DNA of 64,000 bases, taken from the NCBI RefSeq assembly GCF_003425985.1, contig NZ_CP022985.1:1773501-1837500 (forward strand), given 5' to 3'. The stretch is from Mariniflexile sp. TRM1-10. Its GTDB lineage: Bacteria; Bacteroidota; Bacteroidia; Flavobacteriales; Flavobacteriaceae. Of the stretch, positions 1 to 64,000 are shown in pieces. Position numbers and translations under genes: made by a program. Numbering within the stretch: the first letter of the stretch is position 1; each line of letters begins with the position of its first letter. The notes below the pieces were generated by a model, which saw only the letters and a list, made by a program, of their open reading frames with translations, had not been told where the DNA came from and did no database searches.

Positions 1-406
1 CAACGAGTATCCTGCTTTTAGTAACTAAAGAAGTAACGCCTACGGCAATACCAACAAAAAATCCTGATATTTGTGTGCCACCAGTTATTGTAATGGCATA
101 ATAACCCAAAATAAATGGGACTAAGAACCCTCCCAAAGCTGCCAGTAAGCCCGCTTTAGATGCCTTACCAAGATCCTTAAAGTTAATTTCCATCCCAATG
201 TAGGCCATGAGCATAATGATGCCTGTTTCTGCTAATACATCTATAGTTGAATTACTATCGATCCACCCCAATAGAGCGGGTCCTACAAGAATACCAACAA
301 GCAGCTCGCCTAAAATAGCTGGATAACCAATTCTTTTCATGGCAAATCCTCCTATCCAAGCAGATATTAAAATAAGTAGGATACCTAAAATGTCATAACC
401 TTCCAT
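1..406 (-). CDS. CPA2-type cation:proton antiporter, N-terminal part (runs off window)
   Basis: The minus-strand reading frame starts at an ATG (404-406) and stays open to the window edge, giving 135 residues. It begins MEGYDILGILLILISAW and contains the helix-turn pattern GYPAILGELLVGILVGP followed by a second block with LAETGIIMLMAYIGMEI. This order (short helix, RxGYPAILGELLxGxxxGP, then GxxxLMFxxGxE) is typical of CPA2/Kef-type Na+ or K+/H+ antiporters in the inner membrane. Another antiporter of the same superfamily lies at 3345-5498, so the region is rich in monovalent-cation transport. The C-terminal part, and any regulatory domain, is outside the window, so the transported ion cannot be given. 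Confidence 0.8.
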   Translation of the reverse strand, partial: MEGYDILGILLILISAWIGGFAMKRIGYPAILGELLVGILVGPALLGWIDSNSTIDVLAETGIIMLMAYIGMEINFKDLGKASKAGLLAALGGFLVPFILGYYAITITGGTQISGFFVGIAVGVTSLVTKSRILV

Positions 407-515
407 ATTTAACCTTTTGTGTAAAGTGTAAACTTACAAAAAAGGCGTTAAGGAATAGAATATATAATGGATTTAATTATATTCGTGAAAACAAAACGTA
501 GCAGTCAATTGGTTA

Positions 516-722
516 ATGAATATGGATTTATATTTAACTCTGGCAATCATTTTAGTAGGTGTATTCCTTTTTGTAAAGGATTATTTTTCTATAGATACAA
601 CATCTATTCTTATCATGGCTCTGTTTATTGTTACAGGGATATTAAATCCAGAAGAGGGTTTTTCGAGGTTTAACTATTCAGCTACATTAGTATTGGGCTC
701 TATATTTGTGGTATAAGTGGCG
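516..722 (+). pseudogene. N-terminal relic of an SLC13-family permease
   Basis: An ATG frame encodes 66 residues starting MNMDLYLTLAIILVGVFLF and ending in SIFVV. It aligns by eye with residues 1-65 of the intact permease at 959-2716 (DKFSVDIVTIGLLVV against DYFSIDTTSILIMAL; IITPQEAFEGF against ILNPEEGFSRF). The stop at 714-716 is out of register by one base: shifting the frame restores ISG, as in the intact copy, before homology is lost at about 722. I see no gene in 723-958. A matching C-terminal relic lies at 2817-3022, beyond the intact permease. The start is certain only as the first ATG of the frame. Confidence 0.7.
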
Positions 723-958
723 GATTTTAATCAAAGTTGGGTTTTTCCCCGACGCTTTGTGTCGAATGAAAAATAGATTTCGCTTTGAGATCCCATACGT
801 TCTGCGTTGAGGCAATTCATGTTCGATTTTTAAAATAAAAAAAGCTAAATTGGTCTGAAGAATTACTATCAAACTTTAAGCGGCACTTTTAAATATTTAT
901 AAAAAGTATTTGGAAACTCTCTCTACGAGTAAGATCTAACATATCTAAAAAATTCTCT

Positions 959-2716
959 ATGGAAATAGCCCTTGTGATTAGTTTATTAATTGTCACCATT
1001 ATTCTTTTTGCTACTGATAAATTTTCGGTTGATATTGTTACCATTGGGCTATTAGTGGTCTTAGCTTTTTCTGGAATCATTACGCCTCAAGAAGCTTTTG
1101 AAGGGTTTAGCAGTGATTTTATCATCATTTTAGCTTCCATTTTTATCATTTCAGGAGCACTTTCTGAAACGGGACTGTTAGATAAAGTAGGATCAAAAAT
1201 GATAAAAACTATAAAAAGCAAAACGCTTTTTGTAGGGTATACCATGTTTATTACAGGAGTACTTTCAGCATTTATGAATAATACAACCGTTACGGCATTA
1301 GTAACCGGTCCTGTTATTGGGATGTGCCGGAAACTTAATATGAGCCCTTCAAAAGTATTGATTCCTGTAGCATTTGCTTCCATTCTTGGAGGCACTTGCA
1401 CCCTTATTGGAACCTCAACCAATGTAGCTGTTAGTGGCTACATCGCCCAAGAGGGAATGGAACCACTTCATTTTTTTGAAATATTAGGAATAGGAATTAT
1501 TTTTCTTGTCACTGGTATTATGTTTATTCTTATTTTTTATAACAAACTATTGCCAGATCATAAAGAAGTTGGATACAACGAACGGTATGACATTGCGCAG
1601 TATTTATCAGAAATTGTGGTTTCTGAAAAATCAAAATTAATTGGACAGATTGCTTTCCATTCCGATCTTGCCAAACAAGATGTACGCATTTTAAAAATTA
1701 TTCGTGATAAGGAAGATTTTCTTCCAAATTCTAGAACACGCATTGAAGCCAATGACGTTCTTATTGTAGAATGTAGTGTTGAGAATCTTATCAAAATCAA
1801 GGAGTCAGCAGAGCTTCATGTTTTGGCCGATACTATAGGCGATAAAGAAATCATGAGTAAAAAAATTCTTCTTGCAGAGCTATTGATTATGCCAGGTTCT
1901 AACTTAATCAACCGGACATTAAAAGAATCCCGTTTTCGTCAAAATTATGATTTGGTCGTGTTGGCCGTACAACGTTTTAAAGGTGCAGTATCCCAAAAGA
2001 TTGGCGGACTTCATCTTAGAGTTGGAGATATGCTCTTAGTACAAGGCACACAAGAAGATATTGATGCTAATAGAAACTCAACAGATTTTTCTGTTGTGGG
2101 TGACTTTAGAGTGAATCTATTTAAAGAAAAGAAAGGCCTATTTGCTGCTTCCATTTTTTTATTGGCAGTATTGGCGGGAAGCCTCGGTTGGGCGCCATTG
2201 TCCATTTGTTTTATGGCAGCAGCCTTGTTTACCGTGATTTCTGGTGCCATAAACGTTGAGCGTGTATATCAAGTCATCAATTGGAAACTTCTCATTCTTA
2301 TAGGAGGAATGACGGCATTTGGCACTGCCATGGAAAACTCTGGAGCTTCAAAATTTTTAGCCGAAGTCACTATAAGTTTGTTAGGTGATTTTGGACCGAT
2401 GTATGTTCTTGGGGGCTTTGTCGTTTTAGCAATAATCCTTACACAACCCATGAGCAACGCAGCAGCAGCCTTGGTAATATTACCTGTTGCCATGGAAACT
2501 GCATTGATGTTAGATGCCAATCCTCGTACGTTTGCTATTGCCATCATGTTAGGTGCTTCCATTTCATTAATTGCGCCATTTGAGCCTTCATGTATTCTTG
2601 TGTTTGGACCTGGAAAATATAAGTTTAGTGACTTTCTTAAGGTAGGGTTGCCTCTTACATTTATTTTATTTGTACTTCTAATGATTTTAGTACCACTTTT
2701 TTGGCCATTGTCTTAA
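959..2716 (+). CDS. SLC13/DASS family permease with two TrkA-C domains
   Basis: The 585-residue protein has an SLC13-type membrane fold split by a soluble insert. About five N-terminal helices (residues 1-195) carry SAFMNNTTVTALVTGPVIG and GGTCTLIGTSTNVAVSGY, the Na+/substrate loops of the family. Residues about 210-375 form two TrkA-C (RCK_C) domains, each ending in a (N/G)DxLxVxG or similar strand. The C-terminal helices (about 390-585) include TQPMSNAAAALVILPVA, the second conserved loop. Family members import sulfate, dicarboxylates or other anions with Na+, and the RCK_C domains suggest ligand gating. The start is the ATG at 959, which matches the relic paralogue. The gene lies between two pieces of a decayed paralogue. 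Substrate is not assignable from sequence. Confidence 0.9.
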   Translation: MEIALVISLLIVTIILFATDKFSVDIVTIGLLVVLAFSGIITPQEAFEGFSSDFIIILASIFIISGALSETGLLDKVGSKMIKTIKSKTLFVGYTMFITGVLSAFMNNTTVTALVTGPVIGMCRKLNMSPSKVLIPVAFASILGGTCTLIGTSTNVAVSGYIAQEGMEPLHFFEILGIGIIFLVTGIMFILIFYNKLLPDHKEVGYNERYDIAQYLSEIVVSEKSKLIGQIAFHSDLAKQDVRILKIIRDKEDFLPNSRTRIEANDVLIVECSVENLIKIKESAELHVLADTIGDKEIMSKKILLAELLIMPGSNLINRTLKESRFRQNYDLVVLAVQRFKGAVSQKIGGLHLRVGDMLLVQGTQEDIDANRNSTDFSVVGDFRVNLFKEKKGLFAASIFLLAVLAGSLGWAPLSICFMAAALFTVISGAINVERVYQVINWKLLILIGGMTAFGTAMENSGASKFLAEVTISLLGDFGPMYVLGGFVVLAIILTQPMSNAAAALVILPVAMETALMLDANPRTFAIAIMLGASISLIAPFEPSCILVFGPGKYKFSDFLKVGLPLTFILFVLLMILVPLFWPLS

Positions 2717-2816
2717 TGAATTATTGATAACGGTATGCTTAAAATTCATAATAAGCCTTTTATAAAAGTCACAGGCAGAATTGCTTACACCAGTTGTTAT
2801 AAGCCTAACATCTATA

Positions 2817-3022
2817 ATGGAAGTTAGCGAACGCCCTTTTTTGGTGGCAGTGCTGTTTACGTGTCCATTAACGTTTATGAAGCCTTTAAACTATCCAACA
2901 AATAGCATGGTATATGCCTTTGGAAACTTAGGTTCAATGATTTTTTGCGAGTAGGAACACCTCTAAATTTAATTATTTGGATTGCCGTATCCTTTATTAT
3001 TCCTTATTTCTTTCCCTTTTAA
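2817..3022 (+). pseudogene. C-terminal relic of an SLC13-family permease (frameshifted)
   Basis: From about 2829 one frame reads ERPFLVAVLFTCPLTFMKP and [13 protein letters not shown], the typical SLC13 C-terminal NPRPFLVAV...MVYGPG region. At about 2929 the frame shifts and continues [17 protein letters not shown] and FIIPYFFPF, ending at the stop 3020-3022. The intact permease upstream has the equivalent order (FGPGKYKFSDFLKVGLPL then a final helix). The fragment therefore appears to be the tail of a second, decayed SLC13 gene whose head may be the relic at 516-722. The left boundary is approximate, because 2719-2816 is too degraded to read. Confidence 0.7.
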
Positions 3023-3344
3023 ATTATAAAGAATTAAAAGCATAAGGTCTTTAGCTACAAGGGCTTTGTATACCTGTAAATGGTATTAAACCAGACGTAA
3101 ACACCAAAGACTTTTCAATTCAAGAAGTGTAGTAATCATAATAACTAAAAAGACATCGTATAGTAATAGGGGTTTTAAATCGAATAAAATTAGTATTTTA
3201 ACACCAGATTTAATTTACTACAGAGTGAACAGGGCTATTTTTATTATAGTAGCTTGATTCTTTGGCTATTAAAGTGGAAGCAAAGAAAGGGCGTTTAAAT
3301 GTAGTCACTCTAAATAAATTCAAACCAAATATATACTGATAACG
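3023..3344. other. Gene-less stretch
   Basis: AT-rich sequence of 322 bases between the SLC13 relic and the antiporter. Short frames are broken by stops on both strands. I recognise no gene, repeat or clear terminator. It may contain further decayed coding sequence and should hold the promoter of the antiporter, but no good TAnnTTTG box is visible. Confidence 0.5.
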
Positions 3345-5498
3345 ATGACGGATTTTTTTAAACACTTAATGCACGAATTTGAATTCCCACTTGGAAATCC
3401 AGTATTGGTTTTTTCATTGATTCTATTCATCATTTTGTTGTCTCCAATTCTGTTGAGAAAATTAAACATACCGGGAATTATTGGATTAATTATAGCTGGA
3501 GTTGTTGTTGGTCCATATGGTTTAAATATCCTTGAGAAAAACTCTGCTATAGACCTTTTTTCAACGATTGGTCTACTTTACATCATGTTTATAGCAGGGC
3601 TTGAATTAGATATGAACGAGTTTAAATCAAATAGAAATAAAAGTCTTTTATTTGGATTTTTTACGTTCATTTTTCCATTAAGTATTGGCTTTCCTGTTTG
3701 CTTTTACCTTCTAGGATACGATTTTAATGCCAGTTTTCTTACTGCTAGTATGTTTGCCACACATACGCTTGTAGCCTATCCAATTGTGAGTAAGTTAGGG
3801 GTTTCAAAAAATCAAGCCGTCGCTATAACCGTTGGAGGCACTATTTTAACCGATACAGCGGTGCTTATTATTTTGGCTGTTATTATGGGAAATAGCCAAG
3901 GAAATTTGAATCAAGAATTTTGGATTCGTTTGGGGGTTTCGCTAGCTATATTCTCAGCTATTATGTTTTTAATAATACCTAGAATTGCCAAATGGTTTTT
4001 TCGAAAACTAGAGAGCGAGAAACATTCACATTATATTTTTGTACTCTCAGTTGTGTTTTTTGCGGCATTTTTAGCTGAAGTGGCAGGTGTTGAGCCCATC
4101 ATTGGGGCTTTTGTTGCAGGACTAGCTTTGAACAAGCTGATACCACACTCATCGGCTTTAATGAACAGGATAGAATTTATTGGTAATTCATTATTTATCC
4201 CTTTTTTCCTAATAAGTGTAGGTATGTTGGTAGACGTAAGTGTCATTCTTAGTGGTCCTATGGCTCTTATTGTGGCAGGAACTCTTTCTGTTGTGGCGTT
4301 ATTTGGAAAATGGATTGCAGCATGGTTTACTCAACTTGTTTTTAAATATACTAAGGCACAGAGACAACTTATTTTTGGTCTTAGTAGTGCCCATGCTGCT
4401 GCAACACTAGCTGTTATTTTAGTTGGTTACAAAGCAGAAATTCTGGACGAAAATATCTTGAACGGAACTATCATACTTATTCTAATTACCTGTATTATTG
4501 CTTCTTTTGCTACGGAGAAGGCTGCTAAAAAAATTGTTATTGAAACCGAAGAAGATACAAGTAGCCCTGCAAGCATAAATGGAGCTCAAAGTGAACACCT
4601 TCTGTTACCCATAGCAAATGTAGAGAACATTGAAAAGTTACTTGAATTTTCAATCTTTATTAAAGACAAGAAATCAATCAATCCCGTATCTATTCTTTCA
4701 GTGGTTTCTAACAACAACGAAGCGGAGATTAACATACTGAAAGCAAGAAATAAGTTGGAAGAATATGTAAAACAAGCCTCTGCATCAGAAACAAAAGTAA
4801 ATGTAATAACTACAATAGATCACAACACAGCAAGCGGAATAGCCCGTATTTCAAGAGAAATAATGGCGGATATTATTGTTCTAGGATGGCCAAGACGCTC
4901 TGGATTACTAAATAAATTTTTGGGTGAAAAAGTTGATAGTATTTTAAACAATACTGATAAAACAATTTTTGTATGCTATCTTGAGAAGCCTTTAGTATTG
5001 CACAAAAGAATTGTTATTGCAGCTTCGCCTTTATCTGAGCATGAAAACGGTTTTGAGCTTTGGGTTATTAAAATGGCAAGACTCGCTCAGGAGCTTAGTG
5101 TTCCTATACAGTTATATAGCAATGAGGCTACAAAAAGCGCAGTTGAAAAACTTTTTAAAAGGGCAAAATTGTCAGCATCTATTACGATTCACTTATTTGT
5201 TGATTGGGATGATATACTTGTTTTAGCAAAAAACATACATCAAGACGATTTATTTGTGTTAACTTCTGCTCGTAAAGGTGCTACATCTTACATTGGGGCA
5301 TTAGAAAATCTTCCTTCAAAACTTGAAAAGTATTTTCCATCAAATAGCCGTCTTGTAATTTATCCACAACAATTCAGTCATGATTATACGAGTGAAAGAT
5401 ATTATGATATTTCCTCAAAACCTTTGAGCAAAGGGATTGAAACCATACAGAAAATAGGCAAGGGTATTGAAAACATTTTTAAGAAAGACGATTTATAG
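3345..5498 (+). CDS. Cation:proton antiporter (CPA2) with cytosolic USP-like tail
   Basis: The 717-residue protein has a CPA2 membrane domain (residues about 15-395) and a long soluble tail. It shows LLRKLNIPGIIGLIIAGVVV near the N-terminus, GLLYIMFIAGLELDMNEF, the core helix region GGTILTDTAVLIILAV, and EVAGVEPIIGAFVAGLALN, all standard for Na+ or K+/H+ antiporters. The tail (about 410-700) contains two alpha/beta stretches resembling universal stress protein folds; ADIIVLGWPRRSGLLNKFLG is close to the USP ATP-loop pattern GxxG(x)nS. Such tails probably bind nucleotide and regulate transport. The ATG at 3345 gives a hydrophilic lead before helix 1. It stands alone, with no cotranscribed gene evident. 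The ion is not assignable. Confidence 0.88.
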   Translation: MTDFFKHLMHEFEFPLGNPVLVFSLILFIILLSPILLRKLNIPGIIGLIIAGVVVGPYGLNILEKNSAIDLFSTIGLLYIMFIAGLELDMNEFKSNRNKSLLFGFFTFIFPLSIGFPVCFYLLGYDFNASFLTASMFATHTLVAYPIVSKLGVSKNQAVAITVGGTILTDTAVLIILAVIMGNSQGNLNQEFWIRLGVSLAIFSAIMFLIIPRIAKWFFRKLESEKHSHYIFVLSVVFFAAFLAEVAGVEPIIGAFVAGLALNKLIPHSSALMNRIEFIGNSLFIPFFLISVGMLVDVSVILSGPMALIVAGTLSVVALFGKWIAAWFTQLVFKYTKAQRQLIFGLSSAHAAATLAVILVGYKAEILDENILNGTIILILITCIIASFATEKAAKKIVIETEEDTSSPASINGAQSEHLLLPIANVENIEKLLEFSIFIKDKKSINPVSILSVVSNNNEAEINILKARNKLEEYVKQASASETKVNVITTIDHNTASGIARISREIMADIIVLGWPRRSGLLNKFLGEKVDSILNNTDKTIFVCYLEKPLVLHKRIVIAASPLSEHENGFELWVIKMARLAQELSVPIQLYSNEATKSAVEKLFKRAKLSASITIHLFVDWDDILVLAKNIHQDDLFVLTSARKGATSYIGALENLPSKLEKYFPSNSRLVIYPQQFSHDYTSERYYDISSKPLSKGIETIQKIGKGIENIFKKDDL

Positions 5499-5552
5499 CC
5501 CTTTTTCAAAAATAATAGCGTTCTTTATTTTAGGATACTTGCAATTTAATAA

Positions 5553-5741
5553 TTGATTGAAATTACAAATAATGAGAAAGAGACCATTCCTTTATTAGTA
5601 AAAGATAAACAAGGCGTTTTAGAAATAATTTCTTCTCAAAACAAGGCCATAGAAAAAATAGAAAAAGGCTATAAGTTGGTATATCTTGGTAAGCCTTTTT
5701 CTAATAATAATAATTCTAATAATAATAAACGAGGTATGTAA
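5553..5741 (+). CDS. Possible small protein, doubtful
   Basis: A 62-residue frame opens with TTG and encodes a charged protein (LLVKDKQGVLEIISSQNK, then KGYKLVYLGKPF) ending in an asparagine stretch from a (taa)n-like tract at 5702-5728. No ATG start exists and I recognise no family. It may be a small gene, or the end of a decayed protein following the antiporter. The conservative-looking, stop-free sequence is the only reason to list it. Confidence 0.22.
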   Translation: MIEITNNEKETIPLLVKDKQGVLEIISSQNKAIEKIEKGYKLVYLGKPFSNNNNSNNNKRGM

Positions 5742-5746
5742 AACTT

Positions 5747-8149
5747 CTAGGCTATTACATGAAGCTCTGTAAATTCCTTACTAATAACAATAGTGTTTTC
5801 ACCATTAAGTTTTACGTTTTCAAATAAAGCCTCTTCGTTATCAATTTGAATTTTAGAGATATTAAATGGCAATCCGTGAAATTTAATCCTCAAAGTTTCG
5901 TAAGGGGTTATGTATTTACCCGATTTAAACTGCTGAATAATTAAGGACTTCTTTTTGCCTAAAAGTTTAAAGTTTCTTAGACTATATCTGCCTTTTATAT
6001 AATCATAGCCATCTTGTGCATCTTCAAAAACCTGGGATGTTTCTTCGCCTGCTTTATAATACACATCTAATATGAGCTCTTCCAAAGGTTTTTCACCTAC
6101 ATATTGCTGAATGGGGTATTTTGGTATGATAGCACCTTCTTTAACAAAAATGGGCATGCTATCTAAATCGGCATCTACCCATAGCTCTTGGCCACCTTCC
6201 AAAATGTCATTGTTCCAGTAATTATACCAATTTCCAATAGGGAAATACATACGTCTTCCTTTGGCATTTGGTTCGGTAATAGGGCACGCTAATATTTTTT
6301 CACCACAAATAAATTCGTCATTTCTATAGTGTGTATGTGCATCCTCTTGGTCAAATAAAACAAGTGATTTTAGTATAGGAATCCCTTCATTGGCATATCT
6401 CCAAAAGGCGGTATATAAGTAAGGCAATAGTTGGTATCTAATCTCTATAAACTTTCTAACAATGTTAGTGATGTTAGTTCCAAAAGCCCAAGGTTCTTGG
6501 TCTCCGTGGTCTCCAGAGGAGTGTGTTCTACAAAACGGGTGGAAAATACCTAATTGGATCCAGCGTGCGTATAATTCGCCATTAGGCTGTTCCGCAAAAC
6601 CGCCAATATCTGAACCAATAAACGAAAACCCAGACATACACATACGTTGCGCTTGAATGTTGGCTATGGTTAAATGCTCCCAACTTGCTACATTATCTCC
6701 TGTCCAGCTTGAGGTGTAGCGTTGTGTACCAGAATAAGCGGCTCTTGTAATAACAAAAGGCCTTTTCGGATATGCGAATTTTTTTAGACCTTGATAGGTA
6801 GCTCTTGCCATTTGCATTCCATAAACGTTGTGTGCTTTTCTATGGCTGCATTGGTTTCCATCATAATCGTGTCTTACATCATTAGGAAAGGTTTTCCCGG
6901 GCACATCCATTACAGCGGGTTCGTTCATATCGTTCCAAACACCTTTAACACCTATGTCTTCAACAAGTTCTTTGAATAAATTGGACCACCATTCGCGTAC
7001 TTCTGGTTTTGTAAAGTCAGGAAAATAACATTCCCCTGGCCACACTTTACCTTTCATATAAGGCCCATCGGCACGTTTACAGAAATAATCTTTATCCATA
7101 CCTTCTTGGTAAACCGAATACTCTTTGTCGATTTTGATGCCTGGATCTATAATTACAATGGTTTTAAAGCCATTATCGGCCAATTCCTTTACCATTTTTT
7201 TGGGATCTGGAAAGTATTCTTTACTCCAAGTAAAACATCTAAAACCTTCCATATAGTCAATGTCTAAATAAATGGCGTCACAAGGTATTTGGAGTTCTCT
7301 AAACTTGTTTGTTATTTCTTTTACTTTAGATTCTGGATAATAACTCCATTTACATTGGTGGTACCCTAAAGACCATAAAGCTGGTAATTCGTGAGGTTTT
7401 CCTGTTAAGTCGGTGTATATGGAAACAACATCGGACATTTGAGGACCGTAAATGAAATAATAATTCATTTCACCACCTTGCGCCCAAAAACTGGTAATGT
7501 TTCTACGTTCATGGCAAAAGTCGAAAAAAGTACGGAAGGTATTGTCAAAAAAGATCCCATAGGATTTTTTGTGGTGTAAACCTGTATAAAACGGAATGGC
7601 TTTATATATGGGGTCTGTGTTTTTGCCGTATGCGTAAGAATCTGTCACCCAGTTTTCAAAGCGTTTCCCTTTAAGGTTGTTATCTACTGGTTTATCACCT
7701 AAACCATAATAACTTTCACCTTCTTGTGCTGTTTTAGACACTTTAACAATATCGCCACCTAAGTCATAACTTTCTTCCCAGTGAAATCCTAATTCGTCTT
7801 CACAAATAAGGGTTTTGTCTTTGGCATCATAAAGTGCTACTCGCATATCAATTTTTGCTACATGGCAAATAATTTTGGAAGTGGTAATGATGTATTTATC
7901 GTCTTCTTCGGTTATTTCAAGAAAGTTATAGCCTCTGTTAGCATATTTGGTGATTGCATAAGAGAAATCCTTTTCAAAAACGCCCGTTGTCGAATATCGA
8001 AATCTTAAAATACTGTCGCGTTGTACGGTTATTTGCAACACCACATTATTTTCAGCAGTAAAAGATAAGGTATCTAGATTTTTTTTGTAAGAAATTATGT
8101 TTGAGGGGAATAGGTTTCCCTTGTATTCTAATTCAGTATTTAATATCAT
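5747..8149 (-). CDS. Glycoside hydrolase family 31 alpha-glucosidase
   Basis: The 800-residue enzyme carries the GH31 signature WNDMNEPAVM with the predicted nucleophile Asp407, and SWTGDNVASWEHL with the predicted acid/base Asp485. The N-terminal beta-sandwich is followed by the catalytic barrel (about 240-600) and C-terminal beta domains. GH31 enzymes of this type release glucose from alpha-glucans or oligosaccharides. It has no signal peptide, so it probably works in the cytoplasm. It follows glgB on the same strand after a 280-base gap that contains a hairpin (8336-8372), so it may have its own promoter. Context suggests turnover of glycogen or imported maltodextrins. Other GH31 specificities, such as alpha-xylosidase, cannot be excluded. 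Confidence 0.92.
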   Translation of the reverse strand: MILNTELEYKGNLFPSNIISYKKNLDTLSFTAENNVVLQITVQRDSILRFRYSTTGVFEKDFSYAITKYANRGYNFLEITEEDDKYIITTSKIICHVAKIDMRVALYDAKDKTLICEDELGFHWEESYDLGGDIVKVSKTAQEGESYYGLGDKPVDNNLKGKRFENWVTDSYAYGKNTDPIYKAIPFYTGLHHKKSYGIFFDNTFRTFFDFCHERRNITSFWAQGGEMNYYFIYGPQMSDVVSIYTDLTGKPHELPALWSLGYHQCKWSYYPESKVKEITNKFRELQIPCDAIYLDIDYMEGFRCFTWSKEYFPDPKKMVKELADNGFKTIVIIDPGIKIDKEYSVYQEGMDKDYFCKRADGPYMKGKVWPGECYFPDFTKPEVREWWSNLFKELVEDIGVKGVWNDMNEPAVMDVPGKTFPNDVRHDYDGNQCSHRKAHNVYGMQMARATYQGLKKFAYPKRPFVITRAAYSGTQRYTSSWTGDNVASWEHLTIANIQAQRMCMSGFSFIGSDIGGFAEQPNGELYARWIQLGIFHPFCRTHSSGDHGDQEPWAFGTNITNIVRKFIEIRYQLLPYLYTAFWRYANEGIPILKSLVLFDQEDAHTHYRNDEFICGEKILACPITEPNAKGRRMYFPIGNWYNYWNNDILEGGQELWVDADLDSMPIFVKEGAIIPKYPIQQYVGEKPLEELILDVYYKAGEETSQVFEDAQDGYDYIKGRYSLRNFKLLGKKKSLIIQQFKSGKYITPYETLRIKFHGLPFNISKIQIDNEEALFENVKLNGENTIVISKEFTELHVIA

Positions 8150-8335
8150 TCTTAATGATGTTAGAATTAGTTGACGAAAATACTAAAAGAATTAAATTTT
8201 AGTAGAGTTTATTCATTAAAAATATTAAAGTAAAGCTGCCTAATAGTCAAATAATTACATGTATAATTATAGAATCCACAATTTTCATACAAAGTATGCC
8301 CTATACATGAGTTTTTCAGTTTTTTTATACAAAAT

Positions 8336-8372
8336 AGGCGTTGTTAAGATTGATTTCACCTGAACAACGCCT
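8336..8372 (-). terminator. Hairpin after glgB, probable terminator
   Basis: A perfect 10-base inverted repeat (aggcgttgtt / aacaacgcct) with a 17-base loop lies 58 bases after the glgB stop. On the minus strand it is followed by an AT-rich tract ending in seven T. It separates glgACB from the GH31 gene. Confidence 0.6.
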
Positions 8373-8429
8373 AAGTTTTAACGTTAAAAAAATACATAAA
8401 AGAGCCAAAGGATAAAACTTAACCAGTCT

Positions 8430-10346
8430 CTAAGACTTAAACTGAAAAACAGTTACTGCCAAAGGCGCTAAGGTTATTTCAGCGGAGTACGCCTTGCCAT
8501 TCCAAGATTTTTCAGAGATTACCAACTGTTTTTTGGTTTTATTAGTTACGCCACTGCCTCCAAATTCTTTAGCATCACTATTAAATATTTCAATGAGCTT
8601 TCCCTTTATAGGAAGTCCAATAAGATACTTTTCTCTTACGGTTGGAGTAAAATTACAAACCACCACCACATCATTTTCAGTTTGATACCCTTTTCTAATA
8701 TAGGATATGACACAATTTTCATGGTCGTCATAACTAATCCATTCAAAACCTTCACCTGAAAACGCTTTTTCAAATAGGGCAGGAGTTGATTTATAGAATG
8801 TGTTCAATGCTTTATAATAATTGTGGAAGTTTTTGTGGGGTTCGAATTCCAGTAAATTCCAGTCTAAACTTTCTTGAAAATCCCATTCGTTATATTGCCC
8901 AAATTCGGTACCCATAAAAACTAATTTAGTTCCGGGATGGGTAAACATATAACCAAATAAAAGGCGAAGATTTGCAAAGCGTTGCCATTCATCGCCAGGC
9001 ATCCTTCCTAAAATGGAACTTTTACCGTACACGACTTCATCATGTGAAAGCGGTAGCATAAAATTCTCTGAAAATGCATAAGCCAAACTGAAAGTAATAT
9101 CGTTTTGATGGTATTTTCTATAAACAGGGTCTTTTCCAAAATATTCAAGGGTATCGTGCATCCAACCCATCATCCATTTCATACCAAATCCCAAACCTCC
9201 TAAAAACACTGGTTTTGAAACTCCTGGAAATGCGGTAGATTCCTCGGCAATGGTTTGTACATCGGGGAACGATGCATAAACTTCTTGGTTTAGTTCTTTA
9301 AGAAAATCGATAGCAGCAAGATTTTCCCTGCCACCGTAAATATTAGGTTCCCAATCGCCGTCTTCTCTGGAATAATCTAGAAATAGCATAGAAGCAACGG
9401 CATCAACACGTAACCCATCGGCATGGTATTGGTCCATCCAAAAAATGGCATTACTGATTAAAAATGATTTTACTTCGTTACGCTCGTAATTAAATATTAA
9501 GCTTTTCCAATCTTGATGATAGCCTTTGCGCTTATCGGGGTGTTCGTATAAACAAGAGCCATCAAAAAAACCTAATCCGTGGGCGTCTTCAGGGAAATGT
9601 GAAGGAACCCAATCGAGTATAAGGCCTATATCGTTTTGATGTAATTTGTCAACCAAATACTTAAATTCTTCAGGATAGCCAAAGCGTGATGTTGGTGCAA
9701 AATATCCTGTAAGTTGGTAACCCCAAGAAGGATCATAGGGATATTCCATAATAGGCATTAATTCTACATGCGTAAAATTCATGTCTTTTACATAAGTTAC
9801 TAAATCGTCTGCCAATTCATAATACGATAAAAATCGGTCTTCTTCTAAATGACGTTTCCAAGACCCTAAATGCACTTCATAAACCGAATAAGGCGCATCT
9901 AAAGCGTTATGTTTTTTACGCTTTTTCATCCAATCGGTATCTTTCCATTTATAGGAATCGTCCCAAATTATGGAAGCTGTTTTTGGAGGATGTTCACAAC
10001 GACGTGCGTACGGATCTGCTTTTTCGGTTTTTATGCCATTGTTATGGCTTTCAATTTTGTATTTGTAGATATTGCCTTTACCTACTAACGGAATAAAGCC
10101 TTCCCAGATGCCACTACTATCCCAACGAACGTTTAATTGGTGTTCGCCTGCGGTCCAATAGTTGAAATCGCCAATTACAGAAACTTGTTTAGCACTTGGT
10201 GCCCAAACAGCAAAATAAGTACCCTCAATACCATCAACAGTAGTTATATGAGACCCAAATTTTTCATAAAGCCTATAGTGTTTACCTGCTTTAAAAAGGT
10301 TAATATCGAAGTCTGTAAATAGACTATAAACTTTTACTTGTGCCAT
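8430..10346 (-). CDS. glgB: 1,4-alpha-glucan branching enzyme
   Basis: The 638-residue protein introduces alpha-1,6 branches into glycogen. An N-terminal CBM48-like domain (YFAVWAPSAKQVSVIGDFN) precedes a GH13 barrel. Catalytic motifs are GLRVDAVASM (nucleophile Asp315), IAEEST (acid/base Glu368) and LPLSHDEVVYGK. It lacks the extra N-terminal domain of longer bacterial GlgB proteins, which is normal for many Bacteroidetes. Its start lies 3 bases after the glgC stop, so glgA, glgC and glgB are almost certainly one transcript. Confidence 0.96.
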   Translation of the reverse strand: MAQVKVYSLFTDFDINLFKAGKHYRLYEKFGSHITTVDGIEGTYFAVWAPSAKQVSVIGDFNYWTAGEHQLNVRWDSSGIWEGFIPLVGKGNIYKYKIESHNNGIKTEKADPYARRCEHPPKTASIIWDDSYKWKDTDWMKKRKKHNALDAPYSVYEVHLGSWKRHLEEDRFLSYYELADDLVTYVKDMNFTHVELMPIMEYPYDPSWGYQLTGYFAPTSRFGYPEEFKYLVDKLHQNDIGLILDWVPSHFPEDAHGLGFFDGSCLYEHPDKRKGYHQDWKSLIFNYERNEVKSFLISNAIFWMDQYHADGLRVDAVASMLFLDYSREDGDWEPNIYGGRENLAAIDFLKELNQEVYASFPDVQTIAEESTAFPGVSKPVFLGGLGFGMKWMMGWMHDTLEYFGKDPVYRKYHQNDITFSLAYAFSENFMLPLSHDEVVYGKSSILGRMPGDEWQRFANLRLLFGYMFTHPGTKLVFMGTEFGQYNEWDFQESLDWNLLEFEPHKNFHNYYKALNTFYKSTPALFEKAFSGEGFEWISYDDHENCVISYIRKGYQTENDVVVVCNFTPTVREKYLIGLPIKGKLIEIFNSDAKEFGGSGVTNKTKKQLVISEKSWNGKAYSAEITLAPLAVTVFQFKS

Positions 10347-10349
10347 ATA

Positions 10350-11615
10350 TTATATTACAAATCCGCTAGGGATAGTTACTCCTTTTTTAATTACTACAAT
10401 GCCGTCTTTAATGGCATACGTGTCTGTTTCGGTGTCTTGTAAATGGCTGCCACCATTAATTCTAACATCATCTCCAATGCGGCAGTTTTTATCTAGAATC
10501 GCGTTTTTAATAAAGCAACGCTCACCAATACCCAGTAAAATTTTTATTTTCTTTTCTTCAATTTCAAGCAGTGTTTCGTAGTAATCGCTGCCCATCATAT
10601 ACGTTTTTATAATGGTTGTTTCTTTACCTATTCTAGAACGAATACCAATAACAGATTGTTCTATTTTTGCAGCACCAATTAAACAACCTTCGGCTATTAC
10701 AGTTCTTACTAAGGTGGTTCCTGCTATTTTTGTTGTTGGCAACATCCTAGCATGCGTGTAAATACGTTTTGTTTTGTCGTATAAATCGAATTTAGGAATA
10801 TTATCGGTTAAACCAATATTTGCTTCAAAAAAGGAGTCGATATTACCTATATCGGTCCAATAGCCTTCATATTGATAACTTAATGTTTTATGTTTTTCAA
10901 TAGATTGCGGAATAATTTCTTTGCCAAAGTCGTTTGTTGATTGGTCGTTCATTAATTCTACTAAAAGCTCTCTATTAAAAATGTAAATACCCATAGAGGC
11001 TAAATAGTTGCGACCTTCTTTTTTCATGTCGTCGCTAACTTCAGAGGACCAATCGGGTAATAAACTAGCGTCTGGTTTTTCAATAAATGACGTTACAATA
11101 TTTTCGTCGTTAGCTTTTAAAATTCCGAAGGAGGTTGCGTCTTTAGCACTTACAGGAATGGTAGCTATAGAAATAGCTGCGTTACTTTTTTCATGGGCTT
11201 CAATCATTTTATCGTAATCCATTTGATACAACTGATCGCCCGATAGTATTAAAGCATACTCAAAATCGTGTCTTAAAAAGTGATGCATGCTTTGGCGAAC
11301 GGCATCGGCAGTTCCTTGAAACCATCCCTTATTGCCGGGTGTTTGTTCTGCCGCAAGTACGTCGACAAAGGCACTACTAAAAAAACTAAAATGATAAGTG
11401 TCTTTTATATGACGGTTTAAGGAAGCCGAATTAAATTGCGTTAATACAAACATGCGTTTTATGTCTGAATTAATGCAGTTGGAAATAGGAATATCCACTA
11501 ACCTATATTTACCAGCAATAGGAACTGCTGGTTTTGAACGCTCTTCTGTTAATGGATGTAGTCTAGAACCTTGACCGCCACCTAAAATGATGGATAAAAC
11601 CTTATTATTGATCAT
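10350..11615 (-). CDS. glgC: Glucose-1-phosphate adenylyltransferase
   Basis: The 421-residue enzyme makes ADP-glucose from ATP and glucose-1-phosphate, the committed step of glycogen synthesis. It shows the nucleotidyltransferase start ILGGGQGSRLHPLTEERSKP, then KYRLVDIPISNCINS, the substrate motif SFIEKP and a C-terminal left-handed beta-helix with hexapeptide repeats (IGDDVRINGGSHL). The length is typical. The ATG start is 6 bases after the glgA stop. The family is normally controlled allosterically by glycolytic intermediates; nothing in the sequence identifies the effector. Confidence 0.96.
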   Translation of the reverse strand: MINNKVLSIILGGGQGSRLHPLTEERSKPAVPIAGKYRLVDIPISNCINSDIKRMFVLTQFNSASLNRHIKDTYHFSFFSSAFVDVLAAEQTPGNKGWFQGTADAVRQSMHHFLRHDFEYALILSGDQLYQMDYDKMIEAHEKSNAAISIATIPVSAKDATSFGILKANDENIVTSFIEKPDASLLPDWSSEVSDDMKKEGRNYLASMGIYIFNRELLVELMNDQSTNDFGKEIIPQSIEKHKTLSYQYEGYWTDIGNIDSFFEANIGLTDNIPKFDLYDKTKRIYTHARMLPTTKIAGTTLVRTVIAEGCLIGAAKIEQSVIGIRSRIGKETTIIKTYMMGSDYYETLLEIEEKKIKILLGIGERCFIKNAILDKNCRIGDDVRINGGSHLQDTETDTYAIKDGIVVIKKGVTIPSGFVI

Positions 11616-11621
11616 AATTAG

Positions 11622-13028
11622 TTAGTTTATAGAGTTATATAAATTTATGTATTCTTGTGCTGAAACGTCCCATGAATGGTCTATTTCCATTATTTTTTTA
11701 CGTATTTTTTTGTATTTCGATTGGTTTTTATAAAGGGCGACCCCTCTATCTATGGCGTTTATTATTTCTAAAACGGTGACATTGTCGTGGCAAATACCAA
11801 AACCGTTTTCTTTAGAAATATCTATAACGGTGTCTTTTAAACCGCCAATGCTTCTAACGATAGGAATGGTGCCGTAGCGTAATGCATACATTTGGTTTAG
11901 CCCGCAAGGCTCTACACGTGAAGGCATTAGTAAAAAATCGGCACCGGCATATATAATATGTGATAGCTTTTCGTCGTAGCCTATAAAAGCATTGTATGTG
12001 CCAATATAATCTTTTTTTAGGGTTTCTAGCTGTTGCTCAACAAAACTATTACCAGAACCTAACAACAATATATTAAGATTGTTTCTTTCGAGTGCAATTT
12101 TGAAGACGTCGGGAAACAAATCAGAGCCCTTTTCGCCAACCAACCTACCAATAAAGGCAAATAAGGGTTTTTCAAAATCTAAATTAAAGGTGTCGCATAA
12201 GTACCTTTTATTGGCTTCTGCTCCAATATTAATTGTTTTGGCATTGTAGTTTTTAATAATATAATGGTCTGTTTCGGGGTTCCAAACATCGGTATCTATA
12301 CCATTTAATATACCTGAACATTTGGCGTTTTCTGCACTTAATAAGCTTTCTAGCCCATTGGCGTCTACTTTTAGTTCTTCCATATAACTAGGCGAAACCG
12401 TAGTAACGCGCCATGCACATTTGATAGCCGCAGCCAATGGGTTTATAGTACCACCCCAATCTAGTAAACCAACATTATTGAAATTAAATGATGGAATTAA
12501 GCCTACTTTTATGTGGGAAAACCAGCCTTGGTATTGGGCATTATGAATGGTCAATATATTAGGAATTTTTCTAAACGCTTCATATTTATAACTTTCTTGA
12601 AGCATAAAAGGAATGAGTCCCGTATGGTGGTCATGGCAGTGTATGATGTCTGGATGTTTTTTCCATGTTCGTATCCAATCGAGTGTTGCAATTTGGAAGG
12701 CCAGAAATCGGTTGGTGTCATCCGATGAATACACATAGTCTTTAAATAGAAGTTCTGGGACGTCTATAAAAAAGACCTCAAAGTCTAAAGGTTTTTCCTT
12801 TAGTGTTTTAACATTAAAGTTTACAAGTGTATTACCTAAATTAATTTCGTTACTATAAATAGTTGTAAACACATTTTCTTTAGTAAACGTATTGTCGTAA
12901 AAAGGCATGATAACCTGCGATGACACTTTTGAACTGTTTTGATATTTAGGTAAAGCACCAACAACATCGGCTAGTCCGCCTACTTTGGCTACCGGATAGC
13001 ATTCCGCACTTATATGAATAATTGTCAT
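11622..13028 (-). CDS. glgA: Glycogen synthase, GT5
   Basis: The 468-residue protein elongates alpha-1,4-glucan from ADP-glucose. It begins IIHISAECYPVAKVGGLADV, in which KVGG is the ADP-glucose-binding KxGG motif of GT5 enzymes. The second Rossmann domain contains FIGRLVGEKGSDL and LMPSRVEPCGLNQMYALRYG with the conserved Glu of the ExCGL motif. It is the first gene of glgA-glgC-glgB and is divergent from the first histidine kinase. A -7 box lies 28 bases upstream of the ATG. Confidence 0.95.
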   Translation of the reverse strand: MTIIHISAECYPVAKVGGLADVVGALPKYQNSSKVSSQVIMPFYDNTFTKENVFTTIYSNEINLGNTLVNFNVKTLKEKPLDFEVFFIDVPELLFKDYVYSSDDTNRFLAFQIATLDWIRTWKKHPDIIHCHDHHTGLIPFMLQESYKYEAFRKIPNILTIHNAQYQGWFSHIKVGLIPSFNFNNVGLLDWGGTINPLAAAIKCAWRVTTVSPSYMEELKVDANGLESLLSAENAKCSGILNGIDTDVWNPETDHYIIKNYNAKTINIGAEANKRYLCDTFNLDFEKPLFAFIGRLVGEKGSDLFPDVFKIALERNNLNILLLGSGNSFVEQQLETLKKDYIGTYNAFIGYDEKLSHIIYAGADFLLMPSRVEPCGLNQMYALRYGTIPIVRSIGGLKDTVIDISKENGFGICHDNVTVLEIINAIDRGVALYKNQSKYKKIRKKIMEIDHSWDVSAQEYINLYNSIN

Positions 13029-13056
13029 TAATATTTTTGCTTTGTTTATAAACTTA

Positions 13057-13064
13057 CAAAAATA
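13057..13064 (-). promoter_or_regulatory. -7 box of the glgACB operon
   Basis: The minus strand reads TATTTTTG, an exact match to TAnnTTTG, 28 bases before the glgA ATG. No good -33 TTTG is seen at standard spacing. Confidence 0.5.
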
Positions 13065-13175
13065 TTATGCAATATTTTGAAGGAAATTTATTTTTGAAGA
13101 AATTATTACAGAATCAGGTTTAATTAAAATTTTCAATAATTTTTTTGCATTAAAAACCAAAAGCATTAAGAAATC

Positions 13176-13222
13176 TTAATCATTCAGCTTTGAAATAGCC
13201 CTAAAGGTCTGTTGCGGAATTT
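13176..13222 (-). pseudogene. Relic of the lepA 3' end upstream of kinase copy 1
   Basis: Read on the minus strand this segment translates IPQQTFRAISKLND followed by a stop. The real lepA (20952-22748) ends [14 protein letters not shown], then stop. Ten of 14 residues agree, including the stop position. The fragment has no start and sits 110 bases before kinase copy 1, inside the repeated unit that also precedes copy 2. Confidence 0.75.
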
Positions 13223-13305
13223 AAATATTTCCCCGTTTAACACTTTATAACCTAAAAAACACTTTTAATTTTATATTTAAATGGAAGCTAAAATGTTTTA
13301 GTTTT

Positions 13306-13313
13306 TATATTTG
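13306..13313 (+). promoter_or_regulatory. -7 box of kinase copy 1
   Basis: TATATTTG, an exact TAnnTTTG match, lies 19 bases before the ATG. The same box and surrounding sequence recur before copies 2 and 3. A -33 TTTG is not clear. Confidence 0.6.
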
Positions 13314-13332
13314 TTCCGTTCCTTATTAAAAT

Positions 13333-15372
13333 ATGCACAAAAAATACCTTTCTATATTTCTTTTGTTTCTTGTTTCCAGTTTAGGGGCCCAGAGCCATGT
13401 ATTTAAAAAACAATTGGATAGCATACACAAATTGAGACAGCTTTCCCATAACACAGAATTTGGTTTGGAAACAAGGATAGCGTATGCAAAACAAGCTGTA
13501 GCACTATCAAAAAGAACAGGTGTGGATTCGGTTTTTTTAAGATCGATTAGAATCCTTACAATAGTTTATTTAGAGGATGTTAAGTATTTTGACACAGCTA
13601 AAAAAACACTCCATAAAAACCTAAAGCTTGCAAATGAACTGAAAGATTCACTCAGTATAACATATATTAGTCATCAATTGGTTTATTTATGTAAAAGAGA
13701 AAATAATGATAGTGCCTATTACTATAATTACAATGCCTTAAGACATTTTAAAAACGCATCCTTTTCTAAAATAGCCAAGCATAAAATAGCTCAAGCAACT
13801 AATTTAAACAGTATAGCTCAATTACAAAAAGATAAACAAGATTATATAGGTAGTCAAACCACAACAATACAGGCAATTAATTTAATTTTAACAGTCCCAG
13901 AGAACAAAAAAAGCAAAGAGTTTTTATCCAATGCATATAATTCACTGGGGTTGAATTTAAAAAAGCTCAAAGAATATGACAGGGCATTGGATTACTTTCA
14001 AAAATCAATGGACATTAGTAAAAGAACACCAGATGAACAGGTTAATAAGCTATACGCAAAAATAAACATAGCTGAAGTTTATAAAGAAACAGGCGACTAT
14101 AAAAAGGCATTTGATATATATGATAAACTGCTTGAAGACCCTGACCTTTTCAAAAAAGACCCCAGCTCTTATGGCGCCATTCTCTGTAACATAGCCTATA
14201 CCCTGTTCTTGGCAAAAGAAAAACACACGGCTAAAATCGATTCCCTTTTCACCAAGGCCCATAATATTTTTGAGGGTTTAAAACTGGATTACGAGCTGTC
14301 TGCTAGCAGCAACGATATGTCCGAATTCTACCAAGCCACCAACGAAAAAGAGAAGGCTCTTTTTTATGCTGAAAAAGCTTATTCAATAAGTAAAACAGCT
14401 CAGTTATATGAGGAAGAACTCCGTGCCCTGAAACAGCTCTCCAGACTAAAAGCAGGCGAGGTGGGCAAGGCCCATTTATATGAGTACATAGCACTCCATG
14501 ACAGCCTGATAGCCAACGAGCGTGCCAACAGGAACAAATTTGCCCGGATCCAGTTTGAGACCGACCAACATATACAAGAGACCAAGCGCCTGAGCACCCA
14601 AAACATATTGATATCGATCATAGCTGCCATTTTTGTACTGAGCTTGGGGCTGTTGCATTTTATAAGGCTACAAAAGGGAAAGAACCAAAGGCTCCTTTTT
14701 GACAGGGAACAGCAAGAGGCCAACCAGGAGATCTATGGCCTGATGCTCAGGCAACAGGCGAAACTGGAGGAGGGGAGGATGCAGGAACGCCATAGGATAG
14801 CGGAAGACCTGCACGATGGCATATTGAGCCAGTTGCTGGGCACCCGAATGAACATGGGCTTTTTGGACCTAAAGGGCGATGACGGTACCATGGGGGACTA
14901 CCATCGGTTTTTGGACGAGATCCAAAAGATAGAAAAAGAGATCAGGTCACTGTCCCATGAGCTCAAAGGGGATGAGGTTCTGACAAGAACGAATTTCGAA
15001 TCCATGATGGACCAATACTTAAAGACCCAAAGCCTTGTGGGCGGTTTTGAATATGAGATTGTAAACAGAGGTGTTCTGTTTGACAGCATCCAGGATTTTA
15101 CAAAAGTCAATATCTACAGGATCCTCCAGGAAGCCGTACAGAACATTGTCAAGCACGCAAGGGCCAACCATGTGCGTATTGGTTTTTATTTAGAAGCCGA
15201 ACGGTTGAACTTGACCATAGAAGATGACGGAGTGGGCTTTGATGCCAACAGTGACAAAAAGGGCATTGGCCTAAAAAACATGGCATCAAGAGCCGAGAAG
15301 CTAAAGGGTTCTTTTAGAATAAATACCGTACCAAACAAAAAAACGGTTATACATATTATTGTCCCGATTTAA
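13333..15372 (+). CDS. TPR-containing sensor histidine kinase, tandem copy 1
   Basis: The 679-residue protein has a signal peptide (KKYLSIFLLFLVSSLGAQ), a predicted periplasmic TPR region (about 50-400; repeats such as YDRALDYFQKSMDISK and GDYKKAFDIYDKLLEDP), one membrane helix (about 424-444), a coiled linker and a NarL-type kinase. The HisKA_3 H-box HRIAEDLHDGILSQ has His494. The ATPase part shows LQEAVQNIVKHARANH (N box) and EDDGVGFDANSDKKGIGLKN (G boxes). It probably phosphorylates the regulator starting 11 bases downstream. Two close paralogues follow. The 3' half is visibly richer in G+C than the 5' half. The signal sensed is unknown. Confidence 0.93.
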   Translation: MHKKYLSIFLLFLVSSLGAQSHVFKKQLDSIHKLRQLSHNTEFGLETRIAYAKQAVALSKRTGVDSVFLRSIRILTIVYLEDVKYFDTAKKTLHKNLKLANELKDSLSITYISHQLVYLCKRENNDSAYYYNYNALRHFKNASFSKIAKHKIAQATNLNSIAQLQKDKQDYIGSQTTTIQAINLILTVPENKKSKEFLSNAYNSLGLNLKKLKEYDRALDYFQKSMDISKRTPDEQVNKLYAKINIAEVYKETGDYKKAFDIYDKLLEDPDLFKKDPSSYGAILCNIAYTLFLAKEKHTAKIDSLFTKAHNIFEGLKLDYELSASSNDMSEFYQATNEKEKALFYAEKAYSISKTAQLYEEELRALKQLSRLKAGEVGKAHLYEYIALHDSLIANERANRNKFARIQFETDQHIQETKRLSTQNILISIIAAIFVLSLGLLHFIRLQKGKNQRLLFDREQQEANQEIYGLMLRQQAKLEEGRMQERHRIAEDLHDGILSQLLGTRMNMGFLDLKGDDGTMGDYHRFLDEIQKIEKEIRSLSHELKGDEVLTRTNFESMMDQYLKTQSLVGGFEYEIVNRGVLFDSIQDFTKVNIYRILQEAVQNIVKHARANHVRIGFYLEAERLNLTIEDDGVGFDANSDKKGIGLKNMASRAEKLKGSFRINTVPNKKTVIHIIVPI

Positions 15373-15383
15373 TTTTTTTAGTT

Positions 15384-16058
15384 ATGAATGAATACAATGT
15401 TTTAATTATCGAAGACCATCCGCTAATAACAGAAGCCTATAAAAAGGCATTCTCCCAGATTAGCTTGAAAAATCCCAAGTTAAATTTCATAATCAGTACA
15501 GCCAATAACTGTGATACAGCATACTTAAAGATTAAGGAAGCTTCAAAGCGACAAGGGCTGGACATTGTTTTTCTGGACATTAAATTACCGCCATCCCAAA
15601 AAGGAGTGATATTATCTGGTGAAGATTTGGGGCTTAAAATAATAGAACTGTTGCCCAATTCCAAAATAATAGTGTCAACGACATTTAATGATAATTATAG
15701 AATGAATTCTATTTTTAAAAACTTAAATCCAGAAGGCTTTTTAATAAAGAACGATTTAAATCCCAAAGAGCTGGTTTTGGCTATTGAATCAATAATTGAA
15801 GGTAATTCTTATTATAGTAAATCGGTCATTGAGTTAATGCGTAAGCTAACGGCGAATGATTTTTTAATAGATGCCATAGACAGAAAGCTATTGTATGAGT
15901 TGTCCAAAGGCACAAAAATGAGTCAGTTGCCCGATATCATACCATTATCCATTTCTGCATTGGAAAAAAGGAAACGGGTACTGAAAGAGATTTTTGATTT
16001 GACTGATAAAGAAGACCGGGATCTTTTTAGGATTGCTGAAGAAAAAGGGTTTATTTAA
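15384..16058 (+). CDS. Response regulator, partner of the TPR kinases
   Basis: The 224-residue protein has a receiver domain (residues 1-130) with acidic pocket residues Glu10 and Asp11 (LIIEDHPL), predicted phosphorylation site Asp65 (VFLDIKLPP) and the switch Lys in EGFLIKNDL. The C-terminal part (about 155-224) is helical, with SKGTKMSQLPDIIPLSISAL, and is likely a NarL/LuxR-like DNA-binding domain in a diverged form. It lies 11 bases after kinase copy 1 and should be cotranscribed. Truncated relics of the same gene follow copies 2 and 3, so this is the only intact regulator in the block. Confidence 0.9.
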   Translation: MNEYNVLIIEDHPLITEAYKKAFSQISLKNPKLNFIISTANNCDTAYLKIKEASKRQGLDIVFLDIKLPPSQKGVILSGEDLGLKIIELLPNSKIIVSTTFNDNYRMNSIFKNLNPEGFLIKNDLNPKELVLAIESIIEGNSYYSKSVIELMRKLTANDFLIDAIDRKLLYELSKGTKMSQLPDIIPLSISALEKRKRVLKEIFDLTDKEDRDLFRIAEEKGFI

Positions 16059-16240
16059 CCAATATGCGTATTCAATAGCATAATTATGCGAAGACCTTAC
16101 TTATTTTGAGGAAATACCTTTGGCCTTACAGCCACACACGTTTTATATTTGGGGTGCTATCAATAAAAGCCGAGAATACATAAAACTCTCGGTACCATCT
16201 TTAAAAAATTAATATTTGGTAAGGGTGATTTAAAAAAAGG

Positions 16241-16268
16241 GCGGTATGGTATTTTATTATCATACCGC
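16241..16268 (+). terminator. Hairpin terminator after the response regulator
   Basis: Inverted repeat gcggtatg / cataccgc, preceded by seven A and followed by seven T, so it could work on both strands. Its homologue stands between the third unit and lepA at 20914-20942. Confidence 0.75.
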
Positions 16269-16277
16269 TTACTTTTT

Positions 16278-16325
16278 TTAATCGTTCAGCTTTAAAACAG
16301 TCACAAATGTCTGTTGCGGAATTTA
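16278..16325 (-). pseudogene. Relic of the lepA 3' end upstream of kinase copy 2
   Basis: The minus strand translates IPQQTFVTVLKLND followed by a stop, 11 of 14 residues identical to the true LepA C-terminus. It is next to a terminator homologous to the one that really follows lepA. It marks a copied piece of the downstream neighbour. Confidence 0.8.
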
Positions 16326-16407
16326 AATATTTTCTCGTTTAATACTTTATAACCTAAAAAACACTTTTAATCTTGTATATAAATGGAGGCTAAAATGTTT
16401 TAGTTTC

Positions 16408-16415
16408 TATATTTG
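16408..16415 (+). promoter_or_regulatory. -7 box of kinase copy 2
   Basis: TATATTTG, an exact TAnnTTTG match, 19 bases before the ATG, within a repeat shared with copies 1 and 3. Confidence 0.6.
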
Positions 16416-16434
16416 TTCCGTTCCTTATTAAAAT

Positions 16435-18498
16435 ATGTACAAAAAATACCTTTATATATTTCTTTTGTTTCTTGTTTCCAGTTTAGGGGCCCAGAGTAAT
16501 GTATTTAAAAAGCAATTGGACAGCGTACACAAACTGAGACAGCTTTCCAAAAGCACAGAACTTGGTTTGGAAACAAGGATAACGTACGCAAAACAAGCTG
16601 TAGCACTATCAAAAAGAACAGATGTGGATTCTGTTTTTTTAAGATCTATTAGGGACCTTACAATAATTTATTTAAAGGACGTTAAGTATTTTGACACAGC
16701 TAAAAAAATACTCCATAAAAATTTAAAGCTAGCAAACGAACTGAAGGATTCACTTAGTATAACATACATTAGTCATCAATTGGGTCATTTATATCATATT
16801 AGTTATTTACATCATATTAACAAAGAAAATAATGACAGTGCTTATTATTATTATTACAACACACTGAAATATTTTAAAAACGCATCCTTTTCTAAAATAG
16901 CCAACCATAAAATAACTCAACCATATATTTTAAACAGTATAGCTTTTTTACAAAAAGATGAACAAGATTACGTAGGCAGCCAAACGACAACAATACAGGC
17001 AATCAATTTATTGTTAACGATCCCGGAAAGTGAAGAAACCCTAGAGTTATTATCAAATGCATACAATTCACTGGGGCTGAACTTAAAAAAGCTCAAAGAC
17101 TATGACAGGGCATTGGAGTACTTCCAAAAATCAATGGACATTAGTAAAAATACACTTAATGAATATAAGAAGAAGGTACACGCAAAAATAAATATAGCTG
17201 AAGTTTATAAAGAAATAGGCGACTATAAAAATGTACTTGATAAATATGATAAACTGCTTGAAGACCCTGATCTTTTCAAAAAAGACCCCGGTTCATATGG
17301 TGCCATTCTCTGCAACATAGCCTATACCATGTTTTTGGCCAAAGATAGAAACACGGCTAAAATTGATTCCCTTTTTACCAAGGCCCACAACATTTTTGAG
17401 GATTTAAAGTTGGATTACGAACTGTCTGCAAGCAGCAACGATATGTCCGAATTCTATAATGCCACCAACGAAAAAGAGAAGGCCCTTTTTTATGCCGAAA
17501 AAGCCCACGGGATAGGCAAAAGAGGCAAGTTGTATGAAGAAGAACTCCGTGCCCTGAAACAGCTCTCCAGACTAAAAGAAGGCGAGGCGGGCAAGGCCCA
17601 TTTATATGAGTACATAGCACTCCATGACAGCCTTATAGCCAACGAGCGTGCCAACAGAAACAAATTTGCCCGGATCCAGTTTGAGACCGACCAATATATA
17701 AACGAGACCAAGCGCCTAAGCACGCAGAACATATTGATATCGGTTATAGCTGCCATTTTTATACTGAGCTTGGGGCTGCTGTATTTTATAAGGCTGCAAC
17801 AGGGAAAGAACCAAAGACTCCTTTTTGACAGGGAACAGCAAGAGGCCAACCAGGAGATCTATGGCCTGATGCTCAGGCAACAGGCGAAACTGGAGGAGGG
17901 CAGGATGCAGGAGCGCCATAGGATAGCGGAAGACCTGCACGATGGCATACTGAGCCAGTTGCTGGGCACCCGAATGAACATGGGCTTTTTGGACCTAAAG
18001 GGCGATGACGGTACCATGGGGGACTACCACCGGTTTTTGGACGAGATCCAAAAGATCGAAAAAGAGGTCAGGTCACTGTCCCATGAGCTCAAAGGCGATG
18101 AGGTTCTGACAAGAACGAATTTCGAATCCATGATGGACCAATATCTAAAGACCCAAAGCCTTGTGGGCGGTTTTGAATATGAGATTATAAACAGAGGTGT
18201 TCTGTTTGACAGCATCCATGATTTTATAAAAGTCAATATCTACAGGATCCTTCAGGAAGCCGTACAGAACATTGTCAAGCACGCAAGGGCCAACCATGTT
18301 CGTATCGGTTTTTGTTTAGAAGCCGAACGGTTGAACTTGGCCATAGAAGATGACGGAATGGGATTTGATGCCAACAGTGACAAAAAGGGCATTGGCCTAA
18401 AAAACATGGCATCAAGAGCCGAGAAGCTAAAGGGTTCTTTTAGAATAAATACCGTACCAAACAAAAAAACGGTCATACACATTATTGTCCCGGTTTAA
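16435..18498 (+). CDS. TPR-containing sensor histidine kinase, tandem copy 2
   Basis: The 687-residue paralogue of copy 1 has the same architecture: signal peptide, TPR sensor, one membrane helix (about 432-452) and a HisKA_3/ATPase kinase with phosphoacceptor His502. It has eight extra residues near position 120 (around HHINKENNDSAY). The sensor half differs at many positions from copy 1, whereas the kinase half is nearly identical. It is followed not by a regulator but by a relic of one (18499-18540), so it probably signals through the regulator at 15384-16058. Confidence 0.92.
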   Translation: MYKKYLYIFLLFLVSSLGAQSNVFKKQLDSVHKLRQLSKSTELGLETRITYAKQAVALSKRTDVDSVFLRSIRDLTIIYLKDVKYFDTAKKILHKNLKLANELKDSLSITYISHQLGHLYHISYLHHINKENNDSAYYYYYNTLKYFKNASFSKIANHKITQPYILNSIAFLQKDEQDYVGSQTTTIQAINLLLTIPESEETLELLSNAYNSLGLNLKKLKDYDRALEYFQKSMDISKNTLNEYKKKVHAKINIAEVYKEIGDYKNVLDKYDKLLEDPDLFKKDPGSYGAILCNIAYTMFLAKDRNTAKIDSLFTKAHNIFEDLKLDYELSASSNDMSEFYNATNEKEKALFYAEKAHGIGKRGKLYEEELRALKQLSRLKEGEAGKAHLYEYIALHDSLIANERANRNKFARIQFETDQYINETKRLSTQNILISVIAAIFILSLGLLYFIRLQQGKNQRLLFDREQQEANQEIYGLMLRQQAKLEEGRMQERHRIAEDLHDGILSQLLGTRMNMGFLDLKGDDGTMGDYHRFLDEIQKIEKEVRSLSHELKGDEVLTRTNFESMMDQYLKTQSLVGGFEYEIINRGVLFDSIHDFIKVNIYRILQEAVQNIVKHARANHVRIGFCLEAERLNLAIEDDGMGFDANSDKKGIGLKNMASRAEKLKGSFRINTVPNKKTVIHIIVPV

Positions 18499-18540
18499 TT
18501 TCTTGGTTGAAGACCATCCGCTGATAACAGAAGCTTACTA
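18499..18540 (+). pseudogene. Response-regulator relic after kinase copy 2
   Basis: Bases after the kinase stop match the beginning of the intact regulator: EDHPLITEAY is readable and is followed at once by a stop and by the promoter repeat of copy 3. Start codon and codons after about 19 are missing. This fits a deletion from inside the regulator to the next promoter. Confidence 0.75.
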
Positions 18541-18566
18541 AATGGACATTTGAATGTTTTAGTTTC

Positions 18567-18574
18567 TATATTTG
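18567..18574 (+). promoter_or_regulatory. -7 box of kinase copy 3
   Basis: TATATTTG, an exact TAnnTTTG match, 19 bases before the ATG. A TTTG at 18549-18552 is closer (14 bases) than the usual -33 spacing. Confidence 0.5.
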
Positions 18575-18593
18575 TTTTGTTCCTTATTAAAAT

Positions 18594-20639
18594 ATGTACA
18601 AAAATTACCTTTATATATTTCTTTTTTTTCTTGTTTCCTGTTTAGGGGCTCAGAGCAACGTATTCAAAAAACAATTGGAGAGCATACACAAATTGAGACA
18701 ACTTTCCAAAAGCACAGAACTTGGTTTGGAAACAAGGATAGCGTACGCAAAACAAGCTGTAGCACTATCAAAAAGAACAGGTGTAGATTCTGTTTTTTTA
18801 CTATCAAATGATCGTCTTTCAGTGGTTTATTTAGGGGACGTTAAGTATTTTGATACAGCTAAAAAAATGTTTCACGAAAACCTAAAGCTTGCACACAAAC
18901 TGAAGGATTCACTCAGTATTGCGTATATAAATTATCAACTAGGTTATGTATGTCATGCTAGTAGAAAAAAAAACGATAGTGCCTATTACTATTATTACAA
19001 TGCACTGAAATATTTTAAAAACCCATCCTTTTCTAAAATAACCAAATATAAAACAACTCAACCATATATTTTGAACAATATAGCTTATTTACAAAAGGAT
19101 GAACAGGATTATTTAGGCAGCCAAACGACATCAATACAGGCAATTAATTTGTTGTTAACGATCCCGGAAAGTGAAGAAACCCTAGAGTTATTATCCAATG
19201 CATATAATTCACTGGGGCTGAACTTAAAAAAGCACAAAGACTATGACAGGGCATTGGAGTACTTCCAAAAATCAATGGACATTAGTAAAAATATACCTAA
19301 GGAATATGAGAAGAAGTTACATGCAAAAATAAATATAGCTGAAGTTTATAAAGAAACAGGCGACTATAAAAAGGCATTTGATATATATGATAAACTGCTT
19401 GAAGACCCTGACCTTTTCAAAAAAGACCCCAGCTCTTATGGCGCCATTCTCTGTAATATAGCCTATACCCTGTTCTTGGCAAAAGAAAAACACACGGCTA
19501 AAATCGATTCCCTTTTCACCAAGGCCCATAATATTTTTGAGGGTTTAAAACTGGATTACGAGCTGTCTGCTAGCAGCAACGATATGTCCGAATTCTACCA
19601 AGCCACCAACGAAAAAGAGAAGGCCCTTTTTTATGCCGAAAAAGCCCACGGGATAGGCAAAAGAGGCAAGTTGTATGAAGAAGAACTCCGTGCCCTGAAA
19701 CAGCTCTCCAGACTAAAAGAAGGCGAGGCGGGCAAGGCCCATTTATATGAGTACATAGCACTCCATGACAGCCTTATAGCCAACGAGCGTGCCAACAGAA
19801 ACAAATTTGCCCGGATCCAGTTTGAGACCGACCAATATATAAACGAGACCAAGCGCCTAAGCACGCAGAACATATTGATATCGGTTATAGCTGCCATTTT
19901 TATACTGAGCTTGGGGCTGCTGTATTTTATAAGGCTGCAACAGGGAAAGAACCAAAGACTCCTTTTTGACAGGGAACAGCAAGAGGCCAACCAGGAGATC
20001 TATGGCCTGATGCTCAGGCAACAGGCGAAACTGGAGGAGGGCAGGATGCAGGAGCGCCATAGGATAGCGGAAGACCTGCACGATGGCATACTGAGCCAGT
20101 TGCTGGGCACCCGAATGAACATGGGCTTTTTGGACCTAAAGGGCGACGATGGTACCATGGGGGACTACCACCGGTTTTTGGACGAGATCCAAAAGATCGA
20201 AAAAGAGATCAGGTCACTGTCCCATGAGCTCAAAGGGGATGAGGTTCTGACAAAAACGAATTTCGAATCCATGATGGACCAATACTTAAAGACCCAAAGC
20301 CTGGTGGGCGGTTTTGAATATGAGATTGTAAACAGAGGTGTTTTGTTTGACGGCATCCAGGATTTTACAAAAGTCAATATCTACAGAATCCTTCAGGAAG
20401 CCGTACAGAACATTGTCAAGCACGCAAGGGCCAACCATGTGTGTATTGGTTTTTATTTAGAAGCCGAACGGTTGAACTTGACCATAGAAGATGACGGAGT
20501 GGGCTTTGATGCCAACAGTGACAAAAAGGGCATTGGCCTAAAAAACATGGCATCAAGAGCCGAGAAGCTAAAGGGTTCTTTTAGAATAAATGCCGTACCA
20601 AACAAAAAAACGGTCATACACATTATTGTCCCGATTTAA
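18594..20639 (+). CDS. TPR-containing sensor histidine kinase, tandem copy 3
   Basis: The 681-residue paralogue has the same architecture, with phosphoacceptor His496 in EDLHDG. The DNA is a patchwork. About 19130-19270 resembles copy 2; about 19345-19600 is almost identical to copy 1; about 19601-20140 is almost identical to copy 2; the last 300 bases again resemble copy 1. This suggests gene conversion. Nine A in a row at 18963-18971 fall in the sensor part. A degraded regulator follows at 20646-20763, so it has no intact adjacent partner. Confidence 0.92.
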   Translation: MYKNYLYIFLFFLVSCLGAQSNVFKKQLESIHKLRQLSKSTELGLETRIAYAKQAVALSKRTGVDSVFLLSNDRLSVVYLGDVKYFDTAKKMFHENLKLAHKLKDSLSIAYINYQLGYVCHASRKKNDSAYYYYYNALKYFKNPSFSKITKYKTTQPYILNNIAYLQKDEQDYLGSQTTSIQAINLLLTIPESEETLELLSNAYNSLGLNLKKHKDYDRALEYFQKSMDISKNIPKEYEKKLHAKINIAEVYKETGDYKKAFDIYDKLLEDPDLFKKDPSSYGAILCNIAYTLFLAKEKHTAKIDSLFTKAHNIFEGLKLDYELSASSNDMSEFYQATNEKEKALFYAEKAHGIGKRGKLYEEELRALKQLSRLKEGEAGKAHLYEYIALHDSLIANERANRNKFARIQFETDQYINETKRLSTQNILISVIAAIFILSLGLLYFIRLQQGKNQRLLFDREQQEANQEIYGLMLRQQAKLEEGRMQERHRIAEDLHDGILSQLLGTRMNMGFLDLKGDDGTMGDYHRFLDEIQKIEKEIRSLSHELKGDEVLTKTNFESMMDQYLKTQSLVGGFEYEIVNRGVLFDGIQDFTKVNIYRILQEAVQNIVKHARANHVCIGFYLEAERLNLTIEDDGVGFDANSDKKGIGLKNMASRAEKLKGSFRINAVPNKKTVIHIIVPI

Positions 20640-20645
20640 TTTCTT

Positions 20646-20763
20646 AGTTATCGAAGACCATCTGCTACAGAGGCTTATTAAAGACATTTTCTCAGATTAG
20701 CTAGAACAATTCCAGTTAAATTTCGTGATTGGTACAGCTAATAATTGTGATGTAGCATATTTA
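20646..20763 (+). pseudogene. Response-regulator relic after kinase copy 3
   Basis: The stretch matches codons about 8-48 of the intact regulator at DNA level (IEDH, then QLNFVIGTANNCDVAYL with indels and stops). Then it jumps directly to the 3' flank that follows the intact regulator at about 16080. The receiver phosphorylation site and the output domain are gone. Confidence 0.75.
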
Positions 20764-20913
20764 CGCAATCACCTTACTTATTTTGAGGATAAACCTTTGG
20801 CCTTATAGTTGTGAACGTTTTATATTTGAAGTGCTATTAGTAAAAATCGAGACTACATAGAACTCTCGATATCATTTTTGGAAATTACATTAATAAAGGT
20901 GATTTAAAAAAGG

Positions 20914-20942
20914 GCGGCATGATATTTTTATTATCATGCCGC
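20914..20942. terminator. Bidirectional terminator between kinase block and lepA
   Basis: Perfect 11-base stem (gcggcatgata / tatcatgccgc) with a 7-base loop. It has T-rich tracts on both strands, seven T on the plus side and six on the minus side, suited to two convergent transcripts. The rest of 20640-20951 is regulator relic and repeated flank. Confidence 0.8.
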
Positions 20943-20951
20943 TTAATTTTT

Positions 20952-22748
20952 TTAATCGTTCAATTTTAAAACTGCCATAAACGCCTGTTGAGGTATTTCT
21001 ACATTACCAACTTGACGCATACGTTTTTTTCCTTTTTTCTGTTTTTCCAATAGTTTACGTTTACGCGAAATATCACCACCATAACATTTGGCCGTAACGT
21101 CTTTACGCAATGCTTTAATAGTTTCTCTTGAAATAATTTTAGCACCAACGGCGGCTTGAATAGGTATGTCAAATTGCTGACGCGGAATTAACTCTTTTAG
21201 CTTTTCACACATTTTTTTGCCAATATTTTGAGCATTATCGGCATGTATTAAAGCAGAAAGCGCATCAACAGGTTGGGCGTTTAATAAAATATCTAAACGC
21301 ACTAATTTGGAAACTTTCATCCCAATGGGATGGTAATCAAAAGAAGCATAGCCTTTTGAAACTGTTTTTAATCGGTCGTAAAAATCGAATACAATTTCAG
21401 CCAAAGGCATTTCAAACGTTAATTCAACACGTTCTGTAGTTAAATATGTTTGGTTGGTAACAATACCGCGTTTTTCAATACACAACGACATGACATTACC
21501 AATAAAATCGGCTTTAGTAATAATCGTTGCTTTTATATAAGGTTCTTCAACACGATTTACGGTTGAAGGGTCTGGTAAGTCTGATGGGTTATTTACAATA
21601 AATGCCTCGTTAGGGTTTTTGTTTGTAAATGCGTGATATGATACGTTGGGAACTGTTGTTATCACCGTCATATCAAACTCACGCTCTAAACGTTCCTGAA
21701 TAATTTCCATGTGAAGCATGCCTAAGAATCCACAGCGGAAACCAAAACCTAATGCTGCCGAACTTTCTGGAGTAAATACTAACGACGCGTCATTTAATTG
21801 TAATTTCTCCATGGAGCTACGAAGTTCTTCGTAATCTTCGGTATCAACAGGGTAAATACCAGCAAAAACCATTGGTTTTACATCTTCAAACCCTTCTACA
21901 ATATTGGTTGTAGGGTTTGCAAAATCGGTAATGGTATCGCCTACTTTAACTTCTTTGGCGGTTTTAATACCAGTAATTAAATAGCCAACGTCACCAGTTT
22001 TAACACTTTGTTTGGGAACCTGGGTTAATTTTAAGGTGCCTACTTCATCTGCATAATATTCATTAGCTGTAGCAACGAATTTAATTTTTTGTCCTTTTTT
22101 TATTTCACCGTTAAAGACTCTAAAATAAGTTTCGATGCCTCTAAATGTGTTGTAAACCGAATCAAAAATCAATGCTTGTAGTGGTGCGTTGGGGTCGCCT
22201 TTTGGTGCAGGAATACGTTCAATTACGGCCGCTAAAATATTATCGACACCAAAACCTGTTTTACCACTGGCGTGAATGACGTCTTCTGGTTTGCATCCTA
22301 ATAGATCTACAATATCGTCGGTTACCTCTTCTGGGTTGGCACTTGGTAAATCGACTTTATTAAGGACTGGGATAATTTCCAAATCGTTTTCTAAAGCCAA
22401 ATATAAATTGGAAATGGTTTGAGCCTGTATACTTTGTGCCGCGTCTACAATAAGCAAAGCACCTTCGCAAGCAGCTATAGAGCGGGACACTTCATAAGAG
22501 AAATCTACGTGACCAGGCGTATCTATAAGGTTCAAAATGTATTGTTCACCTTTATAGGTATAATCCATTTGGATAGCGTGCGACTTGATGGTAATACCGC
22601 GTTCGCGCTCCAAATCCATATTATCAAGTAACTGGTTTTGCTTTTCCCTTTCGGTTACAGAGCCTGTAAAATCCAACAAGCGATCGGCAAGTGTGCTCTT
22701 ACCATGGTCTATATGTGCAATAATGCAAAAGTTTCTAATGTTCTTCAT
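20952..22748 (-). CDS. lepA: Elongation factor 4 (LepA)
   Basis: The 598-residue translational GTPase acts on the ribosome in translation initiation/back-translocation. It shows G1 [16 protein letters not shown]3 [15 protein letters not shown] and G4 NKVDLP, and ends with the LepA-specific C-terminal domain ([17 protein letters not shown]). Length and motifs are standard. Its 3' end is copied twice upstream of the kinase genes. A -7 box lies 28 bases upstream of the ATG. Confidence 0.98.
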
Positions 22749-22775
22749 AAAGGAATTTAAACCCTAATTAATTTG

Positions 22776-22783
22776 CAAATATA
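22776..22783 (-). promoter_or_regulatory. -7 box of lepA
   Basis: The minus strand reads TATATTTG, an exact TAnnTTTG match, 28 bases before the lepA ATG. Confidence 0.55.
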
Positions 22784-22939
22784 GATGTTTTTAAATGAGG
22801 CTGAAAGATTGAATACATGTTAATTATATTATCTGATAACAATTACCATAATAAATATATTATTCGAACTCAATATATATTTTTTTGTTTTAAAACTGTA
22901 ATATTTTTATGATATTTTATTGTGTAAGAAATTAAACTT

Positions 22940-22966
22940 TTGCATATTTTTAATGTCTTAGATTTG
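22940..22966 (+). promoter_or_regulatory. Promoter of the plug-domain protein gene
   Basis: TTTG ending at 22942 and TAGATTTG at 22959-22966 are separated by 16 bases, close to the Bacteroidetes TTTG/TAnnTTTG arrangement. The ATG is 42 bases further on. Confidence 0.6.
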
Positions 22967-23008
22967 TTAGTATTAAATAAAACGTAATTAAAATAATCTC
23001 GGTATTAA

Positions 23009-25447
23009 ATGTTGAATTTTTTAAACAGAATGACAAAACAACTATTAAAGTGCTTTTTAGCATGTATTCTGGCAACTACTTTGTTAAATGCCCAAGAGAA
23101 AAAAGAAATTCCAGATATAGAAAAAATATATATTCATACGGATCGGTCTTTTTATACAGTAGGTGAGTCGTTATGGTATAAAGCCTATTTGGTTTATGCT
23201 TACAATAATTTGCTTTTAGATAATAGTCATATATTATATGTAGAATTGGTTTCGCCAGATTCAAAAATAATTGCAAGAAACAAAACACAGTTAGACAACG
23301 GATTGGGACATGGTGATTTTAAATTAACCGATTCTGTTGGTGTAAAAAATGTCGGAACTTATCAAATAAGAGCTTATACAAACTACAGCCGAAATTTTGG
23401 TGATGACTTTATTTTTAAAAAGGAGATTGAGGTTATTGATGTTTTTGATAAACAAACGGACACTAAAGAAACGGCAAGTAAGTTAAAACCTAAAACGGCG
23501 GAGGTAAATACCAATGAAGCTTCCCAAAACACCTTTAATGTGCAGTTTTTTCCTGAAGGAGGCTCGCTTATAAATGATGTTCAGAGCGTTGTCGCTTTTA
23601 AGGCGGTTGATAATCATGGAAACCCTATTAAAATTGAAGGTAAAGTTTTTGACTCCAATGAGGAACTTGTGGGAATGTTATATAGCAGTCATGAAGGTAT
23701 GGGAAAATTTCAGCTTAAACCACAGAAAGGGAATCAATATAATGCTAAAGTTTCAATATCAGATGGTAATCAAATAGACGTCCCACTTCCTAAAGCACAT
23801 GAAACCGGTTATTTACTAAGTTGTAAAAAAGTTGAGGAAAGAGATATCGTAACTATTAAAACGAATTCAGAAACCTTAGCGCAACAACCCAATACGCCAC
23901 TTACAATCGTTAGCACCACACGAGGTATTAGTTATTTTGAAGGCAGGCAATCAGTATCCAGTACGATTTTTTCTTTTGAATTGCCCAAAACCAATTTTCC
24001 TGAAGGCATTACCCAATTAACATTATACGATGCCAGTTTAAGACCGCAAAGCGAACGCTTGGTTTATATTGAAAAAGAACAGGACCTGCAAGTAACCGTA
24101 GCAACTGATAAGAAGGTATATAAACCTTCGGAAAAGGTAACGGTTAATATCTCCTCAAAAACCAAAGCAGGGGCTCTAGCGTCCGCAAGCTTTTCATTAA
24201 GTTGCACAGATTTGAACGGCTTAGAGGATACCAAAGATTATGGCACAAATATCAGCTCTTATTTTTTAATGGAATCTGATATTAGAGGGCAGGTACACAA
24301 CCCTAGCTATTATTTTGATGCAAGCAATTCCAATAGGTTATACCATCTCGATTTATTGCTTTTAACACAAGGGTGGAGAGATTTTTTATGGAAAGAAGTA
24401 CCAAAAATTAATGATAGTCTTAATTATAAACCCGAAAAAGTGTTTACCATAGCAGGTAGGGTAAAGCAGCTTTTTGGAAATAAACCAAAAGCAAATAGTA
24501 ACATGACTTTAGCCTTAATGGGTAAAACAGGGATAAATATATTTGATACAGAAACAGATTCTCTTGGAATGTTTAAGTTTGATAACCTGGTGTTTTATGG
24601 AAAGGCCAATATGTTTTTAAATTCGAAAAATGATAAAGGAAAAGGCAAAGGGGAGATTATAACATTTCCATTTGAGCCAGACCCAATACCGGTAGCGTTT
24701 AAAAAGCAACCAACCAGTTTTCCTTTAGTTACTAATGCCATTAAAGAGACTATTTTAAGGAAATATGTCAATTATGGTATTGCCCCAGAAAATATATTGG
24801 ATGAGGTTGAAATCATTGCCAAGAAGAAAAACACTACCCAAAGTTTATACGGCATGCCCGATTTTAGCTATGTTGTAGGAGATGAAACCCCTGTTTTTAA
24901 TGATATTTACCAACTTATTCAATACAACATCCCAGGTGTTATTGTTGATGGAGACACCATTCGTTTTATGAGGTTTAGTGGGCCTGCACACATTATATTG
25001 GACGGGTTTCCATTATTCGACCAGTCTCAATTAGATTTTATCTTGCCAGATAATGTTGAAAAAATAGATGCGATAAAAGGGCCAAGTGCAGCCATATTTG
25101 GTTCAGAAGGTGCCAATGGCATTATTGCCATTTACACAAAAGACCCTACGGCAAATGTGCGGTCTAAAAAAGAATTCCATAATATTAGCCAACATATAGA
25201 AGGATTTTATGATGCTCGGGTATTTTATTCGCCAGACCCCAACAAACCATCCTTAGAGATGCAGAACACAGACGCTGTACGCAACACATTGTATTGGAAC
25301 CCCTATATACACCCAGACCAAACAGGCACCTCTCAAGCAAGCTATTACAATAGTGAGGTTGAAACTACTGTTAAAGTGACTTTAGAAGGCATTACCGCAA
25401 CGGGTATTCCTGTGGTGAAGAAGGTGTTTTATACTATTGAAAAGTAA
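23009..25447 (+). CDS. Exported MG2/TonB-plug domain protein
   Basis: The 812-residue protein has a signal peptide ending LATTLLNAQ. An MG2-like start follows (KIYIHTDRSFYTVGESLWYK), then further beta-sandwich domains with carboxypeptidase-regulatory-like segments. Near the C-terminus is a TonB receptor plug-like domain: NIPGVIVDGDTIRF, HIILDGFPLFD, then VEKIDAIKGPSAAIFGSEGA. There is no beta-barrel, so it is not a transporter itself. Such proteins are widespread in Flavobacteria, but their role, perhaps in envelope assembly or export, is not settled. A second in-frame ATG at 23030 would give a more compact signal peptide and is a possible start. Confidence 0.85.
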   Translation: MLNFLNRMTKQLLKCFLACILATTLLNAQEKKEIPDIEKIYIHTDRSFYTVGESLWYKAYLVYAYNNLLLDNSHILYVELVSPDSKIIARNKTQLDNGLGHGDFKLTDSVGVKNVGTYQIRAYTNYSRNFGDDFIFKKEIEVIDVFDKQTDTKETASKLKPKTAEVNTNEASQNTFNVQFFPEGGSLINDVQSVVAFKAVDNHGNPIKIEGKVFDSNEELVGMLYSSHEGMGKFQLKPQKGNQYNAKVSISDGNQIDVPLPKAHETGYLLSCKKVEERDIVTIKTNSETLAQQPNTPLTIVSTTRGISYFEGRQSVSSTIFSFELPKTNFPEGITQLTLYDASLRPQSERLVYIEKEQDLQVTVATDKKVYKPSEKVTVNISSKTKAGALASASFSLSCTDLNGLEDTKDYGTNISSYFLMESDIRGQVHNPSYYFDASNSNRLYHLDLLLLTQGWRDFLWKEVPKINDSLNYKPEKVFTIAGRVKQLFGNKPKANSNMTLALMGKTGINIFDTETDSLGMFKFDNLVFYGKANMFLNSKNDKGKGKGEIITFPFEPDPIPVAFKKQPTSFPLVTNAIKETILRKYVNYGIAPENILDEVEIIAKKKNTTQSLYGMPDFSYVVGDETPVFNDIYQLIQYNIPGVIVDGDTIRFMRFSGPAHIILDGFPLFDQSQLDFILPDNVEKIDAIKGPSAAIFGSEGANGIIAIYTKDPTANVRSKKEFHNISQHIEGFYDARVFYSPDPNKPSLEMQNTDAVRNTLYWNPYIHPDQTGTSQASYYNSEVETTVKVTLEGITATGIPVVKKVFYTIEK

Positions 25448-25451
25448 AAGT

Positions 25452-25655
25452 TTAAATTATCATGCTACCACAAATACCCAAACTTACAATCACGTAAACA
25501 GCAGCTAATATAAAAAGCACCTTTGAGGCCTTTTTATTGTTTTTTCTTAGTGCAAAACCAATAATAGCCAACAGAATTGCTGGTCCCAACATAATGGCAA
25601 TTATTAAAACGAATATGCCGTCTAAATTTCCTATTTCAAGTGAGTACGGGTTCAT
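25452..25655 (-). CDS. Small two-helix membrane protein (operon gene 4)
   Basis: The 67-residue protein has two predicted membrane helices separated by a basic loop (RKNNKKASK) and ends in VIVSLGICGSMII. It is a paralogue of the preceding gene: both share the K-x-SK-x-L-x-ILA block and LGICG near the end. It starts 4 bases after the stop of that gene and is the last member of the operon with the radical SAM and Lgt-like enzymes. I recognise no named family. The paralogy and tight spacing support it as real. Confidence 0.65.
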   Translation of the reverse strand: MNPYSLEIGNLDGIFVLIIAIMLGPAILLAIIGFALRKNNKKASKVLFILAAVYVIVSLGICGSMII

Positions 25656-25659
25656 TACA

Positions 25660-25845
25660 TCATAAGTTTGTTAGTATAGTTCCGCAAATTCCTAAACCTA
25701 TAATAGTATAGGTTGTTGCAAGAATATATAATATTTTTGAGGTTTTTGGTTTTCGAAGACTTATATTTTTACCAACGATAAACATGATTATTGCAGGAAT
25801 ATGGGAAATTATTAAAGCAATTATTGTTACCAGTACTAGTTCCAT
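25660..25845 (-). CDS. Small two-helix membrane protein (operon gene 3)
   Basis: The 61-residue protein has two predicted helices, a basic central loop (LRKPKTSKILYILAT) and the C-terminal motif IIGLGICGTIL shared with its neighbour. It starts one base after the radical SAM stop, so translation is probably coupled. A membrane anchor or subunit for the radical SAM enzyme is possible but is inference only. Confidence 0.65.
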   Translation of the reverse strand: MELVLVTIIALIISHIPAIIMFIVGKNISLRKPKTSKILYILATTYTIIGLGICGTILTNL

Positions 25846-25846
25846 A

Positions 25847-27238
25847 TTACAAATCTTTTCGAAGTTCCTCTAATCGTTCTTTTTTATCATCCCTATAAAA
25901 TAAATTCATCGTTTCAAAAGGGATTATTTTATTGTCTTTATTGACGATGTGTACACACGATTTTTTAATGGCACGTACGTCAAAATTATAAGCATCAATA
26001 AACTGCATGATAATAATACGAAATAAATTATCATAACCCAGATTGGGCGCATCAATATTTGGTAAGCAACACATGATGGATTTTAGGTTTTCTTCGGCAA
26101 CTTCAACAGAATTTCCTGTGCTGAAAAGTTCAATCATTTTTTCTTGAAGTTGCGAATCTTGCTCGTAAATAATCGTGTTTTTGCTATTATCCAACAAATC
26201 ATTTGGGTTGATATAACGCGTTAGCGGAAAAACGTCGCCTCCAAGTTTTAAAGCATACCCCATAACTAAAGCGTCAGGATTACAAGGTACAGGCAGTAAA
26301 TCATCGGGATTGAAAATACTGGTTTGCTCTAATATTTTTCGACGCACTTCAGTAAGTGTCATTCTATCGGTTTCGGGATTAAAATGTTCTAATCTTCCGG
26401 CAATTTGAGTAGGTTGAAACGTGACGCCTCTTACACATTTTTGTTGTAAAGCAAAATCTATTATTTGTCCTATTTCATTGTCATTTAAGCCTTTTTGAAG
26501 TGTTACCACTAAAGTTGTTGAAAGGTTTACGGCATTCAAATGTTCAAGTGCTTTCATTCGGATGTCACTTAAATTGGCGCCTCGTAATTCTTGTAAAACA
26601 CGATCATCAAACGAATCAAACTGTAAATAGATTTCAAAATCGGGGGCGTAGGTTTTTAATTTTTCCGCGAAAGCGATATCCTTTGCAATTTTTATACCGT
26701 TGGTATTCAACATTAAATGGCGAATGGGAAGTGATTTGGCATAATCTAAAATCTCCCAAAACTGTGGATGAATTGTGGGTTCGCCTCCCGAAATTTGTAC
26801 CACATCGGGTTCTTTTTCGTTCTTAACAATGGTATCGAGCATTTTTTTAATTTCATCTAACGTACGGTGGCGGCCATAAGTGGGCGAGGAACCTGCGTAA
26901 CAGGTTGGACAAGTTAGATTACATCTATCGGTAACCTCTACAACGGTTAGGCAACTGTGTTGCTCGTGGTCTGGACACAAACCGCAATCGTAAGGGCAAC
27001 CGTAATGTGTTTTTGTATTGAAAGTGTACGGCGTTTCACTGGGTTTATTGTAGTTGCGTATGTTTTTGTAGTACTCAATATCATCGGCAATTAATACTTT
27101 GCTATGACCATGTTCGTTACAACGTTTTAACATATAAACATTGCCATCTTCAAACACAATTTTGGCGTCAACCCGTTTTAAACAGTCTGGACACAAACTT
27201 AAAGTAAAATCGTAATAGGTATATTTTCTAGTTGGCAT
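25847..27238 (-). CDS. Radical SAM enzyme of the Tes/MJ0619 type
   Basis: The 463-residue protein opens with a cysteine-rich N-terminal module (LCPDCLKRVDAK, then KRCNEHGH). YGCPYDCGLCPDHEQHSC follows, then the radical SAM motif DRCNLTCPTC with Cys106, Cys110 and Cys113, and then the SAM-binding ISGGEPTIHP. Further conserved cysteines appear near the C-terminus (SIMCCLPNI, KKSCVHIV). This layout matches the MJ0619/tetraether-synthase-like family, whose archaeal members join lipid chains at unactivated carbons. I infer family from motif order only; other members may act on different substrates. Its start overlaps the Lgt-like gene by 11 bases and two small membrane proteins follow, so the substrate is likely a membrane lipid or lipid-modified protein. 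Confidence 0.85.
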   Translation of the reverse strand: MPTRKYTYYDFTLSLCPDCLKRVDAKIVFEDGNVYMLKRCNEHGHSKVLIADDIEYYKNIRNYNKPSETPYTFNTKTHYGCPYDCGLCPDHEQHSCLTVVEVTDRCNLTCPTCYAGSSPTYGRHRTLDEIKKMLDTIVKNEKEPDVVQISGGEPTIHPQFWEILDYAKSLPIRHLMLNTNGIKIAKDIAFAEKLKTYAPDFEIYLQFDSFDDRVLQELRGANLSDIRMKALEHLNAVNLSTTLVVTLQKGLNDNEIGQIIDFALQQKCVRGVTFQPTQIAGRLEHFNPETDRMTLTEVRRKILEQTSIFNPDDLLPVPCNPDALVMGYALKLGGDVFPLTRYINPNDLLDNSKNTIIYEQDSQLQEKMIELFSTGNSVEVAEENLKSIMCCLPNIDAPNLGYDNLFRIIIMQFIDAYNFDVRAIKKSCVHIVNKDNKIIPFETMNLFYRDDKKERLEELRKDL

Positions 27239-27971
27239 TTTTTAGTTTTTGAAAGATGAATTTGTAATAATAAAGCCAACAAATTATGCATAATATTTGA
27301 ATGCTACTTAAACCAAATACATAAAAGATATTGGGTTTTAAAAATTCTATAAAAAAACGGAATCCGAAATACAGCAGCATAAAATATTTGAAGTGTTCGC
27401 CATTTTCTAAGCTGAAATTATTTTTAATGTATTTTAAGCTGAAAAACAGCAGTATCAAAAACACCAATTCGTAAAGCGACGTTGGGTGGCGCAATATACC
27501 ATCTCCTAAATCCATTCCGAAGATTGAATATGTCGCATTACCATAAGTAAACTCATTGACACCCGATAGGAAACAGCCAATTCTACCAATAAAAATGCCT
27601 AGAATAATAGGAAATACAAACAAATCGCCAGAAGATTTCGACTCGCCAATAATCTTTTTAGCTAATTCCACACCAAGTAATCCACCAAACAAACCGCCCA
27701 TAATGGTTTTGGTGTTTAATAGTTGGATGATGTTTTCTTTTGAAAATTCAATCATTGGGTTTTCTAAAAATCCAACCAATCGAGAACCAATTAAAGCACC
27801 AATGGCAGCGCCAAGAATAATGGAAAGACGATTCATTGAAGTAATGGAATCCACATGTCTTTTTCTCAAAAAAACATAATATCTATAGGCTACAAAAAAA
27901 GCCAAGTATTCTAAAACTAAGTGGCTATTAATATGATAACCAAAAATTAAGGGTTCAAAAGGAATCTTCAA
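27228..27971 (-). CDS. Lgt-like membrane protein (prolipoprotein diacylglyceryl transferase family)
   Basis: The 247-residue protein has about seven membrane helices. It keeps FIGRIGCFLSGVNEF where Lgt has GRxGNFxNxE, and RHPTSLYELVFL where Lgt has RHPSQLYE. The diverged first motif suggests a paralogue rather than the housekeeping Lgt. Lgt moves diacylglycerol from phosphatidylglycerol to lipoprotein cysteines; this one may handle a related glycerolipid reaction. The frame has no ATG: the best start is TTG at 27971, next to a run of nine A (plus strand). It is the first gene of the radical SAM operon. Confidence 0.8.
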   Translation of the reverse strand: MKIPFEPLIFGYHINSHLVLEYLAFFVAYRYYVFLRKRHVDSITSMNRLSIILGAAIGALIGSRLVGFLENPMIEFSKENIIQLLNTKTIMGGLFGGLLGVELAKKIIGESKSSGDLFVFPIILGIFIGRIGCFLSGVNEFTYGNATYSIFGMDLGDGILRHPTSLYELVFLILLFFSLKYIKNNFSLENGEHFKYFMLLYFGFRFFIEFLKPNIFYVFGLSSIQILCIICWLYYYKFIFQKLKNAN

Positions 27972-28055
27972 AAAAAAAGTAATGGATTAGAGTTTGATGA
28001 TGATGAAGATAAACAATTACTCAAAAAACACTAATTTTACACCAAAATTTTTGAC

Positions 28056-29051
28056 GTGGTAAAAATAGACAACAAACAACTTCCCGATTTTCCATTGCTT
28101 CTTGCGCCTATGGAAGATGTGAGTGACCCACCATTTCGTGCCTTGTGCAAAGAACAAGGTGCAGATGTGGTGTACACCGAGTTTGTATCGAGTGAAGGCT
28201 TAATACGTAATGCTGCCAAAAGCGTTATGAAGTTGGATATCTATGAAAAGGAGCGACCGGTCGGCATTCAAATATTTGGAGCCAATTTAGAAAGCATGCT
28301 TCAAACCATTGATATTGTTGAAAAATCCCAACCAGATATCATCGATATCAACTTTGGTTGTCCCGTAAAAAAAGTAGTAAGCAAAGGCGCCGGCGCTGGC
28401 ATTTTAAAAGATGTTTGCTTGATGGAACAGCTTACTAAAGAAATGGTAAAACGTACCAACATACCCATAACCGTAAAAACCCGTTTGGGTTGGGATTACG
28501 ATTCCATAAAAATTCTTGAAGTAGCCGAAAGACTGCAAGATGTCGGCTGCAAAGCCATTGCCATACATGGGCGCACCCGTGCCCAAATGTACAAAGGTCA
28601 TGCCGACTGGAAACCCATTGCCGAAGTAAAAAACAACCCACGCATGCACATTCCCGTGTTTGGAAATGGTGATGTTGACACCCCAGAAAAAGCTATGGAA
28701 ATGCGTGATAGTTACGGACTTGATGGTGCCATGATAGGGCGTGCCAGCATTGGCAATCCGTGGTTTTTTAAACAAGTAAAGCACTATTTTAAAACAGGCG
28801 AACATTTAGCACCCATTTCCATTGAAGAGCGTGTTGAGGCAGCCCGTCGTCATTTGCAAATGGCTATCGATTGGAAAGGCGAAACCTTGGGCGTTTTTGA
28901 AACCCGTCGCCATTACACCAATTACTTTAAAAACATTCCACATTTTAAAGAATTAAGAACCAAAATGGTTACCAGTGACCGCCCTGAAGATGTGTTTGCG
29001 GCCTTTGATGAGGTATTGGAACAGTTTGCCAATTATCAATTTACAGAATAA
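28056..29051 (+). CDS. dusB: tRNA-dihydrouridine synthase
   Basis: The 331-residue FMN enzyme reduces uridine to dihydrouridine in tRNA. Motifs are LLLAPMEDVSDPPFR (FMN-binding start), DINFGCPVKKV with the catalytic-loop Cys, IHGRTRAQMYKG, FGNGDV and DGAMIGRASIGNPWFF. The start is a GTG at 28056; the next ATG would remove the FMN-binding strand. The gene is divergent from the Lgt-like gene, with 84 bases between them. Confidence 0.96.
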   Translation: MVKIDNKQLPDFPLLLAPMEDVSDPPFRALCKEQGADVVYTEFVSSEGLIRNAAKSVMKLDIYEKERPVGIQIFGANLESMLQTIDIVEKSQPDIIDINFGCPVKKVVSKGAGAGILKDVCLMEQLTKEMVKRTNIPITVKTRLGWDYDSIKILEVAERLQDVGCKAIAIHGRTRAQMYKGHADWKPIAEVKNNPRMHIPVFGNGDVDTPEKAMEMRDSYGLDGAMIGRASIGNPWFFKQVKHYFKTGEHLAPISIEERVEAARRHLQMAIDWKGETLGVFETRRHYTNYFKNIPHFKELRTKMVTSDRPEDVFAAFDEVLEQFANYQFTE

Positions 29052-29055
29052 TTTT

Positions 29056-29238
29056 TTATTTGGGCAAATGGTAAGCCGCCGCGTTATACACTACTAGCGC
29101 TTTTGCGGGCAACCTCATGCGCATCGGCTTATTTTTAAGGTTTTTGTAAAACGAGATGGTTTTTGTGAGAAGGATGGAAGCGGCATCCTTTTTTGCCAAT
29201 AAAAGCAAAAAAGATATAGCGGACAGCCTGTTTGCCAT
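29056..29238 (-). CDS. Possible small basic protein
   Basis: A 60-residue minus-strand frame lies between dusB and the ABC permease gene. It begins with a hydrophobic stretch (LSAISFLLLLAKK) and ends in a basic tail with MRMRLPAKALVVYNAAAYH. No family is recognised and no promoter or ribosome-binding sequence is evident. Listed because it fills an otherwise empty gap. Confidence 0.3.
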   Translation of the reverse strand: MANRLSAISFLLLLAKKDAASILLTKTISFYKNLKNKPMRMRLPAKALVVYNAAAYHLPK

Positions 29239-29261
29239 TTTTTTATGGCAACTCGCCCAAA

Positions 29262-30470
29262 TTAATGCGCTTCTTCTACCAAAGACTTTGTAATGCGTGC
29301 CGATGCTATTTTTGAAGCAATAATACCCAAAACCGAAATGGTTATAAACACAATAAATAAGTTTTCAATTTTAATGTTTACGGGGTAAGCCAGTGACGGG
29401 GTTATCATAACCAACGAAAATGTTTTTTGAAGATACACGACAATAAGGCTAATTAGTAAGCCTATAAAACCACCCACAATACTCATTAAACTTCCTTGGT
29501 AAAAGAAAATGCGGCGAATGTCCCTGACGGTTATACCGATATTGAATAGGGTATTGAGGCTTCGTTTTTTGTCTAGCATCATCATAATTAACGAACCTAT
29601 AACATTAAAAAAGGCAATAATTAACACCAATGTAAAAATTAAATAAACCGCTAAATTTTCGGTGTTAAGCATTTTATAAAGGGCATCGTTTAATTGCGCC
29701 CTGTTTTTTATAACCACTTTATCGCCTAAAATGGCTTGAATATGTTCTTTTGCAAGGGTTTCATCTACGCCTTCCTTAAGCTTAAACTCTATGGCAGTTA
29801 TTTGGTTGGGTTCGTAGTTTAAAAGATTTTGAGCCAAATCTATAGGAGCATACACATAGGTGTCGTTTAGTTTTTCATTAATAAAAAACACCCCAACATT
29901 AATAACGTTAATGCTGTTAAATGCATTTTTTGTGGAGGTTATTTGTCCTTTTCCTGGTTTTGGAACATAGATGTTTATAGGGTTTACGTAATCTAAAATA
30001 CCTAGTGATAAACTGTTTGCAATACCCCAACCAACCATGATTTGTCGTGATTTTGGCTCTATCCAATTACCGTGTTCTATAACGGTATCAAAACTAACGA
30101 CTTGTTTAAAATGTTCATCAACACCTTTAATAGTGGCGATGGTATTCTTATCTTGAGACGCTATAATAACGCGTTCTTCAACAATTTTAGCATATTGGGC
30201 AATGTCACTTAACTTATTAAGCTTGCTCACATCGTCCTTGGTTAAAATAAACGATTTTCCTTTAGCCGTTTCAGCTTTCAAATCAGGGTCTATTATGCTA
30301 GAAAACTGAAGTGTGAAATCTTTTAAACCCGAAAAGCCAGAAAGCACAATAAATAAGGAAGCAGAACCTAAAATAACACCAATAACGGCTATAATGGTAA
30401 TAAAATTAATGGCATTGTTACTGCTTTTTGAGCGTAAATAACGTTTTGCTATATATAAGGGGACATTCAA
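29262..30470 (-). CDS. FtsX/LolC-E-type ABC transporter permease
   Basis: The 402-residue protein has one N-terminal helix (FITIIAVIGVILGSASLFIV), a large extracytoplasmic domain (about 45-265) and three C-terminal helices with the FtsX-like domain (LNTLFNIGITVRDIRRIFFY). It begins YIAKRYLRSKSSNNAINFIT, the usual start of LolC/LolE-type lipoprotein-releasing permeases. No ATPase gene is adjacent, so it must pair with one elsewhere. It starts 7 bases after the rbfA stop and is probably cotranscribed with it. Confidence 0.9.
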   Translation of the reverse strand: MNVPLYIAKRYLRSKSSNNAINFITIIAVIGVILGSASLFIVLSGFSGLKDFTLQFSSIIDPDLKAETAKGKSFILTKDDVSKLNKLSDIAQYAKIVEERVIIASQDKNTIATIKGVDEHFKQVVSFDTVIEHGNWIEPKSRQIMVGWGIANSLSLGILDYVNPINIYVPKPGKGQITSTKNAFNSINVINVGVFFINEKLNDTYVYAPIDLAQNLLNYEPNQITAIEFKLKEGVDETLAKEHIQAILGDKVVIKNRAQLNDALYKMLNTENLAVYLIFTLVLIIAFFNVIGSLIMMMLDKKRSLNTLFNIGITVRDIRRIFFYQGSLMSIVGGFIGLLISLIVVYLQKTFSLVMITPSLAYPVNIKIENLFIVFITISVLGIIASKIASARITKSLVEEAH

Positions 30471-30477
30471 TTTTTAA

Positions 30478-30882
30478 TTAAGATTTTTTCCTTTTGTCTA
30501 AAATAGAGGGGTCTTTAATAGGGTTTTCTTGCCCTTTTAAAGATTTGTCAATTTGGTCGATATATTCTAAAGAATCGTCTACAAAAAACTCCAAATTAGG
30601 CATACGGCGTAACTGGTTTTTAGTGCGTTGCGCCAATTCGTGTCTAATTAACGGTGTGTTTGACTTGATTCCCACCAACAATTCTTTTGCTTTATCGTTA
30701 GGAAAAATACTTAAATATACTTTAGCAACCGATAAATCGACTGTTACTTTAACTTTAGATACCGATATTAATATACCATGTAAACCGCCTTGTGTAGCGG
30801 CACCTTGTAGCACTTCAACTAAATCGCGTTGTAAAACCGATCCTATTTTTTTTTGTCTTTGACTTTCCTCTACGTTACTCAT
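30478..30882 (-). CDS. rbfA: Ribosome-binding factor A
   Basis: The 134-residue protein assists 30S subunit maturation. It shows SQRQKKIGSVLQRDLVEVLQ, then VTVDLSVAKVYLSIFP and PLIRHELAQRTKNQLRRMPN with the usual KH-like fold pattern, ending in a short variable tail. The frame is open upstream to an ATG at 30912, but that codon overlaps a -7 box (30910-30917), so I choose the internal ATG at 30882. Confidence 0.95.
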   Translation of the reverse strand: MSNVEESQRQKKIGSVLQRDLVEVLQGAATQGGLHGILISVSKVKVTVDLSVAKVYLSIFPNDKAKELLVGIKSNTPLIRHELAQRTKNQLRRMPNLEFFVDDSLEYIDQIDKSLKGQENPIKDPSILDKRKKS

Positions 30883-30909
30883 TTTAATACCTATTAAAGG
30901 TTTAGAATG

Positions 30910-30917
30910 CAAAAATA
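30910..30917 (-). promoter_or_regulatory. -7 box of rbfA
   Basis: The minus strand reads TATTTTTG (TAnnTTTG). It lies 27 bases before the chosen rbfA start and argues against the upstream ATG. Confidence 0.5.
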
Positions 30918-30985
30918 GCGGTTATTTAAAGATTATCTTGCTTTTAGGTTTACAAAATTTGTATCTTACTATAAAGAATTGGTAA

Positions 30986-31396
30986 ATGAATAAAATTGAA
31001 CATATAGGAATAGCCGTTAAAAACTTAGACGACGCTAATGAATTGTATGCCAAACTATTTGGTGAATTATGTTATAAGACTGAAATTGTAGAAAGCGAAG
31101 GTGTTAAAACATCGTTTTTTATGGTGGGAAACAATAAGATAGAACTTTTGGAAGCCACAAATGATGATAGCCCTATAGCGAAGTTTATTAACAAAAAAGG
31201 AGAAGGCATTCATCATATCGCTTTTGATGTCGATGATATTGAAGCTGAAGTAAAAAGATTGACCCATGAAGGTTTTGTTGTTTTAAACGAAATACCCAAA
31301 AAAGGCGCTGATAATAAGCTGGTTGTTTTTTTGCATCCCAAGACTACGCATGGTGTTCTTATAGAGTTGTGTCAAGAAATTAGTTTAAAAGAATAA
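30986..31396 (+). CDS. mce: Methylmalonyl-CoA epimerase
   Basis: The 136-residue VOC-fold enzyme interconverts the two epimers of methylmalonyl-CoA in propionate metabolism. It starts KIEHIGIAVKNLDDANELYA, with the metal-ligand His in IEHIGIAV. It continues with KIELLEATNDDSPIAKFI, GEGIHHIAFDVDD with the second His, and ends HGVLIELCQ with the metal Glu. Length is typical. It is divergent from rbfA. Confidence 0.93.
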   Translation: MNKIEHIGIAVKNLDDANELYAKLFGELCYKTEIVESEGVKTSFFMVGNNKIELLEATNDDSPIAKFINKKGEGIHHIAFDVDDIEAEVKRLTHEGFVVLNEIPKKGADNKLVVFLHPKTTHGVLIELCQEISLKE

Positions 31397-31482
31397 ATTT
31401 CTTGTAGAGTTTTAAAATTAGTATTAAATTCGCAGCCAATTTCGGTGTGATGCTGTTTTAAGATGGTAAAATATACGAAATA

Positions 31483-31556
31483 GGTCCTATAGCTCAGTTG
31501 GTTAGAGCACCTGACTCATAATCAGGTGGTCCCTGGTTCGAGCCCAGGTGGGACCA
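31483..31556 (+). tRNA. tRNA with CAU anticodon (elongator Met or lysidine-type Ile)
   Basis: A complete 74-base cloverleaf: acceptor stem ggtccta / tgggacc, D arm with gctcagttggttagagc, anticodon stem cctga/tcagg with loop ctCATaa (anticodon 31517-31519), T arm with ggttcgagccc, discriminator A at 31556. CCA is not encoded. The normal first pair rules out initiator tRNA. Sequence alone does not settle Met versus Ile2. Confidence 0.95.
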
Positions 31557-31563
31557 CTTTTAA

Positions 31564-31592
31564 AATCCTTCTTCATCGGAAGGATTTTTTGT
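31564..31592 (+). terminator. Terminator after the tRNA
   Basis: Stem aatcctt / aaggatt with a 9-base loop, ending in a run of T. Confidence 0.75.
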
Positions 31593-31663
31593 TTAAAATT
31601 TTAAGGGCGAAGTTTATGCTGAGTGTAGCCGAAGTAAGCCCAGACGGAATCACTAATAAAATC

Positions 31664-31702
31664 AAGGCTTCATAGCGTTTTAACCCTTTGAAGCCTTTTT
31701 GT
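31664..31702. terminator. Hairpin between tRNA and the ABC permease 3' end
   Basis: Nine-base stem aaggcttca / tgaagcctt with a 16-base loop, followed by five T. It lies about 90 bases after the minus-strand permease stop and could serve convergent transcripts. A diverged REP-like sequence (31617-31640) stands before it. Confidence 0.55.
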
Positions 31703-31791
31703 TTGCAAACAATATAAATTGGATTACGGATCCACAATTTGTTCAAGTTAAAATTATTTGGTTTTCGTCCATTAAAAGGATTGTGAATTCA

Positions 31792-33141
31792 TCAAAGAAG
31801 GTGTAGCCTCCTTTTGAAAATAAACCAGCCAAGGACACCAAAAAGCACAATGAAAATGAGCAAGGGTGTGTATAATCTCATTCCACCCAGTGTGCTTCCA
31901 TCAGAAAAAGCTTCTACTTTGAGATCGTCCCAGTTTTCAGAGGTCACCGAGGTTCCTTCAAATATTTTCGGGTAAAAGTGAAGCCTCAGTCGTTCGTGAA
32001 ACCGTCCTGTTTCATCCAAAAATCGTAACTGATTATCCAATCCTGATTTGGCAATATCATTGAGTGAAAGCTGCAGATGGAGCGTCGGGATAAATTGCGC
32101 AACCCAGGAAGCCGTAGTGTTTCTTAGCCCGAGTTTTTCTCTTAGCATTCCAGATTGTTCCGAGGTTTCGTCATCTCCCATTTGCTGCATGGCATAATAC
32201 CAGAGCCAACTGAAATCACCTTCGGGCAGGGTATATTTTTCAAATTGAGGATAATGCGCATAGAATTTCTGCATGGTCGATTCTTTGTCCATATCCCATT
32301 TTTCATGATAGCCCTTTCGTTGTTTCACCATGGTTTCAAGTGCTTCCGGAAGCGGATACCTGTTCTGCAGATCATTATTGATGGCTGCGGGCAGAACAAA
32401 TACAAGCAGGATCCATATGGAGAGCATGATAATTGCATTAAAGTTGGAGCTTTTTTGCAGTGATCCCACGAAAAAACAGATGGAAAACCATACCAGGATA
32501 TATAAAACGGAAGCCAGAAAGAATTTCCATAAATCCGCATCCAGTGCTATACCCAATACTGGATCGGCAATGGCATATAAAAGCAGTAATACTCCCAAAG
32601 TTACCAATAGTCGTACACCGAAAGCTCTTAGCACAAACCCCAAAGGATTTTTACTCTGCACGGCAATGATCTTCCAGATACCGCTTTCTTTTTCTTCGGA
32701 CACCAAATTATAGGTAAAGGAAATGATAAGCAGGGGAAACAGGAAAATAAGCACAAAACTAAAATCAATATTGCCGATAAGCAGGTTGTACGGATTGTTA
32801 AGGTCGGCATCGTATTTCTGGGCTTCCAGAGTACGTATGGTGACGCTTTTCACTGAGGGGTTAACGTCGCGCTGCCCGATGGATAGGGCATTTAATGCCG
32901 TGGTGCTGTTCACCAGTGAAAACTTGATGTAATACAGCATCAGACCCAGATCGTCCTTGTTGTATTCGGCATGGCGTTCTATATGTTCCCTCTGGTACTG
33001 GATGGTTTCGTCAACACTCCGGTTTATTTTTTCAATATGTTGTTTTCCTACCAAAAGGCTTATGATACCAGCCAGAACGATAAAGGACAGTCCGATCTTT
33101 ACACTGTTGGAACGGGTAAAATTTATAAATAGCAGTTTCAT
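31792..33141 (-). CDS. ABC-2 type permease, DUF3526-like (second)
   Basis: The 449-residue protein has an N-terminal helix, a large extracytoplasmic loop (about 40-140), a group of five helices and a final C-terminal helix. LVSEEKESGIWKIIAVQSK is the cytosolic coupling motif of ABC-2 permeases. A second long loop (about 280-420) carries NTTASWVAQFIPTLHLQL, typical of DUF3526 proteins. It is the last gene of the six-gene minus-strand cluster, about 100 bases after the first permease gene. The two permeases probably form a heterodimer with the ATPase at 37192-37887. Substrate unknown. Confidence 0.85.
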   Translation of the reverse strand: MKLLFINFTRSNSVKIGLSFIVLAGIISLLVGKQHIEKINRSVDETIQYQREHIERHAEYNKDDLGLMLYYIKFSLVNSTTALNALSIGQRDVNPSVKSVTIRTLEAQKYDADLNNPYNLLIGNIDFSFVLIFLFPLLIISFTYNLVSEEKESGIWKIIAVQSKNPLGFVLRAFGVRLLVTLGVLLLLYAIADPVLGIALDADLWKFFLASVLYILVWFSICFFVGSLQKSSNFNAIIMLSIWILLVFVLPAAINNDLQNRYPLPEALETMVKQRKGYHEKWDMDKESTMQKFYAHYPQFEKYTLPEGDFSWLWYYAMQQMGDDETSEQSGMLREKLGLRNTTASWVAQFIPTLHLQLSLNDIAKSGLDNQLRFLDETGRFHERLRLHFYPKIFEGTSVTSENWDDLKVEAFSDGSTLGGMRLYTPLLIFIVLFGVLGWFIFKRRLHLL

Positions 33142-33244
33142 GTTTATTTTTTATTGTTTTTTTAATGGTGTCATGTAACCTCCCAAAACAGGTTCAAGAG
33201 AAGTTTTGATGATTAAAATGATCATTTTAGTCATGTCGGTTTCA

Positions 33245-34693
33245 TTACAGTATTTTTAAGGTTTTAGAAAATCGGTTGAGTACCAGTGCGAGCAACAATA
33301 CCCAGAACAGGAGCGACAAAAAGGAGATAAGTTCACTCCGGAAAGCAGTTCCTATCTTGAGTGGGCGGTATTTAAAATCCTCGATTTGCGCCCAGTGTTT
33401 TTTATCGAGCATGCTGGCAGGGTCTGCCGAACTCTTGGTCGTATTACTGATATGCTTTATTTGCAGCTCATTCAGGCTTTGGGCCAAGTGGTACCTATAT
33501 TCTTCTGCCTGATCCTGAAAAGCTGTGAAGGAATTATAATCTGTACCCGACAAAGCCATGGATAGGTTCTTTATGCCCATATAGGGATTAAGGAAAGCTA
33601 AATACTGCGAAAAGCTATTTTGCCGTGCATATATCCCTCGTAATTTTTTGAGGTGTTCATTGTGAATTCTAGCTGTGATTTTCTCTCCTTCTTTCATCAC
33701 AAGTCCACTGTAATTAAAAGGTAACTGTGCAACAGAATCCACATTATAGACAGCGAGGACAGAATCTTTGAGGGCCTGATAGTGCGGATCATTCGGATTA
33801 TGACTGTCCCCGGTTTTTAGAACGTCATGTTCTATTTGCGCCTGGAACTTAGCTTTAGACGGGGAACGGTATAAATAAGACCCTAGGGACTGACCAGCTC
33901 TCGGCAACAAAATGGTGAGCAACAACCATATGCCCATGGACGAGGTAAGTGCTGTTTTTGAGGTTTTGCTCCATGCGGAGATGATAACCGCTATAATACA
34001 GAAAATACACAGATATAAGAAATACATCCCTATAATAAGCAAAAGCCTATATACTTCATCCATACCGATGCTCATTTTCTGAAGCAGTGCCCAAAGAAGT
34101 ACGGTAGTGATGATCACTGGAAAATATAGGGTGGACATCACGAGAATCATCCCCAGACTTTTGCCTGTCAATAACTGCTTCCGACTTAACCCTTGACTCA
34201 TGAGAATCTTTAATGTGCCGTTCTCCCTTTCGGCGGCGATACTTTGAAATCCTAAAAAGAAAATGAGTAGAGGCCATAGGATTTGAAGGATCATAGCAAC
34301 GCTTATTTCCCCAAATCGCAACATCCCTGTGGAAAATTCCGCTTCGGAAAAGTTGGTAGGGTTCTGAACGTGGGCTTCCAAAAAAATAGAGCTGCCCAGA
34401 AAGCTTTCCATGCCAAAATCAAAAACACTTAGCGGGGTTTTTGGGCGAAAGGCAAAATGCCCGTAGTGTGCCATTCTGTGGGGGTGTTTATCGGGATTGT
34501 CGAGCCAGTCCTGCCTAGCCTGTTCCTGGTATTTTGCCCTGATCGTTTCCTGGGTCTTAAAATTTTCCCATCCAGAAAAAATAGCATAGGCTAATAAAAT
34601 CCCGATGATAAAGGCCAGGATAAAAACAGCCCTATTCTTAAATGTTATTTTCCAAAACAGTTTTGCAATATGTACTTTTGCGTTCTTTATCAT
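33245..34693 (-). CDS. ABC-2 type permease, DUF3526-like (first)
   Basis: The 482-residue protein shares architecture with the next gene: N-terminal helix, extracytoplasmic loop, IAAERENGTLKILMSQGLSR as the coupling motif, a helix cluster, then a long loop (about 275-450) before the last helix. FLNPYMGIKNLSMALSGTDY is the DUF3526-type signature region. It starts 21 bases after the TonB receptor stop. Sequence is visibly richer in G+C than the neighbouring core genes. Confidence 0.85.
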   Translation of the reverse strand: MIKNAKVHIAKLFWKITFKNRAVFILAFIIGILLAYAIFSGWENFKTQETIRAKYQEQARQDWLDNPDKHPHRMAHYGHFAFRPKTPLSVFDFGMESFLGSSIFLEAHVQNPTNFSEAEFSTGMLRFGEISVAMILQILWPLLIFFLGFQSIAAERENGTLKILMSQGLSRKQLLTGKSLGMILVMSTLYFPVIITTVLLWALLQKMSIGMDEVYRLLLIIGMYFLYLCIFCIIAVIISAWSKTSKTALTSSMGIWLLLTILLPRAGQSLGSYLYRSPSKAKFQAQIEHDVLKTGDSHNPNDPHYQALKDSVLAVYNVDSVAQLPFNYSGLVMKEGEKITARIHNEHLKKLRGIYARQNSFSQYLAFLNPYMGIKNLSMALSGTDYNSFTAFQDQAEEYRYHLAQSLNELQIKHISNTTKSSADPASMLDKKHWAQIEDFKYRPLKIGTAFRSELISFLSLLFWVLLLALVLNRFSKTLKIL

Positions 34694-34714
34694 GGTTAAA
34701 GTTTTGAAAGTGCT

Positions 34715-37177
34715 TTAAAATCTATAATTCAGGGTGAGTGAACCGTTTCTGGGAGCTCCCGGAAACAAACGCAGGTAGTTTTGCGCCCCTAACCAATAGG
34801 TGGTATTAAATAGGTTTCCGATATTTAAGGCCACTCGGACATTGCTATGGCTCGGTGCGTAATACACAGCAGCATCGAAGATGGTAAATGCCGGCACTTC
34901 GAAATCACGGGTGAACCAGGGTATTTTACTGCTCTGGTGCTGTACGCCAAACCCAATCCCTAGATCTTTTAAGGCTGATGAATTGCTAAAATTGTACTTG
35001 GTCCACAGGTTAGCACTATTTTTAGGGGTGTTTTCCTTTCTCTGACCAATCAAATCTTCATTAGCATCGTTTACGATCTTCGCATCTATATAGCTGTAGG
35101 AAGCGATAATCTGCCAATCTGGATTGATATAGCCTGTGATATCCATTTCAAAACCACGGCTCCTATCGGCTCCACGCTGTACAAGCAGATCGGGTTGGGA
35201 AGGGTCGTTGGCGCTCATCAGTATGTTTTTTTGGTTGATTTCATACACAGAGGCATTCAAGCTCATGTGCTTATGAAACAGATCGATTTTTACTCCTACT
35301 TCCTTTAGGTTACTGCTCAAAGGTTTGAACAGTGCGGCAGAAACGTTCGACCATAAAAAATTGGCCGTGCTTGGTAAAAGAGTTGTCGTATTTGACTGGG
35401 GCTGAAAACCTTTCAGATAAGTACCATAGACGTTAATATTGTCATTTACGGCATAAGTGAGCCCCATTCTCGGTATTAGTTTTTGATTCTCAAAAGAGGT
35501 TTCATTTGGGGTTTCGTAATGGGTGATATCCTTAAACCACTCTTGCCTAAGACTGAAAAGCAAAGTCCATTGCTTAAACTGTAATTGCTCTTGTATATAT
35601 ATGGCATTGTTTGTGGTAAGTGCCGAAGGGATGGCTATACGCGAATTCATCGTGTAGTCCTGAATACTCCTAATCTCATGACTGGGATTGTTCAAGTCAA
35701 CATGGTTGACATTCGGTCTTGGTAATGTAGTCCCATCAATTTCTATGGTTTGATAGTCATCGGCATTGGATACATCAAAAGTTCGAACTGCTGTGCCATC
35801 TTTCAGTAGAAACCCTCGGGCTGCGTTTTGTCCGCCGCCTTTTGTCTTTTCCCAGTAATGTAAATCATAACCTATGAGAAGTTTGTGATTGATGCTTCCG
35901 GTCTTAAAATCAAAATTAAAATAGCTGCTTACGTTATCTATATTCCAGTATTGTTCGCGTTGCACAAATTGCATGGCGGCCAAGGAAGTCACGGGCTCAT
36001 TGTTTATATCTATTGCAAACGCTCCTGTGGTACGGTGTTCCTGCAGGTCTTCCGTCCACGATTGTTTCATATAGGAAGTGTTGAAACTGATATTGGAGTT
36101 GAACTTATGGATGATATTTCCCATGATAATAAGCTCTTTAGACCTAAAAAAGTCGTTAGGTGCACCCAAATTCATGCTGATGGGGGTGCTTTTCAGATTA
36201 GTAACACCGGCTTCGGCCCCAAAAATAGGCTGGCCCCTGTCCAAGACGCCGTTCATGTCGTTGTAAATAAGCTCGGCGTTGATAGCGGTTTTATCATCGG
36301 GGATATAACTAAACGAAGGAGAAATTAAAATAGTTTTATTGTTGACCAAGTCCCTATAGGAACGCGCTTCCCGGTAGGCTCCGTTGATGCGGTAGAGCAA
36401 TGTTTTCGATTCATTTAAAGGACCGGTAAAATCCAATGTTCCGGTGAAAGTACTAAAACTCCCCACTCCGATGCTTACCTCTTTCCGTTCTACGGGCAAG
36501 GGCTTTTTGGTAACCATATTGATACTCCCTCCTGGATCTACACTGGCAAAAGTGGCACTTGCAGGGCCTTTAATAACCTCTACACGTTCTATATTGGTGG
36601 TTAAAGGCTGTAAAAAATAAAACTGCCGTGTACGCATACCATTGATGATCTGCCCTTCTTCATTCTGGCTTATTCCGCGGATGTTGTATTGGTTGTAATA
36701 ACTGGAAGGTGTAACACCACTGACCACTTTAACGGCATCGGCGAGTTGGAAAGCTTGTCGATCGGCAATTAATTCCTTGGTCACTGTACTAATGGCCTGT
36801 GGGATATCTTTATTTTCCATGGCTGTTTTTGTGGCGGAAAAGGAATATTTGCTGTCATAACTCCTTAAGGTCCTGCCTACAACCTCAACGGTTTGTAATT
36901 CCATAGTTTCTGGGGATAATTGGATATTCAGAAAATTATTGCTTGCTTTGGTCCGATAACTTTTATACCCGATATACGAAACCAGGATAGTTCCTTTCCC
37001 TTCCAGTGAAAAATTGCCGTCATCATCGGTAACGGTGCCGAGGGTAGTGCCCACAAGGGTTACGGAAGCACCGAGAATGGGGGTGCCGGTTTCCGTATCG
37101 AGAACCTTTCCTGTAATGGTTTGTGACCAGGAGTAATTGAAAAGAATAAGAAATGCTATGGTAAATAATCGTGTCAT
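34715..37177 (-). CDS. TonB-dependent receptor, siderophore-receptor type
   Basis: The 820-residue outer-membrane receptor has a signal peptide (LILFNYSWSQ), a carboxypeptidase-regulatory-like domain (ITGKVLDTETGTPILGASVT), a plug domain (QAFQLADAVKVVSGVTPSSY, IERVEVIKGPASATF) and a 22-strand barrel ending LRLFPGAPRNGSLTLNYRF. The plug resembles siderophore receptors such as FhuA/FpvA. It sits between an ABC ATPase gene and two export-type permease genes. This is unusual for an uptake receptor and points to a linked import/export or sensing function. Ligand not assignable. Confidence 0.92.
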   Translation of the reverse strand: MTRLFTIAFLILFNYSWSQTITGKVLDTETGTPILGASVTLVGTTLGTVTDDDGNFSLEGKGTILVSYIGYKSYRTKASNNFLNIQLSPETMELQTVEVVGRTLRSYDSKYSFSATKTAMENKDIPQAISTVTKELIADRQAFQLADAVKVVSGVTPSSYYNQYNIRGISQNEEGQIINGMRTRQFYFLQPLTTNIERVEVIKGPASATFASVDPGGSINMVTKKPLPVERKEVSIGVGSFSTFTGTLDFTGPLNESKTLLYRINGAYREARSYRDLVNNKTILISPSFSYIPDDKTAINAELIYNDMNGVLDRGQPIFGAEAGVTNLKSTPISMNLGAPNDFFRSKELIIMGNIIHKFNSNISFNTSYMKQSWTEDLQEHRTTGAFAIDINNEPVTSLAAMQFVQREQYWNIDNVSSYFNFDFKTGSINHKLLIGYDLHYWEKTKGGGQNAARGFLLKDGTAVRTFDVSNADDYQTIEIDGTTLPRPNVNHVDLNNPSHEIRSIQDYTMNSRIAIPSALTTNNAIYIQEQLQFKQWTLLFSLRQEWFKDITHYETPNETSFENQKLIPRMGLTYAVNDNINVYGTYLKGFQPQSNTTTLLPSTANFLWSNVSAALFKPLSSNLKEVGVKIDLFHKHMSLNASVYEINQKNILMSANDPSQPDLLVQRGADRSRGFEMDITGYINPDWQIIASYSYIDAKIVNDANEDLIGQRKENTPKNSANLWTKYNFSNSSALKDLGIGFGVQHQSSKIPWFTRDFEVPAFTIFDAAVYYAPSHSNVRVALNIGNLFNTTYWLGAQNYLRLFPGAPRNGSLTLNYRF

Positions 37178-37191
37178 GAATTGATGTGTTT

Positions 37192-37887
37192 TTATACGGT
37201 TTTTAAATACAGTTGTTCCAGTTCGTTTGCCGAAATGTTATGGGCTTCCAGTTCGCTCACGAGGTTTCCTTCGTTCATAATGCCAATCCGATGGGCGACC
37301 TCCCTCGCCCGGAAAATGTCGTGCGTAGCCATTAAAATGGTTGTCCCTCCAGCTGAAAGTTCTTTTAGGATTGCGGAGAATTCATTGGCTGCCTTCGGAT
37401 CCAGACCTGATATGGGTTCATCGAGCAGCAGCACTTTGGCATTTTTGGCCAATGCAATGGCAATACCCACTTTTTGGCGCATTCCCTTGGAGTAGCTGCG
37501 TAAAGGCTTTTGATGGGCGTTTTCCTGTAACCCGGCCTTTGTTAGTAATTGTGATACTTCGTCTTGATGGAGTTTATACCCAGCAAGGGATGAGAAGAAT
37601 TTCAGGTTTTCCATTCCGGTAAGGTTGGGGTACAGGGCAACCGTTTCGGGAATATAGGCTACATTTTTTTTGATCTCCGAAGCATGTTCCGTTACGGAAA
37701 AACCATTTATGCTAGCCTCGCCGGAAGATGGTGAGATAAACCCCAGAAGAATATTAATGGTCGTTGTCTTACCCGCACCATTGGCTCCGAGCAGGCAAAA
37801 TATGTCACCTTCGTTTATACTAAGGGTCAGATTGTTCAGGGCTGTATAGCCATTATATTTTTTTGAAAGCTCTTTTGTAATGATCAT
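37192..37887 (-). CDS. ABC transporter ATP-binding protein
   Basis: The 231-residue ATPase has Walker A GANGAGKTTTINIL, signature YSKGMRQKVGIAIAL, Walker B VLLLDEPISGLDP and the switch His in LMATHDIF. It resembles the NosF/CcmA-like group that drives ABC-2 permeases. It lies 14 bases upstream of the TonB receptor, and the DUF3526-like permeases follow, so these probably form one transporter. Confidence 0.93.
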   Translation of the reverse strand: MIITKELSKKYNGYTALNNLTLSINEGDIFCLLGANGAGKTTTINILLGFISPSSGEASINGFSVTEHASEIKKNVAYIPETVALYPNLTGMENLKFFSSLAGYKLHQDEVSQLLTKAGLQENAHQKPLRSYSKGMRQKVGIAIALAKNAKVLLLDEPISGLDPKAANEFSAILKELSAGGTTILMATHDIFRAREVAHRIGIMNEGNLVSELEAHNISANELEQLYLKTV

Positions 37888-37902
37888 GTGTTTGGATTTT
37901 AA

Positions 37903-38100
37903 TTATGTATAAACAATATTTAAAAAGAAGTCCATACCTGAGTTTAACTGGTCTTTTGTCATCATGTACCAGAATCGGGCATAAAGTTCTTCCGCATGCG
38001 AAAATGTGTAGCAATAACCTAGAGTCATTGCCAATACGTTAATAATGAAAATAATGTGAATGAAAAAATTGCCCGAAAAGGCTTTTTCGGGATATTTCAC
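37903..38100 (-). CDS. Small membrane protein in the ABC/TonB cluster
   Basis: The 65-residue frame starts with GTG directly after an in-frame stop. It has one clear membrane helix (FIHIIFIINVLAMTLGYCY) and a charged C-terminal half. It is spaced 15 and 21 bases from its neighbours, as expected for an operon gene, but I recognise no family. It could also be a remnant of a longer protein. Confidence 0.45.
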   Translation of the reverse strand: MKYPEKAFSGNFFIHIIFIINVLAMTLGYCYTFSHAEELYARFWYMMTKDQLNSGMDFFLNIVYT

Positions 38101-38121
38101 AGCTTAAAATGCTATTGTAAT

Positions 38122-38433
38122 CTAAGAAACGACAGGAGGAGGCTTATTGAAAAAATATCCCCGTGTTTGAATTTTTGATACCAGTGCGCTATAAGTTGCC
38201 GGTAGGTGTTCTGCCTTGGGAAAGACTGGTGGCGTAAACGCGGGAACTTCAGGAGTAACCGTTATGGGATTATGGTGCTGTTTGATAGTATATAACTCAC
38301 AGGTGTCACATTTCCCAAAATCGTCATCCTGATCGGAAATATGCTCAAAAGCATGCAGGTTCACTACTTTCAACAAGAAGAAAGCAATGATGAAGAAAAA
38401 GGTGATGGTATGTTTTTTGTTTTTGAAATGCAT
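38122..38433 (-). CDS. Small exported His/Cys-containing protein
   Basis: The 103-residue protein has a signal peptide (TITFFFIIAFFLLKVVNLHA). A short segment rich in possible metal ligands follows (HISDQDDDFGKCDTCELYT, then KQHHNP), and a proline-rich tail. It is the first gene of the ABC/TonB cluster. CxxC together with HH suggests metal binding, which would fit a metal or siderophore role for the cluster; this is inference. A -7 box lies 9 bases upstream. Confidence 0.65.
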   Translation of the reverse strand: MHFKNKKHTITFFFIIAFFLLKVVNLHAFEHISDQDDDFGKCDTCELYTIKQHHNPITVTPEVPAFTPPVFPKAEHLPATYSALVSKIQTRGYFFNKPPPVVS

Positions 38434-38441
38434 ACAGCAGC

Positions 38442-38472
38442 CAAAAATAGAATATTATAAATTAATCTACAA
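38442..38472 (-). promoter_or_regulatory. Promoter of the ABC/TonB cluster
   Basis: The minus strand has TTG (38472-38470), 20 bases, then TATTTTTG (38449-38442), matching the TTTG/TAnnTTTG pattern. The ATG at 38433 is very near, implying a leader of only a few bases. Confidence 0.5.
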
Positions 38473-39021
38473 TAAAAGCTATTGGAATATATAGATTATA
38501 GGTATATGCATCATAAATGGCTCAGAAGCCTTAAATCTTCTATGATATAGTTCGGGATTTGTATCTTTAGGACTACTAATAAATCAAGGATTCACAGAGT
38601 TTTAGTTCTTTTAATCTTTTTGTGTACAAACGACATAGGATGGAATCAAGAACAATTTCTGGCTTCTAACTATTTTAAGGTTTTTTGAATCCACAGGGCT
38701 AGTTCATGACTGAACATGCTTAATACAAGGTTGACTTCCTTTCTATGTGCTTTTACAAATTTTGATAATTCTTTATATGTAAATGCTTATATTTTCATTT
38801 TATGATTTAGTTATATATCAATACATATATACTATTTAATGTTACATTTTTAGTATTGATACTTTAGGTTTGAAGGTATCTTGGGTTATTATGCCATTTA
38901 TAATAATCTATGATTTGTCGGCTAGCTCTTTTAAACTCGTACTTCAAATGTGTTTTTTCATAACTCTAAAAGTGTTTGTTTTTTTAACAAACTTTATAAA
39001 GTATAATGATGCTAATCCAAT

Positions 39022-39061
39022 AGCTTGTCGTAGGCATATAAAAAATACATTTCGACAGGCT
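39022..39061. repeat. REP-like inverted pair
   Basis: agcttgtcg and cgacaggct, complementary at 8 of 9 bases, flank a 22-base spacer. They resemble the dispersed gagcttgtcgaag repeats found at 49-50 kb. Confidence 0.4.
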
Positions 39062-39320
39062 TAATGTGACAATGAATATAAAATTTGAAATAAAAATAAT
39101 TACACCAAATGGATTCATTTTGCAATTTTTTTAATCCCAATATAATGACATTCAGTTTACCACAATCTTACTTTAGTTTATCAACAATTTTTCTTCTTTT
39201 CAAAAATATAATTGGCTAATATCCTACATATTGAGTCCTTTTAGCAAGCATTATTCTTAAATAAAATTCCATCACAAGAAAGCGTTATATCCGATTTTTT
39301 CGCACTTTTAAAAAAAATAT

Positions 39321-39332
39321 GTAATCGATTAC
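39321..39332. promoter_or_regulatory. LacI-type operator palindrome
   Basis: gtaatcgattac is a perfect 12-base palindrome with central CG, the form bound by LacI-family regulators in Bacteroidetes carbohydrate operons. It lies about 80 bases before the pectinesterase start. No LacI gene is in the window. Confidence 0.5.
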
Positions 39333-39409
39333 CTAAATTTTTCTTTTTTTAATTTTTTTTAATGTATTATTGTAATCAACATTATAAAACTAAACTAAAT
39401 TATTACATT

Positions 39410-42400
39410 ATGAAATCAACTTTACACCTAAAAAAGCATTGGTCTTTTTCTGCTTTTTTTATTGTTTTTTTGGCAACCAGTTTACAATTAGTTGCTCAGA
39501 CCACACTCGCGGATTGGACATTTGACTATGCTTATGATCAAAGCGGCTCAGGACCTTACGCATACACACCAAATGCGACAGCAAGAGTTGCAGCTGATGG
39601 GTTAGATATTAATGTCAATTCAGGTGACATATTTTACCCAAATAGTGCTGATGGAACGCTAACCGATTATGAAATGTCGATGACTCCCAATGTTGCTGGA
39701 GTAATAAAAAATGTTTACCAAAACACTACAACGTACCATAATTCGGCACGCATGCAAGGTGTTGTTGCACCATCTGATTTTACAAATTCGGCAAACCATG
39801 CCAATTACTTTCAATTTTCGTTTCCAACAACGGGCTATAAAGAAATTAAGTTAGATCTTTCGGCCACTACCCAAAATATTGATACTGATTATCTTGACGT
39901 TTTTTATTCTGTTGACGGGGGAACAAGTTGGGCTTCGGCAGGCCAAACAACGTGGGGCTATTGGTGGATACCTAAATCTTTTCAATTCGATATTGTTGCC
40001 AAAAATAAAAGCAATGTTTTGGTACGGTTATTTGGAGTACAGGGAGGTGATACAACTGGGAATTATTTTTATATAGACTCTTTTAAAGTAAGTGGTACTT
40101 CTACGACATTACCATCAGATACAGTGTCTACAATTAATTGGGCTTTCGATTTGGGTACGGCTGGGCAAACAGCAACCTATACAGAAGCCAGCTATTACAA
40201 GCCAGATAATGTTTCTGTAGGTAGTAATTATTCTTATTTAGGAACAAGGACAGGAAGTAATCCTACGGTTACTTACACCTCTTTAAAAAATGAAAGCGGA
40301 GCTACTACGCCAGCAGGAGCAAATGTTAATAACTTAATTGGTTTTGAATTCACTCCAGTTTCAGGATTAAACTTTGTGCCAACAAGTATATCTTTCGATT
40401 GTCAAAGGTTTGGAACCGACTCAGGTCTTATAGATGTCTATTGGAAATCTTCTGATGGTACATTTACTATTATAGCAACCGGAGTTAAACCTGCTAGAGA
40501 AGGAAGTGCAACTAGTGAAGCTGCCGACACCAATACATTCACTATGGATGTTTCGGGATTGACAATTCCTGCTTTAGGGGGCAAATCCACTTTAGAAATA
40601 TATATCCATGGCCTTGGAAGTGCTAAAGATGTAGGTTTGGCAAATATTTCAATTACAGGCAAATTGAATGGTACAATTGAAGATGTAACACAATATACAG
40701 TGACAACGGCAGCGTCTCCTTCCGAAGGTGGAGCAATAGTTTCTGATAATCCTGCAACTGTTGATGATGGTACGGTTGTAAACTTAACGGCCAATGCTAA
40801 CTTTGGTTATGAATTTGCTGAATGGCAAGACGATCTAGGTGCTACTGTGTCAACAGATAACCCATTCCAAATTACTGTAACAGATAATGTAAGCTATACC
40901 GCGGTATTTAATCAGTTAACTACATATGCTTTAAATGTTGTAGTTGAAGGTGGTGCTAATGATTATATGGTAGATATCTCACCGGCTGGAACTATGGTTG
41001 ATGGCTCTAGAATGTATGTTGCAGGAACTAATGTTACTTTAACTGCCAGTGGAAACCCAATTTTTAATTTCTCGAACTGGGGAACTGGCGAAACGAATAG
41101 TGAACTTATTGTTACAATGGACAGTAATAAATCTGAAACGGCGGCATACAATGCAGCGGACTATATTGTAGGATGGGATTTTTATGACGATGTTATCAAT
41201 GTAGATTTTTCATCGAATGTTGTCAATGATGCTACGACACTTGTGTTACGAGATGCCGCTGGCGCAACTTCTGGTGGACTTAACTTCTCTTATTTATCTG
41301 GCAACAGCTGGTATGGCAAAAATTGTCGAATCAATTGGAAATCGTATGCAGATAAATTCTATTATCAAATCAAAATTAATGCTACAGATTATGCTGATAT
41401 TAGTGTTCAAGCTGCTATGTTAAGTAGCTATTCAGGATATGCTACTCAAAAATGTGAGTATTCCATAGATGGAACAAATTTTACTGAAGTAGGCACTTAT
41501 GATACGAGTACTTTAAATACATGGGTTAATGGATCGTTTAACTTGCCTGCTGATGCTAACAATCAAGCGGAAGTTTATATAAGATGGATTCCAGACTACA
41601 CATCAACACTAACTATACATCCTGAGAACAACAATGACGGTACGTCTATTTCCGATATTTATGTTTACGGTACAGAAAGTGTATTTAATGACGGTACCGC
41701 ACCAGTTCTTACGAGTTCTGTTCCTGCAAACAATGCTACAGGTGCTTCCGCAACAGGAAAAGTAGTGCTTAATTTTGATGAACGTGTTAAAATTGCTGAT
41801 AATACGACGGCAACTCTTAATGGTAAGCAGTTAACACCTGTGGTATTTGGTGAATCAATATCATTTAATTATTCAGGGTTGGATTATAACACAACTTATA
41901 CTTTTGATTTAGTAGGTAATGTTATTTCAGATTTAGCAGACAATACATTAACTGATGCTATTTCAATTTCGTTTACTACACTTGACAGACCAACAGTAAC
42001 TAAGAAAGCTTACGACTTTATTGTAGGTGTTGATGGTGATTTTGCAGAAGCTTTGACAGCAGCCCAATCAGCTGGTGGCGTAAATAGGTTCCATATCTTT
42101 TTTCCAAATGGTGAATACGATTTAGGAAATACAACCGGCGATAGTACCCAACAAACCACTATTGGAATACCCAAACTATCATTTATTGGGCAAAGTCGTG
42201 ACGGAGTAATACTTTTCAATAATCCTACTCAAAAACAAGAGGGAATAGGCAAAACGCCTACCATTAACTTTACAAGTAGTGCTAATAATGTGTATATGCA
42301 AGATCTTACCTTGCTTAACAAAATGGATTATCGTTTAGGCATTCCAGAAATGCGCGCTGTAGCTTTACGTCATCAAGGAGACAAAAACATTTTCAAAAAT

Positions 42401-43438
42401 GTAAGGTTGTTAAGTAACCAAGACACTTATTATACGGGAGCTGGACGAACTTATTGGGAAAATGGTGAAATACATGGAACGGTTGATTATATCTTTGGAG
42501 ATGGCGATATTTTCTTTAACGAATGCCTCATGTACATGGAAAACAGAGCGTCTGGTGGCGGTGGTATTGTTACTGCGGCATCTACCAGTTCCGATTGGGG
42601 GTATGTGTTCAGCAATTGTACTATTGATGGTGATGCACAACAAAATGGCATTTATGGATTAGGTAGACCTTGGAATAATGCCCCTAAAGTAGTGTATATC
42701 AATACAATTATGAATATATTACCAACAGCGGGAGCATGGGGTGATCCAATGAATGTCGTTCCATTTCGATTTGCAGAATATAAAAGTTTGACTTCTTCTG
42801 GTATAGAAGTAGATTTAAGTCAAAGACGTACTGAATATACAAAGGATGCCACTACTGTAACCTTAGACCCAACATTAGATGAAACTGAAGCTGCTCAATA
42901 CACTATTGAAAATGTATTAGGCGGTACAGATACTTGGCAACCGACGTTATTTACAGAACAGGCATCGGTACCTGTTATATCAAAATCTGGCTCAATACTT
43001 AATTGGGATAATGATGATTACGTATTGGGATGGGCTGTATTTAAAGACGATGTGTTTGTTGATTTTGTAATAACTAATAGTTATGACATTACAGGAAACA
43101 CTACAGGTATTTATACTGTTAGAGCAGCGAATGCTATGGGAGGTTTAGGACTTTCTTCAAATCAAGTGGATATTAGTTTAGGCATTAAGGAAAATAATTT
43201 ATTGGGTGTTAAAGTATATCCAAATCCAGTTCTTAATGACGAAGTTTTCGTATCCATTCCTTCCATATCGACAAGAACAACAATGGCTCTTTTTGCTTTA
43301 GATGGAAGATTAATTATGAAAGAAAATGTTAAGAACATTAAAACAACGATTAATATGTCTGGAATCCCTTCGGGAGTTTATTTATTAAAAGTTGATTCGG
43401 AGAAAGGAACCCAAGTCTCTAAAATAATAAAAAATTAA
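39410..43438 (+). CDS. Secreted multidomain pectinesterase with T9SS sorting domain
   Basis: The 1342-residue enzyme should de-esterify pectin at or outside the cell surface. It has a signal peptide (FFIVFLATSLQLVAQ), two beta-sandwich regions, a bacterial repeat domain (about 427-502, GYEFAEWQDD), another beta region and a Big_5-like domain (about 760-860). The carbohydrate esterase 8 beta-helix spans about 863-1155. Catalytic residues fit the family: Asp1005 in NQDTYY, Asp1026 in GTVDYIFGDG and Arg1086 in LGRPW. A T9SS type A sorting domain ends the protein (VKVYPNPVLN). I chose the ATG at 39410 because it gives a normal signal peptide; the frame is open to 39362. A palindromic operator lies upstream. 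Confidence 0.93.
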   Translation: MKSTLHLKKHWSFSAFFIVFLATSLQLVAQTTLADWTFDYAYDQSGSGPYAYTPNATARVAADGLDINVNSGDIFYPNSADGTLTDYEMSMTPNVAGVIKNVYQNTTTYHNSARMQGVVAPSDFTNSANHANYFQFSFPTTGYKEIKLDLSATTQNIDTDYLDVFYSVDGGTSWASAGQTTWGYWWIPKSFQFDIVAKNKSNVLVRLFGVQGGDTTGNYFYIDSFKVSGTSTTLPSDTVSTINWAFDLGTAGQTATYTEASYYKPDNVSVGSNYSYLGTRTGSNPTVTYTSLKNESGATTPAGANVNNLIGFEFTPVSGLNFVPTSISFDCQRFGTDSGLIDVYWKSSDGTFTIIATGVKPAREGSATSEAADTNTFTMDVSGLTIPALGGKSTLEIYIHGLGSAKDVGLANISITGKLNGTIEDVTQYTVTTAASPSEGGAIVSDNPATVDDGTVVNLTANANFGYEFAEWQDDLGATVSTDNPFQITVTDNVSYTAVFNQLTTYALNVVVEGGANDYMVDISPAGTMVDGSRMYVAGTNVTLTASGNPIFNFSNWGTGETNSELIVTMDSNKSETAAYNAADYIVGWDFYDDVINVDFSSNVVNDATTLVLRDAAGATSGGLNFSYLSGNSWYGKNCRINWKSYADKFYYQIKINATDYADISVQAAMLSSYSGYATQKCEYSIDGTNFTEVGTYDTSTLNTWVNGSFNLPADANNQAEVYIRWIPDYTSTLTIHPENNNDGTSISDIYVYGTESVFNDGTAPVLTSSVPANNATGASATGKVVLNFDERVKIADNTTATLNGKQLTPVVFGESISFNYSGLDYNTTYTFDLVGNVISDLADNTLTDAISISFTTLDRPTVTKKAYDFIVGVDGDFAEALTAAQSAGGVNRFHIFFPNGEYDLGNTTGDSTQQTTIGIPKLSFIGQSRDGVILFNNPTQKQEGIGKTPTINFTSSANNVYMQDLTLLNKMDYRLGIPEMRAVALRHQGDKNIFKNVRLLSNQDTYYTGAGRTYWENGEIHGTVDYIFGDGDIFFNECLMYMENRASGGGGIVTAASTSSDWGYVFSNCTIDGDAQQNGIYGLGRPWNNAPKVVYINTIMNILPTAGAWGDPMNVVPFRFAEYKSLTSSGIEVDLSQRRTEYTKDATTVTLDPTLDETEAAQYTIENVLGGTDTWQPTLFTEQASVPVISKSGSILNWDNDDYVLGWAVFKDDVFVDFVITNSYDITGNTTGIYTVRAANAMGGLGLSSNQVDISLGIKENNLLGVKVYPNPVLNDEVFVSIPSISTRTTMALFALDGRLIMKENVKNIKTTINMSGIPSGVYLLKVDSEKGTQVSKIIKN

Positions 43439-43460
43439 AATAATAATTCAGGATTAATAA

Positions 43461-43489
43461 AGGCTGTCTCGCGAATTGTGAGACAGCCT
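43461..43489 (+). terminator. Terminator of the pectinesterase gene
   Basis: Perfect 10-base stem (aggctgtctc / gagacagcct) with a 9-base loop, followed by a run of T, 22 bases after the stop codon. Confidence 0.9.
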
Positions 43490-43689
43490 TTTTTTATTCC
43501 AAACATTAAAATCACTTTCTCTTTATAAGATGAATTCATTTTGTAGTCTTAAACTTTACCTACAACATTACTAAATAAAAAGCCCGAAATTTTAACATTA
43601 TAGATTCTCCTCATACTAACTAGCCATCCATAAACAATACGAAAAATAAAAATTAGTGTGGCTGATTTATTAATAATCCTTAAAAACCT

Positions 43690-43929
43690 CTAAGGTAAAA
43701 CCTTAGTATTTATAAGGTGTTTCCTTATTTTTTTGTTTATGTGTTTGTTTGCTTCTTTTTGTGTTTGTAATTTATTGAATATCAAAATGTTGTAATGTTT
43801 TTTGTATAATAATCAGCTTATTTTAATCACATTTTTTTTTAATAATGTTATTTATATTACTATTGTATACATAATTATATGTATTAAAAAAAGGTAAATC
43901 CTTAATTATTTCAAGGAATATCCTTACCT
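43690..43929 (+). promoter_or_regulatory. Hairpin-rich leader region before the stalk-protein genes
   Basis: Within the 43439-43988 gap three structures stand out: a perfect palindrome ctaaggtaaaaccttag (43690-43706), aaggtgtttcctt (43714-43726) and a two-part stem (43892-43897 with 43924-43929; 43899-43903 with 43913-43917) followed by five T. AAGG/CCTT is reused in all three. They may form an attenuator-like leader or protein-binding sites. A near -7 box (tatatttt) follows at about 43945. Confidence 0.35.
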
Positions 43930-43988
43930 GTTTTTCATTATAAATGTATATTTTAGCGCATTCTGTTAATACTTAATGACCAAACCAA

Positions 43989-45470
43989 TTGAAAAAACCA
44001 ATCTTCGTTTTCTGTACGTCTCTATTATCAATCTTTTTTTTGAATGCGCAAATTACCAATACCTTTCCTGACTCTGGAAATGTGGGGATTGGTACAATAA
44101 CACCCTCACCCTCGTATAAATTAGATGTGTTGGGTACAGGTAGGTTTACAGGGACTTTACAGGCTAATAATGGGATTTTTGTATCTAATAACAAACTTCT
44201 AGCATTTTCGTCCTATAATTATTTTGATTTTTATATTGGTTCTGATGCTAATAAAGATGCCTTACATATAGGCTATGGTAATACATTAGGTTCGTACAAT
44301 CAAATGACATTTGACCAAACGACTAATCGAATTGGTATTTATAATTCTAGCCCGTCTTATACCTTGGATGTAACTGGAACTGGAAGATTTACAAGTAATT
44401 TATTAATAGGAGACCCAAACGGTGCTAGAACAGAAATTAATACCAGTACAAATCATAAGATTTTTGCACCTACAAATATTAAGACGATCGATTTAGATGG
44501 TAATTATCATGGAGGTGGTTATGTTGGGGTTTATAGATCAGATATTCAAAAAAGAGCGGTAGCAATGCTATCTCATACGGAGTATAATTATAATTCACTG
44601 ATTGTATACGAATTGAGAGGGGATGAAGCTCAAGTTGAAGCCATTAATCTTAGCTCGTTTAGGTTAAATAATGATCTTCAGCCTAATAATATTATGACCA
44701 TGCCAAGTCTAAAATCTACAATTATTGTTGGGGATAATTACAATTATAAAATAGGACAGGGTTATGGACTGATAAACAAACTTAAGACCAGTTTTGAAAA
44801 TGATGTTTATGTAGAAACAGGTAATGTAGGCATTGGCACCACCACTCCAGCGGCTAAATTAGATGTGGAAAATGGCGACTTGTACGTTGGGGAAGAAGTT
44901 TCTTCAAATGGAAACAGACGGGAAATAAGAATTTATGGGTTTGATAATGGTGTTAAGCACTATGGGAGTTTACATTCCAATTATGATGAAAGTAAAAGAA
45001 CTTTTGATATCAATACAAGTAATGATGTCCAACAAATTAAAATAGATGCTTCAGCAAATTCAACAGCAAATATTTTATTGAATCCAGGTATTTCAGGTAA
45101 AGTCGGCATCGGCACCACCACCCCTGATTCTAAACTCACGGTGGCAGGAAATATACACGCCCGGGAAGTAAAAGTAACAATAAGCGCAGGAGCCGATTTT
45201 GTATTTCATGACGATTATAACTTACCAAAACTAGAAGAGGTCGAGCAATTCATTAAAGAAAACAAACATCTGCCAGAGATTGCTTCAGAAAAAGAGATGA
45301 AAGACAATGGGCTTCTTTTGGCAGAAATGAATATTAAACTACTTCAAAAAATTGAAGAACTCACGCTTTATACCATTGAACAGCAAAAGCTAATTGAAAA
45401 GCAATCAGAAGCTTTAGAGAATCAATTTAAAATGATTAAAGAACTTCAAGAATCCATAAAAATGAAATAA
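43989..45470 (+). CDS. Secreted trimeric-stalk/tail-fibre-like protein 1
   Basis: The 493-residue protein has a signal peptide (FVFCTSLLSIFFLNAQ), repeated glycine-rich motifs of the type GNVGIGTTTP-xAKLDV, and a C-terminal module with FVFHDDYNLPKLEEVEQFI, KHLPEIAS and a coiled coil (LLQKIEELTLYTIEQQ). This layout is common in Bacteroidetes and resembles phage tail-fibre stalks with a folding module related to S74 proteins. The best start is TTG at 43989, as no ATG gives the signal peptide. About 380 bases of its 3' part are almost identical to the next gene. It is likely a surface fibre. Confidence 0.8.
   Translation: MKKPIFVFCTSLLSIFFLNAQITNTFPDSGNVGIGTITPSPSYKLDVLGTGRFTGTLQANNGIFVSNNKLLAFSSYNYFDFYIGSDANKDALHIGYGNTLGSYNQMTFDQTTNRIGIYNSSPSYTLDVTGTGRFTSNLLIGDPNGARTEINTSTNHKIFAPTNIKTIDLDGNYHGGGYVGVYRSDIQKRAVAMLSHTEYNYNSLIVYELRGDEAQVEAINLSSFRLNNDLQPNNIMTMPSLKSTIIVGDNYNYKIGQGYGLINKLKTSFENDVYVETGNVGIGTTTPAAKLDVENGDLYVGEEVSSNGNRREIRIYGFDNGVKHYGSLHSNYDESKRTFDINTSNDVQQIKIDASANSTANILLNPGISGKVGIGTTTPDSKLTVAGNIHAREVKVTISAGADFVFHDDYNLPKLEEVEQFIKENKHLPEIASEKEMKDNGLLLAEMNIKLLQKIEELTLYTIEQQKLIEKQSEALENQFKMIKELQESIKMK
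44908..45290 (+). repeat. Direct repeat shared by stalk genes 1 and 2 (left copy)
   Basis: This stretch is nearly identical to 46003-46385 at a constant offset of 1095 bases. It codes for the segment NGNRREIRIYGFDNGVKHY up to KHLPEIASE. Confidence 0.85.
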
Positions 45471-45473
45471 TTT

Positions 45474-46544
45474 ATGAAAAAGCTAATATTCATTTCTTTA
45501 TTTCTAATCATTGGGAATAATATATTTTCTCAAAATACTGCCGCTAGTGGAAATACTTGGTATAAAATAATTTCTAAAGGGAAGTTTTTAACCAAGATCA
45601 GAGCCTGGGGTCACTATGCTGAACATGAGGTGGTGGTTCATTTAATTAATACTCATTGGAATACTTCTGAGGTCCAGTATATAAGTGAATTTAATTATGA
45701 TCATAATAGAATTAAATTGGAATGGGGTTATGTTGGAAGTGGGTCTTATAGATATATGGCAGTACGCGTTGTTCCGGTTACAGCCGATTACGCTTCAGGT
45801 TTTGAGTTCACTGATGTAGTAGACTCAAATTTTGACTATGCTTTGGAAGCCATAGATGCTTCTCTAGTAACTCCAATTGCACCAAAAACTTCACCGTTTG
45901 TTAATGAATGGGCAGGAAATATTGGTATTGGTACAGCTACACCATTGGTAAAGTTAGACATAGAAGGTGGTGATTTATATGTTGGAGAAGAAGCTTCCGT
46001 TAATGGAAACAGACGGGAAATAAGAATTTATGGGTTTGATAATGGTGTTAAGCACTATGGGAGTTTACATTCCAATTATGATGAAAGTAAAAGAACTTTT
46101 GATATCAATACAAATGATTATGTCCAACAAATTAAAATAGATGCTTCAGCAAATTCAACAGCAAATATTTTATTAAATCCAGGTATTTCAGGTAAAGTAG
46201 GCATCGGCACTACCACTCCCGATTCAAAACTCACGGTAGCAGGTAACATACACGCTCAGGAAGTAAAAGTAACCGTTAATGCAGGAGCCGATTTTGTATT
46301 TCATGACGATTATAATTTACCAAAACTAGAAGAAGTCGAGCAATTCATTAAAGAAAACAAACATCTGCCAGAGATTGCTTCAGAAATAGACATGCAGGCT
46401 AATGGCATTCATTTGGCAGAGATGAATATTAAACTACTTCAAAAAATAGAAGAGTTGACACTCTATACTATTGAGCAACAAAAACAGATAGGCAATCTGT
46501 TTAACAAAGTTGAAGAATTGCAAGATAAATTAAACCATAAATAA
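45474..46544 (+). CDS. Secreted trimeric-stalk/tail-fibre-like protein 2
   Basis: The 356-residue protein has a signal peptide (LIFISLFLIIGNNIFSQ), a distinct N-terminal beta domain (about 20-135, with SEVQYISEFNYDHNRIKLEW), then one GNIGIGTATPLVKLDIEGGD stalk unit and the same C-terminal folding module and coiled coil as gene 1. It starts 3 bases after gene 1 stops. The N-terminal domain may be the ligand-binding or tip part, different in each of the three proteins. Confidence 0.8.
   Translation: MKKLIFISLFLIIGNNIFSQNTAASGNTWYKIISKGKFLTKIRAWGHYAEHEVVVHLINTHWNTSEVQYISEFNYDHNRIKLEWGYVGSGSYRYMAVRVVPVTADYASGFEFTDVVDSNFDYALEAIDASLVTPIAPKTSPFVNEWAGNIGIGTATPLVKLDIEGGDLYVGEEASVNGNRREIRIYGFDNGVKHYGSLHSNYDESKRTFDINTNDYVQQIKIDASANSTANILLNPGISGKVGIGTTTPDSKLTVAGNIHAQEVKVTVNAGADFVFHDDYNLPKLEEVEQFIKENKHLPEIASEIDMQANGIHLAEMNIKLLQKIEELTLYTIEQQKQIGNLFNKVEELQDKLNHK
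46003..46385 (+). repeat. Direct repeat shared by stalk genes 1 and 2 (right copy)
   Basis: Right copy of the near-identical block described at 44908-45290; differences are a few substitutions with no length change. Confidence 0.85.
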
Positions 46545-46549
46545 CTAGC

Positions 46550-47569
46550 ATGAAAAAGGGCATCTTTTTATTACTATTAATTACAACCACAGCATTTTCT
46601 CAAATAACAGATGAAAATGGAACCAATGCAAATGGCGCAGGGGGCACAACCTTAACAGGAAATGTGGGTATTGGGTTAACTCCATCTGTTAGTTCGCCTT
46701 ATAAGTTGGAAGTTGCTGGAGCTATTAAAGCTAAGCAAACTTGGTTTATTAACACATTACCTAACGGGCATGTATTTAATAGTAACTGGGACGAAGGGAC
46801 AGCTTTACTTAGGGCAGGTGTTGATAATACAGGTGGGGCTATGTTGGGTTTTTGGGATGTGCCACAGTCAAATCTTACACAAAAACCTTTTATATGGTTT
46901 CATCTTGAAGATAGAGATGATAAAGCAAGGTTAAGGCTCCACGCTTATGAAGGGGGATCAACACAATTCACACTATTTGGAAAAAATCAAAACGAAATTT
47001 TCACGGTTTATGATCCTGGCGACGAGTATACATTTTTTAATTTTAGTAAGCCAAAAAGTTATGTGGTCATTGGAGGAGTCAATGTCTGGCCAGTTCAACA
47101 TAAACTTACCGTAAAAGATGGCAGCTCCTTATTTGAAGGAGATGTTTTTTCAACGGGCAGTGTTGGTATTGGAGTGACATCTTCTAATATGCCTATTGGC
47201 TATAAGCTGGCAGTGGCCGGTAACATAATCACCGAAGAAGTTAAAGTGAAATTGCAGAGTGCTGTCTGGCCGGACTTTGTTTTCAACAACAATTATCATT
47301 TGCCCTCTTTAAAAGAAGTTGAGGGCCATATCAAAGAAAAAGGGCATTTAAAAGACATTCCTTCTACCAAAGAAGTTACCGAAAACGGTATTCTATTAGG
47401 CGATATGAATGCCAAACTACTCCAAAAAATTGAAGAACTCACACTTTATACCATCGAACAAGAGAAAAAACTGGAATCCCAAGATAAAGCCAATCAAGAA
47501 CTTAAAGAACGCCTTTTAAGATTAGAGCAACTGGTATTGAACAGCAATTTAGTACATGACAAAAATTGA
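46550..47569 (+). CDS. Secreted trimeric-stalk/tail-fibre-like protein 3
   Basis: The 339-residue protein has a signal peptide (IFLLLLITTTAFSQ), a stalk-type start (GNVGIGLTPS), a central domain different from genes 1 and 2, a second stalk unit (GSVGIGVTSSNMP) and the diverged folding module FVFNNNYHLPSLKEVEGHI / KGHLKDIPS with a coiled coil. It starts 5 bases after gene 2. Its last residues (LVHDKN) and stop lie inside a 126-base inverted-repeat element, so the C-terminus was altered by that insertion. Confidence 0.8.
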   Translation: MKKGIFLLLLITTTAFSQITDENGTNANGAGGTTLTGNVGIGLTPSVSSPYKLEVAGAIKAKQTWFINTLPNGHVFNSNWDEGTALLRAGVDNTGGAMLGFWDVPQSNLTQKPFIWFHLEDRDDKARLRLHAYEGGSTQFTLFGKNQNEIFTVYDPGDEYTFFNFSKPKSYVVIGGVNVWPVQHKLTVKDGSSLFEGDVFSTGSVGIGVTSSNMPIGYKLAVAGNIITEEVKVKLQSAVWPDFVFNNNYHLPSLKEVEGHIKEKGHLKDIPSTKEVTENGILLGDMNAKLLQKIEELTLYTIEQEKKLESQDKANQELKERLLRLEQLVLNSNLVHDKN

Positions 47570-47676
47570 AGAGTGTCCATTGAGAGCAGTCGAAATGCGA
47601 TTAAAACCAATATTTTCAATGTCTTCGACTGCGCTCAGACTGACATATGAATATATTTGGATTTTTGTCATGTACT
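47551..47676. mobile_element. 126-base MITE-like element with 16-base perfect inverted ends
   Basis: agtacatgacaaaaat (47551-47566) and its exact complement (47661-47676) bound the element. Inside, gagagcagtcgaa (47582-47594) and ttcgactgcgctc (47624-47636) form a second inverted pair, 12 of 13 bases complementary. The left end overlaps the stop of the stalk gene 3. Confidence 0.7.
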
Positions 47677-47735
47677 AAAAAAACAGCAACCAAAAAAATA
47701 AACAAACAAACCCTTAAACAAACACACTTTTTTAA

Positions 47736-48269
47736 ATGAACAAACTAGCATTACCATTGTCCCTTATTGCCATAGCAGCAAGTATTTTTTCATTCTTCTA
47801 TTTGAACTCATCATCAGAGTTGGTATATGTAGATGTCAACAAATTGCTGGACGGGTACCAACGCACAAAGATCGTAAAGGCCCAGTTTGAGGAAAAAGCA
47901 AAGACCCTCAATGCCAATGTGGACAGTTTAATGGTCGATTGGCAAAACGAGATCAAAAGCTATGAAAAGGAACGCTCCACTATGAGCAAAAAGGAACTGG
48001 AGCTCAAGCAGCAACTGTTGGGCAACAAACAACAGCAGATTAACAACTACCAACAGGCCATCCAAAAACAGATCCAGGAAGAAGACAAAAAATCCACCCA
48101 GACCGTGATCAACGATATCAACGATTACATAAAGGAATACGGTAAGAAGCACAAGTACAAGATCATATTTGGGGCAAGCGGAGGCGGTAATATCATGTAC
48201 GCCGATGAAGTGACCGATTTGACCCAAGAAGTGTTGAAGGGGCTCAATGCGGAATTTCAAGGAAAATAG
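47736..48269 (+). CDS. OmpH/Skp-family periplasmic chaperone-like protein
   Basis: The 177-residue protein has an N-terminal membrane-anchor or signal helix (LSLIAIAASIFSFFYL), the OmpH start VYVDVNKLLDGYQRTKIVKA, a long coiled coil (about 55-130) and the C-terminal GASGGGNIMYADEVTDLTQE typical of the family. Skp-like proteins hold unfolded outer-membrane or secreted proteins in the periplasm. Placement before a lipoprotein, a barrel protein and two giant exported proteins suggests a dedicated chaperone for them (inference). It is G+C-richer than the stalk genes. Confidence 0.85.
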   Translation: MNKLALPLSLIAIAASIFSFFYLNSSSELVYVDVNKLLDGYQRTKIVKAQFEEKAKTLNANVDSLMVDWQNEIKSYEKERSTMSKKELELKQQLLGNKQQQINNYQQAIQKQIQEEDKKSTQTVINDINDYIKEYGKKHKYKIIFGASGGGNIMYADEVTDLTQEVLKGLNAEFQGK

Positions 48270-48272
48270 TTT

Positions 48273-48298
48273 TGTCATTCCCGCGAAGGCGGGAATCC
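48273..48298. repeat. Palindromic intergenic repeat
   Basis: gtcattcccgcgaaggcggg plus aatcc: a hairpin with stem attcccgc / gcgggaat. It is of the widespread bacterial GTCATTCCCGC...GCGGGAATCC type, just after the OmpH-like stop. Confidence 0.75.
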
Positions 48299-48418
48299 CA
48301 TAAATATCAGTTAGAAAGCCTCAATTGCACATCAAAACAGTTTTAATAACAAGGAAAGAGGAATATTAATAAACAAACTAGAGCATACAAGTTGAAATTA
48401 ATAAAAAGGAAACACTTT

Positions 48419-48462
48419 GTCATTCCGACAGAGCGAAGCATGAAACGACGAGGCATCTCATT
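48419..48462 (+). repeat. GTCAT-type dispersed repeat carrying the lipoprotein start codon
   Basis: The segment begins gtcattccgacagagcgaag and ends in gaggcatctcatt, the form of a known class of flavobacterial intergenic repeats. The chosen ATG of the lipoprotein (48440) and its first eight codons lie within it. Confidence 0.55.
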
Positions 48463-49048
48463 ATTGATAATGGTGGTGCTGTTTTCCAGCTGCCACCAAA
48501 AAACATTCAACAACGAGACCGCTATGTTGGACTATATAAAGGACGAAACCAATGGCTACACCCAGCACAAAACCATAAACGGGGTGGACTATACCCTCAT
48601 GTACCGTCCCACGGACGCTTTGGTAAACCAGGAACTGGGAGATGCTTCGCCAAGCTCGGCACAAATAAAAGAATTAAGGGAAAAATATAATAAATACATG
48701 TATTTCAATTTAAGCATGAGCCAGAACAACCAGGAGCTGTTGAGCACCGCCCCAAAGAACAGGAACGAGTTCGGGGCCATGGTAAACGAACTGGCATTTG
48801 GAATGAACAAAAAGGTACATGTATATACCCCAAGCAAGGACACCTTGGAAATGGCGGACTTTATATACCCCCGCATGTACGGCATGAGCAGGGCGACCAC
48901 CATCATGTTTGTGTACCCCAGGGATGAAAAATATTTAAAGGAAGACTATTTAAACTTTACCATACAGGATTTGGGACTGTACACGGGCGAGGTAAAGTTT
49001 AAAGTACCAACGAATAAATTGAATAACGAACCAAAATTGAATTTTTAA
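48440..49048 (+). CDS. Predicted lipoprotein of unknown function
   Basis: The 202-residue protein starts MKRRGISLLIMVVLFSSC: basic region, hydrophobic core and lipobox LFSSC, so it should be lipid-modified. The mature part is mixed alpha/beta with MLDYIKDETNGYTQHKTING and MADFIYPRMYGMSRATTIMF; I recognise no family. A frame open to 48392 exists, but the lipobox spacing supports 48440. It lies between the OmpH-like and the barrel genes and probably belongs to the secretion block. G+C is visibly higher than in the next gene. Confidence 0.75.
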   Translation: MKRRGISLLIMVVLFSSCHQKTFNNETAMLDYIKDETNGYTQHKTINGVDYTLMYRPTDALVNQELGDASPSSAQIKELREKYNKYMYFNLSMSQNNQELLSTAPKNRNEFGAMVNELAFGMNKKVHVYTPSKDTLEMADFIYPRMYGMSRATTIMFVYPRDEKYLKEDYLNFTIQDLGLYTGEVKFKVPTNKLNNEPKLNF

Positions 49049-49055
49049 ACGATTT

Positions 49056-49118
49056 GTCATCCTGAGCTTGTCGAAGGGTGTCATTGCGGAAGAGGAACGC
49101 CCAAAGCAATTTGTTAAA
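49056..49118. repeat. Two adjoining GTCAT-type repeats
   Basis: gtcatcctgagcttgtcgaa (49056-49075) is followed at 49079 by a second repeat (gtcattgcggaagaggaac, then caaagcaatttgtta). Related copies occur at 49893, 49945 and 50043. Confidence 0.6.
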
Positions 49119-49149
49119 AAGGTGTTGTAGGCAATTAAAAAACAGAAAT

Positions 49150-49731
49150 ATGAAACAAAAATTATTATTAGGATTATTGTTGATTTTTACAATTAAATCT
49201 TTTTCTCAAGATTCGAAATTTAGTCTCGAATTAAATTATCCAATTCCAATAGACAAAAATTTTGTTGGAGAAAATTATAGTGGAATTATTGATCTTGGAG
49301 CTAAATTCAGATTTGCTGATTTGAATTTAATAAACATTGGAGCGTCATTTAATGCTGGGATTTTAGTAAATAACTCCAATCAAAATGATGGTTCATTAAA
49401 TGTTACCATTAATTCATATCTAGTCCAGCCTAGAATGTATGCTGAATTAGACTTGGAGGCACTAAAAAAAATCCATCCAGCTATTGGACTTGGATATACC
49501 TTTATGATTTTCGATGCATCTGGAACAAATAATGGCATTGAGCTATCAGGAGCAAGTAAAACCGAGAGCGGATTAAATTTGAATTTAGGAGTTGCATACG
49601 ATATAACTAACAGATTATTTGCCCAAGTTCAGTATGATTATGTGAAAATCAAAGTTGACAACGAAGTACCGGATGTGAAATATAATACGAACGTTAACCT
49701 ATTAAAAATAGGTCTAGGTTATAGATTGTAA
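49150..49731 (+). CDS. Small outer-membrane beta-barrel protein
   Basis: The 193-residue protein has a signal peptide (LLLGLLLIFTIKSFSQ) followed by alternating strands and ends NLLKIGLGYRL, the aromatic/hydrophobic C-terminal strand of small OmpA/OmpW-like barrels. NRLFAQVQYDYVKIKVDN is a typical barrel strand pair. The frame is open upstream to 49078, but that part encodes repeat sequence, so I start at the ATG 49150. Function unknown; it is a candidate outer-membrane partner for the following giant proteins. Confidence 0.8.
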   Translation: MKQKLLLGLLLIFTIKSFSQDSKFSLELNYPIPIDKNFVGENYSGIIDLGAKFRFADLNLINIGASFNAGILVNNSNQNDGSLNVTINSYLVQPRMYAELDLEALKKIHPAIGLGYTFMIFDASGTNNGIELSGASKTESGLNLNLGVAYDITNRLFAQVQYDYVKIKVDNEVPDVKYNTNVNLLKIGLGYRL

Positions 49732-50074
49732 GAAAAACTATAAAAGCATATATGGAAGCTGCTATTTTTAACTAAGCCAATGTTAGTTACCAGTTTGCAA
49801 ATTTCCGATTTTATAAAGGAAAATATCGTGAACAAACACATTGTTAAAGTATAAAGATATAGAATCAATAATATAAATAAAGCCATTGCAAAAAAGGAAT
49901 CACCAAAGCAATCTGTAAAATATAAAACGATAAAATATAACAAATGTCACACTGAGCCTGTCGAAGTGTAAATAGAAAGCCATGATAAAGAAGAAGACAA
50001 GGCAATCCATTTAGGGCCCATTCACTATTAACTAAAAACCATTGTCCCCTGAGCTTGTCGAAGGGACTATAAAA
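49732..50074. other. Gene-less stretch with dispersed repeats
   Basis: 343 bases without a gene. It contains repeat fragments at 49893-49913 (ccaaagcaatctgtaaaa), 49945-49970 (gtcacactgagcctgtcgaa) and 50043-50065 (gtcccctgagcttgtcgaag), all related to the 49056 pair. No clear promoter box is seen. Confidence 0.6.
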
Positions 50075-53000
50075 ATGAAAACCAAATATTATAATACCAT
50101 CATGATTAAAACACCATCCCAAAAAAAGGCAAAGTACCTCGTCCTTGTAATTGCCATCCTTAGTTTTTTAACACCAACAAACGTGTTACACGCCCAAGGG
50201 CCAAACGCCCCGGAAGCCGCCAGTTTTGAACCTGTTGATGCTACCGATATGGTGAACTTACTAACGGGAGACTTTACCTATGTTTTACCATTGTTAAATG
50301 TACCATCTCCAGAGGGAGGTTATCCCATAGCCTTATCTTATCATGCTGGAATAGCGATGGATCAGGAAGCCTCTTGGGTAGGGTTAGGCTGGAATATTAA
50401 CCCTGGAGCTATTAATAGAAGCGTAAATGGATTACCAGATGATTTTCATAATGTTAAAATTTCAGAATATTTTTATGATGAAGGTGAGTTCCAATCTTAT
50501 ACTAGTTTTAGTGTTGGATATTCGGCATTTGGAGGCCCTTCAATAGGTGTTGGTTTTTCATGGGGGAGTAACCAAAGTTTGGGTGGTTATGTTAGTATTG
50601 GTTTAGGATTAAAGGCAGGTGATGGAAGTGTTGGTATTAATGCATCTATCGGAACTAATGGTGGGTCAATTGGAATAGGATATTCAAGTCCATCTGGACT
50701 TTCTTTTGGCATGTCTATTTCTAGTAATGGAGATTTAGGAATATCTGGAGGATTTAATAGTAATGGAGCAGGGTTTAAAGTTGGGGCTTCTACTAGTGGC
50801 TCATATTCAATATCATTATCAAACTCGGTTGCATCTCTTGGGTTTAATCTTTCTTCACAAGGGGTAGGAATGACCGTTTCTGCTTTGGGTATTACGGCTT
50901 CTGGATCTGGAGTGTCAGCTATGGGTTATCAAAAAAATAGTTTTTATACAAGTTTTAATCAAGGAGATTATTCCGTAGAACAAAGTAGTAGACATATAGC
51001 TTTTATGGTTCCTACTCCTATTGGATTTTTTGATTTTTCATTGAAGAAAGAAAAAATTAATTTTTATGCATCTACATTAAATGAGCATTTTGTGTCAGGT
51101 ACTCATTTTGTAGGAGTTGGTATTTCTGATTTTTACGAATTACCACTGCAAGAAAGTAATTTGTTCGATAGTGAATTTAATATAGATCGCAATAACCCTA
51201 TTTCACCTGCCTATGATAATTTTAATGTTCAGGCTCAGGGGCTTTCTGGTAGTATTCAGGCTAAAATAAGAGATGTTCCTTCTTACCGAGGTATTCAAGA
51301 GAATAGAATTTTGGAGGGTAGATATGCAATAGTATATGATAATCCTGATTGGGGAATTATTAAGAAACCCATTTATTATTTTGATAATGAAATTAGCTCG
51401 TATTTAGAGGTTTCAAAAATTGATTTTGCTAACACTAGTGAAATTCCAAATATACTATCAAACTCCAGTAGCAGAATAAGAGATTTAAAATCTAGTGGAA
51501 CAACAAGCTATAATGTCCCTAAAAAATCAAATCATGTAGCTCATTATACCAATAAAGAAATTCTAAAGACAGATGGCTATAGATATAGAACAAACAATTA
51601 TGGTAATGTTGTAGATATGGATGAATTTTTACACCCTTCAGCCACGGGTTTTGATAGATCTAAATTTCCTGAAGACGGAATTGGTGCTTACATAATTACA
51701 GCCGCTGATGGGAAAACCTACCATTATAGTTTACCGGTATATAATTATTGTAAAGTATCTAGAACTTATGGTATGTCTAATTTTCATAAAGGCGAACCAG
51801 AATTCAAAGCATACCAAGAGCAAAGACAACTAGAGCCTTATGCAACTCATTGGTTATTAACAGCTGTAACGGGGCCAGATTTTGTAGATAATGGAGATGG
51901 AATTGTCGATGATGGCGATTTAGGATATTGGATAAGTTTTGAGTATGGATTATGGGATGATGCTTTTGTTTGGCAAAGTCCTTATGGAAAAGAATATCAG
52001 GTTGATGAAACAGATCCAGATGTAAAGTCTTGGGTTAGAGGAATAAAACAGCAATATTTTTTAGATCGTGTAAAAACCAGAACCCACACTGCTTTGTTCT
52101 TAAAAAGTGAAAGAGAAGACGCTCGTTCACCTTATTGGCAATACTCATCTGTTGATCATAAGCAAGGCATAGAACAAGAAGACGATGATTATGAGGAAAG
52201 ATTTACTATCCCTGAGCATAAAACCTTACGGTTGGATAGAATAATTTTAGTAAAAAATGAACATAATATAGCAGATAAGGCTTATGGAGGAAATAATGGA
52301 ACCGGAAATGTAGATATTAAATTTCCTTATGAGGACAACGTTTTTGAGGTGCCAGTTCGAACAGCTAGTTATGGTTTGAAAAATAATGTGTTCGACATAA
52401 CGGATAATTGGCAAGTGGTTAAGGATCATGCAATAAAAGTAATTTATTTTGATCATATTAACGCAGGGACAGACGTTTTGGCTAAAGGTACCCCATATAC
52501 TGGTGCTTCAAGTGAAGGAAGATTAACACTTACGGGAGTGTATTTTGATGGTAAAAGAGGAGCAAGAGTTATGCCCCCATATAGATTTAATTATATAAAT
52601 AAAATTAATAATGCTAATTATATCTATAACGTTAACCATCAAGATGAGTGGGGTTATAATGTTTTAAAATCAGAAATTTGGTCTCTAAGTGAAATAATAA
52701 CACCTACTGGAGGGAAGGTTTTAGTTAGTTACGAGCCCAATCAATATAGATCTTTAACATCTCATGAAATTGTATTACGCAGTAAAGATAAAACGCTTGG
52801 AGCAAGGGATTCTAATGGGTATATAAGTTTTCCAAGTAAAAGTATATTTAATTTACAGGTTAATGATTTGATTGATTTAAGCTTGTCTTACTGTTATGAT
52901 ATTGCTTTTGACTCTAATTATGGTTCAGGAAATCGGTTCAGGAAACGGCATACGTATAAATTTGATAAATATGAAGGGCAAGCAATAATTAGAGAGATTA

Positions 53001-55003
53001 GCTTGCCTGCAAATGGTGATAAATATATAATAAAAGTTGAGCCCACATTAAGTATTATTACTGAAAACAAATATGTTTATTCTAATTGTGTTCAACCAAT
53101 GAGTTGTGGTATAACAGATAGTTACAACGAAGGAAATTATGTAGAACTTAAATTTAATACTTCAAACCTTAATAATGAATTCTACGTTGGTGCAGGCATA
53201 CGTGTAAAAAATATAACGATAGCAGATAATATTAATACCTATACATCTAAGTATAAGTATGGTGAAAATCAAGATGGCTTAGGGTGGGTATCCTATGTTC
53301 CCTTTGCTCCAGAATCTGTAAAAGAAGTGCCTTACAGTTTTGAGTTGCCAGCACCAAAACCAATGTATGAATATGTTAAACAAGAATCACTAGATAATAA
53401 TAATCAGGTTAACAGTAGTTCTGTGTATAAATTTAACATAATGAACAAAAGTTCTAGTACACAGATTAAATATGGTGATTTTTATGAGTTGAATGTTGAA
53501 AGGAAAGACGCATATCAACCAACAGCAAATGCTGTAGGAGTTGGATATTTAGATATCGCTAACTATGAAATTAAAGACAATTTAAATAGTATTGGTCAAT
53601 TGTTATCGGTTAGTAGCTTTAATTCTAAAGATCAATTACTTAGTAGGCTGACTAACGAATATTATGAAATAAATGAGTTGCCTAATAAAATTGGTGTTGT
53701 TGAAGAATCTTATCAAATGTATAGACGTATTGTCCTTAGTCCATCACACCCTGATTATATACCTAATCATCCAGAAAATTGGCATGTAAATAATACTAAG
53801 AGAATAAAGTATCCATCTTTATTGAAATCAAGCACTGAATATAAAAATGGCTTTAGTTATACAACGCGTTTTGGTAATTTTGATCTTATTTCTGGGCAAG
53901 CTAAAGAGGTATATTCATTTTCAAGTAATGGCTCAGAATTTAAATCAATTAGTGAATCAGCTTTTAGAAAATATAATAATATGGGTAGTAAGGCAGATGA
54001 TGAAGATAATAAAAATATGTTAAGTCAAGAAGCTGAGACATTATCATATTTTAGAAAATCTTCAATAGATGATTGGCAATTATATGATGCTCAAATTCAG
54101 ACATGGAAAGATTGGGGTTATAACATTTGGCGTAAACATAAAAAATTTACTTGGAAAAGTGACTTAAACTATGATGGTAGCTACCAAAGTTTCACTGCGT
54201 TCAATTGGAATGGGGAAAATGCTTTACAAGTAGAAGGATGGCAAAAACTTTCTGAAATAACAAACTACAATGATTTTTCTAAAGTACTGGAAATTAAAGA
54301 TATAAATGGTAATTATGCTGCTACAAAAATGTGCGATAACAACAGTAAGATAATGGCCGTAAGTAATGCGGCTTATACCGAGATGTTTTATAGTGGTGCA
54401 GAGTATGTAACGTCCAATACATTATATTTTGACGGGCAGGTCAGGGCTTCAACAACAAATACTACCAAATCGCATACCGGAGCCCGTTCCATAGCCATCG
54501 GTTTAGGAGCCAAAGGGTTTGAGGTCAATATGCTGTATGGAGAGCATCGTGCCGGAAAATATAAGGTTTCGGTATGGGTAGAAAAAGCGGCTCACGTCAA
54601 TGCCAGAATTAATATTAAAGGCATTACAAAGGCATTTAATGGGGAAGAAATTTTTGCAGGCAATTGGGTATTGAAAACCCATTATGAAGACCTAAGCTCT
54701 GGTGCTGAAACAGTCTATGTAACTTCTGCTAGCGGCACCGTGTATTTCGACGATTTCCGACTCCATCCTATAGCAAGTTCCATGACGGGCTATGTGTACA
54801 ATGAGTGGGACGAGCTCTGGTATATGATAGGTAACAATGGTTTGGCGACAAGGTTTGAATATGATAGTGCTGGAAGGCTCATTAAAACCTATACCGAAGT
54901 AGTAGACTTTAATGGTCCGTTATCGGGTGGATTTAAACTTATAAGAAAAAACGATTATAATTATAAGTATGATTATAATTATAAGTATGATTATAACTAT
55001 TAA
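50075..55003 (+). CDS. Giant exported YD/RHS-associated protein (N-terminal partner)
   Basis: The 1642-residue protein has a signal peptide ending TNVLHAQ and the start DMVNLLTGDFTYVLPLLNVP / YPIALSYHAGIAMDQEASWV, seen in large SpvB/RHS-like proteins of Bacteroidetes. A Gly/Ser-rich beta region follows (about 145-280), then long beta-rich segments. The C-terminal part (from about 1445) is G+C-richer and has YD-type GLATRFEYDSAGRLIKTYTE. It lacks the RHS core and ends in a repeated NYKYDY tail from an 18-base DNA repeat. It is probably the partner of the RHS protein 59 bases downstream. The in-frame ATG at 50102 is an alternative start; codons before 50075 are repeat sequence. Confidence 0.8.
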   Translation: MKTKYYNTIMIKTPSQKKAKYLVLVIAILSFLTPTNVLHAQGPNAPEAASFEPVDATDMVNLLTGDFTYVLPLLNVPSPEGGYPIALSYHAGIAMDQEASWVGLGWNINPGAINRSVNGLPDDFHNVKISEYFYDEGEFQSYTSFSVGYSAFGGPSIGVGFSWGSNQSLGGYVSIGLGLKAGDGSVGINASIGTNGGSIGIGYSSPSGLSFGMSISSNGDLGISGGFNSNGAGFKVGASTSGSYSISLSNSVASLGFNLSSQGVGMTVSALGITASGSGVSAMGYQKNSFYTSFNQGDYSVEQSSRHIAFMVPTPIGFFDFSLKKEKINFYASTLNEHFVSGTHFVGVGISDFYELPLQESNLFDSEFNIDRNNPISPAYDNFNVQAQGLSGSIQAKIRDVPSYRGIQENRILEGRYAIVYDNPDWGIIKKPIYYFDNEISSYLEVSKIDFANTSEIPNILSNSSSRIRDLKSSGTTSYNVPKKSNHVAHYTNKEILKTDGYRYRTNNYGNVVDMDEFLHPSATGFDRSKFPEDGIGAYIITAADGKTYHYSLPVYNYCKVSRTYGMSNFHKGEPEFKAYQEQRQLEPYATHWLLTAVTGPDFVDNGDGIVDDGDLGYWISFEYGLWDDAFVWQSPYGKEYQVDETDPDVKSWVRGIKQQYFLDRVKTRTHTALFLKSEREDARSPYWQYSSVDHKQGIEQEDDDYEERFTIPEHKTLRLDRIILVKNEHNIADKAYGGNNGTGNVDIKFPYEDNVFEVPVRTASYGLKNNVFDITDNWQVVKDHAIKVIYFDHINAGTDVLAKGTPYTGASSEGRLTLTGVYFDGKRGARVMPPYRFNYINKINNANYIYNVNHQDEWGYNVLKSEIWSLSEIITPTGGKVLVSYEPNQYRSLTSHEIVLRSKDKTLGARDSNGYISFPSKSIFNLQVNDLIDLSLSYCYDIAFDSNYGSGNRFRKRHTYKFDKYEGQAIIREISLPANGDKYIIKVEPTLSIITENKYVYSNCVQPMSCGITDSYNEGNYVELKFNTSNLNNEFYVGAGIRVKNITIADNINTYTSKYKYGENQDGLGWVSYVPFAPESVKEVPYSFELPAPKPMYEYVKQESLDNNNQVNSSSVYKFNIMNKSSSTQIKYGDFYELNVERKDAYQPTANAVGVGYLDIANYEIKDNLNSIGQLLSVSSFNSKDQLLSRLTNEYYEINELPNKIGVVEESYQMYRRIVLSPSHPDYIPNHPENWHVNNTKRIKYPSLLKSSTEYKNGFSYTTRFGNFDLISGQAKEVYSFSSNGSEFKSISESAFRKYNNMGSKADDEDNKNMLSQEAETLSYFRKSSIDDWQLYDAQIQTWKDWGYNIWRKHKKFTWKSDLNYDGSYQSFTAFNWNGENALQVEGWQKLSEITNYNDFSKVLEIKDINGNYAATKMCDNNSKIMAVSNAAYTEMFYSGAEYVTSNTLYFDGQVRASTTNTTKSHTGARSIAIGLGAKGFEVNMLYGEHRAGKYKVSVWVEKAAHVNARINIKGITKAFNGEEIFAGNWVLKTHYEDLSSGAETVYVTSASGTVYFDDFRLHPIASSMTGYVYNEWDELWYMIGNNGLATRFEYDSAGRLIKTYTEVVDFNGPLSGGFKLIRKNDYNYKYDYNYKYDYNY
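54954..55001 (+). repeat. 18-base tandem repeat at the end of the giant gene
   Basis: gattataattataagtat occurs twice in a row and a third partial copy (gattataactat) precedes the stop. It codes for DYNYKY units. Changes of copy number would keep the frame. Confidence 0.8.
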
Positions 55004-55062
55004 GACTTACTAGATACTACAAAATTATGATTGCTTGTTACATTAATTTAATAAAGAGAAAG

Positions 55063-58000
55063 ATGTATAATTATTATAAACGAAATATTTTTGGCTATTT
55101 AATACCAGCGTTGTTTTTATTTATAATTGGTTCGAAATTAAATGCACAAACACCAGTTCCTCCAATTATTACGATAAAAGCTACCGGTGAGGATCCAAGT
55201 AATGTCCAATTTTTTGAAGGTGAGACCGTGACCTTTACCATTGAAAACTATATTACTCATCCAAACATTAATATTTATGCATATAATATACTATGGGATC
55301 CTTTAGGATCCGTTGAATGGAACCCATCTCAGAATGATGGTTATGATTTTGATGTTACTTTTACTGAAGCCTCAGTAGGTTCAAATGTGAAGATTTTAGT
55401 TGAATTTTATGATCAGGATTACCAGCAGGGAAATGATTATCTTGGAGATACGGGTTACTTGAACATTTTACCTAAAATTGATTGGTATCCTGATAGTGAT
55501 GGTGATGGCTTTGGTAATTTTAATTCAGAATACATTACGCTCAATTCTGGTGAAACACCACCAGATGGATATGTACAAAACAATCTGGATGATTGTCCTT
55601 ATCATTATGATACTCAAAATAACGGATGCGGGTTTGGTTTCGAAAACATGAACTGGATAACTTCCAAAAGCTATGCTATTAACGGCATATTAACAGCGAG
55701 TTCCAAAGCCTATTTTAACGATTTGGGCAAGGGTACACAAAGTCAAACATTAGATGTTAAGACAAGCAGAACTTGGGCGACACAAACCTTATATGATACC
55801 CAAGGGCGACCTGCATTAAGTACTTTGAGCGCGCCGGTACGCGAATCTGGTGACTTTCAGTATAGTACTGGTTTTGTATACAATGAAAATAACTTAGTGT
55901 ATAATATAAACGATTATGAAGGTATTGTCAATGGAGTAGATAAAACAGAGCAACCAACACCATTAAGTAGTACTATAACCAATACATTGGGGCGGTATTA
56001 CAGTACATACAATGTTACCGATACAAGTGACCCTAATGCCACAAGGGCAAAGGGTAATAGTTATCAAGACATCACCTCTTATCCCTTTTCAAGAACCATT
56101 TACAGCGAGCTCAATCCAGGAGCGGCCCTTAAAACCCTTGGAGGCAATAAAGTAGATACCAATAATGATGGTACACCCGATAGTTGGCTACAAGGCTATA
56201 CCTTTAGCATGCCGGCGGGTCAAGAACTTTCAAAATCGGTCGCTTTTGGGGATGCAAGTTATGATAGTGACCAAAGAAAGGTAATAAAAACTATTAGCAG
56301 GGATGTTCATGGAAGGGAAGCCGTAATGTTTACAGACTCAGATGGCAAAACCTTGGCAGCAGCACGTGTTGGGGGAGCCTCACCGCGAACTACAACCATA
56401 AGTATCAGCGAACAAGGCTTTGTGGACGTACATGTGCCAGAAGGGGCCCAAGGCTTTACAATCCATACAGTTTCAGGGATTAATACCAAAGTGTTCGATT
56501 TAACTACGGAAGCAGAAGTAACAACAAGCACCACCACATTAGAACCAGGGTTCTATCGTGTAGCCATTACCAATCTGGACAGTTATAATCCCGACCCCAC
56601 AATGCCCGCCACTATAGTAAGTGTTGAATGCTGGGAAAATTATTATGACTATAGCTTAAACGAATATGACGAAGCAGGCCGTTTGATAGCTTCCTACCAA
56701 CCCGTTGGGGCTACCAAAGCACAAAAGCCAAAATCCACTTTCGAGTACAATGCTTTAGGACAACTCACCCAAGCCCACAGTCCAGACGAAGGCGATGCAT
56801 GGTTCTTATATAGAAAGGATGGACAAATACGCTTTTCGCAAAACTCAAGACAGTTAGACCCAAATGCAGATGGTAACACTAGCGATCAAGAATTCTCATA
56901 TACCAATTATGATGATTTGGGCAGGCCTGTGGAGAGCGGCGTTGCAGTTGGTGCGTTTTCAGGTTTAAATCCTGATACGCCCACATTTTCATTTTCGAGT
57001 AAAAAAGAACAACAATTTACCAAATACGATTATTTGGAAAGTAGCGATATAAGTTATCTAACAGGAGTGCATAGTAGTTATGGTAATCCAACGTTCTTGG
57101 CCGGCAACGTTGCAAAAACATCAAATGACAATACAACCACTTATTACAGTTATGATGTGTACGGACGTGTAAAGTGGATCGTACAAAATATTCCTGGCTT
57201 AGGTACAGGAGCACAGAATAACAAAACCATAGATTACGAGTACGACCCAATAACAGGAGCCGTTACAAAAGTAGATTTCCAAAAAAATACGTCAACCGAG
57301 CGTTTTATACACCGTTACACCTATGACACCGTAGATAATAGTTTGGTAAAAGTAGAGACCTCTACAAACGGAAGTACATATACCACCCATGCCGATTACA
57401 AATATTACGAAACAGGCGCCTTAAAGCGTGTGGAAATAGCGCCTTTAAATGGAGAGCCCTTACAGGGAATAGACTATGTGTACAACCTAAATGGCCAGTT
57501 AAAAGCCATTAATCCATCTGATTTAACCGGTAGTAATGACCCAGGTGATTTATTCAGCATGCAAATAGATTACCATAACAAAGATTATAACCGTACCCAA
57601 AGGGACGATATCGGCACTTTTACTTATGGCCAAAACCAATTCAATGGCAATATAAAAGGAGTACGTTGGAACAATAAAGATATTGAAATTAACAATGGTA
57701 GCCCCAGCAATACCGAACGAACCTATAGCTACTACTATAACCAAAACAATTGGTTAACCGATGCCATTTATGGACAGTATAATGATACAGGGGGCGATGG
57801 TTCAACAATAAATATTTTTGACGATAACCTCCATGAAAATGTTACCAAAAATTTTAACGCCACCAACAGTGTTACATGGTTGCCTGGGTTTCATGCAAAA
57901 CCGGACATAGGTAAAGAGGTTACGGCCAAAATAGTATCAGGTACACCAAGTACGTTCCAGTCGGGAGATTACAATGTATTCGATATTACTTATGACGCCA

Positions 58001-59496
58001 ATGGTAACATACGTACCCTGAACCGTAACAAAAACGGTACAAGCAAAGCCATGGACCAGTTAAACTACACCTATAAGGCAGATAAACCCAACCAGTTGTT
58101 GCGGGTGGATGATGCAGCTGGCGATGTGGCAGGAGCGGACGATATTGGCGACCAAGATGGTGATAACTACAAATACAACAGTATTGGGCAATTAATAGAA
58201 GATCATGAATATGTTACTATCGCCGACCCAACCAATATTATTAGGTATAAATATAATGCAAGTGGTTTGGTAACCGAGGTATCCAAAAAAAATGTACCTT
58301 TGGTTAAGTTCTTTTACAATGATAAAGGGCACCGTGTAAAAAAGGAGGCCTATATCTCAGGGAGTACCAATTTAGATTATATAGAACACTATGTTAGGGA
58401 TGCCGCAGGGACCGCATTGGCTATTTACCGAGATGGAGCGGCTAAAGAGCATACCATTTATGGGGCCAGTCGTTTAGGGGTGTATTACCGAACAGGAGGT
58501 AACAGTGTGTATCAATTAACAGACCATTTAGGCAATGTTAGGGCTGTAGTACAAAGAAACAATAGCACTCCTGAAGCTGTAGTTGCAACTGATTACTATC
58601 CCTTCGGGATGCCCATGCCAGGACGCAACGACGGCGCAAACAGCTACCGTTATGCCTACCAGGGACAGGAGAAAGATCAAGAAACCCAAAAGGAAGCTTT
58701 TGAGTTGAGGCTTTGGGATAGCAGGATTGGCAGATGGTTGACTACGGATCCTTATGGGCAATATACAAGCCCTTATTTGGGGATGGGAAATAATCCCATT
58801 AATGGAGTTGACTCTGACGGTGGATTTTGGCAAGAACTAGGTAATTTTTTAACAGGAAATGGATGGATTAGCAATGAAGGTTTAAATTATTTACAATCTA
58901 ATGAAATATCAGATTACAGATCACGTTACTCAAAAAACCCATTCGATTCCAAAGGTTACCATACGGTTGGATATACAGATCCTAAAACTGGTGAATTAAC
59001 TTTTCATAGGTTTAAAAATGTAGATGATTTAGGACCAAAATTTGATTTTTCTAAATTTGATTATACTTTTAAAGTTTCAGCAGGGTTGCAAGTTAACGCT
59101 GATTTATCTGATTTGTTTGCTATTAAGGCAAATATTTTATCAAGAACATTACTTACATTCGATTCAAAGAATGGTTTTAGAGGAAAAGATTTTTATGGAA
59201 GAAATTTAGAGTTGAATACTGGGTTTGGAGGTTCTTTTTATGGTTTAAACGTTGATTTGAGTGTTACTGGTAGTGAAATAAATGATAAGGGTGAAACTCG
59301 ACCAAATGGAGGGCTCCAAAAATTAATATTGAATGGAAATGCTGGATTTACATCTTTGTTGCAAGTTGGTGTTGAAACAGATTTATTCAAACAAAATTCA
59401 ACACAAATTTATAGGCAACATGGTTTAGGTGCTGCTATAGGAGCAGGTGTGGTTGTAGAATTTGGAGTAGGAGTAAAAAAAGAGATTTTTAAATAA
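55063..59496 (+). CDS. RHS repeat protein with variable C-terminal tip
   Basis: The 1477-residue protein has a signal peptide (LIPALFLFIIGSKLNAQ) and a beta-sandwich domain. A calcium-binding type acidic segment follows (about 145-185, DSDGDGFGNFNSE), then a long series of YD repeats (about 530-1140, for example EYNALGQLTQAHSPDEGDAW). The RHS-associated core spans about 1146-1254 (LTDHLGNVRAVV, ATDYYPFGMPMPGR, RIGRWLTTDPYGQY, GMGNNPINGVD). After the core, base composition drops sharply to AT-rich and a 220-residue beta-rich tip follows, ending GAGVVVEFGVGVKKEIFK. Core plus exchanged tip is the hallmark of polymorphic toxins; the tip has no family I recognise. The ATG at 55027 is an alternative start. 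Confidence 0.88.
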   Translation: MYNYYKRNIFGYLIPALFLFIIGSKLNAQTPVPPIITIKATGEDPSNVQFFEGETVTFTIENYITHPNINIYAYNILWDPLGSVEWNPSQNDGYDFDVTFTEASVGSNVKILVEFYDQDYQQGNDYLGDTGYLNILPKIDWYPDSDGDGFGNFNSEYITLNSGETPPDGYVQNNLDDCPYHYDTQNNGCGFGFENMNWITSKSYAINGILTASSKAYFNDLGKGTQSQTLDVKTSRTWATQTLYDTQGRPALSTLSAPVRESGDFQYSTGFVYNENNLVYNINDYEGIVNGVDKTEQPTPLSSTITNTLGRYYSTYNVTDTSDPNATRAKGNSYQDITSYPFSRTIYSELNPGAALKTLGGNKVDTNNDGTPDSWLQGYTFSMPAGQELSKSVAFGDASYDSDQRKVIKTISRDVHGREAVMFTDSDGKTLAAARVGGASPRTTTISISEQGFVDVHVPEGAQGFTIHTVSGINTKVFDLTTEAEVTTSTTTLEPGFYRVAITNLDSYNPDPTMPATIVSVECWENYYDYSLNEYDEAGRLIASYQPVGATKAQKPKSTFEYNALGQLTQAHSPDEGDAWFLYRKDGQIRFSQNSRQLDPNADGNTSDQEFSYTNYDDLGRPVESGVAVGAFSGLNPDTPTFSFSSKKEQQFTKYDYLESSDISYLTGVHSSYGNPTFLAGNVAKTSNDNTTTYYSYDVYGRVKWIVQNIPGLGTGAQNNKTIDYEYDPITGAVTKVDFQKNTSTERFIHRYTYDTVDNSLVKVETSTNGSTYTTHADYKYYETGALKRVEIAPLNGEPLQGIDYVYNLNGQLKAINPSDLTGSNDPGDLFSMQIDYHNKDYNRTQRDDIGTFTYGQNQFNGNIKGVRWNNKDIEINNGSPSNTERTYSYYYNQNNWLTDAIYGQYNDTGGDGSTINIFDDNLHENVTKNFNATNSVTWLPGFHAKPDIGKEVTAKIVSGTPSTFQSGDYNVFDITYDANGNIRTLNRNKNGTSKAMDQLNYTYKADKPNQLLRVDDAAGDVAGADDIGDQDGDNYKYNSIGQLIEDHEYVTIADPTNIIRYKYNASGLVTEVSKKNVPLVKFFYNDKGHRVKKEAYISGSTNLDYIEHYVRDAAGTALAIYRDGAAKEHTIYGASRLGVYYRTGGNSVYQLTDHLGNVRAVVQRNNSTPEAVVATDYYPFGMPMPGRNDGANSYRYAYQGQEKDQETQKEAFELRLWDSRIGRWLTTDPYGQYTSPYLGMGNNPINGVDSDGGFWQELGNFLTGNGWISNEGLNYLQSNEISDYRSRYSKNPFDSKGYHTVGYTDPKTGELTFHRFKNVDDLGPKFDFSKFDYTFKVSAGLQVNADLSDLFAIKANILSRTLLTFDSKNGFRGKDFYGRNLELNTGFGGSFYGLNVDLSVTGSEINDKGETRPNGGLQKLILNGNAGFTSLLQVGVETDLFKQNSTQIYRQHGLGAAIGAGVVVEFGVGVKKEIFK

Positions 59497-59504
59497 TTTA
59501 GTGT

Positions 59505-59912
59505 ATGAGTAAAAAGGTAAATTTGTCATTTAAAGAAGGAAGAACATTTCTTTATATTATCACTGTTGGTATCTTGTTTATTTTGATAATAATTTCTATT
59601 ATATTATATAATAGAGAAAAATATTTTGATTTAGTTTTGTTATTACTTTTATCGGTAGCTGTTATATTATTTGTTCTACTTTATTTGTTGAAAATAAATA
59701 AGCTCAATAATATTTCTTTTGATGAGCAATTTGTTTATGTTAACTTTCAAGAAAAAGTATTCAAAAGATCAGAGATAGAAGATATTAAATACTATTTTTT
59801 TGCTGCAAGTTTTATTAAGTTTAAAAGTGATAATAAAAAATATTATTTTTTATTAGAACAAAACGAATTGTTTTCTAGAAAAAAGAAGTATATTTTGACG
59901 CCCCCCCGCTAG
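59505..59912 (+). CDS. Small membrane protein, candidate immunity protein, 3' end altered
   Basis: The 135-residue protein has two adjacent membrane helices (about 15-33 and 40-62) and a basic cytosolic or periplasmic tail. It begins 8 bases after the RHS stop and shares the low G+C of the RHS tip, as expected for a cognate immunity gene. The last codons (TPPR, stop) are formed by a C-run and the left inverted end of the REP-transposase element at 59908, so the original C-terminus may be lost. I recognise no family. Confidence 0.6.
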   Translation: MSKKVNLSFKEGRTFLYIITVGILFILIIISIILYNREKYFDLVLLLLLSVAVILFVLLYLLKINKLNNISFDEQFVYVNFQEKVFKRSEIEDIKYYFFAASFIKFKSDNKKYYFLLEQNELFSRKKKYILTPPR

Positions 59913-59933
59913 CGCTCGTTTGTAACGAGTGCC
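59908..59933 (+). repeat. Left 26-base inverted repeat of the RAYT unit
   Basis: An exact inverted copy lies at 60608-60633. Each copy folds by itself: ctcgtt / aacgag with loop tgt, extended by a G-T and two GC pairs. Confidence 0.9.
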
Positions 59934-59972
59934 GTACAGAGTAAGGCAAACAAAAGCCATAATAAAAACAAT

Positions 59973-60002
59973 AAAGCTATTCCAAATATTTAGAATAGCT
60001 TT
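59973..60002 (+). terminator. Hairpin just before the REP transposase
   Basis: Perfect 10-base stem aaagctattc / gaatagcttt with a 10-base loop and T-rich 3' side, 14 bases before the ATG. It would stop read-through from the RHS operon, or hide the start of the transposase. Confidence 0.65.
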
Positions 60003-60016
60003 TTGTATTTTTCAGT

Positions 60017-60598
60017 ATGAGTAGAAAATATAAATTTCATAACAAGGCGGGCTTATATTTTGTATCGTTCGCTACAGTATATTGGCTTGACGTTTTTACA
60101 AGACACGTTTATTTTAATGTTTTGGCAGACAGCATTCATTATTGCAGAGCGGAAAAGGGTATGGAAGTCTATGCCTATTGTTTTATGCCCAGCCATGCCT
60201 GTCCTGAGCTAGGTCGAAGGGTTCATTTTATATTTCGGTCAAGCAACGAGCAACCCATGGAATTGTTACAAGCATTTAAAAAGCATACGGCAAAAAAAGT
60301 AATAGAAGCCATTGAAAATAACCCACAGGAAAGCAGAAAAGAATGGCTTTTATGGATGTTTGAGCGAGCGGGTAAGAAACAAGGTAATGTAAGCAAATAT
60401 CAATTTTGGCAGCATCATAATAAACCTATAGAATTATGGAGTGAATCGGTTGTAAAACAAAAAATAGATTACATACATAACAATCCAGTTGAAAATGGTT
60501 TTGTAACAAACCCTGTAGAATGGAAATACTCTAGTGCCAGAAACTATCAAGATGACAGTACGATTTTAGAAATAGACGATGCTGGATTTTTTGGTTAG
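60017..60598 (+). CDS. REP-associated tyrosine transposase with interrupted HUH motif
   Basis: The 193-residue protein belongs to the RAYT (Y1_Tnp/IS200-like) family that handles REP palindromes. It shows YCFMPSH, VHFIFRSSNEQPMELLQAFK and the conserved KIDYIHNNPVENGFVTNP / WKYSSARNY. The family motif MPNHVHxI is split: between His and Val-His lie eight extra residues (ACPELGRR), encoded by 24 bases (60197-60220) that match the dispersed cctgagct...gtcgaagg repeats. The catalytic metal site is therefore probably broken, although the frame is kept. Perfect 26-base inverted repeats flank the gene. Confidence 0.9.
   Translation: MSRKYKFHNKAGLYFVSFATVYWLDVFTRHVYFNVLADSIHYCRAEKGMEVYAYCFMPSHACPELGRRVHFIFRSSNEQPMELLQAFKKHTAKKVIEAIENNPQESRKEWLLWMFERAGKKQGNVSKYQFWQHHNKPIELWSESVVKQKIDYIHNNPVENGFVTNPVEWKYSSARNYQDDSTILEIDDAGFFG
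60197..60220 (+). repeat. REP-like insertion inside the transposase gene
   Basis: Twenty-four bases containing cctgagctaggtcgaagg, close to cctgagcttgtcgaagg at 49061 and 50048. They fall in frame exactly between the two His codons of the HUH motif. Confidence 0.8.
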
Positions 60599-60607
60599 TT
60601 GTTAAAG

Positions 60608-60633
60608 GGCACTCGTTACAAACGAGCGCTAGC
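60608..60633 (-). repeat. Right 26-base inverted repeat of the RAYT unit
   Basis: Perfect reverse complement of 59908-59933, nine bases after the transposase stop. Confidence 0.9.
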
Positions 60634-60637
60634 AGAG

Positions 60638-60657
60638 GCGAAGTCGGGAGACTTCGC
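60638..60657. repeat. Additional palindrome beside the RAYT unit
   Basis: Stem gcgaagtc / gacttcgc with loop ggga, followed by two tandem copies of a caacccaactt-containing sequence to about 60692. Probably REP/BIME-type substrate DNA. Confidence 0.65.
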
Positions 60658-61116
60658 ACAGCAACCCAACTTCGCACAACAACCCAACTTTAAAGAATGT
60701 CTATTTTTTGAAGGAACACTTCGGGGAGCTGTCAGATAGAACACCCTTTATAATCATCTTCGGGTATGTGAACGCTATTCTCATGGGTGTTTTGTGTAAA
60801 TTGACTTTTTGCGGTCAATCTATATCAAGGGCGTATATTTAAAACAGTAAAACTTAATTGAGGTCTTATCTTTTTAAAGTGCTATTTGTTTAATAATCAA
60901 TATAAATCAATCTTTTTTTAATTTCTTTTCTGTACTATATTTATATATATTTGCTACGATAATAAAAAATGAGGGATTATTTTTTTCATATCAGATAGAT
61001 ACTTTTTTTACAATAGTATCGTTTATAATAGTAGAATAATTGCATTTTGTCGAATATTTTGGACGATTAACGAACATTTTTTCGCAATGTAATTATTTTG
61101 CTTATTCGGTTTTTTA
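60658..61116. other. Gene-less stretch
   Basis: About 460 bases, AT-rich towards the right. Apart from the repeats at its left end it shows only a weak hairpin (attgac / gtcaat, 60800-60819). No gene is supported. Confidence 0.55.
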
Positions 61117-61124
61117 TACCTTTG
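61097..61124 (+). promoter_or_regulatory. Promoter of the PID-CTERM gene
   Basis: TTTG at 61097-61100, 16 bases, then TACCTTTG at 61117-61124, a good TTTG/TAnnTTTG promoter. The ATG is only 6 bases further, implying a leaderless or nearly leaderless mRNA. Confidence 0.6.
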
Positions 61125-61130
61125 TATACC

Positions 61131-61334
61131 ATGATAATACAAAACAAAAGAATAGTTGTCTCAATCTTATTTGTATTAATAAGTGTTGTATGTGCTGCCC
61201 AAACTGGAGGTGATCCGCCGCCGCCTGGGCCGCCGCCGCCTGGGTTGCCCATAGATGGCGGTGTGCTATTAGGTGTTTGTGTTGGTTTGCTTTATGGGGC
61301 TAAAAAACTCTTATTTAAAAAAAACAACGGTTAG
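61131..61334 (+). CDS. PID-CTERM sorting-signal peptide
   Basis: The 67-residue protein consists of a signal peptide (RIVVSILFVLISVVCAAQ), a short proline-rich stretch, the motif GLPIDGG, a membrane helix (LLGVCVGLLYGAKK) and a basic tail (LFKKNNG). This is the PID-CTERM sorting-signal pattern of Bacteroidetes. Almost nothing lies between the two signals, so the mature product would be a peptide of some 15 residues. The proline part comes from an exact 15-base tandem duplication (61215-61244), G+C-rich in an AT-rich region. The stop overlaps the ribE stop convergently. No sorting enzyme is nearby. Confidence 0.8.
   Translation: MIIQNKRIVVSILFVLISVVCAAQTGGDPPPPGPPPPGLPIDGGVLLGVCVGLLYGAKKLLFKKNNG
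61215..61244 (+). repeat. Two exact 15-base tandem repeats
   Basis: ccgccgccgcctggg occurs twice without a gap and encodes PPPPG units. Gain or loss of a unit would keep the reading frame. Confidence 0.9.
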
Positions 61335-61927
61335 TTAAGCGTTCTAAGCTCTAAAAGTCTAGATACATATTTTCCTAAAACATCAAACTCTAAATTTACT
61401 ACGGTGCCTTTTTTAAAGGTGTTAAAGTTTGTGTGGTTATAGGTATAAGGTATAATGGCAACACTAAAGCTGTCTTTTTTTGAATTTATAACCGTTAAAC
61501 TTGTTCCGTTTATGGTTATCGAGCCTTTTTCAATGGTAATATTATTAAGAGAAGCATCATAATCAAAAGAAAACATCCAACTTCCATTAGTTTCTTCAAC
61601 ATGGGTACAAACTGCTGTTTGGTCCACATGTCCCTGCACCATATGGCCATCAAGTCGGTCACCTAGTTTCATGGCGCGTTCTAAATTTATTTGGTCACCA
61701 ATTTTAAGAGTGCTTAAATTGGTTTTATTTAGGGTTTCCTTTATGGCGGTAACAGTATATTCATTGCTGTTAATGGCAACAACCGTTAAACAAATCCCGT
61801 TATGTGCGACACTTTGGTCAATTTTTAATTCGGGGGTCATGGTACTTTTTACAGTGATATGAAGGTTGTCTAATTCTGTTTTTAAATTAGAAACGGTTCC
61901 AATATCTTCAATTATTCCAGTAAACAT
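61331..61927 (-). CDS. ribE: Riboflavin synthase alpha subunit
   Basis: The 198-residue enzyme makes riboflavin from two lumazine molecules. It starts MFTGIIEDIGTVSNL and contains two lumazine-binding domains with SVAHNGICLTVVAI, ERAMKLGDRLDGHMVQGHVD and KGSITINGTSLTVI. Length and motifs are standard. Its last bases overlap the end of the convergent PID-CTERM gene. Confidence 0.96.
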   Translation of the reverse strand: MFTGIIEDIGTVSNLKTELDNLHITVKSTMTPELKIDQSVAHNGICLTVVAINSNEYTVTAIKETLNKTNLSTLKIGDQINLERAMKLGDRLDGHMVQGHVDQTAVCTHVEETNGSWMFSFDYDASLNNITIEKGSITINGTSLTVINSKKDSFSVAIIPYTYNHTNFNTFKKGTVVNLEFDVLGKYVSRLLELRTLN

Positions 61928-62151
61928 AGTATTGTTTGTTTATTTAACTAAATTTGTAATTCCAAATGAATTTCAAGGGGTTATTAATTTGAGTTATTTT
62001 TTGTTCAGATAAAATAGAAAATTTAAACATAGTCTCAGTTATGGTTATATTTTATATGGACATACTGATTAAAAAGAAACAAATTTAATAGACTATTTTG
62101 GTATTTATTTGGAATAAATATCAAAATTACAAACAAAAGTTGTCATTCTTA

Positions 62152-63198
62152 ATGAAGAAATCAGAAAATATAGTAGTTGGCATATCAATAGGTGATTTAA
62201 ATGGCATTGGTGGAGAAATTGTTTTAAAAACATTTGAAGACTCTAGAATGTTAGAATTCTGTACACCAGTTATTTTTGCTTCGGCAAAAGCCATGAATTT
62301 TTTTAAAACACATTTTAATTCAGAAATCAATTTTAACAGCATTAACAATTTAAATCAACTCCTTTTTGGAAAGGTTAATGTATTTAATTGCTGGAATGAA
62401 CCTGTAAATATTGAGTTTGGCAAAGAAGATGTTAAAATAGGAGCGTATGCCATTAAGTCTTTACAAATGGCAACAAAAGCACTTAAAGACGGTCAAATAG
62501 ATGTTTTGGTTACTGCGCCTATAAATAAACACAATATACAGTCCGAAGCATTTAAATTTCCGGGGCATACCGATTATTTGGCCCAACAATTAGAAGGCGA
62601 AAGCCTTATGTTTATGGTAACCGACACATTAAGGGTTGGATTGCTAACAGACCATGTGCCCGTAAAAAATATTGTAGAGCACCTCTCCGAAGCTTTAATC
62701 ATTAAAAAAATAAATGCTGTTTATAATTCACTTTTAAAAGACTTTAATATAGTTAGACCCAAAATAGCCGTTTTAGGTATTAATCCGCACACAGGCGATA
62801 ATGGTGTTATTGGTAATGAAGACGATACGATTTTAAGACCAACACTTCAAAAAATCAAAGAAGAAGGTAAATTAGTGTTTGGACCGTATGCTGCCGATAG
62901 CTTTTTTGGCTCCAATAATTATAAAAATTTTGATGCCATTGTAGCCACCTATCACGATCAAGGCTTGATCCCATTTAAGACACTGTCTTTTGGTCAAGGC
63001 GTTAATTTTACTGCGGGGTTGAATAAAATTAGAACCTCTCCAGACCACGGAACAGCCTACGAAATTGCAGGAAAAGGGGTAGCAGACGAGAACTCTTTTA
63101 AGGAAGCTGTTTTTGCTGCTATTCAAATATTTAAAAATAGATTTGATTATGAAGAACTTACGTCAAACCCCTTGAAAAAATCAAATCAAAAGATGTAA
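62152..63198 (+). CDS. pdxA: 4-hydroxythreonine-4-phosphate dehydrogenase
   Basis: The 348-residue enzyme acts in pyridoxal-phosphate synthesis. Motifs: VGISIGDLNGIGGEIVLKTF, VTAPINKHNIQ, FPGHTDYLAQQL with a metal His, GINPHTGDNGVIG, ATYHDQGLIPFKTL and RTSPDHGTAYEIAGKG. I chose the ATG at 62152; the frame is open upstream to 62098, but the extra residues are not family-like. Confidence 0.95.
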   Translation: MKKSENIVVGISIGDLNGIGGEIVLKTFEDSRMLEFCTPVIFASAKAMNFFKTHFNSEINFNSINNLNQLLFGKVNVFNCWNEPVNIEFGKEDVKIGAYAIKSLQMATKALKDGQIDVLVTAPINKHNIQSEAFKFPGHTDYLAQQLEGESLMFMVTDTLRVGLLTDHVPVKNIVEHLSEALIIKKINAVYNSLLKDFNIVRPKIAVLGINPHTGDNGVIGNEDDTILRPTLQKIKEEGKLVFGPYAADSFFGSNNYKNFDAIVATYHDQGLIPFKTLSFGQGVNFTAGLNKIRTSPDHGTAYEIAGKGVADENSFKEAVFAAIQIFKNRFDYEELTSNPLKKSNQKM

Positions 63199-63241
63199 AC
63201 AAAAAAATGTTTATAAGTAATGTAGCTTAAATAAAAATTTA

Positions 63242-63249
63242 TATATTTG
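63242..63249 (+). promoter_or_regulatory. -7 box of the DUF177-rpmF operon
   Basis: TATATTTG, an exact TAnnTTTG match, 22 bases before the ATG at 63272. Confidence 0.6.
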
Positions 63250-63271
63250 CAGGCTCAAAATAGATGTGAGA

Positions 63272-63811
63272 ATGAAGCCATTAAAAGAGTTTACAATCCC
63301 ATTTGTAGGATTAAAGTTTGGAAAGCATCATTTTGAGTATAAAATTGAGAAAACGTTCTTTGAATATTTTGAGTATGAAGAGTTTAATGATGTAAATGTT
63401 AACGTAGATCTTGTATTGGACAAGAAAACTACGTTATTAGAATTAAACTTTAAAATTTCAGGATTTGTAAATGTTAATTGCGATTTAACAAACGAACCTT
63501 TCGATCAGACCATAAAAAATGAGTTCGATTTAGTGGTAAAGTTTGGAGATGAATACAATGATGAGTTTATTGATATTCTTATTGTACCTCACGGAACATA
63601 CGAAATTAACATACAACAATATATTTACGAATTAATTGTACTTGCTGTACCAATTAAACGCGTACATCCTGGAGTTAAAGACGGAACTTTAGATTCCGAT
63701 ATACTTAAAAAGTTAGAAGAATTAAGCCCAAAGCTTAAGGAAGAAAAAGAAACTGAAGAGGAAACCGATCCTCGTTGGAATACATTAAAGAAACTATTAA
63801 CGGATAAATAA
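63272..63811 (+). CDS. DUF177 (YceD-like) protein upstream of rpmF
   Basis: The 179-residue protein shows the DUF177 features: an N-terminal beta part with FVGLKFGKHHFEYKI, the conserved VNVNCDLTNEPFDQ with a Cys, and a strongly acidic C-terminal region (KEEKETEEETDPRWNTLKK). YceD proteins are linked to 23S rRNA accumulation or L32 function, and the gene is almost always next to rpmF, as here. A GTG at 63266 is also possible. Confidence 0.9.
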   Translation: MKPLKEFTIPFVGLKFGKHHFEYKIEKTFFEYFEYEEFNDVNVNVDLVLDKKTTLLELNFKISGFVNVNCDLTNEPFDQTIKNEFDLVVKFGDEYNDEFIDILIVPHGTYEINIQQYIYELIVLAVPIKRVHPGVKDGTLDSDILKKLEELSPKLKEEKETEEETDPRWNTLKKLLTDK

Positions 63812-63820
63812 ACATAAAAA

Positions 63821-64000
63821 ATGGCACATCCTAAGAGAAAAATCTCGAAAACAAGAAGAGATAAAAGAAGAACACATTACAAAGCAACTGCGCCACAGAT
63901 TGCTACTTGTCCAACAACTGGTGAAGCACATTTATACCACAGAGCTCACTGGCACGAAGGAAAATTATATTACAGAGGTCAAGTGTTAATTGATAACTCT
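63821..64000 (+). CDS. rpmF: 50S ribosomal protein L32 (runs off window)
   Basis: Sixty codons are present and the frame is open at the window edge. The start [20 protein letters not shown] and the following [15 protein letters not shown] are the L32 hallmarks. It begins 9 bases after the DUF177 stop, in the same operon. Confidence 0.97.

Follow-up and report, generated by a model that had tools for sequence, protein, structure and literature searches.

The lipobox of bacterial lipoproteins has the consensus [LVI][ASTVI][GAS]C and follows a charged n-region and a hydrophobic h-region. TrsS is accompanied by the methyltransferase DVU_1556. In E. coli Lgt, residues H103, Y26 and N146 are essential; H103 was proposed to hold the lipobox peptide and is said to be poorly conserved across Lgt proteins generally. 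The enzyme Tes was crystallized with two bound lipids, according to the Tes papers. MYXO-CTERM proteins, as described in a report on myxosortase (PMC11980579), have a C-terminal helix and an invariant Cys for which lipidation by an Lgt-like enzyme is predicted.

Here we describe an operon in a 64,000-nucleotide stretch of Mariniflexile sp. TRM1-10 (the window) that combines relatives of Lgt and Tes with two small membrane proteins. No description of such a gene set was found in the literature searched, the coverage of which excluded most subscription journals.

A conserved gene set

The operon of the window is one case of a patchy, tightly linked module consisting of an Lgt paralogue, a radical SAM enzyme and one to five tandem small proteins (Table 1). 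The coordinates confirm the four minus-strand genes, the overlap and the two short gaps named in the preliminary description. The motifs listed there are also present in the window sequence: CPYDCGLCPDH and DRCNLTCPTC in the radical SAM protein, and LGICG in each small protein, giving the common GICG. In the Lgt-like protein, HPxxLYE is kept as HPTSLYE, and the GRxGNFxNxE site has diverged to GRIGCFLSGV.

Table 1. Positions of the operon genes and of selected motifs in the window
Feature	Position	Strand	Remarks
Lgt-like gene, divergent Lgt paralogue	27228..27971	(-)	TTG start; 247 aa; PF01790
Radical SAM gene, Tes/TrsS-related enzyme	25847..27238	(-)	463 aa; 11-base overlap with Lgt-like gene
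sm1, small 2-TM protein, proposed lipidation substrate	25660..25845	(-)	61 aa; gap of 1 from radical SAM gene
sm2, small 2-TM protein, sm1 paralogue	25452..25655	(-)	67 aa; gap of 4 from sm1
GRIGC, residues 129-133 of Lgt-like protein	27573..27587	(-)	Corresponds to E. coli R143; Cys in place of N146; coordinates by hand
Rubredoxin-like iron site C16-X2-C19-X20-C40-X2-H43, radical SAM protein	27110..27193	(-)	Coordinates by hand
Radical SAM cluster motif C106-X3-C110-X2-C113	26900..26923	(-)	Coordinates by hand
LGICG of sm1, residues 51-55	25681..25695	(-)	Cys54; near C-terminus in last TM helix; coordinates by hand
LGICG of sm2, residues 59-63	25467..25481	(-)	Cys62; coordinates by hand

Whether the four genes are rarely found together, a question raised in the preliminary description, could be answered in the negative. 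In all 80 near relatives fetched, which were selected for similarity, the radical SAM gene had an Lgt-like match on its upstream side and a small-family protein on its downstream side. Among the loci with the module, L008 comes from Algibacter pectinivorans and L013 from Winogradskyella wandonensis. At one of these loci just a fragment of the Lgt-like gene was visible (L041), at two the gene was split across two frames (L046 and L080), and at one the contig ended (L020). In a less biased phylum sample of 296 genomes, including that of the window, the Lgt-like gene was located on the same contig as the radical SAM gene, within about 1.2 kb, in 23 of the 26 genomes with a radical SAM gene. Conversely, 24 of the 25 genomes with a strong Lgt-like match (E < 1e-25, a cut that we set) also harbored the radical SAM gene. 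Two genomes (G034 and G880) carried the genes on different contigs, and no Cys protein was seen beside either enzyme gene; in another (G017), the Lgt-like gene was present without the radical SAM gene.

The small proteins followed the same distribution. In a family sample of 60 genomes, likewise less biased (one per genus, among them that of the window), 12 carried the radical SAM gene and 13 a small-family member, and every one of the 12 was among the 13 (Fisher p 9e-12). The sole small-family genome lacking the radical SAM gene (G960) had a best Lgt-like E value of 2.9e-6, which is not strong, and its small protein, LISSGFFYAIIA, has lost the Cys. Since this single genome is 80% complete, the absence of the enzymes could be an assembly gap. 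Furthermore, the identities of the radical SAM and Lgt-like proteins covaried across the 29 loci having both (rho 0.89; 0 of 1000 permutations as high). The module was also found on two annotated mycobacterial plasmids.

Relationship of the two enzymes to Tes, TrsS and Lgt

The radical SAM protein matched PF04055 (97.2 bits) and PF23545 (70.3 bits). Its best NCBIfam match was TrsS (NF045646), which covered most of its length (residues 12-450) and scored 333.8 bits, under the cut-off of 490; the Tes model (NF045702) gave 299.6 bits, under its cut-off of 450. A predicted structure (mean pLDDT 77.7; below 50 for residues 358-401) was matched by Foldseek to Tes (7tol) with TM 0.80/0.76, rmsd 7.5 and E 1.2e-37. 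For the other 48 of the best 50 PDB matches, the query-normalised TM was at most 0.41. Among the weaker fold matches were SkfB and SuiB (TM 0.38-0.46), and there were weak profile matches to peptide maturases.

The likeness to Tes extends to the cysteine motifs of the N-terminal part. The rubredoxin site of Tes (C9/C12/C33/H36) has the same spacing, CX2CX20CX2H, in the radical SAM protein, and the CX3CX2C motifs of the auxiliary cluster (C81/C85/C88 in the window protein) and of the radical SAM cluster (C106/C110/C113) are present in both. In the alignment, with numbering by hand, Met439 of Tes corresponds to Met411, whereas Tyr459 is replaced by Ile431, C455 by S427 and C470 by E442. In contrast to Tes, the protein has its own invariant cysteines C319, C390, C391 and C428, and its gene is linked to that of an Lgt paralogue. 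Since the C-terminal Cys pattern is unlike that of Tes, the radical reaction may differ.

In a tree, the group containing the window protein was separate from that of the Tes-like proteins found in its phylum. At five loci of such proteins (L131 and L156-L159), which score 432-583 bits with the Tes model, the stretches read contained no Lgt-like gene, and a small-family protein was not seen either. The likeness to the MJ0619/Tes family noted previously holds for the fold and the N-terminal motifs, but not for the profile score, the C-terminal cysteines or the grouping. Because Tes-like proteins group apart and the score is under the Tes cut-off, tetraether chemistry is not to be assumed. The branch on which the actinobacterial proteins and that of L130 lie measures 4.7 changes per column, and 5 changes on the tree are required for the label "Lgt-linked", so the module may have had one origin or several.

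The methyltransferase neighbor of TrsS is absent from the window operon. In two plasmid relatives (L190 and L193), which also had TrsS as best match yet scored below its cut-off, the radical SAM gene lies next to a methyltransferase with DVU_1556 as its nearest family, and no Lgt was seen in the stretch examined.

The Lgt-like protein was matched by PF01790 (86.2 bits) and scored 32.8 bits on the NCBIfam Lgt model TIGR00544, under the cut-off of 118.9. For its structure model (mean pLDDT 70), Lgt (5azb) was the only PDB match at E <= 0.001 (E 1.1e-4, TM 0.60/0.53). A second, better-scoring LGT gene is located elsewhere in the genome of the window (C1:2716264-2717118), and a further PF01790 copy was present in 25 of 25 genomes tested. 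The alignment comprised 46 Lgt-like proteins: those of 41 loci and of the window, without fragments such as L080, L179 and L185 and without near copies, plus those of four plasmid loci. In line with the common fold, R143, E202, R239 and G154 (E. coli numbering) were retained in all 46. However, H103 was kept in none, with V/M/L/A/T in its place in all 46; N146 was likewise kept in none and replaced by Cys throughout; and Y26 was kept in 2, with His in 43. Among 29 comparison LGT-family proteins (29 of 31 comparison loci with a match), H103 was found in 21 (Tyr in 7, Phe in 1), Y26 in 22 (Phe in 7) and N146 in 21 (Cys in 8). As judged from the alignment, the enzyme has kept the donor-site arginines and lost the residue associated with binding of the customary acceptor. 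The loss of H103 could also mean that it uses a non-thiol acceptor, but conservation of H103 is said to be poor in Lgt proteins at large.

Small membrane proteins with a late cysteine

Neither sm1 nor sm2 matched a Pfam or NCBIfam family above its cut-off. The clear feature common to the small proteins is a last TM helix that is preceded by K/R and ends, only a few residues short of the C-terminus, in a motif resembling the lipobox (for example LGxC or FGxC). A protein of this kind was present at 89 of 89 near-kin loci and at 34 of 36 other loci. The latter number combines 29 loci that an automated picker scored as positive among the 37 lying outside the near-kin set (one of the 37, L121, belongs to the family of the window) and five found when the eight misses were inspected by hand (L124, L130, L183, L181 and L185, in the last case 2.1 kb away), with L133 set aside as a contig end. 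At L117 and L178, hand inspection revealed no Cys protein. At the Tes-like locus L159, the picker chose a short 1-TM frame with a late Cys upstream of the enzyme gene, unlike the small family.

Among picked proteins with at least two TM helices, a Cys lies within the last 20 residues in 137 of 144 at the 89 near-kin loci and in 44 of 50 at 31 other loci, compared with 9 of 127 larger control ORFs and 15 of 57 small ones. Two of the seven Cys-less near-kin picks (L052 and L053) seem to be true family members and five resemble other genes or chance frames; one of the six from other loci (L182) has a Cys further from its end. Cys-less copies also occur at L018, L020 and L042, and Cys copies per locus range from 0 to 5 as scored. 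Outside the near-kin set, the sequences diverge strongly except near the cysteine. The column of sm2 Cys62 contains Cys in about 95% of 127 small proteins and is invariant in the 43 rows of profile A5, which were chosen by hand with Cys-less copies omitted. The stretch preceding the last helix contains 790 K/R and 54 D/E.

The charged stretch and hydrophobic helix correspond to those of lipobox proteins, as do an often bulky residue at -3 and a small one at -2: in 44 proteins outside the near-kin set, -3 was Phe in 21 and -2 was Gly or Ser in 33. In contrast to the classic lipobox, position -1 is not limited to small residues (V 9, A 8, T 7, I 6), and the Cys lies near the C-terminus, with no mature protein beyond it. 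MYXO-CTERM proteins have a conserved Cys at a C-terminal helix too. There, however, the Cys precedes the helix, the Arg-rich tail terminates in the cytoplasm and cleavage is by MrtX, whereas in the small proteins the Cys sits in the part of the helix nearer the C-terminus, K/R lie ahead of the helix and a radical SAM enzyme is linked.

Several family names were considered and rejected. The NCBIfam model "lipo-invert" (NF058595), a term not found in the literature searched, matched sm2 weakly (E 0.1) and none of ten diverse small proteins; DUF4064 and Gip immunity were far under cut-off. A general C-terminal sorting signal on larger proteins was also rejected: searched with profile A5, the genome of the window yielded sm1 and sm2 alone (three further matches had E 0.14 or worse), so no pattern resembling a general sorting tag was seen there.

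A possible lipid-modification module

We tentatively propose, with slightly less than even confidence, a dedicated module in which the Lgt paralogue lipidates the Cys of the small proteins and the radical SAM enzyme then alters the lipid. The small proteins would be inner-membrane proteins whose C-terminus faces outward, so that a single lipobox-like Cys would lie where the last helix meets the periplasm. The Lgt paralogue would transfer a diacylglyceryl group from phosphatidylglycerol to this Cys. Since the residue before the Cys is usually not accepted by signal peptidase II, the product would probably be an uncut proteolipid. From the cytoplasmic side, the Tes-like enzyme would abstract a hydrogen from an acyl chain of the attached (or donor) lipid, and the chain would then be joined or otherwise changed. 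The observations behind this proposal are linkage and co-occurrence of the genes, conservation of the Cys, the charge pattern, the folds and the kept and lost Lgt residues; the acceptor role of the Cys, the identity of the donor, the absence of cleavage, the sequence of steps and the radical chemistry are inferred from them. That this step bonds the protein-attached chain through a carbon-carbon or carbon-sulfur link, for example to a lipid of the opposite leaflet, giving a membrane-spanning or cross-linked anchor, appears unlikely. The -1 residue, being at odds with the classic lipobox, and the late Cys of some small control ORFs count against the proposed module, as do the Cys-less copies, the two genomes with the enzyme genes on separate contigs and the one with the Lgt-like gene alone.

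The small proteins could instead be noncatalytic membrane subunits, the two enzymes remodeling free lipids and the Cys holding the complex or carrying an intermediate. This is near the preliminary description, and co-occurrence with the enzymes fits it too; according to the Tes papers, a Tes-like enzyme also needs access to membrane lipids. Nevertheless, we regard it as somewhat unlikely, since a varying copy number and strong divergence outside the near-kin set, save around the Cys, are unusual for subunits. Copy number, the near-invariant lipobox-like Cys and the tie to the enzymes fit substrates better, and we infer that the small proteins are substrates. Of the lipid- or lipoprotein-modifying system suggested earlier, the system itself agrees with the operon, its strong linkage and the Lgt and Tes-like folds, but its anchor or substrate-presenting subunits look less likely.

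Short, variable tandem genes adjoining a radical SAM gene would also be expected of RiPP-like precursors, in which the enzyme makes bonds within the polypeptide and the Lgt-like enzyme anchors or lipidates the product. The maturase profiles and the SkfB and SuiB folds point in this direction, but weakly; the best fold match is a lipid enzyme, and conservation in the small proteins centers on a single Cys within a membrane helix, which makes such precursors improbable. The least probable reading is a Tes/Mss-like pathway to branched tetraethers or membrane-spanning lipids in which the neighbors are incidental. The enzyme does resemble Tes in fold and sequence, and brGDGTs were proposed for bacterial Tes homologues in one report (PMC8941075), but the score under the Tes cut-off, the differing C-terminal cysteines, the Ile at the position of Tyr459 and the Tes-like loci without the partner genes argue against it.

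In summary, the conserved gene set suggests a new way of attaching and altering lipid on membrane proteins. If the proposed module is correct, it would represent an additional protein-lipidation route with an uncleaved C-terminal Cys, and protein lipidation would be coupled to radical chemistry like that of Tes on free lipids. The Tes papers raise as an open question those bacterial Tes relatives for which no biphytanyl lipids are known; for one group of them, the module supplies a substrate hypothesis. The separation of the Lgt-linked from the Tes-like group suggests that Tes/Mss homologues in Bacteroidota need not make brGDGTs.

Layout and linkage of the module

A scan against protein families assigned the first gene of the four-gene operon to the LGT family (PF01790, 86.2 bits) and the second to the radical SAM proteins (PF04055, plus a PF23545 zinc-ribbon domain), and assigned no family to the last two proteins of 61 and 67 residues (sm1 and sm2). 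The layout in the preliminary description, four genes joined by an overlap and short gaps, was confirmed on the window sequence. The genome is a single contig of 4.86 Mb. Far from the operon it harbors a second LGT-family gene that scores much higher (195.4 versus 85.6 bits for the operon copy) and that we take to be the ordinary Lgt. A profile search of this genome for the small proteins detected no member besides sm1 and sm2. Outside the operon, an MG2/TonB-plug protein gene converges on sm2 with a 4-base gap, and a Flavo-1 small RNA (RF01705, 49.5 bits) lies nearby.

Locations of the module, its variants and neighboring features (L, loci fetched around radical SAM relatives; G, sampled genomes)
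Feature	Location	Strand	Remark
Four-gene operon	window 25452-27971	minus	Lgt-like, radical SAM, two small proteins in that order
MG2/TonB-plug protein	window 23009-25447	plus	
Flavo-1 small RNA	window 29160-29237	plus	between ORF ending 29051 and ORF starting 29262
Additional small Cys protein	L061:11173-11361		about 4.6 kb downstream of operon
Reduced Lgt-like gene	L041:2956-3250		short frames/fragment
Radical SAM match	G730:C9:133398-134774		one in-frame TAG
Module on mycobacterial plasmid records	L192:3352-6545, L195:2222-5542		
Radical SAM and methyltransferase pairs	L190:6971-9339, L193:3893-6171		Mycolicibacterium and haloarchaeal plasmids
Variant operon	L128:6486-10088, L129:3435-6941		radical SAM, ICMT-family methyltransferase, DUF4395 protein, Lgt-like with GCC motif, small Cys protein

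In all 80 near relatives, a set fetched by radical SAM protein similarity and so picked for likeness, the radical SAM gene was preceded by an Lgt-like match and followed by one or more members of the small family. The Lgt-like gene was split across two frames in L046 and L080 and interrupted by a contig end in L020. In L041 it is reduced, and the radical SAM gene and two small protein genes are intact. The near-kin set of 89 loci (L001 to L080 and L083 to L091; L083 corresponds to the window, whose radical SAM end recurs in L064 and L084) is labeled almost entirely Flavobacteriaceae, with three Saprospiraceae-labeled MAGs (L022, L031, and L035). A same-strand Lgt-like match was present within 2.5 kb of the radical SAM gene in 89/89 of these loci (eight of them more than 350 bases away, maximum 1932) and in 33 of 37 other loci. 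The match in L155 was on the opposite strand, and L117, L125, and L178 had none within the stretch read.

In a less biased sample of 296 genomes of the phylum (radical SAM, E ≤ 1e-20; strong Lgt-like, E < 1e-25, our own cut), the radical SAM gene was detected in 26, the Lgt-like gene in 25, and both in 24. They were close together on one contig in 23 of the 26, including G096, which has a weaker Lgt match. The exceptions were G034 and G272, with the Lgt-like gene on a different contig, and G066, whose radical SAM protein is Tes-like; G017 had the Lgt-like gene without a radical SAM gene. At E ≤ 1e-40, the radical SAM protein was encoded by 25 of the 395 genomes sampled from the class. Together, these co-presence and adjacency counts show that the module is patchy yet tightly linked. 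The identities of the two enzymes also covaried (rho 0.89, 29 loci; 0/1000 permutations as high), which shared descent alone would also yield. In G730, the in-frame TAG of the radical SAM match reflects either decay or an assembly error, and a short Lgt-like frame is also present.

When the family was sampled at one genome per genus (60 genomes), 13 encoded the small proteins; 12 of these 13, and no other genome, carried the radical SAM gene. In the thirteenth (G960; assembly 80% complete), the orphan small protein gene is located amid unrelated genes and its product reads SSGFFYA at the motif, the cysteine being lost; the sole Lgt match is weak and on a different contig. This is a single case, yet cysteine loss is what a function of this residue in service of the enzymes would predict.

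Beyond the phylum, on Mycobacterium branderi and M. avium plasmids, the radical SAM gene comes after a gene annotated as an "Lgt family protein" and a pair of small genes; the small frames have GLCTGLNP-, GVCTGLNP-, GICTGLNP-, or GYCTGLNP-like ends. In L192, an IS200/IS605 transposase and TnpB come after the module. In an unannotated Nonomuraea record, the radical SAM gene comes after two frames, one Lgt-like and one with a GICTGINP end. N-terminal cluster cysteines were present in 0/4 of these radical SAM proteins, counting that of L130, and those scanned scored 189 to 195 bits on TrsS. In L190 and L193, the radical SAM gene is instead paired with a methyltransferase gene, and the best matches were TrsS and DVU_1556, all below the cut-off. 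In eukaryotes, C-terminal cysteines are processed by addition of a lipid and then of a methyl group. The ICMT-family methyltransferase of L128 and L129 may be a loose echo of this, on which we do not lean.

The two enzymes

We compared 46 Lgt-like proteins with 29 other LGT-family proteins from such genomes (E. coli numbering). R143, E202, R239, and G154 were retained in 46/46, with Glu or Asp at E243 and Lys or Arg at R246. H103 was replaced by V, M, L, A, or T and N146 by Cys in all 46, and Y26 by His in 43. The comparison proteins vary too, with His at H103 in 21 and Asn at N146 in 21. Work on E. coli Lgt (PMC4728403) proposes that R143 and R239 bind the donor lipid as well as activating it, and that H103 contacts the lipobox peptide; a 2026 study describes H103 as poorly conserved and a Cys at N146 in Leptospira Lgt (PMC13251419). 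On this pattern, the enzyme appears to retain a working transfer site but to have a changed acceptor side. E. coli Lgt was the only structural match of the predicted model (mean pLDDT 70) at E ≤ 0.001, and a further LGT-family copy was present in 25/25 genomes tested.

The window radical SAM protein matches tetraether lipid synthase (Tes) across residues 11-321 and then 400-456. Its predicted model matches Tes full-length (TM 0.80, rmsd 7.5), while the other matches listed had query-normalized TM values of at most 0.41. Tes is described as containing a rubredoxin-type iron in addition to three clusters and as binding two lipids, with Met439 tied to the third cluster (PMC9433317). In the window protein, the first three metal sites are spaced as in Tes, but the C-terminal part differs, with Ser and Glu in place of two Cys found in Tes-like proteins. 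C319, C390, C391, and C428 were invariant in 28/28 core proteins, and these C-terminal cysteines are candidate cluster ligands. In a 41-protein tree (midpoint root, for drawing only), the Bacteroidota Lgt-linked proteins together with L117, L125, L178, L128, and L129 formed one group of 30 (98/94) that was separate from the Tes-like proteins. Five Tes-like proteins of the same phylum (L131 and L156 to L159; 432 to 583 bits on the Tes model, 3/5 above the NCBIfam cut-off) have no Lgt-like neighbor in the 12 to 15 kb read and are possible makers of membrane-spanning lipids.

The late cysteine and a proposed mechanism

In the near-kin loci, 127 small proteins could be aligned; a loop rich in K, a Tyr, and LGxCG are common to them, and about 95% have the Cys. 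Outside this set the alignment weakens, and small proteins with two to three TM segments still adjoin the enzymes, often several per locus: L152 encodes five with cysteine, L154 and L155 three each, and L116, L120, L180, L187, L188, and L189 two each. Distant endings include VGFSVC, IGFGTC, LFGMC, QPxxC, and similar. An automated picker scoring proteins with at least two TM segments for Cys in the last 20 residues found it in 137/144 proteins of the 89 near-kin loci and 44/50 of 31 other loci, compared with 9/127 larger membrane ORFs and 15/57 small ORFs (including spurious frames) of the same loci. Of the seven Cys-less near-kin picks, those of L052 and L053 resemble family members beside an intact copy, and the rest resemble other genes. 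By locus, the picker count was 89/89 near-kin and 29/37 others, the latter becoming 34/36 after hand inspection, which set L133 aside and gained L124, L130, L183, L181, and L185 (cysteine protein 2.1 kb away). Before the Cys, 44 proteins outside the near-kin set had Phe at -3 in 21, Gly or Ser at -2 in 33, and mixed residues at -1. L061 encodes an additional small Cys protein. In all late-Cys picks, the segment ahead of the last helix contained 790 K/R versus 54 D/E, so the positive-inside rule places the cysteine at the outer face of the membrane. The same face is where PMC4728403 puts the Lgt active site.

Both enzymes are members of known superfamilies. Our literature search for a three-part module with tandem C-terminal-cysteine proteins found no description of one; the nearest idea in print, MYXO-CTERM, has, as outlined in PMC11980579, the opposite layout. 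We propose that the small protein would insert into the membrane, the Lgt paralogue would move diacylglyceryl onto its cysteine, the modified protein would stay uncleaved, and the radical SAM enzyme would perform radical chemistry on an acyl chain. Against this mechanism we count the loss of H103, the unusual residue at -1, the existence of cysteine-less copies, the late Cys in 15/57 small control frames, and the scattered genes in two genomes. The steps ahead of the radical chemistry may be right or wrong with similar probability. Radical chemistry on an acyl chain is the favored reading of the second half, mainly on the basis of the predicted fold.
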